This document shows positions 1 to 64,000 of a stretch of DNA of 64,000 nucleotides, in pieces (position 1 is the stretch's first letter; each line of letters begins with the position of its first letter). Under the pieces are notes generated by a model. The model was not told the DNA's origin. It was given only the letters and a program-made list of their open reading frames with translations, and did not search any database. The DNA is from Polystyrenella longa (lineage in GTDB: Bacteria; Planctomycetota; Planctomycetia; Planctomycetales; Planctomycetaceae), in assembly GCF_007750395.1 (NCBI RefSeq), contig NZ_CP036281.1:3867001-3931000 (forward strand), written 5' to 3'. The position numbers and the translations under genes are program-made.

Positions 1-1
1 G

Positions 2-379
2 GGGACACCCATTCGGGAAATGTCGGTTCTGAAAGACCCTTCTTGCACTAAAGTTGTCTGTGATGAACAGGGGCGGGCTTTATATTTCAGTCGTTCCATG
101 ATACCGTTTTGCCGTGACCATAATCCGGAGGAACTGCTCGATGATGAGTCCCCCTGGTTACTCCATTTGGGACTGTACGCGTACCGTCGCGACTTCCTGC
201 TGCAGTTGACCGAACTCCCGCCTTCGCGCCTGGAGAAACTGGAAAAGCTGGAACAATTACGAGCACTCGAAACGGGTGCCCGTATTCAAGTTGCCGTTGT
301 AGAGCATCGCTCGGTTGGAATCGACACCCCTGAAGACTATGCTCAGTTTGTAACTCGCAAAATACGAAGAGCTGCCTGA
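2..379 (+). CDS. kdsB: 3-deoxy-manno-octulosonate cytidylyltransferase, C-terminal part
   Basis: The gene is cut by the left edge of the window: the reading frame is open to base 2 and the first in-frame ATG (20) is internal. The visible residues match the C-terminal half of KdsB, which activates Kdo as CMP-Kdo for lipopolysaccharide. Recognisable parts are ALYFSRSMIPF, the HLGLYAYRRDFL strand-helix segment, the LEKLEQLRALE helix and the GIDTPEDY end. These are the regions that contact sugar and nucleotide in the family. Nothing looks damaged. pyrG follows on the same strand after 166 bases. A related CMP-sugar synthetase is unlikely given the close match to KdsB wording. Confidence 0.9.
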   Translation, partial: GTPIREMSVLKDPSCTKVVCDEQGRALYFSRSMIPFCRDHNPEELLDDESPWLLHLGLYAYRRDFLLQLTELPPSRLEKLEKLEQLRALETGARIQVAVVEHRSVGIDTPEDYAQFVTRKIRRAA

Positions 380-545
380 TCTGCGATGGTTGTTCCTGGT
401 CAAATTGGCGGCTCTCTGAGAAACAGCAACAGAGTCAGCCAACCTGCCTGTTGAGTACACGAGGAAACTCGAAGCCTCCGACGGGCAACTGCCTTTATTT
501 GACCACCTGGAACAAACAGAACCTGAAACGAGATCAGAATAGCCG

Positions 546-2171
546 ATGACTAAGTACATTTTCGTCACTGGAGGAGTAGTCAGTTCGCTGGGTAAGGGAC
601 TCACCTCGGCTTCAATCGGGCTTCTACTGGAGCGACGCGGCCTCAAAGTCCGCATGCAGAAACTCGACCCTTACTTGAATGTCGACCCCGGCACGATGAG
701 CCCCTACCAACACGGGGAAGTCTACGTTCTCGATGATGGTTCCGAAACTGACCTCGACCTGGGCCACTACGAACGCTTTACCAATGCTTCTCTCACCCGC
801 GAATCCAACTACACGACGGGGCAGATCTACCAGACGGTGATTCACAAAGAACGCCGTGGAGAATACCTGGGCCGAACTGTACAGGTCATCCCGCACATTA
901 CGGATGAGATCAAAAAGGCGATCTTGAACCTGTCCCATCCGGATGTTGACGTGGTGATCACGGAGCTGGGTGGCACGATCGGAGACATTGAAGGCTTGCC
1001 CTTCCTCGAAGGAATTCGTCAGATCCCCCTGGAAATTGGCAAAGACAATTGCCTCTTTATCCACCTGACGCTGGTCCCCTATCTGAAAGCAGCCAGAGAA
1101 GCGAAAACCAAGCCGACACAACATTCCGTTGGCCAACTCCGCGAGATCGGTATCCAACCCGATATTTTGATCGTCCGCACTGAGCGCCCTCTGGAACGAG
1201 AGCTTACCGATAAGATCGCGATGTTCTGTAACGTCGAAAAGCGTGCCGTGATCGTGGAAGTCGATACCGAATATTCGATTTATGAAGTCCCCATTGGGCT
1301 GGCCGAAGACAATATCGACAAGCTGATCGTCGAGAAGCTTTCTTTGACGCAGGCCGGTCCGCTGAACCTGGACGACTGGCAACATCTTATGCACCGGATT
1401 CGACATCCCGAGCAGGAAGTAACCATCGCCGTCGTCGGAAAATACATTGAGCATCGTGACGCTTACAAATCGATTTATGAATCACTCGACCACGCCGGCT
1501 TTTCACACAACACACGAGTGCTAATCAAACGAATTGAAGCAGAAGAACTGGAAAAGAAAGATGCCGAACTGTTACTGAGCGGTATCGATGGCCTATTAGT
1601 ACCGGGCGGATTCGGTATGCGGGGTATCGAAGGCAAAATCAAAGCGATTCAGTTTGCTCGTGAGAACTCCATTCCGTTCTTCGGAATCTGTCTGGGAATG
1701 CAATGTGCCGTCATCGAATTCGCCCGGAACGTTCTCCATTTAGACGATGCCAACAGTACAGAGTTCGCCGGCGACTCGCCGCACCCCGTGATCTGTATGC
1801 TGGAAGATCAGAAAACGATCGTCAACAAGGGAGGTACCATGCGTCTGGGTGCTCAGCCTTGTGTCCTTCGTGAAGGTTCTCGCTCAGCAGAGGCGTATGG
1901 TTCGTCTGAGATCAGCGAACGACATCGACATCGTTACGAATTCAACCCGAACTATCGCACCGAATTTGAGCAGGCAGGCATGCTGGCTGCCGGCACCAGC
2001 CCGTCTGGTAATCTGGTCGAAATTGTTGAGATTCAGGATCACCCCTGGTTCGTGGCAGTCCAGTATCACCCCGAATTCAAATCGAAACCGGATAACTCGC
2101 ACCCCCTGTTCCGCGGGTTTGTGGAATCTGCCCTCAGTCGTCATCAGGATCGTTCCGGACTGCCTGTTTAA
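546..2171 (+). CDS. pyrG: CTP synthase (glutamine-hydrolysing)
   Basis: Converts UTP to CTP using ATP and glutamine ammonia, in the cytoplasm. The 541-residue length is normal. The N-terminal amidoligase domain (about 1-267) starts with the [16 protein letters not shown] nucleotide-binding motif and contains the [11 protein letters not shown] and GGTIGDIE segments. The C-terminal class I glutamine amidotransferase domain (about 290-535) has PGGFG, the nucleophile Cys382 in GICLGMQ, and the His-Glu pair in QYHPEF. The ATG start is fixed by the conserved N-terminus. No clear Shine-Dalgarno is visible. A copy of the dispersed repeat begins a few bases after the stop, before truB. Confidence 0.98.
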
Positions 2172-2174
2172 GAC

Positions 2175-2255
2175 ATCGTTCCGAAACCCGGTTGAGAGGT
2201 CTTTCCAAAGCTGGAAAGGACCAGGGACAAAACCGCCCCACCGGAGGGTTTCAAA
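2175..2255 (+). repeat. Dispersed ~80-nt intergenic repeat, copy A
   Basis: Lies between pyrG and truB. It shares with copies at 11251 and 30265 the left core GAAACCCGGTT and the right core GGGTTTC, which form an inverted pair (2183-2189 with 2246-2252). Inside is a second hairpin, CTTTCCA (2201-2207) with TGGAAAG (2212-2218). This copy is the most diverged of the three; its outer arms have lost the CCTG/CAGG extension. No open reading frame is conserved among the copies, so a structured RNA or a small non-coding mobile repeat is more likely than a coding element. Confidence 0.6.
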
Positions 2256-2285
2256 ACTACTTCAAGTGTAACTTGCGTCGAAACC

Positions 2286-3299
2286 ATGTCTGTTATCGCG
2301 TTTAAAAAGATCTGTGGCGTACTGACGGTTAACAAACCGGTCGAGATGACATCGCGACAGGCAGTGACCGAGGTCGAATGGCACACCCGACGACTGGCGC
2401 GCGAACATGGCCAGAAGATTCGCCGGGCGACCGTGAAGGTCGGGCACGCGGGCACACTTGACCCTCTGGCAACCGGCGTTCTGGTTGTCTGCGTCGGCAA
2501 AGCGACCCAACTGGTGCCCTGGATACAGGAACTTCCCAAGACTTACCGGGCAGAATTCACCTTGGGAATGCGTAGTAATTCTGATGACATTATGGGTGAG
2601 GTCGAGACAGTCGATAACCCACCACAGCCTTCCCGTTCAGAAATCGAAGCGGCTCTTTCCCGCTACCAGGGGACGATCGAACAAGTCCCGCCCCAATTCT
2701 CAGCCGTTCATGTCGACGGTAAGCGTGCTTATGCCTTGGCTCGTCGCGGTGAAGAAGTGAAACTCGATGCGCGACCTGTCGAGATTTACGACATTGAAAT
2801 TCTGGACTACAACTGGCCCGAGTTGACTCTTAATGTCGTCTGTGGTTCCGGCACTTACATCCGTGCGATTGCCCGTGATCTGGGTAATGACCTGGGCTGT
2901 GGAGCGTTGATGCATGGTCTGGCTCGAACTGCCGTGGGACCATTCACTTTGGAAGACGCAATCGAAATCCCCCACATCAAAGAGCAAAACTGGCTCCCCG
3001 ATCTGCAACCCGCTCGCGTGGCCGTGAAACACTTACCCACGTATGAGTGCAGCCCTTCCGAAGAGGACTGGTTGATCAACGGGAGAATTATCGAAGCCGT
3101 CGGCACAGGTGCCTGGAGGGAGGGAGATATTGAGATCCCCGTTGCGAACTCCGATGGCCGACTGGTTTGCATTGCGACGAAAAAACAAAAAACCGGGGAA
3201 CAGCTCCAGCTGAAACCCCGGTTAGTATTTAAACCCACTCTTTATGCAGACTCGTTAGAGAAGACTACTCCCCTTCCTGAGAGCCAGTCGTCACTGTGA
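2286..3299 (+). CDS. truB: tRNA pseudouridine(55) synthase
   Basis: Isomerises U55 to pseudouridine in the T-loop of tRNAs. The catalytic Asp59 sits in GHAGTLDPLATGVL. Other family motifs are the N-terminal GVLTVNKPVEMTSRQAV, the VPPQFSAVHVDGKRAY segment and CGSGTYIRAIARDLG. At 337 residues it is a little longer than the commonest bacterial TruB (about 300); the extra length is in the C-terminal part. The last 35 bases overlap the 3' end of the convergent gene at 3265-4596. A strong hairpin at 3191-3223, inside this coding sequence, looks like the terminator of that opposite gene. Confidence 0.96.
   Translation: MSVIAFKKICGVLTVNKPVEMTSRQAVTEVEWHTRRLAREHGQKIRRATVKVGHAGTLDPLATGVLVVCVGKATQLVPWIQELPKTYRAEFTLGMRSNSDDIMGEVETVDNPPQPSRSEIEAALSRYQGTIEQVPPQFSAVHVDGKRAYALARRGEEVKLDARPVEIYDIEILDYNWPELTLNVVCGSGTYIRAIARDLGNDLGCGALMHGLARTAVGPFTLEDAIEIPHIKEQNWLPDLQPARVAVKHLPTYECSPSEEDWLINGRIIEAVGTGAWREGDIEIPVANSDGRLVCIATKKQKTGEQLQLKPRLVFKPTLYADSLEKTTPLPESQSSL
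3178..3223 (-). terminator. Intrinsic terminator of the minus-strand gene, inside truB
   Basis: Read on the minus strand there is a perfect 8-bp stem AACCGGGG/CCCCGGTT (3216-3223 with 3191-3198). It has an inner CAGC/GCTG stem and is followed immediately by a tract of six T, one G and six T (3178-3190). This is a textbook rho-independent terminator. It lies 42 bases past the stop of the minus-strand gene at 3265-4596, while being translated on the plus strand as the Lys/Gln-rich end of TruB. Confidence 0.75.
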
Positions 3300-4596
3300 T
3301 GTCCGAGTTTGAAGAAGTCGCGATTTCTCGTGGCAGCATTCGCTCCCGATAGATAACCAGAGCATCGACCGCGTGATACAGAGCACCGACGTCTGCCGGC
3401 TCGTTGCGGAATCGAATGAGGTCATTCGAGATGTTATCAACCGCTTTGCGGACCCAAGGTTCATTTATTTGCGACTGCGGCAAAGCCACCATCAGAAATT
3501 CCAGCATATGCCCGCTGGTTGCGATTCGTTTTTTGAACTCCTGGCTGTACTGCGGGCTACGGAAATAATCTGAAGAGAAAGATCCATCGCGGTTCTGAGT
3601 GCGACGTGCGATTTCGGTATACCGGAGGATTTTCTGGTTCGCTTCAATCCAGACACCTCGTAACTGGCCACCTTCTTGCAGGTAATTGTTGCGAGCGAGA
3701 CTGAGTGCGAAAAGGTTGTGGCAACCTCCGCATGCGGCCCGTTCCACAACGACTTGATTCTGCATCTGGACCAGTCGTTCGATACTCCAATTCTCTCCGC
3801 GAGCGTTTTTCCATTCGGTGTCGGATTGCAGATAGTGAGTCAGAAACCACAGGGTCCAAGTCTGTCCCTCGTGATTGTTCACTTCCATCTGTGCGTTTTT
3901 GACGATGTCTTCCATCGTGATGGACCCGTCACCTGTTTTGAATTTATGATCCAATGGCAGGTCGGTCATCGTCATAATCGCCGGGAACTGATTAGGGTGC
4001 CCTTCGAACGCATAAGGAACAGTAAAGGGATGCGCTTTTCCGCCATGAGGAGATTTCTGAAACCAATGTTTCCCTTGAAAGACCGGACCATTGGAGATGA
4101 AATCAATCGCGTTAATTTTCGCGTCGGACTTCTGATCCTGATTCAATTCATACTTGTCGCGAAAAGCCAGAATTCCGTGCATGATCTGCCAGGGCGTGTG
4201 GAGATCCGCAGTGAGGAATCGCCGACGGGAAAGATCGATTGCTTGTTCGACTTTATTTAATAGAGGATCGGCATGTTCGATTTTCTCTGGTTCTTTTTCC
4301 TCTACAGCGGGTTCGACAGTCGGTTCAGAACCGACCCCTTCCTCTTCTGACAGAGGCTCTTTGGCGGGTGGTTCTGGTTCGACGGGAACTTTTTCGGCTG
4401 TAACCGTCTTTTCAGAAAGCTCCGACGGCGCAACGGTGACCCCTTCGCCTGCTTTCGCGGCGTCATTTGCGTTGATGATCCGAGGTGCCCGAAGTTCGAC
4501 AGTTTGATCCTGAGCTGTCAGGAGTGATGCAGACGAAACGGTTATCGATGCTATGAGAGCAGTAGCCAATATATTTTGAAACGAGAAGAGAGACAT
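3265..4596 (-). CDS. Exported protein with one CXXCH motif, unknown function
   Basis: 443 residues from the ATG at 4596. A TTG four codons upstream is possible, but the AGGAG at about 12 bases before the ATG favours the ATG. An N-terminal signal segment (about 1-28) is followed by an acidic, Pro/Glu-rich stretch (about 60-120) that looks unstructured. A conserved-looking domain then runs from about 125 to 430. It contains one c-type haem motif, CGGCH, at residues 289-293, so the protein is probably periplasmic with at most one covalent haem. The Trp/His-rich part around MHGILAF and TLWFLTHYLQ is typical of an alpha-helical barrel, but I cannot name the family. Convergent with and overlapping truB by 35 bases. 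Confidence 0.85.
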   Translation of the reverse strand: MSLFSFQNILATALIASITVSSASLLTAQDQTVELRAPRIINANDAAKAGEGVTVAPSELSEKTVTAEKVPVEPEPPAKEPLSEEEGVGSEPTVEPAVEEKEPEKIEHADPLLNKVEQAIDLSRRRFLTADLHTPWQIMHGILAFRDKYELNQDQKSDAKINAIDFISNGPVFQGKHWFQKSPHGGKAHPFTVPYAFEGHPNQFPAIMTMTDLPLDHKFKTGDGSITMEDIVKNAQMEVNNHEGQTWTLWFLTHYLQSDTEWKNARGENWSIERLVQMQNQVVVERAACGGCHNLFALSLARNNYLQEGGQLRGVWIEANQKILRYTEIARRTQNRDGSFSSDYFRSPQYSQEFKKRIATSGHMLEFLMVALPQSQINEPWVRKAVDNISNDLIRFRNEPADVGALYHAVDALVIYRERMLPREIATSSNSDITVTTGSQEGE

Positions 4597-6417
4597 CGTT
4601 GTCGTCAACTCCTGTGAGATCGCGGCTGAAGGCGTAGTGTTACAAGGTGTCGATTCATTTCGAGGCGAAAATACAGTTGAATCGGCGGAATGTCCGGGGA
4701 AACCCGGCGCAGTGTCCTAATCGTATTTGTGAGTCTGGTTGGCAGTAGCTCTTGAGATTCCGGGCAGGTGGGAAACAGTCACCAAAGCAAGCTTGCCGTA
4801 ATGAATGTCTCTATCCGGAAGGAAGGATGACCCGTTTTAAGAAAAGAACCCAGCTGCATTTCATTGTCCGTTTTTTACAGACAATTGCACCTAAAAAAGG
4901 GATCAGTCCTTAAGTTTCCCTCAGCTTACCTATTCCTTTTTTTTTACCAGTGTTCCCAGTTGCAAAACGAATGAAGGTTTGATCCGAGATAAGTCTGGAA
5001 TACAGGGTTTCGGTCACGGATCGGTAACGAGTTGGATTCTGGAAGATCAGACGATCTTAGGTCGAACCCCATGTAGCAAGAGGGCCGGTCGAAATTCGAA
5101 ACGGTCCTCGTTCACACCCTACAAGAACATCCATCGGCAATCGTGACCGGACGACTCTATTCACTTTGGTCAACTTCAATCGGAGCCGTTCGACTTTTCG
5201 CTCACAGATGAACTTTTGACCGGCATTTCCAATGCTGCAGTCCACTATCGAACAAATGTAGAACTACGCTGCATTTTTGCAGAGTAGGTTAATGCACCGC
5301 GCGAAGGATTCTCCTGACTGCAGAATGCCCCGCAAACGCAAACAACCTTTCCCACCAATCTATCAATTTGACTATTCTAATTACCTCTATTTTGACTGCG
5401 AGAACCAACTCTCCATTTGAGACTGACCAAGGTTAAAACTTACAAATAGAATTCGACTGCTCGTCTAATTGTTAAGCAGACCTCTTTTTTCCGCTATTCC
5501 TCTCCTGAAAATTCCAATCCCAAAATGCCACGCCCTCCGCAGGAAGGAAGAGTTGTAAATGCGTTTTCAGTTTTCTTTTATTTAGATTACCCAGTTTGTA
5601 ACCGGACAAGTGTTCGGGAACACCAGTCGACGGGTGAGGATTCAACAGGTGCCACTTGGAATACTGCAATCAATTGCACTTGAATACTGCAGTTATCTGC
5701 GATGAACGGCCTGATAAATCGAAACTTTGAAAATGTTTCGCAAAGACAACATGTTGCCTCAGGGCAACACTCGGAAATGGAAGTTTGAGGTGTTGGCGCA
5801 ACAGATTATCCCTATCTACTCCTACCGGAAAGAATGGAACTCGGAGAGGAACATCGCAATTCGTCAGAGACCTACCGGGTTGAGCCGAATGAGCTGAAAA
5901 GCGTTCGTTTTTTGAAAACTCGCTTGTCCGTTCAAGAAACATCACCCATGGTGAAGGTGCGACCACGACATCAGTTTTTCATTGTAGAAACAAATCGGTG
6001 ACTTCAACTTAACCTGTAATCCGGTTATTCCGATCGATGAGCAGATCCACAAATCAACACAGCGAGCTACCTGGAACCTGACCGTAGGCGACCAACTGAA
6101 AAAGTAAAAGAAGTGGAAAGTGGAAACGGAGATCCTGAGTGGAAGAAGTGGAAAACGCCCTCCAGTACTGGAGGACGTTTTTTGTTATTTGTTCCACTGC
6201 CCGACGGGCTTGGTATTTCTGTTACTCGCAGAATGGGCTTCAATTCCACATATTGAGTTCAAGAATTCCTCGTTTTTTAAAGAAATGACCATTTCACTCG
6301 GTAAATCTCTCAACGAGTGTACGAGAATAGGATGGAAACCTTTCTCTCGGTTTCAGCGGAACCGCCGTGAAAGTGCTGAATTATTGAATTCAAAGTGCAG
6401 AGTTGTAAGGTACTGCG
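4597..6417. other. 1.8-kb gap without a convincing gene
   Basis: Open frames here are short (at most about 100 codons), lack recognisable motifs and have no good ribosome-binding sites. Visible structures are a near-perfect direct repeat CACTTGGAATACTGCA at 5653-5668 with CACTTGAATACTGCA at 5677-5691, and a strong terminator-like hairpin at 6152-6184. The gap is unusually long for this neighbourhood. It may hold an unrecognised RNA or the decayed remains of a gene. Confidence 0.6.
6152..6185 (+). terminator. Strong palindromic hairpin with T tract
   Basis: AAAACG (6152-6157), one mismatch, CCTCCAGT (6159-6166), then ACTGGAGG (6167-6174), one mismatch and CGTTTT (6176-6181), followed by more T. 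An outer AGTGGAA/TTCCACT pair can extend the stem. It would terminate on the plus strand, and partly on the minus strand. There is no coding gene upstream on the plus strand, and the sigma-factor gene begins 233 bases later. Confidence 0.6.
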
Positions 6418-7005
6418 ATGACAGATGACCGACAATCTGAGCTGAACCAGAATGAAGAGCCCGGCTTTTCCGGTAGCTACGAAGCCTTTCTGGAAGCGTT
6501 CTCGCGAAATCGGGAACCGCTCTACCGGTATGTCTACGCTTTGGTCCCCCACCAGGCAGATGCCGAAGATGTTTTTCAGCGATGCAGCATTATCCTCTGG
6601 CGAAAGTTTTCGACCTACGATCCCGAACAGGGGTCGTTTCTCAACTGGGCCTGCGGAGTTGCCCATTATGAAGTACGAAACTTTTTGAGAACATCCAAAC
6701 GAGATCGACATTACTTCAGTCCCGATCTCGTTGAGCAGCTGGCGACGAGTCAACAACCGAAAACGGGAGAACAGGCCCCACGGTTGGAAGCGCTTCGAGA
6801 ATGCTTACAACAGCTGAAACAATCCGAACGTTTTCTGTTGGAACAGGCACATTATCATCAGCAATCTGCCAAGACACTCGCCGACGATGCGGGTAAGGGA
6901 ATTCAAACGATCTATAACCAACTGACCATCATTCGCCGCAAACTATTCCAATGTGTCCAGGGCAAGCTCGCTGCGACGCAAGATGTGGAAGGAGGATTAT
7001 CGTAA
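6418..7005 (+). CDS. ECF-type RNA polymerase sigma factor (planctomycete group)
   Basis: 195 residues. Sigma region 2 (about 25-95) is recognisable in YRYVYALVPHQADAEDVFQ and ILWRKF. Sigma region 4 (about 130-185) appears as LKQSERFLLEQAHYHQQSAK followed by a helix-turn-helix. It would redirect RNA polymerase to a set of promoters, probably including its own cluster. The stop codon overlaps the start of the FecR-like gene (TAATG), so the two are translationally coupled, as is common for sigma factors and their membrane regulators. The ATG is preceded by TAAGGT about 8 bases upstream. Confidence 0.92.
   Translation: MTDDRQSELNQNEEPGFSGSYEAFLEAFSRNREPLYRYVYALVPHQADAEDVFQRCSIILWRKFSTYDPEQGSFLNWACGVAHYEVRNFLRTSKRDRHYFSPDLVEQLATSQQPKTGEQAPRLEALRECLQQLKQSERFLLEQAHYHQQSAKTLADDAGKGIQTIYNQLTIIRRKLFQCVQGKLAATQDVEGGLS
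6989..6995 (+). promoter_or_regulatory. Ribosome-binding site within the sigma gene, setting the next start
   Basis: AAGGAGG lies in the last codons of the sigma-factor gene, 9 bases before the ATG at 7005. It fixes that ATG, rather than the in-frame upstream ATG at 6951, as the start of the FecR-like protein, and it supports coupled translation. Confidence 0.75.
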
Positions 7006-8681
7006 TGAATCCTTCTCAACAGAGTCGCTTGCTCGATCTACTGGACAGTCAACTGCAGCAAAGACTGTCAAAGAACGAACACCAGGAACTGGAAACCTTA
7101 TTACTGGATGATTCGGGTGCTCAGAAGTTGTATCACGATTACCTGGAACTGTCGCACAACCTGAACCAGCATTTTGACACGGAGCATGTCGACACGGAGC
7201 CTCTCACCAAGCCAGCGATGACAGCAGCAATTGTTGATGAGTATGCACGCAACAAACGATGGTTCTCTTCGTACATTGCCAGCGCGGTCGTCGTCTTGAT
7301 TTTATTCTTCGCCGTACAATGGTATCTTGCTGCGCCCTGGTATCTCGCTGTGCCTCCCGTTAAACAGGCTCCAGTCTCGGTACCGATTACTCCCGTGATG
7401 GCGAGCAGTGAAGTCGCCTCATTCACTCAACTGGCAGACGCACGGTTCCTGGATCATTCCCTCTGGAAGATGGGAGATCCGATTAAAACGGATGACGAAT
7501 TTACGCTTCGCTCAGGATTGGTCAAACTAAAAGCGACCGGCGGTGCCGAAGTCATTCTGGAAGGACCAGCGGTTTTCGAATGGAAGTCGCCTTTAGAACT
7601 GGTCCTGAAATATGGTCGCTGTTCCGTGCATGTCCCTGAAGCGGCAGACAAAATCGAAGTCCAAACCCCGACCTCGCGCGTCGTGGATCTGGGAACCAGC
7701 TTCGCCATTGACGTGACTGAGTCGGGCGAGTCGGAAGTTCAATTGATCGAAGGGATGGCCGATGTCTATCTCCCAGAGAAAAGATTCGATTCTCCCGAAC
7801 GACTTACTGAAGGAGATGCACGCCAATACGGGCGGGAAGTCGATCGGAACTCAATCGCGATCCCCTTTGATGGCGAACGGTATCGTAGTCAACTTCCAGA
7901 TCGAGTCGTGGCTTATCAGGCCCACGACACTGGAAATGGAATTGACGAACTGGAACGGGTGACGATCCAGCGTGGCGGTCGCTTATTTGATTACGATGTG
8001 AGCGAACTGACGAGCGTAAACCTAACGCATTTCAGCGGAGTTAAAAGTCCGAGTTATCTGACGGTTCCCCTCTCAGCTCCCAATGGTGGAGCAGCTTTGC
8101 TGACATCTGGCAATCGACATGCTCTCCTGGACAACGACTCGCTGCTGACCACCGGTGTGATTAACCTGAGTGGAGAGGCCTCTCCATTGCAGTCATCGCC
8201 TGTAATGAACGCGAGCGATTCCTCATCGAATACTGCTGGATTGGCGGTTCGATTCAGGCAGCCGGTGATTAATCATGCTGGTCCTGACATCGTTCTATTC
8301 GACCTACATGTACTCGTGCATTCCGAAGAGGGAGACGCCTTTCATGTTTCGCCACTGGAATGGCGGGATGGGCTCCATGCCATCATGATCAATAAATTTG
8401 ACATTACGTTGTCATCCCCAGAAGCACAGTTGCTGGCTCCCTTTCGGCTTGTCAAACTGGATAAACAAGCTCACTCATTGAATGAACTGGAACAGACTCC
8501 TATTCAAGATTCCATTGAGCACATTGTTCGTGCCCGAATTCTGGCTGTGGGCATTGATCTTTCCGACCTTGGCTTCTCTGAGGGAGAACTGGTTGAGGGA
8601 CTTTTCCTGCAAGACTTGATGGATGACGGTTCCTTCCTTGATCCGGTCTTCATCGGCGGTTTACCGGCGATTGATCCCTGA
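7005..8681 (+). CDS. FecR-domain membrane protein, putative sigma-factor regulator
   Basis: 558 residues. The N-terminal cytoplasmic part (1-85) resembles an anti-sigma segment, with a leucine-rich start and a KLYHDYLELSHNL helix. One membrane helix (about 87-109) is followed by a periplasmic FecR-like beta domain (about 160-290) containing TSRVVDLGTSFAIDV and EVQLIEGMADVY. The C-terminal 260 residues are likely a beta-sandwich of unknown ligand. The coupling to the upstream ECF sigma gene (shared TAATG) and the FecR domain argue that it senses an envelope signal and controls the sigma factor. I infer the role from context; the partner has not been tested. Confidence 0.88.
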   Translation: MNPSQQSRLLDLLDSQLQQRLSKNEHQELETLLLDDSGAQKLYHDYLELSHNLNQHFDTEHVDTEPLTKPAMTAAIVDEYARNKRWFSSYIASAVVVLILFFAVQWYLAAPWYLAVPPVKQAPVSVPITPVMASSEVASFTQLADARFLDHSLWKMGDPIKTDDEFTLRSGLVKLKATGGAEVILEGPAVFEWKSPLELVLKYGRCSVHVPEAADKIEVQTPTSRVVDLGTSFAIDVTESGESEVQLIEGMADVYLPEKRFDSPERLTEGDARQYGREVDRNSIAIPFDGERYRSQLPDRVVAYQAHDTGNGIDELERVTIQRGGRLFDYDVSELTSVNLTHFSGVKSPSYLTVPLSAPNGGAALLTSGNRHALLDNDSLLTTGVINLSGEASPLQSSPVMNASDSSSNTAGLAVRFRQPVINHAGPDIVLFDLHVLVHSEEGDAFHVSPLEWRDGLHAIMINKFDITLSSPEAQLLAPFRLVKLDKQAHSLNELEQTPIQDSIEHIVRARILAVGIDLSDLGFSEGELVEGLFLQDLMDDGSFLDPVFIGGLPAIDP

Positions 8682-8761
8682 TTTATTTCTACTTCCTTCC
8701 TCGTTTTAGCCTACTGTATTCTCTCACCTCACTTCCACCAGAAAATATCCCTATCAATATC

Positions 8762-11218
8762 ATGCGATTCATTCAGCTATATCATCGCGAAAATATTCTG
8801 TCCGGTTTATTCGGTCTGGCACTGATTCTGTTAATCGGTTCTGTCGCCTCGAGTGCCGAGATCTCGGAAGCCGAGCGGGAGCAACATAAATTCTTCGAGA
8901 CGAACATCCGACCGCTCCTGGCGAAGCATTGTTATGAATGCCATTCCGCTAATGAGCAAAAAGGGAATCTGCGATTGGATCACCCATCCTTTCTGAAATC
9001 AGGAGGAGACAGTGGCGAAGTAATCGTGGCGGGCAAACCGGACGAAAGCTTGCTCCTGGAGGCGGTTCGATACGAGAGTTTTGAAATGCCGCCAGAGCAG
9101 CCGATTAGCGACAAAGAAATTGCGTTACTTGAGACCTGGATTAAACAAGGCGCCTACTGGCCGGAAGAAGCTCCGCCCAGTGCCACAGCAGGCGAGATCA
9201 CCGAGGAAGATAAAAACTGGTGGGCTTATCAACCAATTCAGAAACCAGACGTCCCGAATGCGGATACTTTTGAAAATGCGATTGATGCCTTCGTCGCCCA
9301 GAAATATTCAGAGCAGAAGCTTACCGCTGCCCCCCAGGCAGACAAAGCGACATTAATTCGTCGGCTCTACTTCGATGTCGTTGGATTGCCTCCGACACCG
9401 GAGGAAGTATCGGCGTTCGTGAACAGTGACGATCCCGCCGCCTATGAAAAACTGGTTGACCAGTTGCTAGCAAGTCCACAATACGGAGAGCACTGGGGAC
9501 GACACTGGTTGGATGTTGTGCGTTACGCCGACTCGGACGGTTGGCGAAAAGATGATTACCGCCCCTCTGCCTGGCGATACCGCGACTACGTTATTAAGTC
9601 GTTCAACGACGACAAACCTTACGATCAATTCATCCGTGAGCAGTTGGCTGGCGATGAAATTGCTCCTGAAGATCCAGAAGCATTAGCCGCAACCGGTTTC
9701 CTTCGGTTGGGTATTTACGAATACAACCAGCGTGATGCTGTCACTCAGTGGCATAATATTGTCGACGAGATTACCGATGTGACCAGTGATGTCTTTCTGG
9801 CCACCGGACTCGCTTGTGCCCGTTGCCACAATCATAAATTCGACCCACTGTTGCAGGCAGACTATTACAACCTGCGGTCGTTCTTTGAACCACTGGTATG
9901 GCGAGACGACGTTCCCTTCGCCACTGGCGAAGAGGTTGCTGCATATGAAGTGAAACAGAAAGCATGGGAAGAAAAGACAGCCGACATCCGTAAAGCGCTC
10001 AAGGATATTCAGCAAGAGTATCTCGATATCAGAACAAATCAGGCAGTCAGCCTCTTTCCGCTCGACGTGCAGGCGGCTTGGAAGACACCCACTGCAGAAC
10101 GGAACAGTTGGGAGCATCAACTGGCCTACATGGTGGATCGCCAGGCCGAAGACAAAAGGGCTTTGGCCAACTGGAATAACCTGAAAGGGGAGAAGAAAGA
10201 AAACTGGAAACGGCTTGATGCTGAACTTAAAAAGTTCGACAAAATGAAACCGCAGCCGCTCCCCTCACTCCCCACTGTCAGTGACGCACCGGGCGAAGTC
10301 AGCGAAACCAGAATTCCGGACAAATCCAATTCCGATACCTTTTCGCCTGCCTACCTGACAGTTCTGGGGGGTGAAGTTCCCGAAATTAAACCCACTGCGC
10401 AAAGACCGGAATCATCGGGACGTCGCACCGCACTCGCAAACTGGATTGCCGATCCGAGTAATCCAATCACCACGCGTGTGATGGTGAACCGAGTCTGGCA
10501 GTACCATTTCGGGCGGGGGATCGTCTCCTCACCTAATGATTTCGGGCAACTGGGTACTAAACCGTCGCACCCCGAACTATTGGACTGGCTCGCTTCAGAA
10601 TTCATTGAGAATGGTTTACACCTGAAACCTCTTCATCGGATGATTCTGCTTTCAGACACGTATCAGCAATCGGCATTTCATCCCGAGGAAGATCAATACG
10701 ACTTAATCGACCCGACCAACATCTACCTGTGGCGATCGCACATTCGCCGATTGTCGGCGGAAGAGATCCGTGACTCGATGCTGGCTGCGACAGGAGAACT
10801 TGATTTACAACAGGAAGGTGAAGGAATTAAAGGGGAACATAATCGTCGTTCGATATACTTCCGCGTTTTGCGAAACAGCCCTGTTCCATTTCTGCATACA
10901 ATGGGTACACCGGACGGCATCAGAAGCGCCCCAACTCGATACATTGCGACGACGGCACCACAGGCGTTATTAATGCTGAATGGTGAGTTCACCTATGAAC
11001 GTGCGCGTAAACTGGCTGAACGGTGGAAAGAAATTAGTGACCACACTGCCTTCATCGATCAAGTCTTTATCTCGCTCACAGGGCAAACTCCTACAGAGTC
11101 GCAACTACAGCAGGGATTGCAATATCTTTCCACTGGCGACGAAGCAGATCTCAATGCACGGCGGACCGACTTCTGTCATGTGTTACTCAACTCCAATCTG
11201 TTTCTGTACGTGGAATAG
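8762..11218 (+). CDS. Exported planctomycete cytochrome c / DUF1549 / DUF1553 protein
   Basis: 818 residues with an N-terminal signal segment (about 12-32). The PSCyt1 haem-binding domain (about 45-135) carries CYECH at 57-61. DUF1549 (about 165-370) has a second CXXCH, CARCH at 352-356. A variable linker with a coiled-coil-like region (about 395-500) leads to DUF1553 (about 540-790), with the family segment TRVMVNRVWQYHFGRG. The family is abundant in planctomycetes and nearly always next to a DUF1501 gene, as here. A role in extracytoplasmic redox or polysaccharide catabolism is often suggested, but the reaction is not established. It lies 80 bases after the FecR-like gene, so probably in the same operon. 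Confidence 0.93.
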   Translation: MRFIQLYHRENILSGLFGLALILLIGSVASSAEISEAEREQHKFFETNIRPLLAKHCYECHSANEQKGNLRLDHPSFLKSGGDSGEVIVAGKPDESLLLEAVRYESFEMPPEQPISDKEIALLETWIKQGAYWPEEAPPSATAGEITEEDKNWWAYQPIQKPDVPNADTFENAIDAFVAQKYSEQKLTAAPQADKATLIRRLYFDVVGLPPTPEEVSAFVNSDDPAAYEKLVDQLLASPQYGEHWGRHWLDVVRYADSDGWRKDDYRPSAWRYRDYVIKSFNDDKPYDQFIREQLAGDEIAPEDPEALAATGFLRLGIYEYNQRDAVTQWHNIVDEITDVTSDVFLATGLACARCHNHKFDPLLQADYYNLRSFFEPLVWRDDVPFATGEEVAAYEVKQKAWEEKTADIRKALKDIQQEYLDIRTNQAVSLFPLDVQAAWKTPTAERNSWEHQLAYMVDRQAEDKRALANWNNLKGEKKENWKRLDAELKKFDKMKPQPLPSLPTVSDAPGEVSETRIPDKSNSDTFSPAYLTVLGGEVPEIKPTAQRPESSGRRTALANWIADPSNPITTRVMVNRVWQYHFGRGIVSSPNDFGQLGTKPSHPELLDWLASEFIENGLHLKPLHRMILLSDTYQQSAFHPEEDQYDLIDPTNIYLWRSHIRRLSAEEIRDSMLAATGELDLQQEGEGIKGEHNRRSIYFRVLRNSPVPFLHTMGTPDGIRSAPTRYIATTAPQALLMLNGEFTYERARKLAERWKEISDHTAFIDQVFISLTGQTPTESQLQQGLQYLSTGDEADLNARRTDFCHVLLNSNLFLYVE

Positions 11219-11250
11219 ACAAAACTTCATTCCCTCCAATATCAATGTTT

Positions 11251-11332
11251 GAACCCATCCTGAAACCCGGTTTAGGCTTTATTCAAAGCTGTAAAACAAG
11301 AGCGAATTTGACTCATCAAAAGGATTCAGGAT
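11251..11332 (+). repeat. Dispersed ~80-nt intergenic repeat, copy B
   Basis: Sits between the DUF1553 and DUF1501 genes. Its first 22 bases are identical to those of copy C at 30265. The outer arms ATCCTGAA (11257-11264) and TTCAGGAT (11325-11332) are perfectly complementary. An inner hairpin is GCTTT-ATTC-AAAGC. The element would sit in the intercistronic leader of the DUF1501 mRNA. Confidence 0.7.
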
Positions 11333-11343
11333 CACTTAATATT

Positions 11344-12789
11344 ATGTCTGGACTGAGAACAATGACTTCATCACTATGTCAAAAGGCCGGAGTTCCTCAC
11401 CACGAACAACTGAATTCCCGCCGTGATTTTCTCACGAAGGCCGGAATGGGGTTTGGGGCACTCGCTTACAGTGGATTGGTTCAAGGGGCAACTGCCCCGA
11501 TTCCTACAGCCCATCATTTTGCTAGAGCGAAAAGCGTCATTTTCCTGTTCATGGAAGGGGGCCCCAGCCAGCTCGACACATTTGATTACAAACCATTACT
11601 AAACAAGCTGGCGGGCCAACCTCTGCCCGAGAGTTTTCAGGAACCCATTACGGCGATGGGTGAAAAAGGTTCTCCCCTGTTAGAGGCTCCCCGCACCTGG
11701 ACACGTCACGGTGAAAGCGGTCTGTGGGTTTCTGAGTTATTACCAAACATCGCGCAGCACGTCGATGACCTGGCTGTGATCCGCTCCTGCTGGGGAAACG
11801 GAATTAACCATGCCGGCGGAATGATGCAGATGCATACGTGTACTCCGGTTGCCGGTCGACCCTCTCTCGGTGCCTGGGTGACTTATGGTCTCGGTTCTGA
11901 CAACGAAAACCTGCCCGCCTATGTGGTGATGAAAGATGCGAACAAATCGCTGGCGAGTGGTGCCCGCAATTACGGTTCCGGATTCATGCCCGCCACCTAT
12001 CAGGGAACATTGTTTCAAAATAAAGAAGGGGAACCCCTTGCGAACCTCTCCATTAGAGAAGGCGAGTCACCCGCAAGTCAGCGTGAAAAACTGGAACTGC
12101 TGCAACAGTTCAACCGCGAACACTATGCTGAACGGACTCAGCAATCCGAACTCGACGCTCGCATTCGAAGTTATGAGCTGGCGTTCAAAATGCAATCTTC
12201 CGCACCCGAAGCAGTCGCCTTAGAAGAAGAGACTGCGGAAACGTTGGAGTTGTATGGAATCAATAACAAGGAATCCTCCACTTACGGAAAACAGTGTCTC
12301 CTGGCCCGGAGACTGGTGGAACGGGGAGTTCGTTTTATCCAGATGTATCATGGAACGGGCAGCCGCTGGGATTCGCACTCCAAAATCGAAACGAATCATC
12401 CCAAACTGTGCCGTGAGATGGACCAACCCGTGGCAGGTTTGCTGACTGACCTCAAACAACGAGGACTTCTCGATGATACCCTCGTCATCTGGGGAGGAGA
12501 ATTCGGCCGTACGCCGATGAGCGAACAGGGCAATGGACGGGACCACAATCCGACCGGCTTCACTATGTGGATGGCGGGAGGTGGAGTTCAAGGGGGACAA
12601 ACCATCGGTGCCACTGATGATCTTGGACTGTACGCTGTGGAAGACAAAATGCATGTCAGCGACCTGCACTCCTCCATTCTGCACCTGCTCGGTCTCGATA
12701 ACATGGAATTGACATTCGACTATCAGGGACGACCTGAACGTCCGACTATTAACGAAGGCCGATTTAATCGCAAATTGATCGGCGGCTGA
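11344..12789 (+). CDS. Tat-exported DUF1501 protein
   Basis: 481 residues from the ATG at 11344. Longer frames begin inside the repeat element and are unlikely. The twin-arginine signal is RRDFL at residues 26-30, followed by a hydrophobic segment ending near 45. DUF1501 belongs to the alkaline phosphatase/sulfatase-like superfamily. Visible hallmarks are FMEGGPSQLDTFDYKP, the WGGEFGRTPMSE segment and the late DLHSSILHLLGLD. It is the usual partner of DUF1549/DUF1553 proteins. Substrate unknown. Export folded through Tat fits the two tatA genes at 36 kb. The ATG at 11362 is an alternative start. Confidence 0.92.
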   Translation: MSGLRTMTSSLCQKAGVPHHEQLNSRRDFLTKAGMGFGALAYSGLVQGATAPIPTAHHFARAKSVIFLFMEGGPSQLDTFDYKPLLNKLAGQPLPESFQEPITAMGEKGSPLLEAPRTWTRHGESGLWVSELLPNIAQHVDDLAVIRSCWGNGINHAGGMMQMHTCTPVAGRPSLGAWVTYGLGSDNENLPAYVVMKDANKSLASGARNYGSGFMPATYQGTLFQNKEGEPLANLSIREGESPASQREKLELLQQFNREHYAERTQQSELDARIRSYELAFKMQSSAPEAVALEEETAETLELYGINNKESSTYGKQCLLARRLVERGVRFIQMYHGTGSRWDSHSKIETNHPKLCREMDQPVAGLLTDLKQRGLLDDTLVIWGGEFGRTPMSEQGNGRDHNPTGFTMWMAGGGVQGGQTIGATDDLGLYAVEDKMHVSDLHSSILHLLGLDNMELTFDYQGRPERPTINEGRFNRKLIGG

Positions 12790-13180
12790 CGGAAAATGTC
12801 GATTCCCGAGGCATGAAAAGCAATGAAATGCCAGTTCTACTGACTAAGAACGCCCCCCCTATGCGTTAAAGCAGTAGCGTACTCCCTAACCGACAGACTT
12901 CACGAAGTTCGCCGGACTGGGGAGGGTTGCTTAAAAAAGAGGTCGCGCGACGAGTTTTTGTTGCCCGCGCCGAAAGGGATGCGATATGATAAGTTAGGTA
13001 AACTTACAAAATTTCGCATCAACACCTGACGCGGCCCGGATTGATTGGAATCGCGATCTCCCAGACTCCGCTAAGGTAAAGCCCGTTGCAGAATCGAATT
13101 GCCCCAATGGCAATTTCTGTCCGAGGCGTTGTTTCACTCCTTGCAGATGTACCAAAGTTACACATTAAGGACCTGATTTC
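12790..13180. other. Intergenic region, DUF1501 to Gly-rich protein
   Basis: No gene seen. It contains GTCGCGCGAC (about 12952-12961) flanked by an A tract and a T tract, which may terminate the DUF1501 transcript. There are also a small TAAGTT/AACTTA hairpin near 12995 and an AATTGCC/GGCAATT hairpin near 13100. AAGGA lies 9 bases before the next ATG. Confidence 0.5.
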
Positions 13181-14065
13181 ATGTCAAAACTATCTGGTCA
13201 CTGGACTTTCTCGCTGGTCGCTCTTTTTGCCGCCACATCGATGGTTGTCGCGGGCACAGAAGCATTTGCCGCAGGAAAGAACAAACTCGACATCGTTAAG
13301 AATTCGGAATACGACCCGAACGCGGAACAGGTTGAACTGTTTAATGCCATGGAAGATGGCAAAGTCGAAAGCAAGTTGGTTCTTAAAGACTCCAAAGGGG
13401 GCCGGCTGCTGGTGACGAATAACACCCAGCAACCACTAAGCGTTTCCATGCCCAAAGCAATGGTGGGAGTTCAAGTTCTTAAGCAGCTCGGTGGCCTTGG
13501 AGGCCAGTCAGGCGGCCAAGGTGGCTTCGGCAGTGGAGGTCAGGCTCAGTCTACTGGCGGTGGGATCAACGGAGGCACTGGTGGAAACACAGGTGGCTTG
13601 GGAGGTAATAGTGGTGGCTCACTCTTTTCGATCCCCGCGTCCAAAACACTCTCTCTGGATTTCAACAGCGTCTGTCTGGAACATGGTAAAGCAGAACCTG
13701 CTTCTCGCATGGAATACACAGTCGCTCCGGTAGCAACTTTTTCTGAAGATCCGGTCCTGGAACGCTTGTTGGTGAATGTCGCCGAACAGCGAATTGATAA
13801 TCACGTCGCACAAGCCGCAGCATGGCACCTGGCCAGCGAAATGAGTTGGGGAGACCTGGCTGCAAAATCTGTGAAACATCTCGGTGGATTGCCAGCAACG
13901 AGTTACTTCTCTCGTGCTCAGCTGTCGAAAGCGCAGCAGGCTGTCAGTGTCTTGACCTTCCGTGTCCAACAGGAAGCCGAAGAGAATAAGAACAATAGCG
14001 AATCCGAAGAAGTATCCGAGACACCTGAACCGGCACCGGCTGATCGAGTTTCTCTTGCACGTTAA
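13181..14065 (+). CDS. Secreted protein with Gly-rich linker, unknown function
   Basis: 294 residues. A clear signal peptide (1-31, ending EAFA-AG) is followed by a small domain (about 35-100), a low-complexity Gly/Gln/Ser linker (about 103-147), and a second domain (about 150-265). The end is acidic, rich in Glu and Pro. The second domain includes a helix-rich part with HVAQAAAWHLASEMSWGDL. I do not recognise a family. The Gly-rich stretch may vary in length among relatives because its DNA is repetitive. A 14-bp-stem terminator follows 60 bases after the stop, so the gene is probably transcribed alone. Confidence 0.85.
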   Translation: MSKLSGHWTFSLVALFAATSMVVAGTEAFAAGKNKLDIVKNSEYDPNAEQVELFNAMEDGKVESKLVLKDSKGGRLLVTNNTQQPLSVSMPKAMVGVQVLKQLGGLGGQSGGQGGFGSGGQAQSTGGGINGGTGGNTGGLGGNSGGSLFSIPASKTLSLDFNSVCLEHGKAEPASRMEYTVAPVATFSEDPVLERLLVNVAEQRIDNHVAQAAAWHLASEMSWGDLAAKSVKHLGGLPATSYFSRAQLSKAQQAVSVLTFRVQQEAEENKNNSESEEVSETPEPAPADRVSLAR

Positions 14066-14125
14066 TGAAACAGATTCGGACTAGCTCTACCAGCTGGACT
14101 GAGATCCACAGTTAAAGATAAGCAT

Positions 14126-14166
14126 GGCCGCCGTGATCGTTCATCTCGATCACGGCGGCCAGTTTT
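14126..14166 (+). terminator. Intrinsic terminator after the Gly-rich protein gene
   Basis: A perfect 14-bp stem, GGCCGCCGTGATCG (14126-14139) with CGATCACGGCGGCC (14147-14160), has a 7-base loop and is followed by AGTTTT. The stem is very strong and the T tract short. Confidence 0.7.
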
Positions 14167-14170
14167 GTAT

Positions 14171-14176
14171 AGGGGG
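14171..14176 (+). promoter_or_regulatory. Ribosome-binding site that selects a GTG start
   Basis: AGGGGG lies 6 bases before the GTG at 14183, in frame with the nucleotidyltransferase. The other candidate, TTG at 14165, overlaps the terminator tail and has no such site. Confidence 0.55.
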
Positions 14177-14182
14177 CTCCCT

Positions 14183-14845
14183 GTGGCGGATTCATTTCAT
14201 CTCTCCGGCGATTCCTCCCTCCCTGCTCTGCCCGCTGCCGCTCGGATTGTGCTTCTCCCTGCCGCCGGACGAAGCCAGCGAATGGGCGATCACAAGCTCT
14301 CGCTCCTACTGGGTGGCAATACACTCTTGGGAGAAGTACTCGCTAATTATCTGGCGGCACAAGTCGACCTCATTGTGATTGTACGTCGTCCCGATGACGA
14401 GAAGATTCCCTCATTACTTCCTCCCTCCGATCGCGTCGTTCTCGTCACGCCAGAATCGGCACCGGAAGAGATGAAGACCAGCTTGACCTATGCTCTAGCC
14501 GCCATCAGACAATTGGCTATGGAGACATCGCAGCATCGATATCTTCTCAGTCCACCCGACATGCCCTTCCTGCGGCCTTCCCTCATTGAACTTTTACTGG
14601 CGGAATCGGGCTCTCATAGTGACGTTCTGATCCCCACTTTTGCAGGACGCCGGGGGCATCCGGTGATTTTCTCTGATCGAATTGCCCGCCTGATGGATGC
14701 GATACCACCGAACGAAGGGTTGAACTCTCTCTGGAAACGAGAAGACGTTCAAATACGCGAAATCCCGGTCGATAACGACGAAATCTTATTCGATGTCGAT
14801 ACGCCGCAGAATTATGCAGAAGCACTGATTCGGTGCGGAAAATAG
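14183..14845 (+). CDS. MobA-like NTP transferase family protein
   Basis: 220 residues from a GTG chosen on its AGGGGG site. The nucleotidyltransferase signature is LLPAAGRSQRMGDHKLSLLLGG near the N-terminus, a loop that binds the NTP. The metal-binding SPPDMPFL lies in the middle, and GRRGHPVIF and DVDTPQNY near the end. This is the MobA-like family that includes molybdenum-cofactor nucleotidyltransferases (MocA/MobA). No molybdopterin genes are visible nearby, so the substrate is uncertain and a sugar-nucleotide role is possible. It sits alone between two terminators. Confidence 0.82.
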   Translation: MADSFHLSGDSSLPALPAAARIVLLPAAGRSQRMGDHKLSLLLGGNTLLGEVLANYLAAQVDLIVIVRRPDDEKIPSLLPPSDRVVLVTPESAPEEMKTSLTYALAAIRQLAMETSQHRYLLSPPDMPFLRPSLIELLLAESGSHSDVLIPTFAGRRGHPVIFSDRIARLMDAIPPNEGLNSLWKREDVQIREIPVDNDEILFDVDTPQNYAEALIRCGK

Positions 14846-15135
14846 CTTTTTCGGGAAAATATGGAAGCTGGGTTGGGACTTTAGCCTATTTTGTAAAAAT
14901 TTCCCTTTACACAAAATTTTGTTTAGATTATTTCCTCTTCTCACGCTGGAAACGCGTTCTGCCGTACCCGTTTTCTGTTCGTGAACCTCTCTTCCCCCCA
15001 ATGAACCCAGCTCCCGAATGGAAATCAATTTCGGGAAGGTAGACCTGTTTTTTTCTGCTTTCTCTTTTGATGAAACATTCGGTTTTGCGAGACTCTCGCA
15101 CTTATACGGCCTGTCTTCTGAAAGGACTCAAACAA

Positions 15136-15444
15136 ATGAAAAAAATTCTCTCATTGCTGATGGTTCTTCCACTGGTCTGGACTTTGACCGGTTGCTGCTG
15201 CCTGGGTGGCGGTAGTAGCGGTTGCAACTCCTGTGGAACGAGCAGCTATTACGGACCAACCTCTTACTCTGGTGGTGGATGCTCTACGGGCAACTGTGGA
15301 GTGACTCAAACTTACCCCAGTGGAGCTATGAGCTATCCACAAGGAGCCATGATGGCTCCCATGGGTGCTCCAGCAACGGCTGCGTATCCAACGCAGACTT
15401 ACGCGACAGCATCTGCACCTCTGGAATCTCTGCCGACTTACTAG
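15136..15444 (+). CDS. Small Cys/Gly/Tyr-rich lipoprotein
   Basis: 102 residues from the ATG at 15136; AAAGGA is 9 bases upstream. The lipoprotein signal ends in LTGC, with Cys20 as the lipidated residue, directly followed by further cysteines (CCC then a Gly/Ser loop with more Cys). The rest is low complexity: Ser/Tyr/Gly, then Ala/Met/Pro repeats. It is likely anchored in a membrane with a flexible surface tail. No enzyme motif is visible. Such Cys-rich small lipoproteins are common in planctomycetes, but I know no assigned function. Followed by a hairpin-rich region and a terminator. Confidence 0.75.
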   Translation: MKKILSLLMVLPLVWTLTGCCCLGGGSSGCNSCGTSSYYGPTSYSGGGCSTGNCGVTQTYPSGAMSYPQGAMMAPMGAPATAAYPTQTYATASAPLESLPTY

Positions 15445-15871
15445 TCGGTGGTTGAGTCCTGATGGAAAAACATTCGTTGGTTGACGTCGTGAATACCTTG
15501 TCAAACAGGTTGAACATGGTATTCCTTCCGTTCCATTTTAGTTCGAGCATTTTCAATAATGCTCGTGGAACGAATTGGTATTGATGCCATACGAGTAATA
15601 AATATGATGTCTTCAATGGACGGGCTGAGTCTTTTGGGGAGACAACTGCGTATATCTCCGAGTTGAGCACCGTTTTTGAGTGCTCAAAAGCTTCACGTTC
15701 ACAGGATGGAACGTGAAGCTTTTTTTATTGATACCGCACACCAGAATGACTGATCGAGAACCATCAGGTTCACGAAAACTCCGAGTGCGACTAATCCACA
15801 GGCATCCTACCTTAGCCAACCTCCGTACAAGTTATTGACACCCTGAGAATTGATTTTAAGAGGAACTCTCC
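15445..15871. other. Hairpin-rich gap, lipoprotein to glmM
   Basis: No gene seen. Three hairpins follow one another: CGAGCATT (15544-15551) with AATGCTCG (15558-15565); GAGCAC (15665-15670) with GTGCTC (15680-15685); and a terminator at 15686-15727. A long untranslated 3' region or a small RNA is possible. AAGAGGA 7 bases before the ATG at 15872 is the ribosome-binding site of the next gene. Confidence 0.55.
15686..15727 (+). terminator. Intrinsic terminator
   Basis: A perfect 15-bp stem, AAAAGCTTCACGTTC (15686-15700) with GAACGTGAAGCTTTT (15709-15723), has an 8-base loop and is followed by further T. The A and T tracts on both sides make it potentially bidirectional. Confidence 0.85.
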
Positions 15872-17221
15872 ATGAGTCAGCGTATCTTAAGTATTTCCGG
15901 TTTACGTGGAGTTGTCGGTGATGGTCTCGACCCGGAATACATTGTTCAGTTCGCTGCAGCTCTGGGCACGATGATCGATGGTGGAAAAGTAATCCTCTCG
16001 CGAGACGGGCGATCCACGGGCCTCTGGATTCGCGATGCGGTCGTGTCGGCACTGCAGGCGACAGGCTGCGACGTCATCGATGCTGGAATCGCTTCAACAC
16101 CTACTTGCGGTGTTCTCGTAAAACATTACCACGCCCAGGCGGGGTTACAGGTTACGGCTAGCCACAATCCAGTGCAATGGAATGGTTTAAAACCTTTCTC
16201 ACCCGAGGGATCGGTATTCGATCAAGAAACAGGAGATCGCTTTCTCAAATTACTCAACGGACGAGAATTCAATTACCGTAGTTGGTCGGAGATGGGCCAT
16301 GTGGAAATGCTGCAAGATTCCTGGAGATCGCATTTCGACAAAATTCTCTCGTTGATCGACATCGAGTCGATCCGGTCACGAAAGTTTAAAGTTGTCCTCG
16401 ACTGCAACCATGGTGCGGGCGCTGTGCTTGGTCCATTGCTGTTAAATGAACTTGGCTGCGAAGTCAGCCTGATCGGAGGAACTCCCGACGGGCAATTTGA
16501 ACATACACCAGAGCCCACTGAAGAAAATTGCCGTTCAGTCGGCGAAGCTATTGTTGCTGCAGGGGCAGATATTGGATTCGTCCAGGATCCAGATGCGGAC
16601 CGACTGGCGATCATCGACGAGAAGGGCACATATATTGGCGAAGAATTAACCTTGGCTCTGTGTGTCGACCATGTTCTTCCCCAGCGACCAGGACCCGTCG
16701 TCGTTAATGGTTCCACCAGTCGGGTGACGGCGGATATCGCTGAGAAGCATGGCTGCGATTTTTCTCGATCCTATGTAGGAGAAGCGAATGTCGTCGCTCA
16801 TATGCGAGAAGTGCAGGCAGTTATTGGAGGGGAAGGCAATGGAGGATTAATCGATCCCAAAATCGGTTGGGTCCGGGATAGCTTTCTGGCAATGGCTTAT
16901 GTGCTGGAGCATCTTTCGGAACGGACACTCTCACTTTCAGAATGGGTGGCCAGCCTGCCGTGCTATGCGATAATCAAGGACAAAATCGAATGCGCGCCGG
17001 AAGCAGTCCCGGTTGCGGCAGCGGCGCTCAAGAAAGCTTTTCCCGATGCTCAAGTTTCAGAAGGAGACGGACTCCGACTGGATTGGGAGAAAAGCTGGGT
17101 CCAGGTACGAGCCAGCAACACGGAACCGATCATGCGTATCATCGCAGAAGCGCCGGAAGCAACCGCCGCTCAAGATCTGATTCGGCGTTCAAAATCCGCG
17201 ATCATGGCAGCGTTTGGATAA
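15872..17221 (+). CDS. glmM: Phosphoglucosamine mutase-like phosphohexomutase
   Basis: 449 residues, normal for GlmM. The phosphoserine is Ser97 in TASHNP. The metal-binding loop is DPDADR, and the sugar-binding loop is GEGNGG. A C-terminal phosphate-binding ASNTEP is present. It interconverts glucosamine-6-P and glucosamine-1-P for UDP-GlcNAc, or acts as a phosphomannomutase. The family is close to GlmM, but the exact sugar cannot be settled from sequence alone. AAGAGGA supports the start. Convergent with the minus-strand membrane-protein gene 67 bases downstream. Confidence 0.88.
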   Translation: MSQRILSISGLRGVVGDGLDPEYIVQFAAALGTMIDGGKVILSRDGRSTGLWIRDAVVSALQATGCDVIDAGIASTPTCGVLVKHYHAQAGLQVTASHNPVQWNGLKPFSPEGSVFDQETGDRFLKLLNGREFNYRSWSEMGHVEMLQDSWRSHFDKILSLIDIESIRSRKFKVVLDCNHGAGAVLGPLLLNELGCEVSLIGGTPDGQFEHTPEPTEENCRSVGEAIVAAGADIGFVQDPDADRLAIIDEKGTYIGEELTLALCVDHVLPQRPGPVVVNGSTSRVTADIAEKHGCDFSRSYVGEANVVAHMREVQAVIGGEGNGGLIDPKIGWVRDSFLAMAYVLEHLSERTLSLSEWVASLPCYAIIKDKIECAPEAVPVAAAALKKAFPDAQVSEGDGLRLDWEKSWVQVRASNTEPIMRIIAEAPEATAAQDLIRRSKSAIMAAFG

Positions 17222-17288
17222 ACTGCTATGTCCCACCAAGTGCGCTAAGCAGAGTCGACCTGCTTGCCAATGGCAGCCGCCCGCGAAT

Positions 17289-18380
17289 TCACACATCGTT
17301 GCGAAGACTGCTCAATTTTCGCTGCAGCAACTCAGCGACATAAGTTGCGTCTTGTCGCTTTGCCATCCAAATAAAGAATTCTTTTTTCGGAGTCGACAAA
17401 GTCGCTACACAATTGTGGTCCGTATTTTCGACGTCATTAATCCGCACGCGTTCTTCTCGCTCAACAGCTAGACGAACCTCGATTCCAATGATTTCGGAGG
17501 TAGGAACCGACGACGTTACGCGACAGGGGCCAAACAAGGATGTCTGTCGAAGTTGCAACTCGGTCAGTTCCACAATGTTCATTCCCCGAATCACCCATAC
17601 GGCCATGAGTAGGCACACACTAGCGGGGACAACGTAGTAGGGCCACCACCAGTTAAATTCGAATCCCAGGAAGACAGGTATCATTCCCAGCGTGATTCCT
17701 AGGATCATGCCCCCCGCCTTGGCGCCGCCGGTAGCTGCCGTCGGAAGTTGAATCCGTAAGCCGTTGGGTTGCATTTCCTCAACTGTCACTGTTGTGGGGG
17801 TTGCTCTTTCGAGAATATTCGAACGTAGCGCTAACTGCTCAGAATACGCAGGATCAGATTCCGCTCCCAAGAACTCATTAATCTTATCGACAATCCAGTT
17901 CTGATCGCTTTTTATAAGAGAATCGCCGAAACTTACTACGCCCTCAACGCCCTGAACTTCGACACGATAATCTGGGCCTTCATCGATAGCGACAAGATCG
18001 GCTCGCGAATTGACATTCAGAGTCAATTGTTTTGTTCGGACCCAGCCGAACAGATTGCTTCTGACGACTGCGCGTTCTGATTCCAGGAAAATGATGACGG
18101 TTTCGAAGCACTTTTTGAACCAGTATCCGAGCAGGCACAATCCAGTGATCAGCATTACACCCATCGCTATGACGAAAGGCCACACCTGCCAGATCCCAGC
18201 AATCGTAACGCATAAGAAGATTATCAGGCCGAGCCATTTCAAGGAAAGTTCCAGCAAAAACAAGCTACGAAGTCCGGCACCTGGAAGCCGAAACAGAATG
18301 GTAGTCTCATCCGGCTGCGTAAAGACTATGCGCGATCTGTCGGGAGGTGTTGCCGCTGGTGAGTCGCTTGAGGTCGTCAT
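17289..18380 (-). CDS. Membrane protein with PH-like halves, unknown function
   Basis: 363 residues. Two paired hydrophobic segments (about 45-90 and 220-265) each precede a beta-rich soluble stretch. The pattern of hydrophobic pair then short beta domain recalls bacterial PH-like membrane proteins. The soluble halves contain VEVQGVEGVVSFGDSL and GPCRVTSSVPTSEIIGIEV. No catalytic motif is visible. The start ATG is followed by a short Ser/Pro/Thr-rich cytoplasmic tail. It closes a minus-strand run of small and membrane proteins extending back to 20027. Function unknown. Confidence 0.8.
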   Translation of the reverse strand: MTTSSDSPAATPPDRSRIVFTQPDETTILFRLPGAGLRSLFLLELSLKWLGLIIFLCVTIAGIWQVWPFVIAMGVMLITGLCLLGYWFKKCFETVIIFLESERAVVRSNLFGWVRTKQLTLNVNSRADLVAIDEGPDYRVEVQGVEGVVSFGDSLIKSDQNWIVDKINEFLGAESDPAYSEQLALRSNILERATPTTVTVEEMQPNGLRIQLPTAATGGAKAGGMILGITLGMIPVFLGFEFNWWWPYYVVPASVCLLMAVWVIRGMNIVELTELQLRQTSLFGPCRVTSSVPTSEIIGIEVRLAVEREERVRINDVENTDHNCVATLSTPKKEFFIWMAKRQDATYVAELLQRKLSSLRNDV

Positions 18381-18421
18381 GTCGTTTTTCGGACATTTCC
18401 GAGATGGATTCTATCTCGTCC

Positions 18422-18649
18422 TCATCGGAGGACGATTAAGCCAATGATACACTGACGGTGTCTCATCCTCCACAAGTTTCCTTCTTTCACACCGGTTTCG
18501 ACTCGATTTGCAATGGCCTCAACGCCCATTTCGCGATCACTGTGCGGACCGTCAGCGCATTTGTTGATGATTTCCTGAGTTATCCAACAGAACAGAACAT
18601 AATCCTTATACGAGAAGTGGTCGTGTCTGCAGATAATTAATTTCTTCAT
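18422..18649 (-). CDS. Possible small protein, low confidence
   Basis: 75 codons from ATG at 18649 (MKKLIICRHDHF...). Codon choice looks protein-like (GAC CAC, GAA ATG GGC GTT GAG GCC), and the segment EIINKCADGPHSDREMGVEAIANRVETG is amphipathic. It begins 44 bases after the stop of the 66-residue gene and ends 41 bases before the next minus-strand gene. Against it: no clear ribosome-binding site, and a protein-like stretch (YCYAIRLPANDVLYEEINYLQ) runs in a different frame just upstream. A frameshifted or decayed gene is therefore possible. I do not recognise it. Confidence 0.3.
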   Translation of the reverse strand: MKKLIICRHDHFSYKDYVLFCWITQEIINKCADGPHSDREMGVEAIANRVETGVKEGNLWRMRHRQCIIGLIVLR

Positions 18650-18693
18650 AGAGCACGTCGTTCGCCGGAAGACGAATCGCGTAACAGTACCCG

Positions 18694-18894
18694 CTATTTT
18701 CGCACGCATTCCCGTGCCAGCTGGCGAGCAATTTTCTGCGCATGTTTGATCGTGAATGCGCGAGATTCGATTTGCTCTTCCGTGTAGTACTTCCCGGAAT
18801 CACTTGTCGGTAACCCGGCAAGTGCCAACGTCAGAGGCATCAGGTCGAGAAATTCTTTATAACGGCGTTGTTGCTCTTGAGCATCGGTAGACAT
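18694..18894 (-). CDS. Small conserved-looking protein, unknown function
   Basis: 66 residues, soluble and helical, with the segment RYKEFLDLMPLTLALAGLPTSDSGKYYTEEQIESRA and a basic C-terminal helix (KIARQLARECVRK). Composition and codon use are protein-like and there is no signal peptide. I believe similar short proteins occur in other planctomycetes, but I cannot name a family. Next to membrane-protein genes on the same strand; no functional hint from neighbours. Confidence 0.6.
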   Translation of the reverse strand: MSTDAQEQQRRYKEFLDLMPLTLALAGLPTSDSGKYYTEEQIESRAFTIKHAQKIARQLARECVRK

Positions 18895-19124
18895 GCTGTC
18901 GAACCTTGTTTATTGGAGAAAGAGAAGCGGAAAGCTCCATCGCAATGATCAGCCGATCGCCTTCACGATTAAACATCTCTTCAATTGACGTCAGAGAGCA
19001 CAACCATCAGGCGATACAAACTACACCCGCTATGCTAACAAATTCCGTTAAGAATGGAACAGTCAACTTGGTAGGAAGCCGCTTCTCGATTCTGTCATTC
19101 CCGGCACAATCGCATTCATGAGAT

Positions 19125-20027
19125 TCACCGGCGAGAAATGCCCAACTCCTCCAGTTTTTTGTTGTAATCGTCGCGAACTTTCTTATGTCCCGTCAACAGA
19201 TAAACATCTCCGGCGTACTGCCGAACGACAGGGAAACATTCATTGTTCGCATGAGGGCGACAGCAGGCGTACTCAACTCGTACTTCCATCCGACGTCGTA
19301 AATAGTATCCGAGAAACAGCCCCGCAAAGAGACCGATGAACGGGGACAACAGAATGTAGGTCAGATTCAAAGTGAGTAAGCTGATAAAAACACAAATAAA
19401 CAGACTGATCACAATCCCAATCATCGGTCGTGCGTAGTCTTCGACCTTGGCAAAATAAGTCTCCCGTTCCAACTCAGTGGTCGTCCCACATTCGATGCAA
19501 CGCATCGGAAGCTTCACATTCCATTTTTCTTCCCTGAGGAAATTAAGATCCGAGCCAGCTTCTCTCGAAATTCGAATTTCGCGTGTATAAATATCACGTT
19601 TCGGAACATGTTTAAAAAGATCTAACAGAAAGTGCGCGAATCTCTGTCGATGATCCAGATAATAGCTGACGACATGTTTCACATGGGAAAGGACCACGTA
19701 AAACAAACCAAAACAGAAGAAAACGACCGACGAAAGGCCGCCAATTACGTCGTGAGTATGCGCTTCCAGTTCTTCTGCCGCATCCGGACCATTGCGAGTA
19801 AAGAGCGTTCGCAATCCGCTGGCCATCCTGGCCCCTTTTTGCTGAACGGATAGGTCCTCGTGAGTTCGTTGAGCTGGTTCCCGTCGAACTTTGGGGCGCA
19901 AAGAGGAGGATCTGTTTGATTCTTCCCGGTCTGTTTTATCCTTTTGCTTACGGCGCCGTGATCTCGAACCGGGGGAACCGGCGCGAGGAGGCAACTTTTC
20001 CAGCGATTCTCGATCTTCGTCTAGCAT
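19125..20027 (-). CDS. Membrane protein with N-terminal basic tail, unknown function
   Basis: 300 residues. A disordered, Arg/Lys/Ser-rich N-terminal third (1-70) is followed by a hydrophobic segment (about 95-120) and a short soluble part. That part contains the metal-site-like CIECGT near residue 178, as a lone Cys-x-x-Cys. Two further membrane helices follow (about 203-250, ending in the Gly-rich GLFAGLFLGYYLRRR), then a C-terminal soluble tail with three cysteines. The Cys pairs could bind zinc. No family recognised. First gene of a minus-strand series. Confidence 0.8.
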   Translation of the reverse strand: MLDEDRESLEKLPPRAGSPGSRSRRRKQKDKTDREESNRSSSLRPKVRREPAQRTHEDLSVQQKGARMASGLRTLFTRNGPDAAEELEAHTHDVIGGLSSVVFFCFGLFYVVLSHVKHVVSYYLDHRQRFAHFLLDLFKHVPKRDIYTREIRISREAGSDLNFLREEKWNVKLPMRCIECGTTTELERETYFAKVEDYARPMIGIVISLFICVFISLLTLNLTYILLSPFIGLFAGLFLGYYLRRRMEVRVEYACCRPHANNECFPVVRQYAGDVYLLTGHKKVRDDYNKKLEELGISRR

Positions 20028-20339
20028 ACGGTTCTTACTCTCGGCTTTTCTTACTCTGGGCTTTGCCTGAAGAATGGGTGAGGAACTCAGTTATTTCAGC
20101 GGCGGATTTTCCGGGTTCATTTGAAGACAGGGATGCTTCTCTCTCCCCAAATGATATAATGGCCCTCAGGTGGCATGTTTTGCTTAACTGTATTTTATAC
20201 GACTTTCCGGGCGAGTGTAGTCGCTTATCGCCCGGCATCGTCCAATTCGTAAATTAAACACCTTTATCCTTAAACTATTGGTTATCAATGGTTTCGATAT
20301 GGTCGCATTTTCATACAGGAGTCTGCAGGTTTGTCTGAC
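20028..20339. other. Divergent intergenic region with candidate promoter
   Basis: Separates the minus-strand membrane-protein gene from the plus-strand exported protein. An extended -10 element, TG-A-TATAAT, lies at 20152-20160 without a good -35. If used it would give a leader of about 170 bases. No gene seen. Confidence 0.4.
20152..20160 (+). promoter_or_regulatory. Candidate extended -10 promoter
   Basis: TGATATAAT matches the extended -10 consensus TGnTATAAT exactly. No convincing -35 hexamer is seen 16-18 bases upstream, which extended -10 promoters can lack. It points toward the gene at 20340. Confidence 0.35.
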
Positions 20340-21725
20340 ATGATGAGATTTACACGTCTGATTCTCAAACGCACAGGTCTGGCCATTACCTTTCTATTGG
20401 TATGCCCCCTGATCGCTTTGGCCTGCAAATACTCAGTCCGCGACGTCGGTTTCGTTGCTTTGGATCAGAACGATTACGAACTACGACTGGTCGTCTCCAC
20501 AGAGACTTCCCAGGAAACAATCGATCAGTGGCAATCCGACTTGGCACCGCTCTTGCGCGATACAAACATTAAGCTCAGTATCGTTTCCACGGATTCCGAA
20601 CAACTCTCCCCGCAGCAATCTGAAAGTAATCCCGAACAGCAACAGGGAGCAGCCTGGTTTATCGACACTTTTCCCGTCGACCAAGCAAGTGAAGCGAAAG
20701 CCCGTGAACTTTCCCTGCAGCAGATTGATCTAAGTGATATGGCGACGGTCACTCCGTTTCTCTGGCACCTGGCCGATTCGGACTTGCGAAGCCAGGTCAT
20801 AGCCGAAGGGCTGAAAGCCCACAGCGTACTGGTTATTGTCGAAGGAAAAGACAAATCGCAGAATGAACAGGCCCTCAAGATCGCCGAAGCTGCTCGTGCC
20901 CAAGTCAAAGAAGAACTCCCCGACTTACCGAAGCCGGTCGATTTCCCTCCCAAGGTAATCACTCTGTCGTTGGAGGAACGTGAAGACGAACGCCTGTTAC
21001 TCTGGTCATGGAACATTGACCCGAACAATCTCGATCAAACCTATCTCGTACCCCTGTTTGGTCGGGGACGTTTACTGGGGGAACCTTTGCCGATACCGGG
21101 AACATCGCTGACTGAACTCTCCACGATTCTCAGCTATGTAGGTCAGGACTGTGAATGCGAACTGGATCGTTCCTGGATGCAGGGAAAAATGTTCCCCCAT
21201 CGCTGGGACGAACATATGCAGGCCGAAGCAGCCAAGGCTCTTGATTTTGATCCGGGAAGCCCGCTCGTCAAATCAGAAATCACTCGTATACTCGCACGAG
21301 GACCCAACGGTCGTCGAAATCTCCAAGTAGGTGAAGAACCGGAAGGAGACTTGATCAACCTGAACCAGCCCGCCATGGAAAATGTCTCGGCGGATGAGGC
21401 CAATGATATTCTTCGTGAACTCAATATCCTCACTGAGGAAGACCCCACGACCAAAGTGGACGTTGCCAAACAAGAAGAACAGGCCGAGGCCACTCTCTCT
21501 GCTCCCCCCGATGACGTCGTCGGGGTAACAAGCCCTACTGAGGAATCGGAAACGAAGACAGCCGCGTCACCAGCAGGACACGAAGATCAATCTAAGGATA
21601 AGACACCTGATTTGAGTGAAGCCATTCCAGAATCCTATCGGATGCCTCTGGAAATCGGTGCGATTGTCGCCATCATCCTGGTAATGCTGATGCTGTTTCG
21701 TGGTCGCCGTCTGCAGAAAGACTAA
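20340..21725 (+). CDS. Exported, C-terminally anchored protein, unknown function
   Basis: 461 residues from ATG at 20340; the frame also opens at a TTG (20331), but that is only 2 bases from the AGG. A signal segment (about 10-32) ends ALACKYS; the Cys is notable but the preceding residues are not a good lipobox. A long soluble domain follows (about 35-360), then a disordered Glu/Thr/Ser-rich region. One C-terminal membrane helix (about 435-452) ends with the basic GRRLQKD. The topology is that of a type I membrane protein with a large outer domain. No enzyme motif recognised. Ends 6 bases before the convergent sulfatase. Confidence 0.82.
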   Translation: MMRFTRLILKRTGLAITFLLVCPLIALACKYSVRDVGFVALDQNDYELRLVVSTETSQETIDQWQSDLAPLLRDTNIKLSIVSTDSEQLSPQQSESNPEQQQGAAWFIDTFPVDQASEAKARELSLQQIDLSDMATVTPFLWHLADSDLRSQVIAEGLKAHSVLVIVEGKDKSQNEQALKIAEAARAQVKEELPDLPKPVDFPPKVITLSLEEREDERLLLWSWNIDPNNLDQTYLVPLFGRGRLLGEPLPIPGTSLTELSTILSYVGQDCECELDRSWMQGKMFPHRWDEHMQAEAAKALDFDPGSPLVKSEITRILARGPNGRRNLQVGEEPEGDLINLNQPAMENVSADEANDILRELNILTEEDPTTKVDVAKQEEQAEATLSAPPDDVVGVTSPTEESETKTAASPAGHEDQSKDKTPDLSEAIPESYRMPLEIGAIVAIILVMLMLFRGRRLQKD

Positions 21726-21731
21726 ACCGCT

Positions 21732-23090
21732 TTAATTCTGTTTAATTTGAGCGTAACTTAGATCAACATCATGCTCCCAGCTTTCCAACGCTTCCTGAAG
21801 TTTTCGAACCCGCTGCGGTTCTAATTTCTGTAGGTTGTGCGATTCGGAAGGATCAGTCTCCAGATTGTACAGTTCCAAGGTCTTGTCTCGATTCCGAATG
21901 AGCTTCCAGATGTTTGAACGAACTGCCGCTGTAGAACCGATGCGCCAGTAGAGATATTCACGTTCTGGCAATTCCTCTCCTTTGATTAGTAGCGGTCCCA
22001 AGTCGATGCCGTCGAACGCATCTGTTTCAGGATTGGCCTCGATTCCGGCAAGCTTCAACAGAGTGGGAACGAGATCCATGGTCATCGTCGTTTCTCCTGA
22101 TGTCGTGCCAGCCGCGATTTTCCCCGGCCAGCAGGCAATCGTCGGGACTCGGTGTCCCCCTTCATATACTTGAGTTTTCTGACCGCGATATACACCGTTA
22201 TCTGAAATCTGGCCTTCGTGCAGGCCGCTATATTGCCGGTATCCTCCATTATCGGATGTGAAGATCACCAGTGTGTTCCGGTCAATGCCCGCCTGTTTAA
22301 TCGCATCCATAATTTTACGGGTGCTGTCATCAAGCGACTCGACCATCGCCCTTACTACTGGACTGACATCTTCATCCTCACCCCGCGGACCGAGTTTGGA
22401 TAGATCGTTATAGTCTATGCCTTCTTTTCGATAGGCTTTATCTTGGGGACCCATCCAGGGAAAGTGAATCGCCGAGTGAGAGACGTATAACAGGAATGGA
22501 CTTTTCGAATGGGCACGAATGTATTCAACGGAGTCTTTCGTGATTTCATTCGTATTGTAGTTCTCGTGCCGAACGACCTCTTCATTGTGATACCAATCGT
22601 ACTTACCATCCCGATCGATGTGTGACTTGTAATCGGTGGCACTCGTCAAATGCCCTTTGAAGAGATCAAAGCCGTGATGCACTGGGTTACTCTCGGCAAG
22701 ATCACCCACATGCCATTTACCCATAATGGCGGTTTGATAACCGGCCTTTTGCAATCGTTCGGCGAAGGTCACGGAAGCTTGCGGAATCCCGGCGACACCT
22801 ATCGGTAGAGCGGACTCGATACCGACGCGTTGCTGATACTGACCTGTTAACAGTGCAGCTCGAGTCGGGCTACACATCGGTCCGTTCGCGTGGAAGTCCG
22901 TGAACTTCATCCCTTCCCGAGCTAATTGATCAATAGCCGGAGTCTGATTTTGTTCACTCCCATAACATCCAATATCAGCGTAACCAAGATCATCGGCCAG
23001 AATGATCAAAATATTCGGACGGTCGTCCTCCGCAGCGGACAGTGAAGCAAAACAATAGAACAGCGCGAGAACGGAGAGAATATATTTCAT
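21732..23090 (-). CDS. Exported sulfatase (arylsulfatase family)
   Basis: 452 residues from ATG at 23090. A longer frame upstream overlaps the esterase gene and is rejected. After the signal peptide (1-20) comes NILIILADDLGYADIGCYG, with the metal-binding Asp pair. The activation motif CSPTR (Cys73-Arg77) with LLTGQY is fully canonical for formylglycine conversion. GKWHVG and the TSDNGG metal site are also present. It removes sulfate esters, probably from a sulfated polysaccharide. The esterase gene ends 26 bases upstream, so the two are an operon: deacylation and desulfation of one substrate is a reasonable guess. Confidence 0.93.
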   Translation of the reverse strand: MKYILSVLALFYCFASLSAAEDDRPNILIILADDLGYADIGCYGSEQNQTPAIDQLAREGMKFTDFHANGPMCSPTRAALLTGQYQQRVGIESALPIGVAGIPQASVTFAERLQKAGYQTAIMGKWHVGDLAESNPVHHGFDLFKGHLTSATDYKSHIDRDGKYDWYHNEEVVRHENYNTNEITKDSVEYIRAHSKSPFLLYVSHSAIHFPWMGPQDKAYRKEGIDYNDLSKLGPRGEDEDVSPVVRAMVESLDDSTRKIMDAIKQAGIDRNTLVIFTSDNGGYRQYSGLHEGQISDNGVYRGQKTQVYEGGHRVPTIACWPGKIAAGTTSGETTMTMDLVPTLLKLAGIEANPETDAFDGIDLGPLLIKGEELPEREYLYWRIGSTAAVRSNIWKLIRNRDKTLELYNLETDPSESHNLQKLEPQRVRKLQEALESWEHDVDLSYAQIKQN

Positions 23091-23116
23091 GAGAAAGCCC
23101 GTTTGGTTCGACAGAG

Positions 23117-24037
23117 TTATTCCACAGGAGCTGGTTTCGCTTTGAGATGTTGATCGAAGAATTCGTACATTTGCACTTTGGATTTCTGTTTGTGCTCCTG
23201 GTCGAATCCATGTTTTTGAGTTGGATAAACAACCAGAGTATGTGAAGCACCCGCGTCGTTCATTTTTTGATCGAGTAAACGAGCCTGTGCAATGGGAACT
23301 AAGCGGTCTAGTTCCCCCTGAAATGTGAGCACGGGAGGCGAAGTCGATTTGATATATTGTACCGGGCTCGAGGCCACGTAATTCCCAGGTTGCTCGGCGG
23401 GGGTACCGCCCATGAACAGTCGCATTAACCAAGCTACGGAACTGGCCTCGTAGCAGGCCTGCATTTCGGTTGGTCCATAAAAGTTAACGACAGCCTGAAC
23501 CTGACTGGAGACTTCCGGGTTCTCAGTCTCTCCTTCTAATTCCGCTTCCGAATCGGCGAGGCCTAACATCAGCGAAAGATGACCTCCGGCGGAATCACCA
23601 ATTGCTCCAATGTGGTCCGCATCGATCTGGTATTTGTCGGCGTTTAATCTTAACCAGCGAACGGCTGCCTTCACGTCGTGTATCTGGGCCGGAAAATGAG
23701 GTTCGGCAATCGCAGTATCTTTTTCATCCATTTCGAACTTCATCAATCGATAGCTAATCGTAACGGCCACATAACCCTGTTTCGCCGCTTCCTGAATCTG
23801 TGAAAGGTACTTGGTCCGATGCCCCAATGCCCAACCACCACCATGGATGAATACGATCGCCGGACATTTGCGGTTATCCGCAGGTCGCGCCAGATCCAGC
23901 TGTAACTGTTGATCGCCCACCTGTTTATAAATGATCTCTTTTTCGATCCGAATATTCTCCGCAGCGGAGAGAAACCCGCTACAAAAGAGAAGGGAACCGA
24001 GAAGAACCCAACCAGAACAACGCGAGAAGACGAACAT
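23117..24037 (-). CDS. Exported alpha/beta-hydrolase, esterase/lipase family
   Basis: 306 residues from ATG at 24037 (a TTG just before it is a less likely start). Signal segment 1-26. The oxyanion motif HGGGW starts at His65, and the nucleophile elbow is GDSAGG with Ser149. The catalytic Asp is probably in GELDRLVP, and the His in KHGFDQEH. This is the carbohydrate-esterase-like branch of the hormone-sensitive lipase / BD-FAE group. Substrate not determinable. Co-transcribed with the sulfatase downstream. Confidence 0.9.
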   Translation of the reverse strand: MFVFSRCSGWVLLGSLLFCSGFLSAAENIRIEKEIIYKQVGDQQLQLDLARPADNRKCPAIVFIHGGGWALGHRTKYLSQIQEAAKQGYVAVTISYRLMKFEMDEKDTAIAEPHFPAQIHDVKAAVRWLRLNADKYQIDADHIGAIGDSAGGHLSLMLGLADSEAELEGETENPEVSSQVQAVVNFYGPTEMQACYEASSVAWLMRLFMGGTPAEQPGNYVASSPVQYIKSTSPPVLTFQGELDRLVPIAQARLLDQKMNDAGASHTLVVYPTQKHGFDQEHKQKSKVQMYEFFDQHLKAKPAPVE

Positions 24038-24174
24038 CAATTAGTGCCTCAATAAGGGAAAAGCAGCAATACACTTGCTCACTCACTCTATCCTAATAGA
24101 ACGGGAGTGACAATCAGTGAGTCCATACCTGGCAGAGATTGTCCCCCCTGCACCCTCGGTAAGGGTTTAATACT

Positions 24175-24202
24175 TTGGTTTGCCCCTTTCCGACTCTATA
24201 CT
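24175..24202 (+). promoter_or_regulatory. Candidate sigma-70-type promoter
   Basis: TTGGTT (24175-24180), a 16-base spacer and TATACT (24197-24202), 91 bases before the start of the cysteine hydrolase gene. The -10 is good, the -35 moderate. Confidence 0.35.
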
Positions 24203-24293
24203 GGATTGAATCAGTATTGGTTTCACAGAATCACTGCCTCTGAAATACGGGGCGTATCAACTTCGCTAGAAACTCCTTCCCAAGGATCTGTTT

Positions 24294-25259
24294 ATGAATG
24301 CCCCCCGTTTCGCTCCCTCGGTAAGTGTCGCTTGCGTGGTTAGTCTGTTTTCCATTTCGTTCCTGGCCGCCGCGGACAAATCAGAAGAAGCCAAACCCTC
24401 AGCCGCCGCCGAATTTGCCAAGTTGATCCGACCGCAGACACCGGGCGATTTCAATATGCATACCCGCTCCCGAATTGAAACCGAGAGTGGCGAAATCAAA
24501 ATCCTCGATGAAGTAAAACCATGGAAAGTCTCCGAAACAGCCATCATCATCTGCGACATGTGGGACGATGTCTATTGCCAGATGGCGGCGCAACGTGTTG
24601 ACATGATGGCTCCTCACATGAATGAAGTTGTCACAGCGGCCCGCGCTCATGGGGCGCTCGTCATCCATGCTCCCAGTGGCTGTATGGATTTTTACAAAGG
24701 GTCGTTCAATCGCCAGCGGGCAGAGTACGCACCGCACAGTGACTCACCGTTGGAATTAAAAGGTTGGTGCTATCTCGATCCGGAAACGGAAGCAGAGATG
24801 CCCGTTGTCACTGAAGTCTCTCCCTGTGACGATCCAATCACGCCACCCGCCGTTCGCGTCTACACGCGTCAACACGAAGACATCAAAATCATTGGTTACG
24901 ACGCCATCAGCGATAGCGGTCAGGAAGTTTATAACCTGCTTCAACAGGAGGGAATCAAGAATGTCGTGATGATGGGCGTTCACACCAATATGTGCGTGCT
25001 CGGTCGCCCCTTTGGTATTCGCCAGTTGACGCGACTCGGTTACAACGTCGCCTTGGCCCGCGATTTAACCGACGCCATGTACGATCCCCGCCAACCACCC
25101 TACGTCAGTCACACACGCGGGACGGAATTGGTCATTGAGCACATCGAACAGTACTGGTGCCCATCGATCAAAGGAAGCGACCTAATCGCCGTCATTCCCG
25201 GATCCAACGATCCCCTACCCGAACAGACCAAACCTGCTGTCAGCCAGAGCCAGCAGTAG
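24294..25259 (+). CDS. Exported cysteine hydrolase, isochorismatase family
   Basis: 321 residues. A signal segment (about 10-27) makes this an exported member of a mostly cytoplasmic family. The catalytic Asp88 lies in IIICDMWD. The nucleophile Cys234 lies in GVHTNMCVLGRP, with the usual cis-peptide region just before it. The family hydrolyses C-N or ether bonds (nicotinamidase, isochorismatase, ureidoacrylate hydrolase). AAGGA precedes the ATG by about 8 bases. Stands alone between divergent and convergent neighbours. The substrate is unknown. Confidence 0.88.
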   Translation: MNAPRFAPSVSVACVVSLFSISFLAAADKSEEAKPSAAAEFAKLIRPQTPGDFNMHTRSRIETESGEIKILDEVKPWKVSETAIIICDMWDDVYCQMAAQRVDMMAPHMNEVVTAARAHGALVIHAPSGCMDFYKGSFNRQRAEYAPHSDSPLELKGWCYLDPETEAEMPVVTEVSPCDDPITPPAVRVYTRQHEDIKIIGYDAISDSGQEVYNLLQQEGIKNVVMMGVHTNMCVLGRPFGIRQLTRLGYNVALARDLTDAMYDPRQPPYVSHTRGTELVIEHIEQYWCPSIKGSDLIAVIPGSNDPLPEQTKPAVSQSQQ

Positions 25260-25300
25260 CGCTCTCACAATCATAAATAGCAAAGAGCAAGCACGTAGGT

Positions 25301-25421
25301 TTTGAACCACACAGCCACCAAGGGCACTGAGAGTTTCATAGAATACCCTATGAGCTCTGAGGCTCGATTACCGATGATTTCTTAGTGACTTCTTAGTGAC
25401 TTCGTGTCTTAGTGGTTCAAA
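25301..25421. repeat. 121-bp element with inverted ends (CTTnGTG type)
   Basis: TTTGAACCAC (25301-25310) and GTGGTTCAAA (25412-25421) are perfectly inverted, and the complementarity continues imperfectly for about 30 bases. The right arm is a tandem of CTTAGTGA- and CTTCGTGT-like units. It lies between two convergent genes and could act as a transcription terminator or be a small mobile repeat. A related right-arm-like stretch occurs at 38165-38205. Confidence 0.65.
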
Positions 25422-25466
25422 GAAACTGGATAACCCGAACAAATAGCATTAGTCGGAGCAGGAGAT

Positions 25467-28151
25467 CTACAGCAAATAGCCTCCTTTTGTCCCCCGGCCC
25501 GGCCCGAGTTCGATTAGCTGTTCGGCCTGCTTCAGCAATTGGGGGTGGTTGTCGATGACAACTAAGGTATGCCCCACCTCCAGCATCCGGTTGAAGTATT
25601 CCAGTAGCGGTTCGATATCTGCCGGATGCAAACCCGAAGTTGGTTCATCCAGTAAGAACAGCGTTCTCGCACCGGAACCCTGTAGCAGCAGTTCCGCGAG
25701 GTAGAGTCGTTGCTGTTCTCCCAGTGAAAGTGATGATAACGATCGGCCCAGTTCCAGATAGCCAATCCCCAACTCCATCAGAACCTGTAATCGCTTTTGA
25801 ATCTGCGGAAGTTTGCGAAAGAATTCAAAGGCTTCGCTGGCCGAGAGATTGAGGACCTCATCCAGGTTCAGTCCTCGAAATCGAACTTCAAGCAAGTCGG
25901 GCCGGAATCGTTTTCCTTCGCATTGCGGACAGATGAGAGTCAGGTCTTCCATGAAAGCCATATCGACCTCCAGCATTCCCTTCCCCTCGCACTCTTCGCA
26001 GCGACCAGAATCCTGCGTGTTGAAGCTGAAGAAACCGGGCGTCAGGTTTCTGGTCCGGGCCAGAACCGTTTCTGAAAACTGTTGACGAATAAGCGAAAAG
26101 ATTTTGAGTGCCGTCGCCACCACCGACCGGGCGTTCTTCGGTTTGCGATGCGGATCAACCCAGACAACCTGCTCCAATTCGCCCGTTCCCTCAATGTGGC
26201 CCAGAGCAAATTGTGGAAGCGTTGCAATCGGTGTACCTAGCTTGACGGCAACTGCAGGGTAGAGGGTCTGTTCGACCAGACTACTTTTTCCGCTACCGCT
26301 AATCCCACTGACCACCGTCAATGCATTCAATGGGAATTCGACGTCCAGTTGTTTTAGATTATTTGTTCCCACTCCCGTAAGCCGGAGCGTATCCCTTTCT
26401 CCAAGGTTCTTTTTCACTTGTGACAGAGTTGAGTCCGAAGTGCTGACATGATTCCCACTGGGTGTCTCCTGCTGAGTCAACTCTTCGTACGGGCCTTGAA
26501 AGAGAATGTCGCCCCCTTGGTTCCCTGGCCCTGGGCCGAGCTCAATCAAATGATCGGCCTCCTGCCAGAATGATTCCGCATGGTCGACCACCAACAGACT
26601 GTTTCCCTCCTGTAACAATTCCCGCAGTAGTGGAATCAATCGCTGCTGGTCCTGTGGATGCAAACCTCGGGAGGGTTCATCAATGATATACAAAGTATTG
26701 ACCAACCCGACGGAGAGAAGGCCGGCAACCTGAACCAGTTTCCGTTCTCCGGTAGACAACGTCGCGCACTGTCGATTCAAAGCTAACTCTTCCAGTCCCA
26801 ATTCCAGAAGATACCGGAGTCGATTACTGACCTCCCGTACCACGATCTGAAGAGGATTCTGCACCACCTTTTCCAATTCGACTAGTCGTTTCTGAATGGT
26901 TTCGATCGACTGCTGCTGCCATTGAAGATAGTTTTCATCCAGCAATCGCACCGCCAGAGCTGCAGCAGTCATTCCCGTTCCGCGGCATACCGGGCAGATA
27001 CTTTCGGTCATCCAGGCAGCGCGAAAGCGGTCCGACTTGAAGCGGGCGCGTGATTTTAATTCGAGAGTCAGATATTCATCGAGCAACGTCTCGAACTGTT
27101 TTCGCTCTTCCGGGTCCCAGGCATGTATGGGCAACACCGCAGGGAGGTCGGCTTGAGTGGCGATTTTTTCGATCCGTGCGATCAGTCGTGATCCTCCTTT
27201 TTCGACTGTCAGTGCAATGGCACCGTCCGCAATCGTTAGTTTGTCGTCGGGAATCAGCTTCTCCATTGAGAACCGCCAGAGGCTTCCCATTCCTGAACAG
27301 TCATCACATTTCCCAAACGCTGAATAAGGATTGAAGAGTTGAGGATGCGGAGCCTGTAACCGCACTCCACAACCGGGGCATTGGAAATGCATCGAAAACG
27401 GAATGGCTTCCCAGTTCCGTCCCTCGATCTCAAGAGTCTGATTCGATCCTTCTGCGGGTTCACGCAGGCAAAAGAGTTCGCCATCCCCATTCGCAAAAGC
27501 AGTCTCTAACGATTCGAGTACTCGGCTATCGTCGCTGCCACCGACTGACAATCGGTCCACGATCACCAACGTCCCTTCTAGTCCGTCCCCCATGACCGAT
27601 AGTGGAACAGTCCGAATGAAACCTGCCTCCTGCCAGACATCCGCCGATTCGCCGGAACAAAATGCGATTTGATATCGAGTTTTCTCCGGCCAGTTGCTGA
27701 TCGACTGCAGGATCGAATCCGGGCTGGCGGGTTTAATCCTGATTTCACATTTCGGGCAAACGACGTTTCCTTGCCGAGCAAAGAGCAGCGCTAGCGATTC
27801 GTCGATCTCCGTTAATGACCCCACCGTGGCTCGTTTTTGTTCCGCCGGACTCAACTCTCGCAAAGTAATGGTGGGTGGTAATTGGCTGATTTCATCTGCA
27901 TCGGGCTTTTGAAAGGTGCCCAGTAACTGCCGAATCTGAGGCGAGAGCGTTTCGTTGAATCGCCTTTGCCCCTCAACATACAAAGTATGATGGGCAAGGC
28001 TCGACTTACCACTACCACTGACGCCAATCACCACCACGAACTGCTGCAGCGGGATATAGACATCCAGGTCTTTAAGGTTGTGTACCCGTAAACCCCGAAC
28101 ACACACAGCCTGATCCGTAGCGGGTAGAGGCGTCGACGGGGTGGTGGACAT
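25467..28151 (-). CDS. UvrA paralogue with altered ABC signatures
   Basis: 894 residues, slightly shorter than UvrA (about 940). Both ATPase halves are present. Walker A GVSGSGKS is at 43-50, and a second GISGSGKS lies in the C-terminal half. Zinc modules are CPGCG...CDDC in the first half and CEEC...CPQC in the second. Both Walker B sites are present (IIDEPSRGLHP, LLDEPTSGLHP). The ABC signatures differ from the LSGGE of DNA-repair UvrA: LSTGERK and LSLGEQQ. It probably binds DNA or drug-DNA adducts as UvrA2-type proteins do; whether it serves nucleotide excision repair is open. No uvrB or uvrC in the window. Confidence 0.88.
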   Translation of the reverse strand: MSTTPSTPLPATDQAVCVRGLRVHNLKDLDVYIPLQQFVVVIGVSGSGKSSLAHHTLYVEGQRRFNETLSPQIRQLLGTFQKPDADEISQLPPTITLRELSPAEQKRATVGSLTEIDESLALLFARQGNVVCPKCEIRIKPASPDSILQSISNWPEKTRYQIAFCSGESADVWQEAGFIRTVPLSVMGDGLEGTLVIVDRLSVGGSDDSRVLESLETAFANGDGELFCLREPAEGSNQTLEIEGRNWEAIPFSMHFQCPGCGVRLQAPHPQLFNPYSAFGKCDDCSGMGSLWRFSMEKLIPDDKLTIADGAIALTVEKGGSRLIARIEKIATQADLPAVLPIHAWDPEERKQFETLLDEYLTLELKSRARFKSDRFRAAWMTESICPVCRGTGMTAAALAVRLLDENYLQWQQQSIETIQKRLVELEKVVQNPLQIVVREVSNRLRYLLELGLEELALNRQCATLSTGERKLVQVAGLLSVGLVNTLYIIDEPSRGLHPQDQQRLIPLLRELLQEGNSLLVVDHAESFWQEADHLIELGPGPGNQGGDILFQGPYEELTQQETPSGNHVSTSDSTLSQVKKNLGERDTLRLTGVGTNNLKQLDVEFPLNALTVVSGISGSGKSSLVEQTLYPAVAVKLGTPIATLPQFALGHIEGTGELEQVVWVDPHRKPKNARSVVATALKIFSLIRQQFSETVLARTRNLTPGFFSFNTQDSGRCEECEGKGMLEVDMAFMEDLTLICPQCEGKRFRPDLLEVRFRGLNLDEVLNLSASEAFEFFRKLPQIQKRLQVLMELGIGYLELGRSLSSLSLGEQQRLYLAELLLQGSGARTLFLLDEPTSGLHPADIEPLLEYFNRMLEVGHTLVVIDNHPQLLKQAEQLIELGPGRGTKGGYLL

Positions 28152-28261
28152 AGCACAAGACTTTCAGCTGAAATCGATTCATAACGATATTTCGGACATC
28201 GGCGGAATCATACCAAATCCGCAACGGAAATGACTATCGACCTCGCTCGCCCTGGCCTACC

Positions 28262-29740
28262 TCATTCCTCAATCAGTTCGATGAATCGGTTCAATATTTT
28301 CTGGTACAGTACGTCGCCCAGAATTTTGTCTTCGACACCAGCATCGATATTCGGATTGTCATTAACTTCGATCACTAGCACTCGACCATCAGTCGTCTGC
28401 TTTAAATCGACACCATACAAACCGTTACCGATCAACTTCGCCGCTTTAAGGGCAGCGTCCAATACTTCGGTGGGAACATGTTCAATCGGAATAATTTCAT
28501 CATCCCCTTCCTGATGCGATTTCTGCTTGGCGGCATGATTATAAATCTGCCAGTGCCCTTGCGCCATATAATATTTAATTCCGAAGAGAGGCTCATTATT
28601 CAGTACGCCAATTCGCCAATCAAAATCGGAGGCGACAAATTCCTGACAGAGAATAAAATCCGACTTCTGCAACATACGAGTAGCCTGCGTCCGAAGCTCT
28701 TCTTTATCGGAGACTTTAATCACTCCGCGGGAAAACGAACCGTCAGGAATTTTTAACACGCAAGGAAAGGGGATTTCGCTTTCGGACAAATGCAGATTCT
28801 TCTTGTCGAGGATCAACGATTTGGGGGTCGCAATATGATGCGACGCGAGCAACTCCTTGAGATAAACCTTGTTGCAGCAGCGAATGATGGACTTCGTGTC
28901 ATCGATACAGGGTATATCTTCCTGTTCGGCCTTATTAGCGAAGCGATACGTGTGATTATTAATTGCCGTCGTTTCCCGCAGGAAAAGCGCGTCGAATTCG
29001 AGTAACGTCGAGAAATCATGCCGGGTGATTAACTCCACCCAGATCCCCATTTTCTTACCCACTGAAATAAATTTTTTGAGCGCAGCCTTGTTCGAGGGAG
29101 CATGTTCCTCTTTAGGATCGTGCAGAATCGCGAGCCAGTATTTTTCCTGCTTTTTCTTATCGATCTCGTACCGCCAGGCGGAGCCAGTAAACTTACTGAG
29201 AGCGTCTGTAAAGCGATCACTTTGCCGTTCCGCCATGTTTTGAAATGAAGGTGTCTCGATTTTTTCGATCGCCCATTTTCCTTGCGGAGAACATTTCACC
29301 TCAAACGACATTAACGGAAAACGGAACAGGTCGAACATCCGCCGAGCCACCGGTTCAATCTTCGGGTTCTCATGACGACCGAAAAAGGTGGTGTAGGTAC
29401 GGGAAAGTGGCTCCTCCACCGGTTCATCGAACGTCTTTTCCAGAATCCCGGAAAGTTCCGGCAGTGCGAACTGATAGTTCCGGCGCCAGTTGAGCGCAAC
29501 GATATTAGAGACGTTTGGAATGCAGGGCATCCCCCGCGCTTCCGCCAGTAAGGAAATGTAGTACCCCTTGCTGAGGTAGTCGTAATTGCCACTCAGGTTA
29601 ATGACCTTGGGCATCCCCTTTTTAGAAGGGCTGTAATCCACCTTGCGAACGAAGTCCGTTTGACTGAGTACCAACCGGTCGCTGTTTTCGGCAATCAGCT
29701 TCGGTTTCTCGGTAACGATGATGTATTTGATTGAGTCCAT
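28262..29740 (-). CDS. RimK-like ATP-grasp ligase
   Basis: 492 residues. The N-terminal half (1-250) is a RimK-type pre-ATP domain with YFGRHENPKIEPVARRMFDLF-like sequence, which I only partly recognise. The C-terminal ATP-grasp domain (about 270-485) has FPCVLKIPDGSFSRGV for nucleotide binding and VLVIEVNDNPNID as the metal-binding strand. Such enzymes form amide bonds between a carboxylate and an amine, as RimK does in glutamylating a ribosomal protein. The start codon immediately follows the stop of the GNAT gene (no bases between), so the two are co-translated. This RimK-like plus acetyltransferase pairing recurs in bacteria; the product is unknown. Confidence 0.88.
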   Translation of the reverse strand: MDSIKYIIVTEKPKLIAENSDRLVLSQTDFVRKVDYSPSKKGMPKVINLSGNYDYLSKGYYISLLAEARGMPCIPNVSNIVALNWRRNYQFALPELSGILEKTFDEPVEEPLSRTYTTFFGRHENPKIEPVARRMFDLFRFPLMSFEVKCSPQGKWAIEKIETPSFQNMAERQSDRFTDALSKFTGSAWRYEIDKKKQEKYWLAILHDPKEEHAPSNKAALKKFISVGKKMGIWVELITRHDFSTLLEFDALFLRETTAINNHTYRFANKAEQEDIPCIDDTKSIIRCCNKVYLKELLASHHIATPKSLILDKKNLHLSESEIPFPCVLKIPDGSFSRGVIKVSDKEELRTQATRMLQKSDFILCQEFVASDFDWRIGVLNNEPLFGIKYYMAQGHWQIYNHAAKQKSHQEGDDEIIPIEHVPTEVLDAALKAAKLIGNGLYGVDLKQTTDGRVLVIEVNDNPNIDAGVEDKILGDVLYQKILNRFIELIEE

Positions 29741-30247
29741 CTACAGTTCTTTACGTAATTTTAACGCGGCGGATCCATCCGGATAATAATCAGGTATGGT
29801 GTCGATCAGTTGATATCCGAGCCCCAGATAACGTTTCAAATGCTTTTGATTATCAGCTCGGATTTCGAGCAGCATCCCCTTCTGTTTTCGTTTGCGGATG
29901 CGTTGTTCTGCACGTTCAAATAACTGCTTTCCGACGGCGCCTCCCTGATATTCTGGACGAACCGAGATGGAGTACAATCGACCCCAGAAGGAATTCTTAC
30001 GAAAGAAAAGCAGGCCATATCCAACAACATTCTTGTCGAGGCAAGCGACGAAAAGTTCGACATTCTTCGCCTTTGTGAGCAAGTAGCGAAACTGGCGTCG
30101 CGATGTCAGCGGGTACGACTCCGTTGAAAAGGACTCGCTTTCGATCTGCAGGAGATCATCTAAGTCGTTTATCCGCGCAGCACGAAGCGTAAGAGTTTGT
30201 GAAGGAGCAATTTTCGACACAGCCGATTTTCCCGATGCCGACCTCAA
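29741..30247 (-). CDS. GNAT family N-acetyltransferase
   Basis: Up to 168 residues. The frame opens at a TTG (30247); GTG at 30220 is a good alternative since the conserved domain begins only at LTLRAARINDLDDL. The acetyl-CoA-binding core is SISVRPEYQGGAVGKQLFERAE, followed by LEIRADNQKHLKRYLGLGYQ. This resembles RimI-like N-acetyltransferases. It directly abuts the RimK-like ligase (TAG then ATG), implying joint modification of a peptide or small molecule. A copy of the dispersed repeat begins 18 bases upstream. Confidence 0.85.
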   Translation of the reverse strand: MRSASGKSAVSKIAPSQTLTLRAARINDLDDLLQIESESFSTESYPLTSRRQFRYLLTKAKNVELFVACLDKNVVGYGLLFFRKNSFWGRLYSISVRPEYQGGAVGKQLFERAEQRIRKRKQKGMLLEIRADNQKHLKRYLGLGYQLIDTIPDYYPDGSAALKLRKEL

Positions 30248-30638
30248 TGGGTCTGGCAGTATAAGAACCCATCCTGAAACCCGGTTGTGGCTAGATTAAA
30301 GCCTACAGAACAAGGACATTTTGCCTCATCAGAGGGTTTCAGGACCGTTTATAGAATGCAACAGAAGAGAATGCAGAGTGGGAAAGTGGACCAGAAAAGA
30401 GGGCAGCAGCGGTCGAGTAGAAAAGCAGATTTCAGGGGGACTGTCTGGTCAGTGAGTAGTCAGAATACTAATGCATCGACAGAATCGCTGGCAATGCCGG
30501 ACCCAATCATTTTCCTCAACAATGAAAACAGGTAAACGAGTTTATTCACGACACTCAGCAAGTATAATCGAGATCTCTAGCGACCAGTCTCTCCATTCCA
30601 ATATTTCCCTGCTGACTTATTTCTTGACGAGTGAATCC
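30248..30638. other. Divergent gap with repeat copy C
   Basis: Between the GNAT gene (minus) and the nucleoside hydrolase gene (plus). It holds repeat copy C (30265-30344). Beyond that no conserved gene is seen: the open frames here overlap the repeat or lack a ribosome-binding site. Confidence 0.5.
30265..30344 (+). repeat. Dispersed ~80-nt intergenic repeat, copy C
   Basis: The most symmetrical copy: CCTGAAACCC (30273-30282) and GGGTTTCAGG (30334-30343) are a perfect 10-bp inverted pair 51 bases apart. The interior has an imperfect GTGGCT/AGCCTAC hairpin. The first 22 bases equal those of copy B, and the CTCATCA block before the right arm is also shared with copy B. Confidence 0.7.
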
Positions 30639-31637
30639 ATGAAATTCTGTACTACAACGTTTGGCCTGCTTCTCCTGATGTTCTCCACCAGTTCTCTTTT
30701 GGCGGTTGAGCCTCTGCCCGTAATCTTTGACACCGACATGGAAAGCGACTGCGACGACTCCGGGGCACTCGCCATCCTGCATGCACTCGCAGACCGAGGG
30801 GAATTTCGCATTCTCGCGACTCCAATCTCCGCGCGACACACTTGGTCGGGGCCCTGCGTCGACGCGATCAACACGTGGTTTGGTCGCCCTGATCTTCCCA
30901 TCGGTCTCCCTGCGGCGACGCCCAACAAACAGGGCTCACGCTATGCGGCTACGATTGCGAAAGAGTTTCCTCATGATTTCCCAGATGACATTTCCCAACA
31001 ACCCGCTGCCCTCGCTGTTTACCGACAGGCCCTCGCTGGGGAAAAGGATGGAAGCGTGGTAGTCATTACGGTGGGCGATGTGACGAACATTCGAGATCTC
31101 CTGCTCTCGCCACCGGATGACATTAGCTCGCTCAGCGGAATGGAACTCGCCCGTACAAAAGTCAAATGCTGGTACTGTATGGGTACAGTGTACCCGGCGG
31201 ACCTCGACCCGGCCGCATGGGGAAACTTTAAAATGGATCCGAAAGCGACTGTGGAAGCCGTCCGAGACTGGCCGGGAGAAATCGTGTTTACGGGCGCGGG
31301 AGTCTTCGCCGACAAACTGTCCACAGGAGCAGGACTTGCGCAGTTAGAGGGCAAGAATCCGATTCGACGAGTGTATGAACTCTACTACAAAGGGACCGCA
31401 AAAGACCGACACAGTGCCGACCAGATTACCGTCATGGTCGCGGCGCGGGGAACCGGTTCGCCCTGGAAACAAGTGCGTACGGGGCATAACCACATCTTTG
31501 AGAATGGCACCCACGAATGGAGAGAGGCTCCGAATGATCCGCGGCAGAGTTACATCGCGGCACTGGACGGAACAGCGACGTATGAGGAAGTCGCCGCGGA
31601 GATGGAAGCGTTGATGAAACATCAACCGAAAGAATAG
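30639..31637 (+). CDS. Exported nucleoside hydrolase-like protein
   Basis: 332 residues from ATG at 30639; an in-frame ATG at 30471 gives an implausible N-terminus before the signal peptide. The signal segment (1-22) is followed by FDTDMESDCDD, the Asp cluster that binds calcium and ribose in inosine-uridine nucleoside N-ribohydrolases. The rest fits a nucleoside-hydrolase-like fold, with VITVGDVTNIRDLL, but the family's late catalytic His is not obvious (candidates are HSADQ and TGHNH). Export is unusual for nucleotide salvage, so the natural substrate may be another N- or O-riboside. Confidence 0.85.
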   Translation: MKFCTTTFGLLLLMFSTSSLLAVEPLPVIFDTDMESDCDDSGALAILHALADRGEFRILATPISARHTWSGPCVDAINTWFGRPDLPIGLPAATPNKQGSRYAATIAKEFPHDFPDDISQQPAALAVYRQALAGEKDGSVVVITVGDVTNIRDLLLSPPDDISSLSGMELARTKVKCWYCMGTVYPADLDPAAWGNFKMDPKATVEAVRDWPGEIVFTGAGVFADKLSTGAGLAQLEGKNPIRRVYELYYKGTAKDRHSADQITVMVAARGTGSPWKQVRTGHNHIFENGTHEWREAPNDPRQSYIAALDGTATYEEVAAEMEALMKHQPKE

Positions 31638-31706
31638 ATCGCCCTCACGGGGAATGACCCGGCTCAGGAAAAGGCACGGAATCAAATAATTCAGGTGATA
31701 GAAAAG

Positions 31707-31791
31707 CGGAGGGGGGGGGATTCGAACCCCCGGTAGGTTGCCCTACACTGGTTTTCGAGACCAGCACAATCGGCCACTCTGTCACCCCTCC
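31707..31791 (-). tRNA. tRNA-Ser (anticodon CGA)
   Basis: Read on the minus strand: acceptor GGAGGGG pairs with CCCCTCC, the anticodon loop CTCGAAA is on a CTGGT/ACCAG stem, and anticodon CGA reads UCG. A long variable arm (class II) is typical of serine. The T arm is CGGGGGTTCGAATCCCCC-like. Discriminator G; CCA is not encoded. 85 nt. Confidence 0.95.
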
Positions 31792-31941
31792 GGAACGTCC
31801 ACCGATTTTCGGGAACGTGTGCGACATTTTAGTTATCCACTCGCCGGCTGAAAAGGGAAGCTCGGCTTGATTCGCTCCAGACGCCGCGGTTTGTTATCAG
31901 ACGGAGAAGATATTTCATAAACAGGTTCGCTCAGTAACCTA

Positions 31942-33348
31942 TCAAAAGCGGAAATAAATGAAAGGTGAATAGGTCGACGAGGCGACAAACAGCATCGTCA
32001 CCAGCAGCAACAACAGATACCCTGTCTCCTCCATCCCGCGCAGGCGGTTTCGTGATCGAGTACACCATGCTCCCCAAGGAAGTAGTCCCACGATTCCCAC
32101 TATCAACATCAGCCAGAGTAGCGGATAGCTGTATAACCCGACGGAACCGTTGGGACCTGTGGCATTTTCTCCGGGCAGTAAGGGAGCGAACAGTACCCGA
32201 TAAAATTTAGAGGCATAACTTAGAGTCGGAGATCGGAAAAGTACCCACCCCAGCATCACGACGAGCAGGACATAAGCATGCCGCACGAGACGCGGGATGG
32301 GAATATGTCCTGACCACCATCGTTCCAATAGGAGAAACGAACCGTGGTACAAACCCCACAGTAGAAAATTCCAGGCGGCTCCATGCCAAAGCCCGCACAG
32401 GGCAAACACAATCAGCAGATTCAGACCGGTTCGTAATTGCGAACCTCGGTTTCCACCAAGTGGAATATAAACATAATCCCTGAACCAGCGGGAGAGTGTC
32501 TGGTGCCACCTTCGCCAGAACCCCCGCATGCTATCTGCTCGATAGGGCCCCAGAAAGTTTTCCGGAAAACGGAACCCAAAGATTTGCCCCAAGCCAATCG
32601 CCATGTCCGAATAACCGGCGAAGTCGTAGAGAATTTGCAACGAGTAACAGAGTAAACCGAGCCAGGCAACCTGCGTGCTGATCAGTTCCGGTTCCATGCC
32701 GAATACAGTGTCCGCGGTGCGACCGAGGGTATCAGCGATGAGCACTTTTTTCGCCAGCCCCAGAATGAATCTCTTGAACCCAAGGCTCCGTTCCAGTTCA
32801 TCCTTACGGGGCGCGGCCAGTTCCGATTCAATCTCCTGATACCGCACAATCGGTCCGGCGATCAATTGAGGAAAGAGAGCGATATATAATGCCAAACGAT
32901 CCAAACGTCGTTGGGGTTGAACCTCATCGCGGTAGACATCCACCAGATAAGAGATCGCCTGGAAGGTAAAAAAGGAGATCCCGAGGAGCAACGTAACAGG
33001 GTCGTGTCTAACGAGTGGTCCGCCGATGGAAAACAGGCCCGAGTTGAGTTGATCAATCAAGAAGTTTGTATATTTAAAATATCCCAACAGCGCCAGATTG
33101 GCAGTTATCCCAATCCAAAGCCAACGAAACCGAGCTTGCCCTTCAGTCCGACCAATCTGCAATCCGGCGACGTAATTCCAACCGATGGAGCCGAGTAACC
33201 AGAGGATCCCAATGGGTTCTCCCCAGGCATAAAACAGCAGGCTGAAACAAAGTAGCAGTCCGTTGCGGCAGCGTAGTGGTAAGAGCGCGTAGCAGATCAA
33301 CAACAAGGGCAAAAAGAGAAACAGGAATAAAGGAGAGCTGAAAACCAT
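31942..33348 (-). CDS. MBOAT family O-acyltransferase (AlgI-like)
   Basis: 468 residues, about ten membrane helices. The MBOAT signature region includes GFWRRWHQTLSRWFRDYVYIPLGG and the invariant His in LCGLWHGAAWNFLLWG. Such proteins carry acyl groups across the membrane onto exopolysaccharides such as alginate, together with a soluble AlgJ/AlgX-type partner. No partner is visible next to it; neighbours are tsaB upstream and tRNA-Ser downstream on the same strand. The acceptor polysaccharide is therefore unknown. Confidence 0.93.
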   Translation of the reverse strand: MVFSSPLFLFLFLPLLLICYALLPLRCRNGLLLCFSLLFYAWGEPIGILWLLGSIGWNYVAGLQIGRTEGQARFRWLWIGITANLALLGYFKYTNFLIDQLNSGLFSIGGPLVRHDPVTLLLGISFFTFQAISYLVDVYRDEVQPQRRLDRLALYIALFPQLIAGPIVRYQEIESELAAPRKDELERSLGFKRFILGLAKKVLIADTLGRTADTVFGMEPELISTQVAWLGLLCYSLQILYDFAGYSDMAIGLGQIFGFRFPENFLGPYRADSMRGFWRRWHQTLSRWFRDYVYIPLGGNRGSQLRTGLNLLIVFALCGLWHGAAWNFLLWGLYHGSFLLLERWWSGHIPIPRLVRHAYVLLVVMLGWVLFRSPTLSYASKFYRVLFAPLLPGENATGPNGSVGLYSYPLLWLMLIVGIVGLLPWGAWCTRSRNRLRGMEETGYLLLLLVTMLFVASSTYSPFIYFRF

Positions 33349-33399
33349 ATCGATCCTGCCGGTTTCCTATACCGATTGCCATGGCGATGACTTCGGCTT

Positions 33400-34092
33400 C
33401 TACCTGGTGGCCTGTTTACGGGCCCAGTTTTCCTCGGCGGCACTTTTGCGAAGATAAAACGGCTCCAGTGCCGCCAAATCTTCAAACCGAGTTAAGGCGG
33501 CCTGTTCCGTGTCTAATCGGGCAACGATCGCGGCACGGGGTGTCCAGAAATTCTGATCAAGCACTCGAGCGTGTTCAGAGATCAACTCCTGATACCTTTG
33601 CAGACCTGGTCCGCTGATCACATCCTCTTTCGTCAATTCGTCCATCCAGCCTGTCGCCGCCACAATTCGCACATCGCCTGCCCGCTTCCATTTGTTCGCG
33701 GAGATACGGTCAAAGGTGGCGACATACAAATCGCCCCGTTGCGCATCGACAACACTATGTACGCGAGAAACATCGTCCGGAGAATTGGCCGCAATTGCCA
33801 GCAAGGTGTCAACGGGAACGAGTTCACATTGGTTGATGTAGGACAGCGTTTTTGCAAACACAAGCCCGATCCGCAACCCGGTAAAACTTCCCGGTCCCAT
33901 GCTGACGGCAACTCTCTTGCAGTCGGAAAGCTGGAGCTGATGTTGCTCAAGCAGTTCGTTCAAGTCATGAACCAATGTTTGGGCATGACGAACGTTGTCG
34001 CTGGACAAGTTTTGTTCAGCCAGCACAACGTCATCGTCCAGAATGGCAACGGACGTAACGTTGGTTGAAGTTTCAATTCCGAGTGTCAGCAT
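33400..34092 (-). CDS. tsaB: tRNA threonylcarbamoyladenosine biosynthesis protein TsaB
   Basis: 230 residues from ATG at 34092; a longer upstream frame overlaps the TPR gene's 3' end and lacks conservation. The start MLTLGIETSTNVTSVAIL and the motif VSMGPGSFTGLRIGLVFAKTL are characteristic. TsaB is the ASKHA-fold partner of TsaD in making t6A37 in ANN-decoding tRNAs. tsaD, tsaE and tsaC are not in the window. MBOAT begins 51 bases downstream. Confidence 0.95.
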   Translation of the reverse strand: MLTLGIETSTNVTSVAILDDDVVLAEQNLSSDNVRHAQTLVHDLNELLEQHQLQLSDCKRVAVSMGPGSFTGLRIGLVFAKTLSYINQCELVPVDTLLAIAANSPDDVSRVHSVVDAQRGDLYVATFDRISANKWKRAGDVRIVAATGWMDELTKEDVISGPGLQRYQELISEHARVLDQNFWTPRAAIVARLDTEQAALTRFEDLAALEPFYLRKSAAEENWARKQATR

Positions 34093-34202
34093 GATCTGCC
34101 TGAAGTAACGAGCGGCATACGATTCGAGAGGTTGTTTACTATCCGAATACCTTACCCCGCTCACCAGCGCAAAGCCAGTTACCGGACGACGTCCGGCGTC
34201 AC

Positions 34203-34985
34203 TTACTCTGCATTCGCTTCTGTCATCAGTCGCTCCAATTGAACGCGACCCACTTGCCACATGTAATGCGGACCATATCCGCTTATGGGCCCCCACTTAT
34301 TAGCGACAGCTTGCTGGAGGTGTGGAATGGCCTGCTTAGGTTCTTCGTGCACGGCGTGATTCAAACCGATATATAATTCAGCGTAGAACAACTGTTTTGA
34401 CCGTTCCTCATCACTGATGTCGGCTTTGTTGATGTTGTTTAGAATCTCTTCAGACGTCACTTTTCCCGCGAAAAACTGGTAGAGCAACGGAAAAGGGGCC
34501 CGGTCGTCTTTTTCGTACTTGAGTAAATCTTCCTGCGCCCGCTTATCGCCATAAGCACGGACCTGAGAGAAATAACGCCAGATACCATTCTCTCGATCGA
34601 CATTATCAAACGAGTGATATCGTTCAAACTGTCCCGCTGCATTCTTGAAATCACCGGCATAATACCAGGCGATTCCTCGTCTCCAGTGAGAGTCTTCCAA
34701 GCTCGGATTCAATTCGCTCATGGCGTTGTAATCAGAGGCAGATTCTTTGAATCGCCCGAGAAAGAAGTAAGCGTCGCCTCGCTGGGAAAGCTCTCGTTCG
34801 CTCAGGTTCGTTTTATCGATGAACCCGTCAAGTACGGTTTTCGCTTCGCCTTGATGTGGGGTGGAGTATCGCTTGAGATCGAATTCATCTGGCTCGGCGG
34901 AGTGCACAGCGAGAGCCAAAGCGAGAGCCAAAGCGAAAAAGCAAAAACTGACGATGAAGGAGCCAGCGAAATGAACCGGGCGCAT
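34203..34985 (-). CDS. Exported TPR protein, unknown function
   Basis: 260 residues from ATG at 34985 (MRPVHFAGSF...). The signal peptide core is a striking Ala-Leu alternation (ALALALALALA) encoded by a 12-bp tandem repeat. Two or three TPR-like helical hairpins follow (SQRGDAYFFLGRFKESASDYNAM, WRRGIAWYYAGDFKNAAGQFERY), and a last one begins AELYIGLNHAVHEEPKQAIPHLQQA. This is likely a periplasmic scaffold. It lies 75 bases after panD on the same strand, with no functional link apparent. Confidence 0.85.
   Translation of the reverse strand: MRPVHFAGSFIVSFCFFALALALALAVHSAEPDEFDLKRYSTPHQGEAKTVLDGFIDKTNLSERELSQRGDAYFFLGRFKESASDYNAMSELNPSLEDSHWRRGIAWYYAGDFKNAAGQFERYHSFDNVDRENGIWRYFSQVRAYGDKRAQEDLLKYEKDDRAPFPLLYQFFAGKVTSEEILNNINKADISDEERSKQLFYAELYIGLNHAVHEEPKQAIPHLQQAVANKWGPISGYGPHYMWQVGRVQLERLMTEANAE
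34909..34932. repeat. 12-bp tandem repeat in a signal peptide
   Basis: GCGAGAGCCAAA occurs twice in tandem (34909-34920, 34921-34932), with a partial third unit. The unit is four codons, so gain or loss changes the hydrophobic core length without shifting frame. Confidence 0.7.
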
Positions 34986-35060
34986 AAGAAACTCCGTCAG
35001 CTGGCAATTCCGACAGCGGGAATCTCCGTCATCGGAAAACGCGTTTTCAAAAGGACGCAT

Positions 35061-35435
35061 TTAGTTTTCAGTACAGGAGACCACACCGTCAGTCATGCGA
35101 TTACGGGTATCGACTTGAACGACGACCGGTTTGTAATCAGCAATTTCGTCTTCTTCGTATTCCGCATAGCTGGCGATAATCACCAGATCACCCGGATTGA
35201 CGAGATGCGCGGCCGCTCCGTTGATGCAGATGACACCCGACCCGGGTTCACCATCAATTGCATACGTACAAAGTCGGTTACCGTTGGTGATGTCGTAAAT
35301 TTCCACCCGTTCATGATCGAGAATATTAGCCGCTTCGAGCAGCAATTTATCGATCGTCACCGAACCCTCATAATGGAGTTCGGCCTGGGTCACCGTTGCG
35401 CGGTGGATTTTAGATTTCAGTAAGGTTCGCCGCAT
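35061..35435 (-). CDS. panD: Aspartate 1-decarboxylase proenzyme
   Basis: 124 residues from ATG at 35435, usual length. Pyruvoyl enzyme that makes beta-alanine for pantothenate. The self-cleavage site Gly24-Ser25 is seen in HYEGSVTID; Lys9 and the N-terminal [16 protein letters not shown] are canonical. The C-terminal half has [20 protein letters not shown]. Activation in other bacteria may need PanZ, which is not visible here; PanD of many non-enteric bacteria cleaves itself. Other pantothenate genes are not in the window. Confidence 0.96.
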
Positions 35436-35744
35436 CGATAAGGAGTCTTTGAGACTGGCATCAGAGGAAGGGGCCAAAGTCACAGCTACAATCATCTCAG
35501 ACCGGGCTGGAAACTGGTCATAGTATTCCGAATTCGGTCGAGTGGAACAACCCCGTGCAGGTGAAAAGAGCCTGAAAACAGCATCCGAAGCCTAAAATAG
35601 GCCTCGGAATCTCGACTCGACATTCAAAAAAACAGGCTGTTCCGATTCAAACCCGAATTTCCAGAGAAATTCGGCGGTAGAAACAGAGAACAGCCAGAGG
35701 TTTTGTCGACAGTACCGAATTGAGGCCGGACAAGTCACGTCAGA
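35436..35744. other. Gap with two perfect or near-perfect hairpins, tatA to panD
   Basis: CCGAAGCCTA (35585-35594) with TAGGCCTCGG (35598-35607, one mismatch), and CCGAATTTC (35654-35662) with GAAATTCGG (35667-35675, perfect 9 bp, CAGA loop). A minus-strand T tract lies near 35627-35633. These may terminate the tatA transcript and/or shape the panD leader. No gene seen. Confidence 0.5.
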
Positions 35745-36041
35745 TTACGCTTCTTTAGTTTCGAGTTCAGTTTCGACCTGCGGCTCTTCGGCCGGCGGTT
35801 CAAACTTAGGCGCTTTCACGTCGTCCAGGCTCTCTTTCGCTTCAGCACGTTCCGAACGATTCGGTTTGCTGCGGGTGGTATCGGTAACTTCGTCTTCAAT
35901 TCCGGAGACACCCTTTTTGAATTCAACGATTCCCTTGCCAAGGCTGCGCGCAACTTCTGGCAGTCGTTTTCCAAACAACAGCAGAGCAATGATCGCGACG
36001 ATAATCAGTTCCGGCATACCCGGACTGCCAATAATAGGCAT
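35745..36041 (-). CDS. tatA: Sec-independent protein translocase TatA
   Basis: 98 residues. A short N-terminal membrane helix (MPELIIVAIIALLLFGKRLPEVARSLG) runs into the amphipathic helix KGIVEFKKGVSG, then an acidic tail. This is TatA/TatE type: the FGKRLPE hinge is intact. TatA forms the pore for folded twin-arginine substrates such as the DUF1501 protein here. GGAGGAAG lies before the ATG. A second tatA is 90 bases upstream; tatC is not in the window. Confidence 0.93.
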   Translation of the reverse strand: MPIIGSPGMPELIIVAIIALLLFGKRLPEVARSLGKGIVEFKKGVSGIEDEVTDTTRSKPNRSERAEAKESLDDVKAPKFEPPAEEPQVETELETKEA

Positions 36042-36131
36042 ATTTCTTCCTCCCGAAAGAAGTGTTTCAGGTTAGTTTGATTTTTAAAGTCTGAGATTCA
36101 GGGTGATTGATTTTGAATGAAAAACCTGAAA

Positions 36132-36353
36132 TCAGGCTTTTTCCTCTTCGGTGTCAGAGACTTTCCCTTTGCTCAAGTCTTCCTCTTCGTCGTCGCTCAT
36201 TCCCTTTTTGAATTCGACGATGCTGGATCCCAGCGAACGGGCCACGCCTGGTAAACGCTTGCCGAATAACAGCAGAACAATCGCCAGAACGATAAGAATC
36301 TCTGGCAATCCGGGAACACCGGTGAATATGGCCAACGTGGAAACATGATTCAT
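36132..36353 (-). CDS. tatA: Second TatA-type translocase subunit
   Basis: 73 residues. An eight-residue N-terminal extension precedes the same helix-hinge-helix: LPEILIVLAIVLLLFGKRLPGVARSLG, then SSIVEFKKGMSD and an acidic tail. It is close to the downstream copy in the hinge and amphipathic helix, so a tandem duplication is likely. The two may differ in substrate preference or in TatA/TatB-like roles; this cannot be told from sequence. Confidence 0.92.
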   Translation of the reverse strand: MNHVSTLAIFTGVPGLPEILIVLAIVLLLFGKRLPGVARSLGSSIVEFKKGMSDDEEEDLSKGKVSDTEEEKA

Positions 36354-37030
36354 ACTGGAACCTCTCGGGCCAAAACAGGTTTGGCAACAGGCAGGACTGG
36401 ATAGGAAAAGGTGGGATATCGGTAGATGTCACTCTCAACATCTATTCAAAAAAGAAGGAACGCTGAGGGAGTCTGATTTTGGAGAAACGAGACCGGGGAG
36501 AAAAAACACCCGCAGAGGAAGTGGTAAACTTCATCTGGAAAGATCACGTCCATGAACTCAGGGAGACTTCAGGTACAGAGGCACGTCAGGCGAGGAGCAT
36601 CGGTAAGTGAATTATGAGCAAAGTTGAGGCATTCTCAATCCTGAAACTACTCGTATGACCCCCAAAGCTCACCGGAAATAGATGCGTCGGGTGGGGTTTT
36701 ACGGATTGTGCCGAGAATGCAATCTCTGAGTTTGCGCGTCAGAGCCTGATTTCTTCAGATCTCGTGCTGAAAGAGGGTGCTACTTCTGTCTCCCATTGGA
36801 AAAACAGGACGTCGAGCAGCACTGCTTGTCACTCAATAATACAACGGATGATTCCACTGTCAATGAGGGAAGCCCCTTTCGACCCAATTTTGAAAGCGGA
36901 AACCATACTATAAATTTGAACATATCTAGAAAATCCGCTGTTTTGAATTTCGTTCCGATGACAAAACCAGATAGGATAATGTGATTGATTCTGACTAACA
37001 TGATTCCTCGTAATTCCTGACGACGCGACC
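36354..37030. other. Divergent 0.7-kb gap, tatA to yhaM-like gene
   Basis: No gene seen. The half next to the nuclease gene is AT-rich (about 36830-37000) and probably holds its promoter, but no clear pair of hexamers can be assigned. A lone ATCCTGAAAC near 36641 resembles the left arm of the dispersed repeat without its partner arm. Confidence 0.5.
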
Positions 37031-38032
37031 ATGCCCTCAAAACCAACGACCCGCCCACTTTCCGAACTCGAAAACGGTGAAAAAGCGACCTGCTACGCCC
37101 TGCTCTCTCAGCAGGACCAGGCGAAGACCCGGGACGGAAAACCTTACTATCGAGTCACTTTCCGTGATCGCGAACGAGAAGCCGTTGTTATGGTCTGGAG
37201 TGACTCTCCCTGGTTTGGACCCTGTGAAGCAGAATGGCAAGTCGGTTCGTTCTATCGGATTACCGGTCAATACGCCGACACCAAATTCGGTCCTCAGATC
37301 ACCCTCGAAGAAGCCCACGCCGTCACAGACGAAGACCGAGAAGCCGGGTTCAACGAGAATGATTTTTATATTTCAAGCCGCTACAACGCTGATGAGATGT
37401 TTCAGGATCTTCTCGGGATTGTCGAGAAGGAAATCGTCGATCCGAACCTCAATGAGTTGGTCCGGTTGATCCTGACCGAAAACGAAGAGGAAATTAAAAC
37501 ATTCCCCGCTGCCAAACGCAATCATCATGCGTACCTCGGAGGCTTTCTGGAGCATGTACGATCGGTGACACAGACAGCCCTGTTCCTCGCCGATAAATAC
37601 GCCGATTATTACCGGGCAATGCAGCCCCCTTTATCACGGGATCTTGTTATCGCCGGGGCTATTCTCCATGACATTGGCAAAATGCAGGAACTCGCATTCC
37701 AACCTCAGGGTTCCGAGTATTCTCCGGCGGGCCAGTTGATCGGACATATCTTGCTGGGAAGAGACATCGTGCGGTCCTACGCAGAAAAGGTGCCCGAACT
37801 CGATCCAAACCTGCTGTTGCGGCTTGAACATATTATCGTCGCCCACCAGAATCTACCCGAATGGGGTTCCCCAATTGCCCCGCACACTCCGGAAGCCCTG
37901 CTCGTTCACTATGCGGATGATATCGATGCGAAATATCATATGATGGCGATGGCACTCGAAGCGGATGACAACTCCGATCTCGACTTCACCTCACGAAACA
38001 ATCCGCTCCGCCGGGCCCTGTTCCGTGGGTGA
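37031..38032 (+). CDS. YhaM-like 3'-5' exoribonuclease (OB + HD domain)
   Basis: 333 residues. N-terminal OB-fold (about 12-105) with ATCYALLSQQDQAKTRDGKPYYRVTFRDRE, then an HD phosphohydrolase domain (about 155-320). HD residues are the first His in GGFLEHVRS, the HD pair in GAILHDIGK, and the later His in HIIVAHQ with the final Asp in HYADDIDAK. This order is that of YhaM/CBF1-type nucleases, which trim RNA (and DNA) 3' ends. Monocistronic by spacing; a hairpin lies at 38056-38081. Confidence 0.88.
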   Translation: MPSKPTTRPLSELENGEKATCYALLSQQDQAKTRDGKPYYRVTFRDREREAVVMVWSDSPWFGPCEAEWQVGSFYRITGQYADTKFGPQITLEEAHAVTDEDREAGFNENDFYISSRYNADEMFQDLLGIVEKEIVDPNLNELVRLILTENEEEIKTFPAAKRNHHAYLGGFLEHVRSVTQTALFLADKYADYYRAMQPPLSRDLVIAGAILHDIGKMQELAFQPQGSEYSPAGQLIGHILLGRDIVRSYAEKVPELDPNLLLRLEHIIVAHQNLPEWGSPIAPHTPEALLVHYADDIDAKYHMMAMALEADDNSDLDFTSRNNPLRRALFRG

Positions 38033-38055
38033 ACCTGACTGTCTGAAATTCACTC

Positions 38056-38081
38056 AATAGAATGAACAGGACCATTCTATT
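38056..38081. terminator. Hairpin after the yhaM-like gene
   Basis: AATAGAATG (38056-38064) with CATTCTATT (38073-38081), perfect 9 bp, 8-base loop. No T tract follows, so termination is uncertain. Confidence 0.4.
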
Positions 38082-38164
38082 CAACATTTGTCCGACAGGT
38101 TCAGTTGCCACCAAGCGTCAGACATGACTTCATTACATTTTCTACATGAAGACATGCACTAAGA

Positions 38165-38205
38165 CTTAGTCTTTACACTTTGTGGCTTCGTGACTTTGTG
38201 TTGAA
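38165..38205. repeat. Diverged right-arm copy of the CTTnGTG repeat
   Basis: A run of CTTAGTCTTTACACTTTGTG and CTTCGTGACTTTGTG units resembles the right arm of the element at 25301-25421. A clear left arm is missing, so this looks like a decayed remnant. Confidence 0.4.
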
Positions 38206-38281
38206 AAAAGACTTCCGATATTCTGACATCACCAAATACTCCCCCCCTTAGTTAACCTGAAATCCAGAAACAAATCCGACG

Positions 38282-39115
38282 ATGAAATTCACCAAGATGC
38301 ACGGAGCGGGAAACGATTATGTCTACGTGAACTGCTTTGACGAATCGCTTCCCACCGACATCCCCGCTTTAGCGCAACAGGTATCCGACCGTCACAAAGG
38401 AATCGGTTCCGATGGCCTGATTCTGATTTGCCCCAGCGAAGTTGGTCACGCCCGCATGCGGATGTTCAACGCCGACGGAAGTGAATCCGAGATGTGCGGT
38501 AACGGTGTGCGCTGCGTCGCCAAGTATGTTTACGATCACGGCATCGCCAAAGAAGAAGAACTCAAAATCGAAACGGGCAACGGCGTTCTGACATTACAAT
38601 GCAACCTGTCCGGAACCAAAGTCGAGTCCGTCCGGGTCAACATGGGGAAACCGATCCTCACCAGTGCCGACATTCCCACACTCCTTCCGGGCGATCCCCC
38701 TGTGAAAGCTCCGCTGAATGTGGGGGGCAAAAGACTGGAAGTCACCTGTGTGTCGATGGGCAACCCACATTGCATTACATTTGTGGGTGAATTAAGTGAC
38801 GCCTGGGTTCATGGCATTGGTCCCCTCATCGAGAGCCACGAAATGTTTCCCAACAGGGTTAACGCGGAATTTATTCAGATCGTTTCTCCTTCCGAAATCA
38901 TCATGCGTGTCTGGGAACGGGGTTCTGGGGAAACACAGGCGTGCGGCACAGGAGCCTGCGCGAGTGCGGTTGCCGGAGTCTTAGCGGGAATTACCGAACG
39001 CAAAGTTCTCTGCCATCTCCCGGGGGGTGATCTCGAACTTGAATGGAGCGACAGTGACGAGGTCTTCATGACAGGACCCGCTGTGGAAGTTTTTGAAGGT
39101 GTCTGGCCTGAATAA
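38282..39115 (+). CDS. dapF: Diaminopimelate epimerase
   Basis: 277 residues. Converts LL- to meso-diaminopimelate for lysine and peptidoglycan. Both catalytic cysteines are visible: Cys72 in MCGNGVRC and Cys221 in [10 protein letters not shown]. The start [17 protein letters not shown] is canonical. Its presence is consistent with planctomycetes making peptidoglycan or at least DAP-pathway lysine. A regulator gene begins 53 bases downstream on the same strand. Confidence 0.97.
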
Positions 39116-39168
39116 ACTGTTCACAAACTCTGTTTAAATCCTTATCCCGTCGCAGCGGAAAGTTGTCT

Positions 39169-40326
39169 ATGTCGTCCATCCCGCACGTCGCGCTGCTGAT
39201 TGAAACAACTCGGTCGTATACGCGCGAGATTCTGCAGGGGGTAAAGCGATATGTATCCGAACAGAGTCCGTGGTCCGTCTTTGTCGAACTCAGGGCGCTC
39301 GACTCCCCTCCTCCCCCCTGGCTCAAGAACTGGTCTGGCGATGGCATTCTGACACGGACGGGCAGCCAGAAGATGGCCGATGCGATTCGGCAGACCGGCG
39401 TGCCCGCAGTTGAATTGCGTTCGACCCGCTTGAGGCATGACTTTCCCTTTATTGGAATGGACAATCAGTCTATAGGCCGACAGGTCGCACAACATTTTCT
39501 GGAACGAGGCTTCCGAAACTTCGGAATCTACGACTTCGACACAGAAGATTTTTTCGAGGAACGTCGCGACACCTTCCAGCAGATCCTGAAAGAAGAGCAG
39601 ATCGAATGTAGTACTTTCTCTTCGCGACATAAAAAAGAATCGCCTCCTGAATGGGAGGCTCATCAGCGGGCGCTCTCTGCCTGGCTACTGGAACTGCCCA
39701 AGCCGGTTGGCATTCTGGCCTGCACCGACCAACTTGGGTTCTGGCTGTTAGACGCCTGTCAGCGTGCCGGGCTTTCCGTACCAGAGGAAGTCGCCGTTGT
39801 AGGAGTCGAGAATGACGAAACCTTGTGCGGAATGGCGACTCCTCCCCTCTCCAGCCTGAAAATGAACGGGCTCAAAGTCGGATACGAAGCAGCAGCCCTG
39901 TTAAATCGATTGATGAAGGGCGACTCAGAACCGCAGGGACCACTCTTGGTGGAACCAGTCGGAATCGTGACACGGCAATCCAGCGATATCGTTGCGATTG
40001 ATGATCAGGATCTGGCCCGCGCACTGCGGTTGATTCGGGAAAAAGCATGCGAGGGAATTACTGTCTCCGAAGTCCTGAAAGTAGTTCCGATCTCCCGCAG
40101 CTCTCTCGAACGCCGTATGCGTGACCTTTTAGGGAGATCTCCCAATGCGGAAATCAATCGGGTCCGGTTGAACCAGGCTCGATTGCTGCTTACCGAAACC
40201 GATCTTTCGCTCGCCGAGATTGCGCGTCGCACTGGATTTCAATACCAGCAATATCTCTCAGAACTCTTTCACAAAACCTACGAGCAGACTCCCAGTCAAT
40301 TCCGTAGTGAACAACGCCGAGGCTAA
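39169..40326 (+). CDS. XylR-type AraC-family transcription regulator
   Basis: 385 residues from ATG at 39169 (a TTG two codons before is less likely; GGAAAG is suitably placed). A periplasmic-binding-protein-like sensor (about 1-275) opens HVALLIETTRSYTREILQGV and includes GILACTDQLGFWLLDACQ, as in sugar-sensing LacI/XylR domains. The C-terminal AraC double helix-turn-helix (about 285-383) shows SLAEIARRTGFQYQQYLSELFHK. Many planctomycetes have families of these near carbohydrate genes. The effector is unknown. Its stop is 21 bases from the convergent DUF1080 lipoprotein gene, a possible target. Confidence 0.92.
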   Translation: MSSIPHVALLIETTRSYTREILQGVKRYVSEQSPWSVFVELRALDSPPPPWLKNWSGDGILTRTGSQKMADAIRQTGVPAVELRSTRLRHDFPFIGMDNQSIGRQVAQHFLERGFRNFGIYDFDTEDFFEERRDTFQQILKEEQIECSTFSSRHKKESPPEWEAHQRALSAWLLELPKPVGILACTDQLGFWLLDACQRAGLSVPEEVAVVGVENDETLCGMATPPLSSLKMNGLKVGYEAAALLNRLMKGDSEPQGPLLVEPVGIVTRQSSDIVAIDDQDLARALRLIREKACEGITVSEVLKVVPISRSSLERRMRDLLGRSPNAEINRVRLNQARLLLTETDLSLAEIARRTGFQYQQYLSELFHKTYEQTPSQFRSEQRRG

Positions 40327-40347
40327 AATTAAGAACCGAATTGCATT

Positions 40348-41088
40348 CTACTCGGTCTCTTTAATTCGGATGTTGCGGAAATGCACTTCAAAGCCTTCGG
40401 CCTGAAATCCAATGCGGCCACTTTTCACTTCGCCCGGTTTGTTCTGGCAGATCTGCTCACCATTGAGCCGAGTCGTCAACACGCCCTCTTTTGACTCGAC
40501 TTCGATGCTGTTCCAATCTCCGACTGGCTTCCGTGCGGTTTCCCGTTTTTCAGCATTATCCTCGATTTCAACATCGGGAATTCCCCCGTTGGATTTGATG
40601 GAAGCCATCTCCATCTGTTTCCCCTGCACTTCAATCGACTTCGGCCAGATTTGATCTTCACCCGAGATGTAGACCAACACGCCGGTGTTGCTGTAATCGA
40701 GCTTCCCTTCTTTGCGATGACGCTCGGAAGGTTCAAAACGGTAGTCGTACTTCAGAATAAAATTGTCGTACGAGGTCGAAGTCTGGGCATATCCCTTCGG
40801 TTTGCCAGTGCAGATAATCACGCCCCGATCCTCGCGCCAGGTCGGCTTCTCAGGGGTTGGCTCACTTGAAAACAGATCAAGGCCGGCAAGGTTGATTGGT
40901 GAGAACCCCGGTTCGAAATGGATCATCACCCCTTCCGCCAGTTTCTCTTCTGCCGGAATTGGAACTCCGGCCTCGGGTGGCATAGCAGGTTCTGGTTCGG
41001 GCTGCTCGCAACCGGAAAGACTACAGAGTATGCCCAACGACAGGCCCACAGTGACAACAGAGACAAAACGATCGATGTAGCAAACCAT
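40348..41088 (-). CDS. DUF1080 lipoprotein (3-keto-disaccharide hydrolase domain)
   Basis: 246 residues from ATG at 41088. The lipoprotein signal ends LSGC (Cys about 27), then a Pro/Glu-rich spacer. The DUF1080 concanavalin-like beta-sandwich (about 65-245) has LFSSEPTPEKPTWR, NFILKYDYRFEP, NTGVLVYISGEDQIWPKSIEVQ and a C-terminal GRIGFQAEGFEVHFRNIRIK. The domain is linked to 3-keto-glycoside hydrolysis in other bacteria, and is very frequent in planctomycetes. Likely anchored on the outer face of a membrane. Confidence 0.92.
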   Translation of the reverse strand: MVCYIDRFVSVVTVGLSLGILCSLSGCEQPEPEPAMPPEAGVPIPAEEKLAEGVMIHFEPGFSPINLAGLDLFSSEPTPEKPTWREDRGVIICTGKPKGYAQTSTSYDNFILKYDYRFEPSERHRKEGKLDYSNTGVLVYISGEDQIWPKSIEVQGKQMEMASIKSNGGIPDVEIEDNAEKRETARKPVGDWNSIEVESKEGVLTTRLNGEQICQNKPGEVKSGRIGFQAEGFEVHFRNIRIKETE

Positions 41089-41376
41089 GCAATGAACTCG
41101 ATTCGGGCGAAGTAATAAATCAGATAGACAATATGGGGTCACAGCAATCATCAGGACAAATCCTCATAACCGCCATGATCGATACGGAAGCGGAAGCAAC
41201 CCTCAATTAAACTGTCACTCCAATAGATCAATTAAGAGAGATCAGAAAAGGGGACCTAAATTCCTGAGAGACTATGAAAACAGGTATTTTATGTTACCAC
41301 AGGGCGATCTCTTTATCAGCTCTAACCCTCACCTGTATTCCGATCCGCTCACCACGCCTTTAGCGACGCCTACCTC

Positions 41377-41586
41377 ATGAATGCAGACCGCCCCGACATT
41401 CCCGTGCTCACCGTTTCCTGGATCAATAATCGCCTGAAAGAGATGGCCAGCGAACAATCCAACTACGATGTCGATGGCGAAGACTATATCGACCGTAAAG
41501 GACAATTCCTGTCCGCCAGTTGGAGTTTTCTAAGAGATGGAATTCTCAACATTTACGAATCCGTCTTGAAACCGGGACGACGTTAA
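41377..41586 (+). CDS. Small soluble protein, unknown function
   Basis: 69 residues, with the segments TVSWINNRLKEMASEQS and DGEDYIDRKGQFLSASWSFLRDGI. Composition is protein-like, with no signal or membrane segment. It is followed after 86 bases by a bidirectional terminator that would serve it on the plus strand. No obvious ribosome-binding site. I do not recognise the family. Confidence 0.5.
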   Translation: MNADRPDIPVLTVSWINNRLKEMASEQSNYDVDGEDYIDRKGQFLSASWSFLRDGILNIYESVLKPGRR

Positions 41587-41672
41587 GTAAATCAATCAAT
41601 TCGATTGAAAAATAGTGAAACATGTAGCCCCATAATAGTTGCTGATAAACTCAACATCCAATTTGCCAATAA

Positions 41673-41709
41673 AAAAGCTCTTCCTCATTTTGAGGAAGAG
41701 CTTTTCATT
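41673..41709. terminator. Bidirectional terminator, ilvC and small plus-strand gene
   Basis: AAAAGCTCTTCCTCA (41673-41687) with TGAGGAAGAGCTTTT (41691-41705): perfect 15 bp, three-base loop, A and T tracts at the two sides. It lies between convergent genes and suits both. Confidence 0.85.
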
Positions 41710-41731
41710 GTTTGGTACCTTAATCAGCTGC

Positions 41732-42736
41732 TTAGACTTCTTTGCTGTCGATCCAGGTCATCATGCTGCGGAGCTTTTTGCCCACGGTTTCGATCTCGTG
41801 TTCGCGTTCGATGCGACGAGTCGCTTTGAAGGTCGGCTGGTTTGCTTTGTTTTCCAGCAACCAGTCGCGGGCGAATTCGCCACGCTGAATTTCCGAAAGA
41901 ATTTTCTTCATTTCGGCTTTGGTTTCTTCAGTAACGATACGAGGACCACGGGTGTAGTCACCGAACTCGGCAGTGTTGGAAACACTGTATCGCATGTAGT
42001 TCAGACCACCTTCGTAGAAGAGGTCGACGATCAGTTTGAGTTCGTGCATACACTCGAAGTAGGCCATCTCAGGCTGGTAGCCTGCTTCGACCAAAGTTTC
42101 GAAACCAGCTTTAACAAGAGCGCTGACGCCCCCACAAAGCACAACTTGTTCACCGAACAGGTCAGTTTCGGTTTCTTCGGCGATAGAGGTTTCGATCACA
42201 CCACCACGAGTTCCGCCGACACCTTTAGCGTAGGCAAGAGCCAGTTGACGTGATTCTTCAGAAGCACCTTCTCCCATGGCGATCAAGGCTGGCACTCCGC
42301 CCCCTTTTTCGTATTCTGAACGGACGAGGTGACCAGGTCCTTTAGGAGCAACCAGAGCCGTATCGACTCCCTTAGGAGCGACCACCTGACCGAAATGCAG
42401 GTTGAAACCATGTGAGCAAAGGAGCAAGTCTCCCTGCGATAGGTTGGGTTCGATTTCGGATTTGTACAGATCACCCTGGACTTCGTCCGGGAGCAGGATG
42501 TTGATCAGGTCACCTTTTTTGGTCGCTTCTGCGAGGGAGACCGGTTCGAATCCGTGGCTGACAGCCAAATCGTAGTTCGCACTTCCTTTACGTTGCCCAA
42601 TGATGACATTGCAACCGCTGTCGCGCAGGTTTTGAGCCTGGGCGTGGCCTTGGCTACCGTATCCCAGAATGGCGATTGTCTTGTCTTTCAACAGGGAAAG
42701 ATCAGCATCATCTTCGTAATAAACTTTGGCTGACAT
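41732..42736 (-). CDS. ilvC: Ketol-acid reductoisomerase (NADP+)
   Basis: 334 residues, class I (short) form. Makes 2,3-dihydroxy-isovalerate or -methylvalerate for valine and isoleucine. NADPH-binding loop [17 protein letters not shown] is followed by RKGS, indicating NADP preference. The knotted C-terminal domain has the Mg-binding [10 protein letters not shown] and the later segment [23 protein letters not shown]. Other ilv genes are not adjacent. Confidence 0.97.
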
Positions 42737-43325
42737 GAAAAACCTCTACATTAAAATATCGAAACTGTTACTTCGGACAATGGCCGCCGGGACTCCGGTC
42801 AGGCTCACTCCCCTTTTGCCTTGTTCAAACAGCCTTGGATGTTTGAGGCAGGATACCACAAAATCTGCGCGAGACATAAACGTCGAGCGAGAATCTATAA
42901 CAGGTGCTCTCCCTATGCAGGTAGAGACGCTTTGATACTCAAGAGAGTTTCTTTCGCCTGTGCATGAACGATTCCTTCAAACAGGAAACTTACTGTGCCT
43001 CTGCGAAATGGAAACTGTTTCTATGGAGCACCGATCAGCGTTACAACCGGGAGAACAGCCAACAGACAATTACTGTCTGCTTCCAGGAGAGAACGAATTC
43101 TTTCCGTCAATGCATTATTCTTGACATCAATATTCTTGTTAATAATGCATCGTTGTATCGTGAACGATCGTTGCAAAAACGACCGTTTTTGAATGCACTC
43201 AAAACAATACCGGACCTGAGAGGCCCATCAGAATGAGCCTGTCGAAACGGAGTCTCCCCGCAAAAGGGAGGTCCGGTTGCGTTTCAAGAAGTGCAGGATG
43301 ACGGGATTTCAGTCCGCTTTCAAGC
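42737..43325. other. Gap with nested palindromes, ilvC to ugd
   Basis: No gene seen. Palindromic arms ATGCATTATT (43110-43119) and AATAATGCAT (43141-43150) enclose 21 bases. Nearby CAAAAACG (43174-43181) with CGTTTTTG (43184-43191) forms a compact hairpin that may terminate ugd. The ilvC promoter must lie in the right-hand part next to 42736; no hexamers could be assigned. Confidence 0.5.
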
Positions 43326-44636
43326 CTACAGGTCCCCTTTTAGACCAATTCCGTAATAAGCGAAGCCCATTTCGGTCATTTTCTTCGGGTCGTAAAGGTT
43401 TCGACCGTCGAAGATGGTCATTTGTTTCAGTTTGTGCTTCATGTAGTCGAAATCCGGATTCCGGAACTCGCTCCATTCAGTCACGATTGCCAGGGCATCC
43501 GCACCTTCGAGCGTATCGTAATGGTGTTCGCAGTATTCGACTTTGTCGCCAATTTCTTCGCGAACATTTTCCATTGCGACAGGGTCGTGGACTCGAATAT
43601 TGACCCCTTCTTTTAAGAGCTGTTCGATCAGCACCAACGAGGGAGCTTCGCGGATATCGTCAGTACGAGGTTTGAATGAGAGGCCCCACAGAGCGATTGT
43701 TTTGCCTTTGAGATCGCCCATCGTTTTCTTGATTTTCGAGTACAGGACCTCTTTCTGAGCGTCGTTGACATCGTCAACGGATTTCAGAATTTCAGCATTC
43801 ATGTTGTTTTCGGCAGCAACGTGAATCAAGGCTCGCACGTCTTTGGGGAAGCAGGAGCCACCGTATCCCACGCCTGGGAACAGGAACTGGAAACCAATTC
43901 GCTGGTCGTGGCCGATACCGCGACGAACATCGTTGATGTCTGCGTTCACCAGGTCGCAGAGGTTGGCCATTTCGTTGATGAAGCTGATCTTAGTCGCCAG
44001 CATACAGTTGGCGACGTACTTCGTCATTTCGGCGCTTTCCAGACCCATAGACAGGAAAGGCTGCTCGGTGCGAAGGAAAGGTTTATACAGCTCGTGAAGT
44101 CGTTTGATCGCACGATCATCATTCACACCCACGACCACGCGATCTGGCTTGGTGAAGTCTTCAATGGCTGCTCCTTCTTTCAGGAACTCGGGATTCGATG
44201 CCACTTTGATGTTATCCCGACCAGTCAGTTCGGTCAGGCGATCCAACATTTTCCGGTTCGTCCCCACGGGAACGGTACTCTTGATGATGGTAATCGTATC
44301 GTCGGCGAGCAAGGGAGCGATTGTATCCACAACGGCCCATAACCCTTTCAGGTTTGCGGAACCATCGTCGCTCTGGGGTGTCCCGACCGCGATAAAGATA
44401 CAATCAGCATCTGGAACGCTCTCTTCGTAGCTGGTGGTGAAATGCAGGCGACCCGCTTTATGGTTACGGATGACCATTTCAGTCAAACCGGGTTCATAAA
44501 TGGGAATTTTGCCATTCTTTAGGCCTTCGATTTTTTTCTCATCGATATCGAGACAGGTGACGTCATTACCGCTGTTGGCGAAACAGGTTCCAGTCACCAG
44601 GCCGACATAGCCTGTACCAATCATCACAATTTTCAC
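43326..44636 (-). CDS. ugd: UDP-glucose 6-dehydrogenase
   Basis: 436 residues, GTG start (AAGGA about 9 bases upstream). Oxidises UDP-glucose to UDP-glucuronate for surface polysaccharides. N-terminal NAD loop [28 protein letters not shown]; the middle-domain lysine in NPEFLKEG; the catalytic cysteine in [10 protein letters not shown]; and the C-terminal [17 protein letters not shown]. All expected motifs are present. Confidence 0.96.
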
Positions 44637-45004
44637 TACAGTGTTTCCTTAAACAATCATTCTAGGAATGGAAGTATCTTTTAAGCGGCACATTCGTATG
44701 CGGAGCGTGCCCCTGTTTGATGGCGATCGCGAATTGGCCCGGCGGATTTTCGCAGATCTCTATCTGCTAAAAACAGTTAACGTGGACCGGCATTTAGATG
44801 AAATTTACGTTTAGTCTGCTCAACCTGCCCAACAAACAGGCAAACTGCCGCAATAACAGAGGAAATGTGTTTCTCATTTTGCACTGAATATTCAACTGGT
44901 CCAATCAATTCCCGGTTGGCTAAAGTAGTATCTGGATAGACATAAACGAGGACAGTCCCTGCGATCCTCGAACGCGACAGCCCATCGTGGAGGTAAACGC
45001 ACCC
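44637..45004. other. Divergent gap, ugd to TPR protein
   Basis: No gene seen; likely carries promoters in both directions. One GCGATCGC palindrome near 44727. GGAGGT at 44989-44994 is the ribosome-binding site of the TPR gene. Confidence 0.4.
44989..44994 (+). promoter_or_regulatory. Ribosome-binding site deciding the TPR gene start
   Basis: GGAGGT lies 10 bases before the ATG at 45005. It overlaps the alternative GTG start at 44987, which is therefore unlikely. Confidence 0.65.
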
Positions 45005-46714
45005 ATGCCGGAACCCATAGACGAGCATCTTAAGTACCAATCGAAGCAAGAACTTGCCGCCGATTCGCCTATTTTCTCATTAAAAGAACAATTCCAGCAT
45101 CTTGCAGACACGGATCAAGAAGAGGAGCTGGACGAATGGCTCCGACTTCTTCAGGACCTGATCCAGCAAACGGAGTCCGGCAAAAATATCGGCATCCCGC
45201 TACCCAAGTTGAAATATCTGCTTGGAATTATCTACACCGAACTCAGTTACAGTGACTTCAGCGACGTCGAATCGGACCAGGAAGCCTTTCGCAGACGTGC
45301 CATCCAATGTTATCGATATGTTCTCGATGTTTCTTCGCTCAACGACCTGGCCAGTGAATTCGATTCTTTAGAACTCGAATTTCAGCTGTGTTATCAGATT
45401 GGAGAGCTCCTCGAAGAGGGAACCGACTTCGACCGTACGAAATCATTACAAGAAGCAATCCAATTTTTTCAGCGAGCCGAACAAACTCTGAATAAGATTC
45501 CTGACAAAAGGGGAGACAAGAAAGTGCGAGCTGCGGACATCCACTTTCATTTCGGGCACTGTTACAAACTTCTGGGGAACAAGGAAAAAGATCCTGACAA
45601 CAAGCGAATCTGTTACGACGTCGCCCGAGATCGACTGCAGAAATGCATGAGTCTTTCTGAATCTCTAAAATTCGAAAATGACCTATTTCTAGTTCGCTTG
45701 ATGCTGTTGCAGTTGAAAGTTTGTTTCAAAGAGTTAGGTGACCAGTTTGAATTGGATTATTTGATTCGGGAATCCGAACTTTTAACTCAAAAGATTGATC
45801 GTGACTCCTTTCCATTCAGTTGGGCCGATGCCCATCGGTGTGCGGCCAATTTACTACTTGATCATCAAAAACGTGATTGGGATAAACGCCATCGAGATGC
45901 TCTCCGTTCTTTTCGTGCTGCATTGCAGGTATATAGTCGCGACGTCGCCCCCTACGACTGGGCTATGCTGCAGAATGGAATTGGAATCGCTAATCGGTCC
46001 ATCGCGAAAGCAAACTCCCATGACGATCTCCGGGAGGCTATCAAAGCCTATGGCCAGGCTTTGACTGTTTTCACTCAGACAGCATACCCATCGGAATGGG
46101 CGATGGTTCAGAACAATCGAGGGATTGCCTGCATCACTCACTTCGCAGAGCGTACAACTCAGGAGCTGAATCTCGCGTTCGCCAGTTTTGAATCAGCCCT
46201 GCAGATCTATACCCGCGAAGACTTTCCCGAAGAGTGGGCACAGTTGCACCATAACCTGGGAAACTTATTCCTCAAGCATCCTCGCCCCAAAAACCAACAC
46301 AGGGCATACGAGCAAGCGATCAGCCACTTCGAAAAAGCACTTGAGGCTCTTGAGCGGAAACGAAATCCCGCAGACTGGATCAATACACGCCTGCACCTCG
46401 CCGAGTCTCATCGTCTCGCGAGCGATGGTCAAGATCGCAATCCTCTGATCAAAGCAATGCAGGGGTTGGAAGAAGTTCTGGAAGTCATCAACGAAGAACA
46501 AGCCCCCGACCAGGCAGCCTCTACGAAATATCAATTGGCCCTGACCTACCTCGACCTCTCTCGTTTACTCGAAACGCCTGAGACTCAGACAACCAGATAC
46601 CGCCAGTCCGCACTAAAACTCTTCCAAGAATCTGCCCACATCTACCGACAACAAGGCAATTCAGACTCATTACAAAAAGTGCTGAATGCCATTGAATTGG
46701 AACAGTTTGAATGA
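45005..46714 (+). CDS. Cytoplasmic TPR protein with P-x-x-W-A repeats
   Basis: 569 residues, no signal peptide. The second half has repeats of about 45-55 residues, each opening with a Pro-x-x-Trp-Ala-like motif followed by a TPR hairpin: FPFSWADAHR, APYDWAMLQNGIGIA, YPSEWAMVQNNRGIA, FPEEWAQLHHNLGN, NPADWINTRLHLAE. This type is best known from the N-terminal arrays of CHAT-protease and NB-ARC proteins. Here no effector domain follows; the protein ends in a last helical pair. It may be a stand-alone adaptor. The first 150 residues are helical but unrecognised. Ends 54 bases before a strong bidirectional terminator. Confidence 0.85.
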   Translation: MPEPIDEHLKYQSKQELAADSPIFSLKEQFQHLADTDQEEELDEWLRLLQDLIQQTESGKNIGIPLPKLKYLLGIIYTELSYSDFSDVESDQEAFRRRAIQCYRYVLDVSSLNDLASEFDSLELEFQLCYQIGELLEEGTDFDRTKSLQEAIQFFQRAEQTLNKIPDKRGDKKVRAADIHFHFGHCYKLLGNKEKDPDNKRICYDVARDRLQKCMSLSESLKFENDLFLVRLMLLQLKVCFKELGDQFELDYLIRESELLTQKIDRDSFPFSWADAHRCAANLLLDHQKRDWDKRHRDALRSFRAALQVYSRDVAPYDWAMLQNGIGIANRSIAKANSHDDLREAIKAYGQALTVFTQTAYPSEWAMVQNNRGIACITHFAERTTQELNLAFASFESALQIYTREDFPEEWAQLHHNLGNLFLKHPRPKNQHRAYEQAISHFEKALEALERKRNPADWINTRLHLAESHRLASDGQDRNPLIKAMQGLEEVLEVINEEQAPDQAASTKYQLALTYLDLSRLLETPETQTTRYRQSALKLFQESAHIYRQQGNSDSLQKVLNAIELEQFE

Positions 46715-46767
46715 AGAGTTAAACCGAAGTGCGAATTGAAAATAATGTTCGGTACTGCGTCTACGAA

Positions 46768-46805
46768 AAAAGAGGTCGCAATCAAGATTGATTGCGACCT
46801 CTTTT
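46768..46805. terminator. Bidirectional terminator, TPR gene and cytochrome gene
   Basis: AAAAGAGGTCGCAAT (46768-46782) with ATTGCGACCTCTTTT (46791-46805), perfect 15 bp with an 8-base loop and A/T tracts on both sides, between convergent genes. Confidence 0.88.
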
Positions 46806-46854
46806 GTATTTATTTCAGGTTCGCCTTGCGGTGACCTGGAACAGATTCAGATAA

Positions 46855-47241
46855 TTACTCTGGAGCGGTGAAAGGGACCATGCCTTCCATGATCAGGTCA
46901 CCGAAAGTTTTGCCTTCGACTTCGCTTTTTTCTCCAGCAGCTTTTTCCAAAGCAGCCTGGATTTTTTCTTCGTCTTTGACTTTCTCTTCTCCGAGTGCTT
47001 TACCGACGGCCATGCCGTACAGGTTACGCATTTTCGGGTTCACCCCTTTGCCCGTCTCTTTGGCGGGGTGACATACGAGGCAACCGAGCTTTTTAATTTC
47101 GGCATTATCTTCGTAAGTTTTGGTAATCACTTTTTTGTAGTTGGGGCGAGCCTGGGCGGAATCGCTGTTCATGACGACAGTCAACGTGACCATCAAACCT
47201 GCGATGAGACTCAGGGACAACATTTTTCGTGCTGTTCGCAT
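46855..47241 (-). CDS. Small exported monohaem protein
   Basis: 128 residues from ATG at 47241; GGGAGG is 8 bases upstream, which excludes the GTG two codons earlier. Signal peptide 1-32. One c-type haem motif, CLVCH (54-58), early in the mature part, followed by a Lys/Glu-rich helical region and a short C-terminal GDLIMEGMVPF with a Met that could be the sixth ligand. Likely a small periplasmic electron carrier. Monocistronic between terminator and a long gap. Confidence 0.88.
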   Translation of the reverse strand: MRTARKMLSLSLIAGLMVTLTVVMNSDSAQARPNYKKVITKTYEDNAEIKKLGCLVCHPAKETGKGVNPKMRNLYGMAVGKALGEEKVKDEEKIQAALEKAAGEKSEVEGKTFGDLIMEGMVPFTAPE

Positions 47242-47762
47242 TAACACAACCTCCCGAACAGATGAATTTTAAGTTTATGGAGATGTTTACAAGTGACGTC
47301 GTTCACAGACAGTAGTCAATCTGCAGAGGAAAAGTCCGTCGTCTGCTTCAGAACCACTTGAATAAGTTACTATCACCCCCAGAGCACCTGGCAGGAATAA
47401 CTTAAGACAGGTTCCGAAACTGTTTAAAAACACAGTTAAGACAATACCTGGAACGGATTGAAAAACAGCCTTGGTTACCGAATTCCAACCGATAGGTCAC
47501 CATCCATAAGTACGCATTTATTTAAATGGCCACCCGAAGCGATGTCAACTCACTAAACCAAGCTGTTTTGAAGAAACACCTTCGGCGCTCGTACTTTCTC
47601 GTCAATTGACGATTGCGTTTGCACTATCGATGTTGCACATTGAGGATGACTTAATTTACCGCAACACGGTCAAGTATGCTGACATTGCTATCCTGCGCGT
47701 CAGGACATGTCATAAACGAGGTGGTTCAGATAAACTTTAACGCGCAACAGGAGCTTATTCTG
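47242..47762. other. 0.5-kb divergent gap, cytochrome to sulfatase
   Basis: No gene seen. A perfect 12-bp palindrome CGTCAATTGACG (47600-47611) could be an operator for the sulfatase gene; an ACTGT/ACAGT hairpin lies near 47430. AGGAG at 47749-47753 is the sulfatase ribosome-binding site. Confidence 0.45.
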
Positions 47763-49115
47763 ATGGCATTCTTCTCTAAACAGGCATTCGGCCTGGTCGT
47801 CCTTGGCCTCTTGTCAGGTCAGTTTTTCACACAAGCGTCGTTGGTGCTGGCTGCTGAACCCGAAACAGCAGCGACCGCCTGGGGCGGTAGCCCGAACATC
47901 GTGTTGATTCTATCCGACGATCAAGCCTGGACCGATTTCAGCTTTATGGGTCATCCCGATATCGATACTCCGAATCTCGATGCTCTCTCCGAAGAAAGTT
48001 TTCTGTATCCAGATGGCTACGTAACCACCAGCCTATGTCGCCCTTCACTCGCCACTTTGATCAGCGGATACTACCCGCATCAACATGGGATCACTGGGAA
48101 CGATCCTCCCAAGGGAACGGACCGGAACCTGATGCTGAAACATATCGATCGCATTCCGAAGCTGCCTGCGATGTTGGCAGAAAAAGGTTACGTCAGTTTT
48201 CAATCTGGAAAATGGTGGGAAGGTGCACCCAGTCGCGGTGGATTTACGGCGGGCATGACTCATGGTGACACATCCCGCGGTGGCCGTCATGGGGATGAAG
48301 GCTTGAAAGTCGGTCGTCAGGGCATGGCCCCTGTTTTCAATTTCATTGACTCCCATGCCGGTAACCCGTTTTATTTATGGTATGCTCCTTTTCTACCGCA
48401 TACGCCTCATACCCCCCCACAACGCCTCTTGGATAAATACACGCAGGAAGGACGCCCGATTCAACTGGCGAAATATTACGCCATGTGTGAATGGTTTGAT
48501 GAAACCTGTGGAGAACTCGTCGACGGGTTGACCGAACGAGGCATGCGAGAGAATACGTTAATTGTCTTCGTCACAGACAATGGATGGATCCAGAAAACAC
48601 CGGAGTCGAAAATTCCTCCTGGGTGGAGACAACCTTTCGCACCGCGATCTAAACGTTCGCCGAATGATGGAGGTTTACGGACTCCCATCTTCTTCAATTG
48701 GCCGGGAGTAATTAAACCCGGAATCTCCGAGACACCGGTTACAGCTCTGGATGTCGTACCCACAATGCTGGCTGCGGCGGGTTTAGAGAAAACCGAGGCG
48801 ATGCCCGGCGTCAATCTGTTTCCTGAGGGAACACCCCGAACCGACCTGGATGACCGGCCACTATTCGGTGAAATCTTTGAACACGATCTCGTCGATATCG
48901 ACGCCCCCAGTACGAGCCTGCTTTACCGCTGGGTGCGAAGTGACGACTGGAAATTGATTCTCCCGGAAGCTGAGAATGAGCCAGTTCAACTGTATCAATT
49001 GGCGGATGATCCTCACGAAAACCACAACCTGGCAGCAAAATACCCTGAACTTGTGGTGAAATTGACCTCTCAGATCAATAACTGGTGGGATGGTAGAACT
49101 GACAATCTGCAGTAA
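47763..49115 (+). CDS. Exported sulfatase-like protein lacking the motif Arg
   Basis: 450 residues from ATG at 47763 (AGGAG 9 bases upstream). Signal peptide about 1-31. Sulfatase core: NIVLILSDDQAWTDFSFMG with the metal-binding Asp pair, and FVTDNGW later. The activation motif reads CRPSL (Cys92-Leu96), so the Arg of CxPxR is replaced by Leu, although the following helix (ATLISGYYPHQHG) is typical. Either the cysteine is still converted to formylglycine, or the protein is not an active sulfatase. Compare the canonical CSPTR of the sulfatase at 21732. Substrate unknown. Confidence 0.9.
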   Translation: MAFFSKQAFGLVVLGLLSGQFFTQASLVLAAEPETAATAWGGSPNIVLILSDDQAWTDFSFMGHPDIDTPNLDALSEESFLYPDGYVTTSLCRPSLATLISGYYPHQHGITGNDPPKGTDRNLMLKHIDRIPKLPAMLAEKGYVSFQSGKWWEGAPSRGGFTAGMTHGDTSRGGRHGDEGLKVGRQGMAPVFNFIDSHAGNPFYLWYAPFLPHTPHTPPQRLLDKYTQEGRPIQLAKYYAMCEWFDETCGELVDGLTERGMRENTLIVFVTDNGWIQKTPESKIPPGWRQPFAPRSKRSPNDGGLRTPIFFNWPGVIKPGISETPVTALDVVPTMLAAAGLEKTEAMPGVNLFPEGTPRTDLDDRPLFGEIFEHDLVDIDAPSTSLLYRWVRSDDWKLILPEAENEPVQLYQLADDPHENHNLAAKYPELVVKLTSQINNWWDGRTDNLQ

Positions 49116-49314
49116 TATGCAGACCTGACGGTATTATCTGGGACAAGGAATGACCTTACCGCCGCAATTTGGCCAGATAGTTCGTCTGGTTTACGGAATT
49201 TTGTAACAGGAGCCCTGCAAACCACTTGCTCGATTTTTGAGTATTGAATAAACTTCGAACGTCTTGAAGTCAGAAAACAAGGTCGCTGCCAGTCAGCGAT
49301 CTCTGACTCTTTCT

Positions 49315-49385
49315 TACCCGGTAGTGTAATGGTAACACAACAGGTTTTGGTCCTGTTATTCTAGGTTCGAGTCCTAGCCGGGTAA
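49315..49385 (+). tRNA. tRNA-Gln (anticodon TTG)
   Basis: Acceptor TACCCGG pairs with CCGGGTA, discriminator A. D arm GTGT/ACAC, anticodon stem ACAGG/CCTGT with loop TTTTGGT (anticodon TTG reads CAA). T arm CTAGG-TTCGAGT-CCTAG. CCA is not encoded. A run of six T follows directly (49386-49391) and may terminate transcription. Confidence 0.95.
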
Positions 49386-49474
49386 TTTTTTATGCGCAGT
49401 TGGTTTAAAGGTCCCCCTTTTTAAGTAGAATCTGGGTGTGGACAGGCGTGCTCGCATACCAACTGCAGACAATA

Positions 49475-50239
49475 CTAATAGCGAGTATGCAATGCTTCCC
49501 GCTCCCGGTCTCTGCGGATCCGGTTGAGTTCAGACATCAACTCATCGAATTTATCTTCTTCGCGAGCTATGTCTCCAGTCTTTTTCTTGATCATGGGGAG
49601 CAGGTAACCTTCCCCCATCCACATCAGCACCTGGCGTTCTCTCTGCCTCACATCGCTGGTGTTTTTCAAGTTATAGACCATGTCTTCGATTTCGTCGCCA
49701 CGGTCCGCGATGAACTCATTCCATTCGGCTTCCGAAGCATTTGCTGATCGTAAACGGAAGTAATCTTTGTGGACTTCCGTAAAGCAGTTGTAGCATTCTT
49801 CCGCTATGAAAAAGGGGGGCTGGTTATACCACTTATAGGCGGCGTAGCCGGAGGGGATTAGAATCGCCATGGCGATCACCACATAAATATTGATGATGTA
49901 TCGCAGGAAGCTGCCTGCCGCCAAGGTAGCGATCGCGTCAACGGCATCGCGAATGAAATTGGTCAGCTTATAAAGGAGATCGCCTGGCGACAAAATCGAT
50001 GGGGACTGTTTTCTCACCTTCTTCGGTTTGGCGTGAATGTTTGCGACTTGTTTGTTCGCTGGCGGAGGAGTCTGAGTTGCCGGCCCAGAACTACGTTGCT
50101 CGACAAAGTCATCAGCCCCTCCGGGACCTTTCCCTTCCTCGACTTTCCTTTTATGGAACAGTTCCGGGTGAAACTGTCGAAGAATGTCATCGGCAGCCGA
50201 AGTATTGTTTGAATCGGGGGTGTTACTTTTATTATTCAT
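49475..50239 (-). CDS. Single-pass membrane protein, unknown function
   Basis: 254 residues. The N-terminal 95 are polar and disordered (Asn/Ser/Pro/Lys-rich). One membrane helix (about 132-155) follows. The outer part has AEECYNCFTE, a Cys pair not followed by His, and then a long charged helical region (about 185-250) likely forming a coiled coil. No family recognised. Minus strand, 110 bases downstream of the DUF1559 gene. Confidence 0.78.
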   Translation of the reverse strand: MNNKSNTPDSNNTSAADDILRQFHPELFHKRKVEEGKGPGGADDFVEQRSSGPATQTPPPANKQVANIHAKPKKVRKQSPSILSPGDLLYKLTNFIRDAVDAIATLAAGSFLRYIINIYVVIAMAILIPSGYAAYKWYNQPPFFIAEECYNCFTEVHKDYFRLRSANASEAEWNEFIADRGDEIEDMVYNLKNTSDVRQRERQVLMWMGEGYLLPMIKKKTGDIAREEDKFDELMSELNRIRRDREREALHTRY

Positions 50240-50349
50240 ACTAATTCACACTCTGATTTAAACAGACGCTAATTCACATCGGGGCCAAGTCGACAATCGT
50301 CGCTCCGTTTTTATCTTGGATTGAGATGCAAGAACCTGAAATACGAAAA

Positions 50350-51528
50350 TCAGGGAGCTTCGTCTCCAATAAATTCCTTGTTATTGCGGTTATGTAATTT
50401 GCTCCAGATTTCAGGATAGATTTGATCGCCTTTAAAGTGAGCTGATCCATCCAGGTACATTACATAAACCCCAGCAGCGTGCATGCTGCGAGCTGTCTGC
50501 TGAAAGTTCACTTCGTCCTCGATCACTGAAGAAGCGTAACAGGGCATGCCAACTTCTTGCAGATATTCGGAACCGACTTCCTGATGAATGCGGGTACAAC
50601 CGAAGATGTCATCGGAGTCGTCATCCTGATTGTTCGGGCCGGCGCCATCTTCCTGGAAGCTGACCACTCCGTGACGTGCTGTCACTGAAGCCCCAATAAA
50701 ACCTAATGCCCAGGATCCCCGAATATCAAACTTGTTTACCCCTGCCCTAATTTCATCAATCGCAATGAAATTGGACGATCCTGAACGAACATCATTGAAA
50801 TCGAACGACTTGTTCACGCCGGCAATTCCATGCCCCCACATCTGGGTGTTGTCTTCGAAAATGCGTTCGCCGTCGACAAAGAATCCGTCCTTACAGTTGT
50901 CTCCGCCTGAATTGCCAACAGGCCACTCTACCTCTCCTCCGACGGTATGTCGGAAGCATCCGCGGTTGGGGCCCATATTGATGGCGTAGTTACCACGTGC
51001 ATAAAGATTGTCGGGCTGGGAAGAGATTTCAGTTCGGTCATACATGTTCTCAGAAGTGTTAAAAATGTCAGAGGGGCAGATAAAGGTGCCAATACGTTCC
51101 ATACGAACTGCCGCGTTGACCGGATCGGAAACGGGTTTCGAGAAATCATATGCGTTTTGCAAATTCCCCTGTTCAACAAACGGTAAAATCATCAGGTTCC
51201 AGTTGGCCATCATGCGGGCAGGCTCCGATGAAGGGGCATATCCAAGCGCCACGCGATCCAGAATACCGACCGCCCAGCGACCACTGTCTAATGTTTCTCC
51301 CGGGGGCTCCGCCCAGATACTCGCTGGTGGGAATACGCGGTTCAGATCCTGATAACTGTGCAGCGCGATACCGATTTGCCGAAGGTTGTTTTGGCACTGT
51401 ACCCCACGCGCGTTCGCTCGAACCTGTTGTACAGCAGGGAGCAGAAGAGCCAGTAGAATACCTATGATCGCGATCACGACCAACAGTTCGACCAACGAAA
51501 AACCACGACGAGCAGATGAACGTAACAT
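50350..51528 (-). CDS. DUF1559 pseudopilin-like protein
   Basis: 392 residues from ATG at 51528; AGGA lies 7 bases upstream. The prepilin-type signal [28 protein letters not shown] at the N-terminus predicts cleavage after Gly and a methylated Phe. The DUF1559 domain follows, with [15 protein letters not shown] and a C-terminal H-x9-DG motif ([17 protein letters not shown]). The family is hugely expanded in planctomycetes and thought to form surface filaments or pseudopili. No secretion genes nearby. Confidence 0.95.
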
Positions 51529-52385
51529 GCTCCATCCTTTACTTGTTCTTGTATGCGACACATCGCAGTAACGGCAAAATCTAATAAGAGACACCGTCAG
51601 TCGCGACGCTAAAGATACCGGCCAGAGAATTGTGCTGAGAATTACGATTCAACAACCGTTTGGTCAAAAACTAAATGGTTATCGAAGTTGATTTACAACG
51701 AGCTTCAGCTGAATAGACCAACCATCACAACGGATGACTTTAATATTATTCGGTCCACCCCTCAAAAAGAGGTCGACCTCGGTTGAATCTGATTCAAATT
51801 GAGTTGCTCGCACGGTTCAAAGACTTTGCCCGAACTGACTTTTCAGTAGAGCTCTGGTCTGGGAAAGTTATCTATTTAAGCAGGGCCCGAATTCCCCTTG
51901 TTTCAACACTAAATCAAATATTCTGCTAATTTCACTCTATCGGTCGACGGACATCATTCCTGACGACCAAGCACCTGCTATCAGTCTAGCAGGATATCAT
52001 TTTAACATCAAGAAAAATGCCCTGTTTATCTGCAGTCACTTCACTTGATGACTAAATTATTTATTTGAGTTTTTGACGTTTCGGATCTCCTCGACGTAGG
52101 TGAGAACCGCATGCCTATATATTTCAGACGTCATTCAACCCGTTTCGGCTCTTAATATTTCGTTTCCAGCCGAGTTTTTATCGAATTCGTGCATTTTTTC
52201 TGGAGCTCGAATACAAGGGAAATTGGGGAAAACCGCGTTTCTATCTCTGTCAGACTGGTTAATTCCACACTTAAAACAAGAAAACCACGAACGAAAAACG
52301 CGTTTCAGCGTCCAATCCGGATCGACTTGTAGCTGCCAGAGATGCTCTTTGAATTCAACACCGCAAATTAGCAAAGGTAGTGAAA
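51529..52385. other. 0.86-kb divergent gap, DUF1559 to exonuclease
   Basis: No gene seen; open frames are short and without motifs. Structures: a perfect 12-bp palindrome GAGGTCGACCTC (51769-51780) and a hairpin CCTGCTA (51974-51980) with TAGCAGG (51987-51993). AT-rich overall, so promoters for both neighbours are probable. Confidence 0.5.
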
Positions 52386-52904
52386 ATGTCGTTTATTATG
52401 GTCGATGTTGAGGCCGATGGCCCCATTCCAGGTGATTACTCCATGATCAGTTTCGGCGCCGTAGTGGTCGAATCGACCCTGAAGCGGACATTCTATGGAC
52501 AACTTCGTCCCATTTCAGAGGGCTGGGTTCCCGAGGCGCTGGCTGTCAGCGGGTTTACACGGGAGGAAACCTTGGAATTTGATGAACCGACCAAGGTTAT
52601 GGAGAGTTTTCGGGTCTGGTTGGGAGAAAACAGCGAGAAAAAGCCGATCTTCATTGCCGACAATAATGGATTCGACTGGCAGTTCATCAACTGGTACTTC
52701 CATCATTTCATGGGTGACAACCCGTTTGGTTTCAGCTCGATGAATCTGGGATCGCTTTACAAAGGGATTGTTCGCGACATGCGAAAGAACTTCAAGCACA
52801 TGCGCGTAACGAAACATACCCACCATCCGGTCGACGACGCAGTTGGCAATGCCGAGGCCATGTTAAAGATTATCGAACGCTATGAACTGAATATCCGACT
52901 TTGA
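52386..52904 (+). CDS. DEDDh-type 3'-5' exonuclease
   Basis: 172 residues from ATG at 52386 (AAGG 8 bases upstream; the GTG at 52380 is too close). DEDDh residues are visible: Asp7 and Glu9 in VDVEADGP, Asp97 in NNGFDWQF, and His146 with Asp151 in HTHHPVDD. The fold is that of RNase T / DnaQ-type exonucleases, acting on RNA or DNA 3' ends. It is short, one domain only, without polymerase or helicase neighbours. The cellular substrate is unknown. Confidence 0.88.
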   Translation: MSFIMVDVEADGPIPGDYSMISFGAVVVESTLKRTFYGQLRPISEGWVPEALAVSGFTREETLEFDEPTKVMESFRVWLGENSEKKPIFIADNNGFDWQFINWYFHHFMGDNPFGFSSMNLGSLYKGIVRDMRKNFKHMRVTKHTHHPVDDAVGNAEAMLKIIERYELNIRL

Positions 52905-53277
52905 ACCCTCTCTCGAAACTCCATACTGAACCCAGTATCACATGGCGTAATTTCTGGCCATAATTTCTGCTCGCCTTTGACTTTTTTCATCTGCTTAGCC
53001 CCGGTTGACGAAGAGAGTCTCACAATCACTACAACGGGATCAGCTTCACAAATGTCCCGATATCATTCGTCGAGATTGCCCCCACTTTCGAAACATAAGG
53101 AGCATTTTTCCAGTTACGAAGACCAGAATCCTTTTTTCTCCGCTCAGGGTGGGGACTCAAATCAGATTGCGAAGGCTCTCTTGCCGATCACAAACAGGTA
53201 GGTAGCTCCCCGTTTGAGGGTTATCTGAATTCAATCAGAGTCGCTGACGCCGAAGTACGGCCCGGGAGAGAACACGC
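52905..53277. other. Gap upstream of the megasynthase gene
   Basis: No gene seen. A short direct repeat TAATTTCTG occurs twice near 52950. GGGAG about 9 bases before the ATG at 53278 is the ribosome-binding site of the megasynthase. Confidence 0.4.
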
Positions 53278-56200
53278 ATGTCCCCAAAAGCTAACCTCCA
53301 ACAACCTCTTGCAGTCGTGGGGATGGCTTGCCGGTTGCCGGGCGCGGACGGATTGGATGCCTACTGGGAATTGCTCAAAGAGGGCCGCAGCGGACTGAGC
53401 CAATTCCCACCAGAACGCGTAAACCCAGACCTCTACTTCGATCCGACTCCGGGGAAGTTTTGCAAAACCTATACTCAGGCGGGGGGTTTTGTTCCTCCGC
53501 GACCCGTCGATCAGGATATTCTCCCAATCGATCCGGAACGACTTCGCCAATACGATAAGGCACATCAGACGATGTGCGAAATCGCGGCTCAAGCCTGTAT
53601 TGATGCCGGTTACGACCCGCTCAATCTGCCCCATTCGCGGACGGCGGTTTACATCGGTAACTCTTCTGGCGGAAGCGATCTTATCTATGAATTGATGATG
53701 ACCGATTACGCCGCTGCCGCTGCCGGATTTCTGGAGAACATCCCGGACTTCAACAACTTACCGGTCGAAAACCAGGCTTACATCCAGGAACGGTTGATCG
53801 AATCGATTCGTCGCGAGCACACTCGCCGACAGGATTCTCCCGTTCGCGACACCACTGCAGGCGTTGCCGCGACCATGATCTCCAGCTTGTTCAATCTGAC
53901 CGGCCCGACTGCCGTATGCGACGCGGCGTGCGCTTCGGCGACGATTGGTTTGGAACTGGCGGCGCAAGCGTTGTTCCACAACCGAGCAGAAATGGCGATT
54001 GTTGGAGGGTGCTCATTTCGCAAATGGTATGAGATGGTGGTGATCGCCCAGGCAGCGACGTTGAGTACTCAGGGAGTTTCGTGTCCCTTCGATGCCAGCG
54101 CCGACGGACTCGTTGCGGCCGACGCCTATGCCGCAGTCATCGTGAAAACGCTGGACCGGGCTCTGGCCGAGGGAGACGAAATCAAAGCGGTCATCCGGAA
54201 TACCGCTCTCTCATCAGATGGTCGGGGAAAAAGCTTCTGGGCGCCTCGTAAAGAAGGGCAGATTCTGGCCATTCAACGAGGTTATACGTCGGGTATCGAT
54301 CCTAACCGTTTGCAATACATGGAAACCCATGCGACATCCACTCAGATTGGTGACGAAACCGAAGTTCAGAGTTTGATTGAATCGATCGGGGATCGTGTTC
54401 ACCATCGATTGCCGATTGCTAGCGTGAAGGCCAACATCGGGCATAGCCTGGAAACAGCCGGGCTTTCCAGTTTGATCAAAACGATTCTGGCTATACAGAA
54501 TCAAACGATTCCACCCGCTGTGAACTGTCAACAGGTTTCTCCGAAAATCAAATGGGACGAAATTCCGTTCTCCGTGCAACAGCAGGCAGAACCCTGGGAA
54601 GAACAACCCGATGGATCGCCTCGGATGGCGGGAGTGGACGCATTCGGGATCGGTGGTGTGAATACCCATGTGATCGTGGAAGAATACCGCACAGGAACAG
54701 AGTACAACTGGAATAGTGAAGTCTCCGACAAAACCGAGAAGGAACCAATCGCCATTGTGGGTCGGGGGGCATTGTTCGCAGGGGGGTACTCTGTCAAAGG
54801 TTTTGCCGACGTCATTAAATCGCATGCTTCACAAATTGCTCCCATTCCAGAACATCGTAAGTTGCGGGGGCAGTCATCGAAGTACAACGAAGCTGGTTTT
54901 CTGGCCGATTATGAATTCGACTGGAAACGCCACAAGGTTCCACCCAAGTTGCTCAAACAGGCCAACCCACTTCAGTTTGCTTTGCTGGATGCGGCCCAGC
55001 AGGCACTCGAAGAAGCGGGATATGAAGAGCAGGACTTCGACCGACAAGAAGTCATCACAGTCGTCGGATCTATCTTCAACAACGATTACGATCTGGATGT
55101 GTACTGGGGTTTGTTCTACCCGGAACTCTGCCAGAAGCTGACTCCCACGTTGAAAGAGCTGGGACTCGACGAACAGCAGGTCGCCGATTTTCTGGAGAAT
55201 TTCAAACAACAGGTAATCAATCTGAAACCGGAGATGCTGGATGATACTGGGAGCGCATCGGCAAGCACTCTCTCGACCCGCATCGCCAAGAACTTTGATT
55301 TGATGGGGGGAGCATTCAGCCTGGACGCGGGAGAAGCCTCTTCGCAGGCCGCGTTACTGGCTGCCGTTGATTTACTCCGCTCCGGAAAGTGCGAACGTGT
55401 TGTTGTTGGTGGCGCGCAGCGCTGGATCGAAACATCGCAGAACGTGGACACGTCGCAGATTCCTCTGGGTGAAGGGACGGGCGTTATTGTTCTGCAACGA
55501 CTCTCCGATGCAGAAGCGCAGCAGCGGACCATCTTCGGGTTAATTACGGACGTCGAGGTTGTCCGAACTGACGTCGAACCCGACGAGGAACTGACGACTA
55601 ATAACAGCCTCACTCGGCAGATTGGTAATACGCTGGGTGCCTCGGGGATGGCGACCTTATTATATTCCACCTTATCCGACACTCCGGTGCAGGAGATTAA
55701 AACAGTTAATCGTCGTGGGTATTACGAAGAACAACCGGCGTGCTGGACAACCCACTATGCCCGTTATGAGCAGATTAATTCACCATCCCAGGAGACCATT
55801 TCGGAGCCCGTTGAAATGAATGGACATGATCCTGCTGAGACTCCGTCGATCAATGGATTAGCTCCCCACTTCTCGACCTTCGTCCAGTTCATGATGATCC
55901 AAACCGGTTGCCCCATCAACGTGATTCAACCTAAGGCCTACCTTGAAGGAGATCTGCGTCTGACGGCCGCTGCCAAACGAAGCGTGTTGCAGGAACTATT
56001 CATTCGGATGAATCATCATCTCGAACCGGTAATGCTCTATACTTGCGCCCAAAAACTGGAAACGGTGAACGACGTTTGGAATTACCTTGAAGAACTGGAA
56101 GAGCGGCCTTACGAAAATCTGCTTCCCGGACTGATTCCGACGACACCCACACCTGCGAATCAGGAAACTCCAGTAAGTGATGCGGTAGCTCAGCCAGTGA

Positions 56201-58302
56201 ACTATGGTGACGTTATCATTCAGGAAAATGAATCAATTACAGAGACAGCCCCCCCTGCTAACTCGACTCTGCGTTTACTGGAACGAACAAGACCTGCCGC
56301 ATTGTCCTCGTCGGACGATTCCGTACCGACGTTTTCTGGAGCGACTATCGTCGTTGGCTCGGGCAAGACGACCGACTTGCTGGTAGAAAAAATGGCGGAA
56401 GCGGGAAATGTTGTTTACCGCTTGGAGAGTGGACAATCCTCCGCCACCTGGATGTCGCAGTGGGAAAAGATTGAATCACAAACTCCTGTACTGCAACTCA
56501 TTCTGACAGAAGGAATTGCCGAACGTCCCGAGGGGAATAACTGGTCGGCAGAGATCAATGCGATCAGCGAACTGATCAACTTTACTTCCCATTGGTTGAA
56601 CCATCGCCAGACACAAGGCAACCTTTCCGGAGCGACGTTGGCCTTGCTCCTCCATATGGGTGCTGATTTTGGTCAAGGGGGACAGTTCCCTTCGATTCCA
56701 TCTATCCTGCTGAGTAGTTTCACGGAAACGCTCTTACCGCACGCTGTTGCGGGCCTGCGTCTGAAAGTCATCGACCTGTTTGAACGGGAACCTGCTCCGA
56801 TGATCGTCAAAGAGGTGATGCAGGAATTCGGCAGTCAGGACCGTGAGACCCATGTGGCTTTCCTGCGCGGCGGTCGATCGATTCGGTCAACCACGGTGCA
56901 GATTATTCCCGAGATGCGGGACGAAATTGAAGTTTGGTTCCCCCATGGGGCCTTTAATGAAAACCTCCTGGAATTCCTTCCGTTGGCCCATCATGCCGGA
57001 CCCAACACGCAACCACAGGGATTGTGGCTGGGGCTGGAACAAATCAACGATTACACCGATTTAAGTACACTCCTCGATGAAATGCAGACGATTTTGTCTG
57101 AAAATCCGACATTGCGAAAAGTCGTTATCCTTCTTCCCGTCGAAGGAAACAACTTTATCAGACTGCTGGCAGCCAGAACCTTGTTCGCTTATTGCCAACT
57201 GTTCGCGACTTCTAACCCGCAATTGACAGTCTCGCTGATCCAGTTTGATATTGGTCTCCCTAACCTGAGCGAGCTTCTCGTTTCCGATGCCAACCAGGCA
57301 CACTCGGAAATCGTTCAACTGACCTTGAATGAGTCAGGAGCCTACACCGAACAATATCAGGATGCCCTGCTCAGTTACGAGTACCAGGTACTGGAAACAC
57401 TCACGCGTCCCACAGCGACCCGCTCGGAATTGAATGAGGGAATCTGTTCGATTCAGTATGATCCCCGTGTCGATCCGTTCTTGAGGGGGCATCTGCATGA
57501 AGAGATCCCGCTGTTGCCAGCCGTCATGGGCATTGAAACCTGTGCGGAAGCGGCGTCCGCCGTTTCGGGAGGACAACCCGCGGTTGGAATACGCAACTTG
57601 GAACTGGTCAATGGATTCCGTATGGCTTCTCCCAAACCGCATCATGCCGTGGTCGAAGTCAGCCCCACTGATCAACCCGGAATTCTTCATTGTGAACTCA
57701 AAGGTGAGTTTTACGATAAAGCGGGAAGGCTAAAAGATTCCCGACGACTCTTCCATCGCGTGCAGGTCCTCACGGGTGAGAATAATCGAGTGGCCCTTCC
57801 TCCGTTCAGCGGTGACGTCCCGCAAGATGATTGGATGGCGGTTCAGTATAGTGACAACTCACAGGAACGGATCGAAGGGCATAGTGGCCCCGTCTGGTAT
57901 GGCCCTGAATTAAGAACGTTAAAATCGGTACGATACCTACTGGAAGCAAGCGACATCTGGGGATGCTTTACGGCTCCGGATTCTTCCGAGTTGGCAGGGC
58001 AACGTACAGGCTCGCGCTGGCAGACACCGGCGGCGGTACTGGATGGCACTTTATACCTGTTTGAGTTTCTGTTCAGTCGGCTCACGGGCACGTCGCAATT
58101 ACCTCACTTTATAGGGCAACTCGATTTCGGTCGTTTGCCAGTTCCAGGCGAGCAATTGATAGCCTACGGTCAATACCTGCGGCGGGAAGACCGACATTTG
58201 TTAGTCGAGTTCGACGTCTGGGGCGCCGATGGGACTGCCATCTACTCCTGTCGCGACTGTAAAATGGTCGATTTGAATATCACGGTTGGTGGTACTAAGT
58301 AA
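53278..58302 (+). CDS. PUFA/PKS-like megaprotein: KS, inactive KS, ACP-like, KR-like, DH
   Basis: 1674 residues. KS1 (about 10-470) has an intact triad: Cys218 in DAACAS, His351 in ETHATST, His389 in NIGHSLETAG. A second ketosynthase-like domain (about 488-835) has Glu686 where the Cys should be and Asn784 in place of the second His, like a chain-length factor. An ACP-like segment (about 862-945) seems to carry Ala for the phosphopantetheine Ser. A reductase-like, probably non-catalytic region (about 1015-1380) precedes a double-hotdog dehydratase (about 1385-1665) with His1405/His1407 and Asp1589. No acyltransferase or active ACP is visible. It resembles PfaC-type lipid synthase subunits; acyl carrier, loading enzyme and product must come from elsewhere. 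Confidence 0.88.
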   Translation: MSPKANLQQPLAVVGMACRLPGADGLDAYWELLKEGRSGLSQFPPERVNPDLYFDPTPGKFCKTYTQAGGFVPPRPVDQDILPIDPERLRQYDKAHQTMCEIAAQACIDAGYDPLNLPHSRTAVYIGNSSGGSDLIYELMMTDYAAAAAGFLENIPDFNNLPVENQAYIQERLIESIRREHTRRQDSPVRDTTAGVAATMISSLFNLTGPTAVCDAACASATIGLELAAQALFHNRAEMAIVGGCSFRKWYEMVVIAQAATLSTQGVSCPFDASADGLVAADAYAAVIVKTLDRALAEGDEIKAVIRNTALSSDGRGKSFWAPRKEGQILAIQRGYTSGIDPNRLQYMETHATSTQIGDETEVQSLIESIGDRVHHRLPIASVKANIGHSLETAGLSSLIKTILAIQNQTIPPAVNCQQVSPKIKWDEIPFSVQQQAEPWEEQPDGSPRMAGVDAFGIGGVNTHVIVEEYRTGTEYNWNSEVSDKTEKEPIAIVGRGALFAGGYSVKGFADVIKSHASQIAPIPEHRKLRGQSSKYNEAGFLADYEFDWKRHKVPPKLLKQANPLQFALLDAAQQALEEAGYEEQDFDRQEVITVVGSIFNNDYDLDVYWGLFYPELCQKLTPTLKELGLDEQQVADFLENFKQQVINLKPEMLDDTGSASASTLSTRIAKNFDLMGGAFSLDAGEASSQAALLAAVDLLRSGKCERVVVGGAQRWIETSQNVDTSQIPLGEGTGVIVLQRLSDAEAQQRTIFGLITDVEVVRTDVEPDEELTTNNSLTRQIGNTLGASGMATLLYSTLSDTPVQEIKTVNRRGYYEEQPACWTTHYARYEQINSPSQETISEPVEMNGHDPAETPSINGLAPHFSTFVQFMMIQTGCPINVIQPKAYLEGDLRLTAAAKRSVLQELFIRMNHHLEPVMLYTCAQKLETVNDVWNYLEELEERPYENLLPGLIPTTPTPANQETPVSDAVAQPVNYGDVIIQENESITETAPPANSTLRLLERTRPAALSSSDDSVPTFSGATIVVGSGKTTDLLVEKMAEAGNVVYRLESGQSSATWMSQWEKIESQTPVLQLILTEGIAERPEGNNWSAEINAISELINFTSHWLNHRQTQGNLSGATLALLLHMGADFGQGGQFPSIPSILLSSFTETLLPHAVAGLRLKVIDLFEREPAPMIVKEVMQEFGSQDRETHVAFLRGGRSIRSTTVQIIPEMRDEIEVWFPHGAFNENLLEFLPLAHHAGPNTQPQGLWLGLEQINDYTDLSTLLDEMQTILSENPTLRKVVILLPVEGNNFIRLLAARTLFAYCQLFATSNPQLTVSLIQFDIGLPNLSELLVSDANQAHSEIVQLTLNESGAYTEQYQDALLSYEYQVLETLTRPTATRSELNEGICSIQYDPRVDPFLRGHLHEEIPLLPAVMGIETCAEAASAVSGGQPAVGIRNLELVNGFRMASPKPHHAVVEVSPTDQPGILHCELKGEFYDKAGRLKDSRRLFHRVQVLTGENNRVALPPFSGDVPQDDWMAVQYSDNSQERIEGHSGPVWYGPELRTLKSVRYLLEASDIWGCFTAPDSSELAGQRTGSRWQTPAAVLDGTLYLFEFLFSRLTGTSQLPHFIGQLDFGRLPVPGEQLIAYGQYLRREDRHLLVEFDVWGADGTAIYSCRDCKMVDLNITVGGTK

Positions 58303-58486
58303 CCCTTCTTCCACGAAATATCAAATGGATTAATGAGCAACCTGCTGACGGGGTGGGCATTGCTTCTCTGGATCAGCTATCCTTGTGTGGATATTGGAGC
58401 ATCGTTTCTCAGGGAACTATTTTCGTTCCAACAAATTGGACCTGGGGAAATGTGACTTCGCCTCGCAAGGACAAGATCGGTCTATC

Positions 58487-59908
58487 GTGAACTGGTATCT
58501 TTTATATCTGATCAGTGAATGGGTGTTACGAATCATGATGATTCCGGTGGTCACCCACCGCCGCAGACCCAACAGCGCGATGGCATGGCTGCTGATCATC
58601 TTCTTTGAACCCTGGTTTGGGTTTCTAATTTACGTCTTGATCGGCGAGAACCGTTTGCCACAGCGCCGCATTCGCAAACATGATCGGCTGCTGGCGAAAC
58701 TGGAAACCTTAAGCCGACGCTTCCGTGATCATCCCCAGGTGATGAAGCCGGACTATGACTCTCGATTACAGTCGGCCATTGATCTGGCAGAACGTCTCGG
58801 TTATATGCCGATTCTGGGGAACAACTCGGTCGAGTTGCTTGCAGAGACCGACGAGACGATCAATCGCTTGATTGCCGACATTGATCAGGCCCAAAAACAC
58901 GTCCATATGCTGTTCTACATTTATCGGGACGATAAGACGGGGAACAAAGTGAACGATGCTTTGGCCCGCGCTGTCGCACGAGGAGTGAAGTGCCGCTTGC
59001 TACTGGATGCGGTCGGATCGTCGGACTTTCTCAAACATAATCAACAGGAATTGATCGACGCAGGTATCGAAGTTCATGCCGCTTTGCCTGTGCAGTTCTT
59101 TCGCCGCAAGGCAGCGCGGATCGATTTACGCAATCACCGTAAAATTGTCGTGATTGACGGATCAATTTCCTACACAGGTTCTCAGAATATCGTGGATTCT
59201 GACTATGGTCTAAAAAAACTTGCCTGGCACGATTTAATGATTCGTATGGAAGGGCCAGTGACCATCGAATTACAAGCTGTCTTTCTGACGGACTGGTATT
59301 TCGAAACAGATGATATTCTGGAGGGAACGGATATTTTCCCCGATCCGAAATCGGCCGGATCGACTCCGATTCAGACATTACCCAGCGGCCCCAGTTATCC
59401 CACTGAGAATCATCAACGGATGGTGCTCTCAATGCTGCATGCCGCCCAGCACCAGGTTACGATCACGTCGCCTTACTTCATTCCAGACGAAGCCTTGCTG
59501 CAGGCGATTGAAGTCGCTGTATTACGCGGAGTGGAAGTGACTTTGATTCTTCCCGAAAAGAGCGACCAGGTTATCGTCGGCGCCGCAGCACGAGGATATT
59601 ATGGAGTATTATTGGAGATGGGAGCCCACATTTATCTTTATCAACCGGGGCTGCTGCATGCTAAAACGATTACAATCGACTCCAGTATCTGCATGATCGG
59701 TTCCAGCAATTTTGACATCCGTTCGTTCGAATTGAACTTCGAACTGACCATGATGCTGTACGGCAAACCGATCAACATGGAGCTGAAAGAGCTACAGGAT
59801 AAATACCTGAGTCTCTCCGAAAAACTGGAACTGAGCAGGTGGAACAGGCGGCCTTACTATCAGCGTCTGTTTCAAAATGTCATGCGGCTCTTCAGTCCGT
59901 TGCTATAA
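58487..59908 (+). CDS. cls: Cardiolipin synthase (phospholipase D family)
   Basis: 473 residues from GTG at 58487; the frame is open further upstream, but the expected start (NWYLLYLISEW, then a second helix ending IGENRLP) begins here. Two N-terminal membrane helices precede two HKD motifs: His217 in NHRKIVVIDG and His391 in LHAKTITIDS. This is the ClsA/B-type enzyme that condenses two phosphatidylglycerols. It lies 184 bases after the ketosynthase gene on the same strand, a hint, not proof, of shared lipid metabolism. An ATG start further upstream is less likely. Confidence 0.88.
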   Translation: MNWYLLYLISEWVLRIMMIPVVTHRRRPNSAMAWLLIIFFEPWFGFLIYVLIGENRLPQRRIRKHDRLLAKLETLSRRFRDHPQVMKPDYDSRLQSAIDLAERLGYMPILGNNSVELLAETDETINRLIADIDQAQKHVHMLFYIYRDDKTGNKVNDALARAVARGVKCRLLLDAVGSSDFLKHNQQELIDAGIEVHAALPVQFFRRKAARIDLRNHRKIVVIDGSISYTGSQNIVDSDYGLKKLAWHDLMIRMEGPVTIELQAVFLTDWYFETDDILEGTDIFPDPKSAGSTPIQTLPSGPSYPTENHQRMVLSMLHAAQHQVTITSPYFIPDEALLQAIEVAVLRGVEVTLILPEKSDQVIVGAAARGYYGVLLEMGAHIYLYQPGLLHAKTITIDSSICMIGSSNFDIRSFELNFELTMMLYGKPINMELKELQDKYLSLSEKLELSRWNRRPYYQRLFQNVMRLFSPLL

Positions 59909-60121
59909 CGGGAATGTTCGTCGCCAATCGCATCACCCGCTCAATTTTATGAAAAGGCTGATTGCTTCGACTGATTTCATGTGCAATTATGATGTGCAGA
60001 TGATGAAATTCATAAAAGAAAATGAGCGCCCTGCGATCCGAACAGACCCTTGATAGCTGCCGATCAACGGGAAACCAGACTTGAAGCGACAAATCAAATT
60101 ATTCAGAGGTGAACCCGAGCG

Positions 60122-60409
60122 ATGTATAAACTCATTGTGAAAAACGGACCGGACGAAGGTCGTCAGTACAAGCTGGAAGCAGGACAACTCTACGATGTGG
60201 GTCGCGGGTCAAATACGACGATTCGCGTACGCGACTCGTACATCTCCCGCGTGCATGCCCGCATCAACGTGGAAGAGGATGAAGCCATGATCCACGACTG
60301 GGGCAGCTCCAGCGGTTTATTCGTTAATGATGAGCAAATCGACGAGGCCGAACTGAAGGATGGCGACGTCATCCGGATGGGAAATACCGAAATTACGGTC
60401 GCCTGCTGA
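60122..60409 (+). CDS. Small FHA-domain protein
   Basis: 95 residues, almost only a forkhead-associated domain. Phosphothreonine-binding residues are visible in VGRGSNTTIRV (Gly-Arg) and YISRVHARI (Ser-Arg...His), with the later Asn in GLFVNDEQI. The protein would bind a Thr-phosphorylated partner of a Ser/Thr kinase. No kinase or fused effector is present in the window. AGAGGTG precedes the ATG. Convergent with rnhA. Confidence 0.9.
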   Translation: MYKLIVKNGPDEGRQYKLEAGQLYDVGRGSNTTIRVRDSYISRVHARINVEEDEAMIHDWGSSSGLFVNDEQIDEAELKDGDVIRMGNTEITVAC

Positions 60410-60432
60410 ATTAAGACTGTTCAGAATGGCCT

Positions 60433-60448
60433 GCGAGTCCTGACTCGC
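60433..60448. terminator. Compact hairpin between convergent genes
   Basis: GCGAGTC (60433-60439), two bases, GACTCGC (60442-60448), between the FHA and rnhA genes. No T tract on either side, so termination is uncertain. Confidence 0.35.
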
Positions 60449-60482
60449 TCCCGTCACCAGTCTACTGCGACCAGCTTTGTGC

Positions 60483-60962
60483 TTATGATTGAAACTTGAG
60501 CGCCGCTTCCACGGCAAGCTCATCACAGCGTTCGTTCTCGGGATGCCCAGCGTGACCTTTCACCAAAGTGAATCGGACCTGATGTTTCTGTAGCAGCACG
60601 TCGAGCTTCTTCCAGTGGTCTTCATTTTTGACCGGCTTCCAGCTCTTGCCCTCGCGGCGTCTCCAGCCGTTTCGCTTCCAGTTGGGCAACCACTCTTTGC
60701 TCCCTTTGGCGACGTAGGTGCTGTCGGTAATAACCTCGACCTCGGAAGGCCGGGTAAGCGCAGCTAACCCTTCGATGACGGCCTGCAATTCCATCTGATT
60801 GTTGGTCGTGTTCGCTTCACCGCCTGCGAATTCTTTTTCGGAACCAGACTGGGGATGGCGCAGCAAATACGCCCAGCCTCCCGGTCCCGGATTTCCACGA
60901 CAGGCTCCATCAGTAAAAAGTTGAACGAAGGACGACGCTTCCTGCGTTTCGATTTCGGACAT
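60483..60962 (-). CDS. rnhA: Ribonuclease HI
   Basis: 159 residues, usual length. Degrades the RNA strand of RNA-DNA hybrids. Catalytic carboxylates are Asp18 ([12 protein letters not shown]), Glu58 (NNQMELQAV) and Asp80 (VITDSTYV), and the last Asp lies in [12 protein letters not shown]. His in KGHAGHPEN is also present. Complete bacterial type HI. Confidence 0.96.
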
Positions 60963-61004
60963 GAATGGCAGCCTGACAGCAGCAGTGAGAAAGAATTAGG
61001 TCAG

Positions 61005-61039
61005 CATAAAAATTCCGGCGCAGTCAAAAAACTGCCCGG
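61005..61039 (-). terminator. Probable terminator of infA
   Basis: On the minus strand, CCGGGCAG and CTGCGCCGG (61032-61039 with 61015-61023, one bulge) are followed by AATTTTTA. The loop is itself T-rich. Position, 35 bases after infA, is appropriate. Confidence 0.5.
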
Positions 61040-61073
61040 AGATTGTGAGCATATGCATTATCGCAACGAGAGA

Positions 61074-61292
61074 TTAACGTTCTCGATAGGTAATGCGGCC
61101 CCGGTTCATGTCGTAAGGCGATACTTCGACTGTGACTTTGTCACCCGGCACGATACGAATAAAGTGTTTTCTCATTTTTCCAGCAACGTGGGCCAGCACC
61201 AAGTGTCCATTTTGCAGCTCAACTCGAAACTGCGTATTGGCAAGTGCCTCCACAACGGTACCATCAACCTCAATGGCCTCTTCTTTGGCCAT
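61074..61292 (-). CDS. infA: Translation initiation factor IF-1
   Basis: 72 residues, exactly the usual length. A single S1-type OB fold that binds the ribosomal A site during initiation. [26 protein letters not shown], the [15 protein letters not shown] segment and [20 protein letters not shown] match IF-1 closely. Confidence 0.97.
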
Positions 61293-61687
61293 AAAATACT
61301 CTCCTGTAACAACTTAAGTAAAATAAACAGTAAAATCGCAATCCGAACGTCTAGCAATCGGATCGCCTCTTGTATTTTGTATTCCGTTAATTGTAACAAG
61401 TTTTGTACTAAGGCCAACAGGCTGCACCGGAAGAATTCGCTTAAGATGTTATGTAATTGCCCGAAATTGGAAAAACCGGAATGATTTTAACTTCTCCGGC
61501 ACCTATTCAACGGGGGTGAATACCTCGTGATTTATCGAACTTTTCATCCTAATTTGACCAATGCGGATCTTTATCCTGCGGATTCTTTGGATTATCGATG
61601 ACGATCCGATTCCCGTTTGACGGATTGGCGTTTCAGATTTAAATTTATCTAGTTGAGGTTTGATTCAATTCTAATACATTCTCTGGG
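61293..61687. other. Divergent gap, infA to Flp pilin
   Basis: No gene seen. AT-rich, likely with promoters for both sides; a small ATTCA/TGAAT hairpin lies near 61507. Confidence 0.4.
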
Positions 61688-61867
61688 ATGCTCGTCCAAA
61701 TGAACGCGTTGAAAAAATTCCTGCTGGAAGAGGACGCAGCGACTGCTGTGGAATACGCGGTTATGGTCGCGATGATCCTTTTAGTCTGCATTGTTGCCAT
61801 CGCCAGTTTTGGAGCGCAAACAAATACAATGTACGAGAATATCGAATCGGAACTTCTCGCTCATTGA
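61688..61867 (+). CDS. Flp/Fap-type pilin
   Basis: 59 residues (ATG at 61688; an internal ATG at 61700 gives 55 and may be the true start). The N-terminus has the type IVb pilin pattern: a basic segment NALKKFLLEEDAATAVEYAVM, with the Glu-Tyr pair in the hydrophobic core, then MILLVCIVAIASFGA. No other tad/flp genes are visible within the window, so it is probably exported by a Tad system encoded elsewhere, or serves as a minor pilin. Confidence 0.85.
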   Translation: MLVQMNALKKFLLEEDAATAVEYAVMVAMILLVCIVAIASFGAQTNTMYENIESELLAH

Positions 61868-62068
61868 GGGTGTTGCGAAGTAGGCGATTCGATCAGCGAC
61901 TCGCACTGGCCTGATCAGTCGTTGTGCCATGATTTCAGTTTTTCGCATCTTCTGGCAATCTCTTTACTCCCTTCACTCCGGGAGAGACTCGAAATTGATA
62001 CCATCTTAGCGATGACTATTTGGAGAAATTAAACGCGTCTAATCCCTTTGTAATGACAGGTGCCTCTG

Positions 62069-62818
62069 ATGGCCGGCGACAAAGCTTATATTTCGCTGGG
62101 GGGGAATCAGGGAAACCCCATCGAAACGATGCAGCAGAGCCTCCAACAGCTTGCTGCTCTCGACGGTATAGAGATCGACCGTGTTTCTTCGTTTTATCAA
62201 ACGGCTCCCGTAGGAACCTATGCGGGCGATTCCTTTTATAACGCCGTCGCTGAGCTGGAGACCACCCTCCCCCCAATCGACTTGCTGAACCACCTGCTCC
62301 AGATTGAACAAGAGCTTGGTCGGATACGCACCCTCCACTGGGGACCGCGAGTGATCGATCTCGATTTGCTGTTTTATGACGAACAGATCATCCATCTACC
62401 CCAGCTCGTGCTCCCGCATCCGGCCGCCTGGTATCGCCGATTTGTTCTGGTCCCGCTGGTAGAAATCGCCCCAGAGCTACTGCATCCGGTGAAACTGGCT
62501 ACCATCGCCGAATTGCTCAGATTAACGGAAGTAGTTCCTTACCAGGTCCACCTGATCGGTTCAGACACAGACTTGGACATTGCCCGCCGGGCGAGTTCAG
62601 CATTTCCGCAAATCAATGTGAAGCAAATTGATTCGGTCGCCGATTTAGCCGCACCGCATTCGATGTTGCTGTTTGTTCAACCGACGGAGACGATCACTTG
62701 GGAAGACAGCCCGCTCCTTACACGGATTGATCTGCAAACGGTCCTGGAATCTCAACTGCAGGAGACGATGGTCAACCTGTTTACATCTGCCCTGGGAGAG
62801 GTGAATCGGTCTGTATAA
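62069..62818 (+). CDS. folK: HPPK, 6-hydroxymethyl-dihydropterin pyrophosphokinase, with C-terminal extension
   Basis: 249 residues from ATG at 62069 (AGG 9 bases upstream); GTG at 62060 is possible. Folate pathway enzyme. Motifs: YISLGGNQGNP, YQTAPVG, the invariant WGPRVIDLDLLFY, and LPHPAAWYRRFVLVPL. The HPPK domain ends near 160. An extra C-terminal domain of about 85 residues follows with a Rossmann-like pattern (PYQVHLIGSDTDLDIARRAS...). It is not part of standard HPPK and may be specific to planctomycetes. Confidence 0.93.
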   Translation: MAGDKAYISLGGNQGNPIETMQQSLQQLAALDGIEIDRVSSFYQTAPVGTYAGDSFYNAVAELETTLPPIDLLNHLLQIEQELGRIRTLHWGPRVIDLDLLFYDEQIIHLPQLVLPHPAAWYRRFVLVPLVEIAPELLHPVKLATIAELLRLTEVVPYQVHLIGSDTDLDIARRASSAFPQINVKQIDSVADLAAPHSMLLFVQPTETITWEDSPLLTRIDLQTVLESQLQETMVNLFTSALGEVNRSV

Positions 62819-62831
62819 AAGCGAGTGACTA

Positions 62832-64000
62832 TCAGAGGCTACCACTACGCAAAACACCATAGATGAGCCACAGCCCCAGCAGACTGGACATAATGAATAC
62901 GATTCCACTGACCCACGCCAACTCTCCTCCGCCCCGAATCAACAGGGCTGATGCGAGGATGAGCGATGACATCACCATCCCGATTGCGAGTCGGTTACTG
63001 GAGCGATCAACTTCCTGAATCAGGTGATTCACTTCTCCATGATCGAGTTTGATTCGAAGTTCATCTTCGCTCAGCTTTCGCAGGATCGTAGTAACATGAT
63101 AGGGAGTCTTGTGGGCCAATGTGAGCAGACGGCGAGACTCGCCCATCAGCATTCGCCCTACTCGAACCGGGTTGTATCGTTCCTTGATAATATCGGAAAC
63201 GAACGGTGCCAGCGCCCCTGCCATATTGAATTCGGGATTCAACCAGCGTCCCATTCCTTCCAGAGTGACAAAGGCGCGAATCAGTAGCATCAGGTTACTG
63301 GGACAATTCAGATTGTGAGTTGACATTAAGAGGACAAAATCGTTGAGCATAGGCCCAACGTTCAGCTTCTCTAACGGAACGCCGTAATAGGAATCGACGA
63401 GATCTCGAACATCGATTTTCAAAAGATTTTTATCGATCTCCCCGCGGCACTCTCCTACTTCCTGAATTAGAATTACAACCGAATTGTAATCTTTTTTCGA
63501 AACAGCATGGAAGAGATCCGCCAGCCGATCTCGAAGCTCCTCATCTAGGTAACCCACCATTCCGTAGTCAAGCAGGCAGATGGTGCCATCGTCCAGGATG
63601 CGGAGGTTTCCGGGATGAGGATCACCATGAAACACACCCAACTCGAACGCCATTTTCATGTAAATGTGCGCACCGTTGTCTGCGACTTGCTCATTCGTAA
63701 CGAATCCGGGACCGTTTTCTCCCATTGGGTCGTCGGTAGCTGAATTACAATCGGGAGTCACTGAATTCGCGGGTGCTGAAGTAGATTGCTTTCCTGGTTC
63801 TCGGTGGATGAAGTCGCGTAAAGTCGACCCCTGAATAAACTCCATCGTCAGCAGGCATTCCGTACACAGATCGGGATAGACTTCCGGAACATAGAGCGAC
63901 GCATCGTTACGAAACAGTCGCGAGAATTCCATCATCGTCTTGGCTTCGCGCTGAAAGTTCATTTCGCGTCGGATTGTGCGTGCGAAATGAGAGACCAAAC
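62832..64000 (-). CDS. UbiB/ABC1 family atypical kinase, C-terminal part
   Basis: The gene is cut by the right edge; the frame is open to base 64000, so the visible 389 residues are not the N-terminus. Protein-kinase-like core: the Glu of MNFQREAKTM, hinge LLTMEFIQG, catalytic loop VFHGDPHPGNL and metal-binding LLDYGMVG. Two C-terminal membrane helices (LILASALLIRGGG... and IVFIMSSLLGLWLIYGVLR) are typical. The KxGQ motif lies beyond the edge. Members support quinone synthesis or lipid homeostasis. Convergent with folK, 13 bases apart. Confidence 0.93.
   Translation of the reverse strand, partial: LVSHFARTIRREMNFQREAKTMMEFSRLFRNDASLYVPEVYPDLCTECLLTMEFIQGSTLRDFIHREPGKQSTSAPANSVTPDCNSATDDPMGENGPGFVTNEQVADNGAHIYMKMAFELGVFHGDPHPGNLRILDDGTICLLDYGMVGYLDEELRDRLADLFHAVSKKDYNSVVILIQEVGECRGEIDKNLLKIDVRDLVDSYYGVPLEKLNVGPMLNDFVLLMSTHNLNCPSNLMLLIRAFVTLEGMGRWLNPEFNMAGALAPFVSDIIKERYNPVRVGRMLMGESRRLLTLAHKTPYHVTTILRKLSEDELRIKLDHGEVNHLIQEVDRSSNRLAIGMVMSSLILASALLIRGGGELAWVSGIVFIMSSLLGLWLIYGVLRSGSL

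Follow-up and report, generated by a model that had tools for sequence, protein, structure and literature searches.

An acyltransferase-less KS-CLF-DH protein as a probable second subunit of a planctomycete secondary lipid synthase

The window analyzed here, the whole stretch of 64,000 nucleotides, covers positions 3,867,001-3,931,000 of the single 6.1-Mb contig of a planctomycete genome that is 99.95% complete. From 53278 to 58302 on the forward strand it contains one open reading frame of 1674 amino acids, which begins with ATG and has no internal stop; shuffling these bases 200 times gave no stop-free run longer than 277 codons, compared to 1674 here. A homologue in a congener shows 73% identity over the full length, and the neighboring reading frames on its contig are ordered like those of the window. 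The gene is called W below. The coordinates and domain order given in a preliminary description of this DNA agree with the reading frame and with our alignments. The features are as follows.

53278..58302, + strand: whole gene (W), a KS-CLF-pseudoACP-pseudoKR-DH subunit of 1674 aa (open reading frame; full-length congener homologue)
53278..54702, + strand: first ketosynthase (KS1), with Cys218 (codon 53929), His351 (54328) and His389 (54442) intact (Pfam PF00109/PF02801; alignment of all members)
54730..55827, + strand: chain-length-factor-type KS (CLF), with Glu686 (55333) at the Cys position, Asn784 (55627) at a His position, and a shortened C-terminal half (alignment; phmmer against 6riw)
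55885..56172, + strand: pseudo-ACP, with the attachment Ser replaced by Ala897 (55966) (hhalign to real ACPs)
56278..57387, + strand: pseudo-KR, with the structural half kept, the catalytic half mostly deleted, and neither NADPH motif nor catalytic Tyr (hhalign; alignment)
57415..58275, + strand: DH of the double-hotdog type, with His1405 (57490) and Asp1589 (58042) kept (weak PF21089; alignment; DH tree)

By reading-frame coordinates, a PLD-family, cardiolipin-synthase-like gene (58385-59908, + strand) lies 82 bp downstream of W, and the congener contig (L012) has a 474-aa reading frame at the corresponding position. No PLD-type gene lies beside the W homologue of another genome, G160. Rfam models match the window only at two tRNA genes, 49315-49385 (+) and 31707-31791 (-).

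Pfam models recognize a KS in the W protein at 260 bits, a KS C-terminal domain at 98 bits, and weakly a KS C-terminal extension. The DH matches PF21089 weakly, below threshold, and the ACP-like and KR-like parts are unmatched by Pfam's models. Aligned by hhalign, these two parts match real planctomycete ACPs (97.3%, E 6e-11) and the planctomycete KR region (100%, E 5e-56), with a negative control at 0%. Residues 870-965 of W align to the real ACPs of a cluster at 3.26 Mb in the same genome (LEGDLRLTAAAKR vs LEADLGIDSIKKAQ). In the alignment, the attachment serine is absent also from the pseudo-ACPs of the congener (G001), G160 and G021. The KR of G160 is full-length, yet has neither the NADPH motif nor the catalytic tyrosine any more. 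Copies from this genus and the G021 fragment retain the structural half but have almost nothing left of the catalytic one. A pseudo-ACP and a broken KR are seen in every copy of W long enough to show both. An acyltransferase (AT), a C45 domain and a second DH are all absent from the protein. An AlphaFold2 model of residues 860-1674, built from a two-row alignment, was unusable (mean pLDDT 32.7, pTM 0.23).

The catalytic residues of KS1 and DH listed above are all kept, and judged by these residues both domains look active, as the preliminary description had said of these two alone; the Ser to Ala897 replacement and the broken KR agree with it. It had also called the second KS inactive. The cysteine is indeed lost, but it is also missing from the aligned CLFs of planctomycete megasynthases, mostly in favor of Glu or Asp, and because the loss is common to them the domain is an ordinary chain-length factor rather than a freshly killed KS.

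Searches of relatives, 170 family genomes and 398 class genomes found the AT-less architecture of W in this genome (G000), G001, G160, and G021, where the copy comprises two halves at the ends of different contigs that we infer to form one gene. In G002 a contig end truncates the gene, so that only its N-terminal part is seen. Three genera, with five genomes among them (5 of the 170 family genomes), therefore have a W homologue. This patchy distribution, the missing AT, the dead ACP and the broken KR might describe a decaying relic, that is, a duplicated synthase heading for loss with no present function. We regard this as quite improbable: the reading frame is unbroken in G160 and the congener as well as here, the KS and DH residues are conserved, and the copies form a single clade across the three genera. 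Identity to the congener is 85% for KS, 79% for DH, 75% for CLF, 70% for pseudo-ACP and 59% for pseudo-KR, against 23% for a linker. Because dS is saturated between the congeners, selection was judged by these domain identities and dN only, in place of a codon-based test. By that measure every named part of W is constrained, KS and DH most of all.

In the KS tree, the five W copies form one clade (100/97), which is sister to planctomycete megasynthases with an ACP in cis and two DH domains (98/93). In the DH tree, four W copies form one clade (100/99), and the W domain groups with the first DH of those same megasynthases. Origin from the genome's own megasynthase was considered and rejected; a tree constrained to unite the g1 megasynthases and the five copies in a single clade is worse by 70.6 log-likelihood units (p-AU 0.0002). 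On this phylogenetic evidence, W descends from a planctomycete synthase of the cis-ACP, two-DH type. An ACP and a KR were present in its ancestor, because both persist as dead domains, and from the sister group it would also have had an AT, a C45 domain and a second DH. By KS and DH phylogeny W belongs among the planctomycete KS-CLF-AT-ACP-C45-KR-DH synthases. It lacks their AT, functional ACP (Ser to Ala) and functional KR (catalytic half lost), and is therefore a derived subunit, not a complete synthase of this group. The ACP-like and KR-like parts had been described as extras on a KS-CLF-DH plan. The hhalign results, alignments and both trees indicate instead that they are what is left of a complete synthase, rather than parts added to a PfaC scaffold.

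The preliminary description had observed that the domain order recalls the KS-chain-length factor-DH subunit of PUFA synthases. The order is the same, and phmmer matches residues 10-712 of W to the KS-CLF structure of Moritella PfaC (ORF10), 6riw. That W is a true PfaC-type subunit, an orthologue of the PUFA KS-CLF-DH protein with inserted domains, is nevertheless very improbable. In a KS tree with three references, Moritella PfaC, CurL and an ArsA-type synthase from Beijerinckia, the planctomycete KS domains, including that of W, form one clade (100/99) to which none of the three belongs; PfaC is represented there by one long-branched sequence from a printed PDB alignment. The phylogeny of KS1 that had been proposed as a check thus sets W apart from the single PfaC reference. 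In addition, the supposed inserts can be aligned with the planctomycete synthases' own ACP and KR, and a genome search with PF03060 as the query found no clear PfaD-type enoyl reductase, the best matches reaching only 34 bits.

Since W has neither an AT nor a working ACP, it needs carriers in trans. The preliminary description had said as much of the carrier, and the same holds for the AT; genome-wide profile searches give no AT, ACP or PPTase match within the window, in agreement with its report of no acyltransferase, functional ACP or phosphopantetheinyl transferase there. The genome search it proposed, for a partner with AT, ACP and KR, was successful. PF00698 finds only two acyltransferases over the genome, both malonyl-type, at 2.45 Mb and 3.27 Mb. 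The former lies beside KS and ACP genes and is taken as FabD-like. The latter sits inside a 2754-aa KS-CLF-AT-C45-KR-DH protein, the sole AT-bearing megasynthase of the genome. The cluster around it, at 3.264-3.277 Mb, has the order thioester reductase, 394-aa tandem-ACP protein, megasynthase, and FabL-like SDR. Two PPTases are encoded in the genome, neither of them in the window or in this cluster.

Planctomycete KS-CLF-AT-KR-DH synthases carry in mid-protein a C45/AAT-type Ntn-hydrolase domain (NF040521, 156 bits, cut-off 85). In L044 (G000:C1:3258000-3277999), it occupies about residues 1507-1841 of the open frame at 9598-17862, and it occurs also in L113, L051, L047, L112 and L118. At the probable nucleophile position, Gly-Cys is retained in G062, G034, G025, G117 and G205 and lost in G000, G002, G094 and G160. 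Where active, the domain might cleave the megasynthase into two parts, or move the product to an amine. A third KS-CLF protein of this genome, of about 802 aa (G000:C1:5660166-5662427; L045 10035-12443, - strand), stands alone without AT, ACP, KR or DH, and its flanking genes have no lipid-synthesis domains. The sole chalcone/stilbene-synthase-type (type III PKS) gene found in the genome is at G000:C1:408378-408773 (- strand). Members of the type III PKS family work with type I lipid synthases in the making of Azotobacter phenolic lipids (PMC3098273).

W and the 3.26 Mb cluster are unlinked in this genome, and the W copies of its congeners likewise lie apart from the cluster. In G160, the W gene is found 41 bp downstream of the pathway's SDR gene, on the same strand, and converges with genes for an ACP, the megasynthase, a PPTase, an ABC ATPase and an ABC permease. 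That SDR is 74% identical to the copy behind the megasynthase in this genome, and an SDR is present in nearly all megasynthase clusters fetched. In G021, the N-terminal half of W and a thioester reductase gene are divergently oriented, and an ACP-type gene comes after the reductase gene. Linkage to the partner genes of a KS-CLF (AT, tandem ACPs, KR) is therefore found in G160 and partly in G021, and the label "orphan" given to W fits only by distance, as homologues in these two other genera lie in or beside such a cluster.

All W-bearing family genomes have the separate-ACP clade of megasynthase: W occurs in 5 of about 10 such genomes and in 0/27 others (Fisher p 6e-4), in a test that ignores kinship and with G105 assigned to the separate-ACP group by identity alone. 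Counted by genus, the figures are 3/8 and 0/14 (p 0.04). Four genomes (G014, G018, G094, G141) have a separate-ACP megasynthase but no W copy that we could find, so W is accessory.

The unlinked position of W in this genus could point to a self-standing elongase, as could the PLD-family gene directly downstream, the similar-sized reading frame in the congener contig, and the AcpP-type and FabD-type genes present in the genome. W would then extend and dehydrate chains on the housekeeping AcpP of type II FAS, with malonyl from FabD, for longer or unsaturated membrane lipids, perhaps cardiolipin. We think this unlikely, because in G160 and G021 the homologues show linkage to secondary-lipid genes but none to a PLD gene, and because W descends from secondary lipid synthases having ACPs of their own.

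W is probably a second, AT-less KS-CLF-DH subunit of a planctomycete "secondary lipid" synthase of the PUFA/heterocyst-glycolipid-like kind, using the ACPs of the sister cluster in trans. In this scheme, the AT of the sister megasynthase would load malonyl units on the free-standing tandem ACPs (here those at 3.264-3.277 Mb), on which W would act in trans. Elongation would be split between the KS-CLF of the megasynthase and that of W, probably with different chain-length preferences. Beta-keto reduction would fall to the megasynthase KR or another reductase, dehydration to the DH of W, and enoyl reduction to the FabL-like SDR, while the pseudo-ACP and pseudo-KR may stay as structural or docking elements. 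The thioester reductase would release a long-chain aldehyde or alcohol, as its presence together with the SDR suggests, and the probable product is a long-chain alcohol or an alkyl chain. PfaA-KS and PfaC-KS-CLF of PUFA synthases work on the growing chain between them (PMC12895367; PMC13311796), and by analogy a PfaA/PfaC-like division of labor is the most likely role for W.

A further proposal, which we judge to be about evenly balanced, is that a PfaC-like, carrier-less KS-CLF-DH subunit evolved on a second occasion, when a whole cis-ACP megasynthase decayed and came to serve another megasynthase clade, the one with separate ACPs; selection would have retained its dead ACP and half-KR for docking or structure. 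If true, the two-condensing-subunit plan of PUFA synthases can come from decay of a complete megasynthase, given carriers on a separate protein. Intermediate stages of that decay would be visible, as a full-length dead KR in G160 and a half-deleted KR in this genus. W would also be a concrete test case for the remaining roles of pseudo-ACP and pseudo-KR domains in megasynthases, and an apparently orphan gene would be tied to a planctomycete lipid pathway for which we found no reported product in the open-licence literature.

Heterocyst glycolipid synthase, encoded in the cyanobacterial hgl island, makes a C26-C32 alkyl diol/keto-ol chain; the island includes HglC, which is KS-CLF-AT, together with TER, a PPTase and an ABC transporter. 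Compared by cluster contents, hgl and planctomycete clusters share KS, CLF, AT, ACP, KR, thioester reductase, PPTase and ABC transporter (PMC11804610; PMC3098273), but they differ in gene architecture. Secondary lipid synthases have been divided into types A-T (Shulse and Allen 2011), two of them, I and J, from planctomycetes; among the types described in the accessible part of PMC3098273, none pairs a separate tandem-ACP gene with an AT-less KS-CLF-pseudoACP-pseudoKR-DH subunit. W has the defining arrangement of the class, a KS followed by a CLF in one chain. The open-licence literature on planctomycete PUFA/hgl ketosynthases yielded nothing on the W protein, and a plasmid collection gave no match covering 80% of it, the best, at 32%, being to the KS-CLF region of a synthase from Beijerinckia. 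An undescribed lipid or polyketide pathway had been proposed. The pathway belongs to the known secondary lipid synthases (PMC3098273), and W is a form of that class; what stands is that we found no description of the subunit itself in open-licence literature. Trans-AT modular PKS, with AT-less KS modules, cis ACP and free-standing AT, was considered as a class for W and rejected, as W has no functional ACP and its KS groups with planctomycete KS-CLF synthases.

The nearest relatives of W in the KS and DH trees are the planctomycete KS-CLF-AT-(ACPn)-C45-KR-DH(-DH) megasynthases (L044; G062, G026, G034, G025, G030). W resembles them in KS-CLF order, CLF cysteine loss, ACP and KR positions, and DH, but lacks AT and C45, has a single DH, and has an inactive ACP and KR. 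PfaC, which is KS-CLF-DH-DH, resembles W as a KS-CLF-DH subunit with no AT or working ACP that relies on its partner's carriers. It differs in having two DH domains rather than one and no pseudo-ACP and pseudo-KR between CLF and DH, and in its separate origin by the KS tree (one PfaC). The SDR of the planctomycete pathway is FabL-like, and the PF03060 search gave no clear PfaD-type enoyl reductase. W is most likely comparable to PfaC in role and separate from it in origin.
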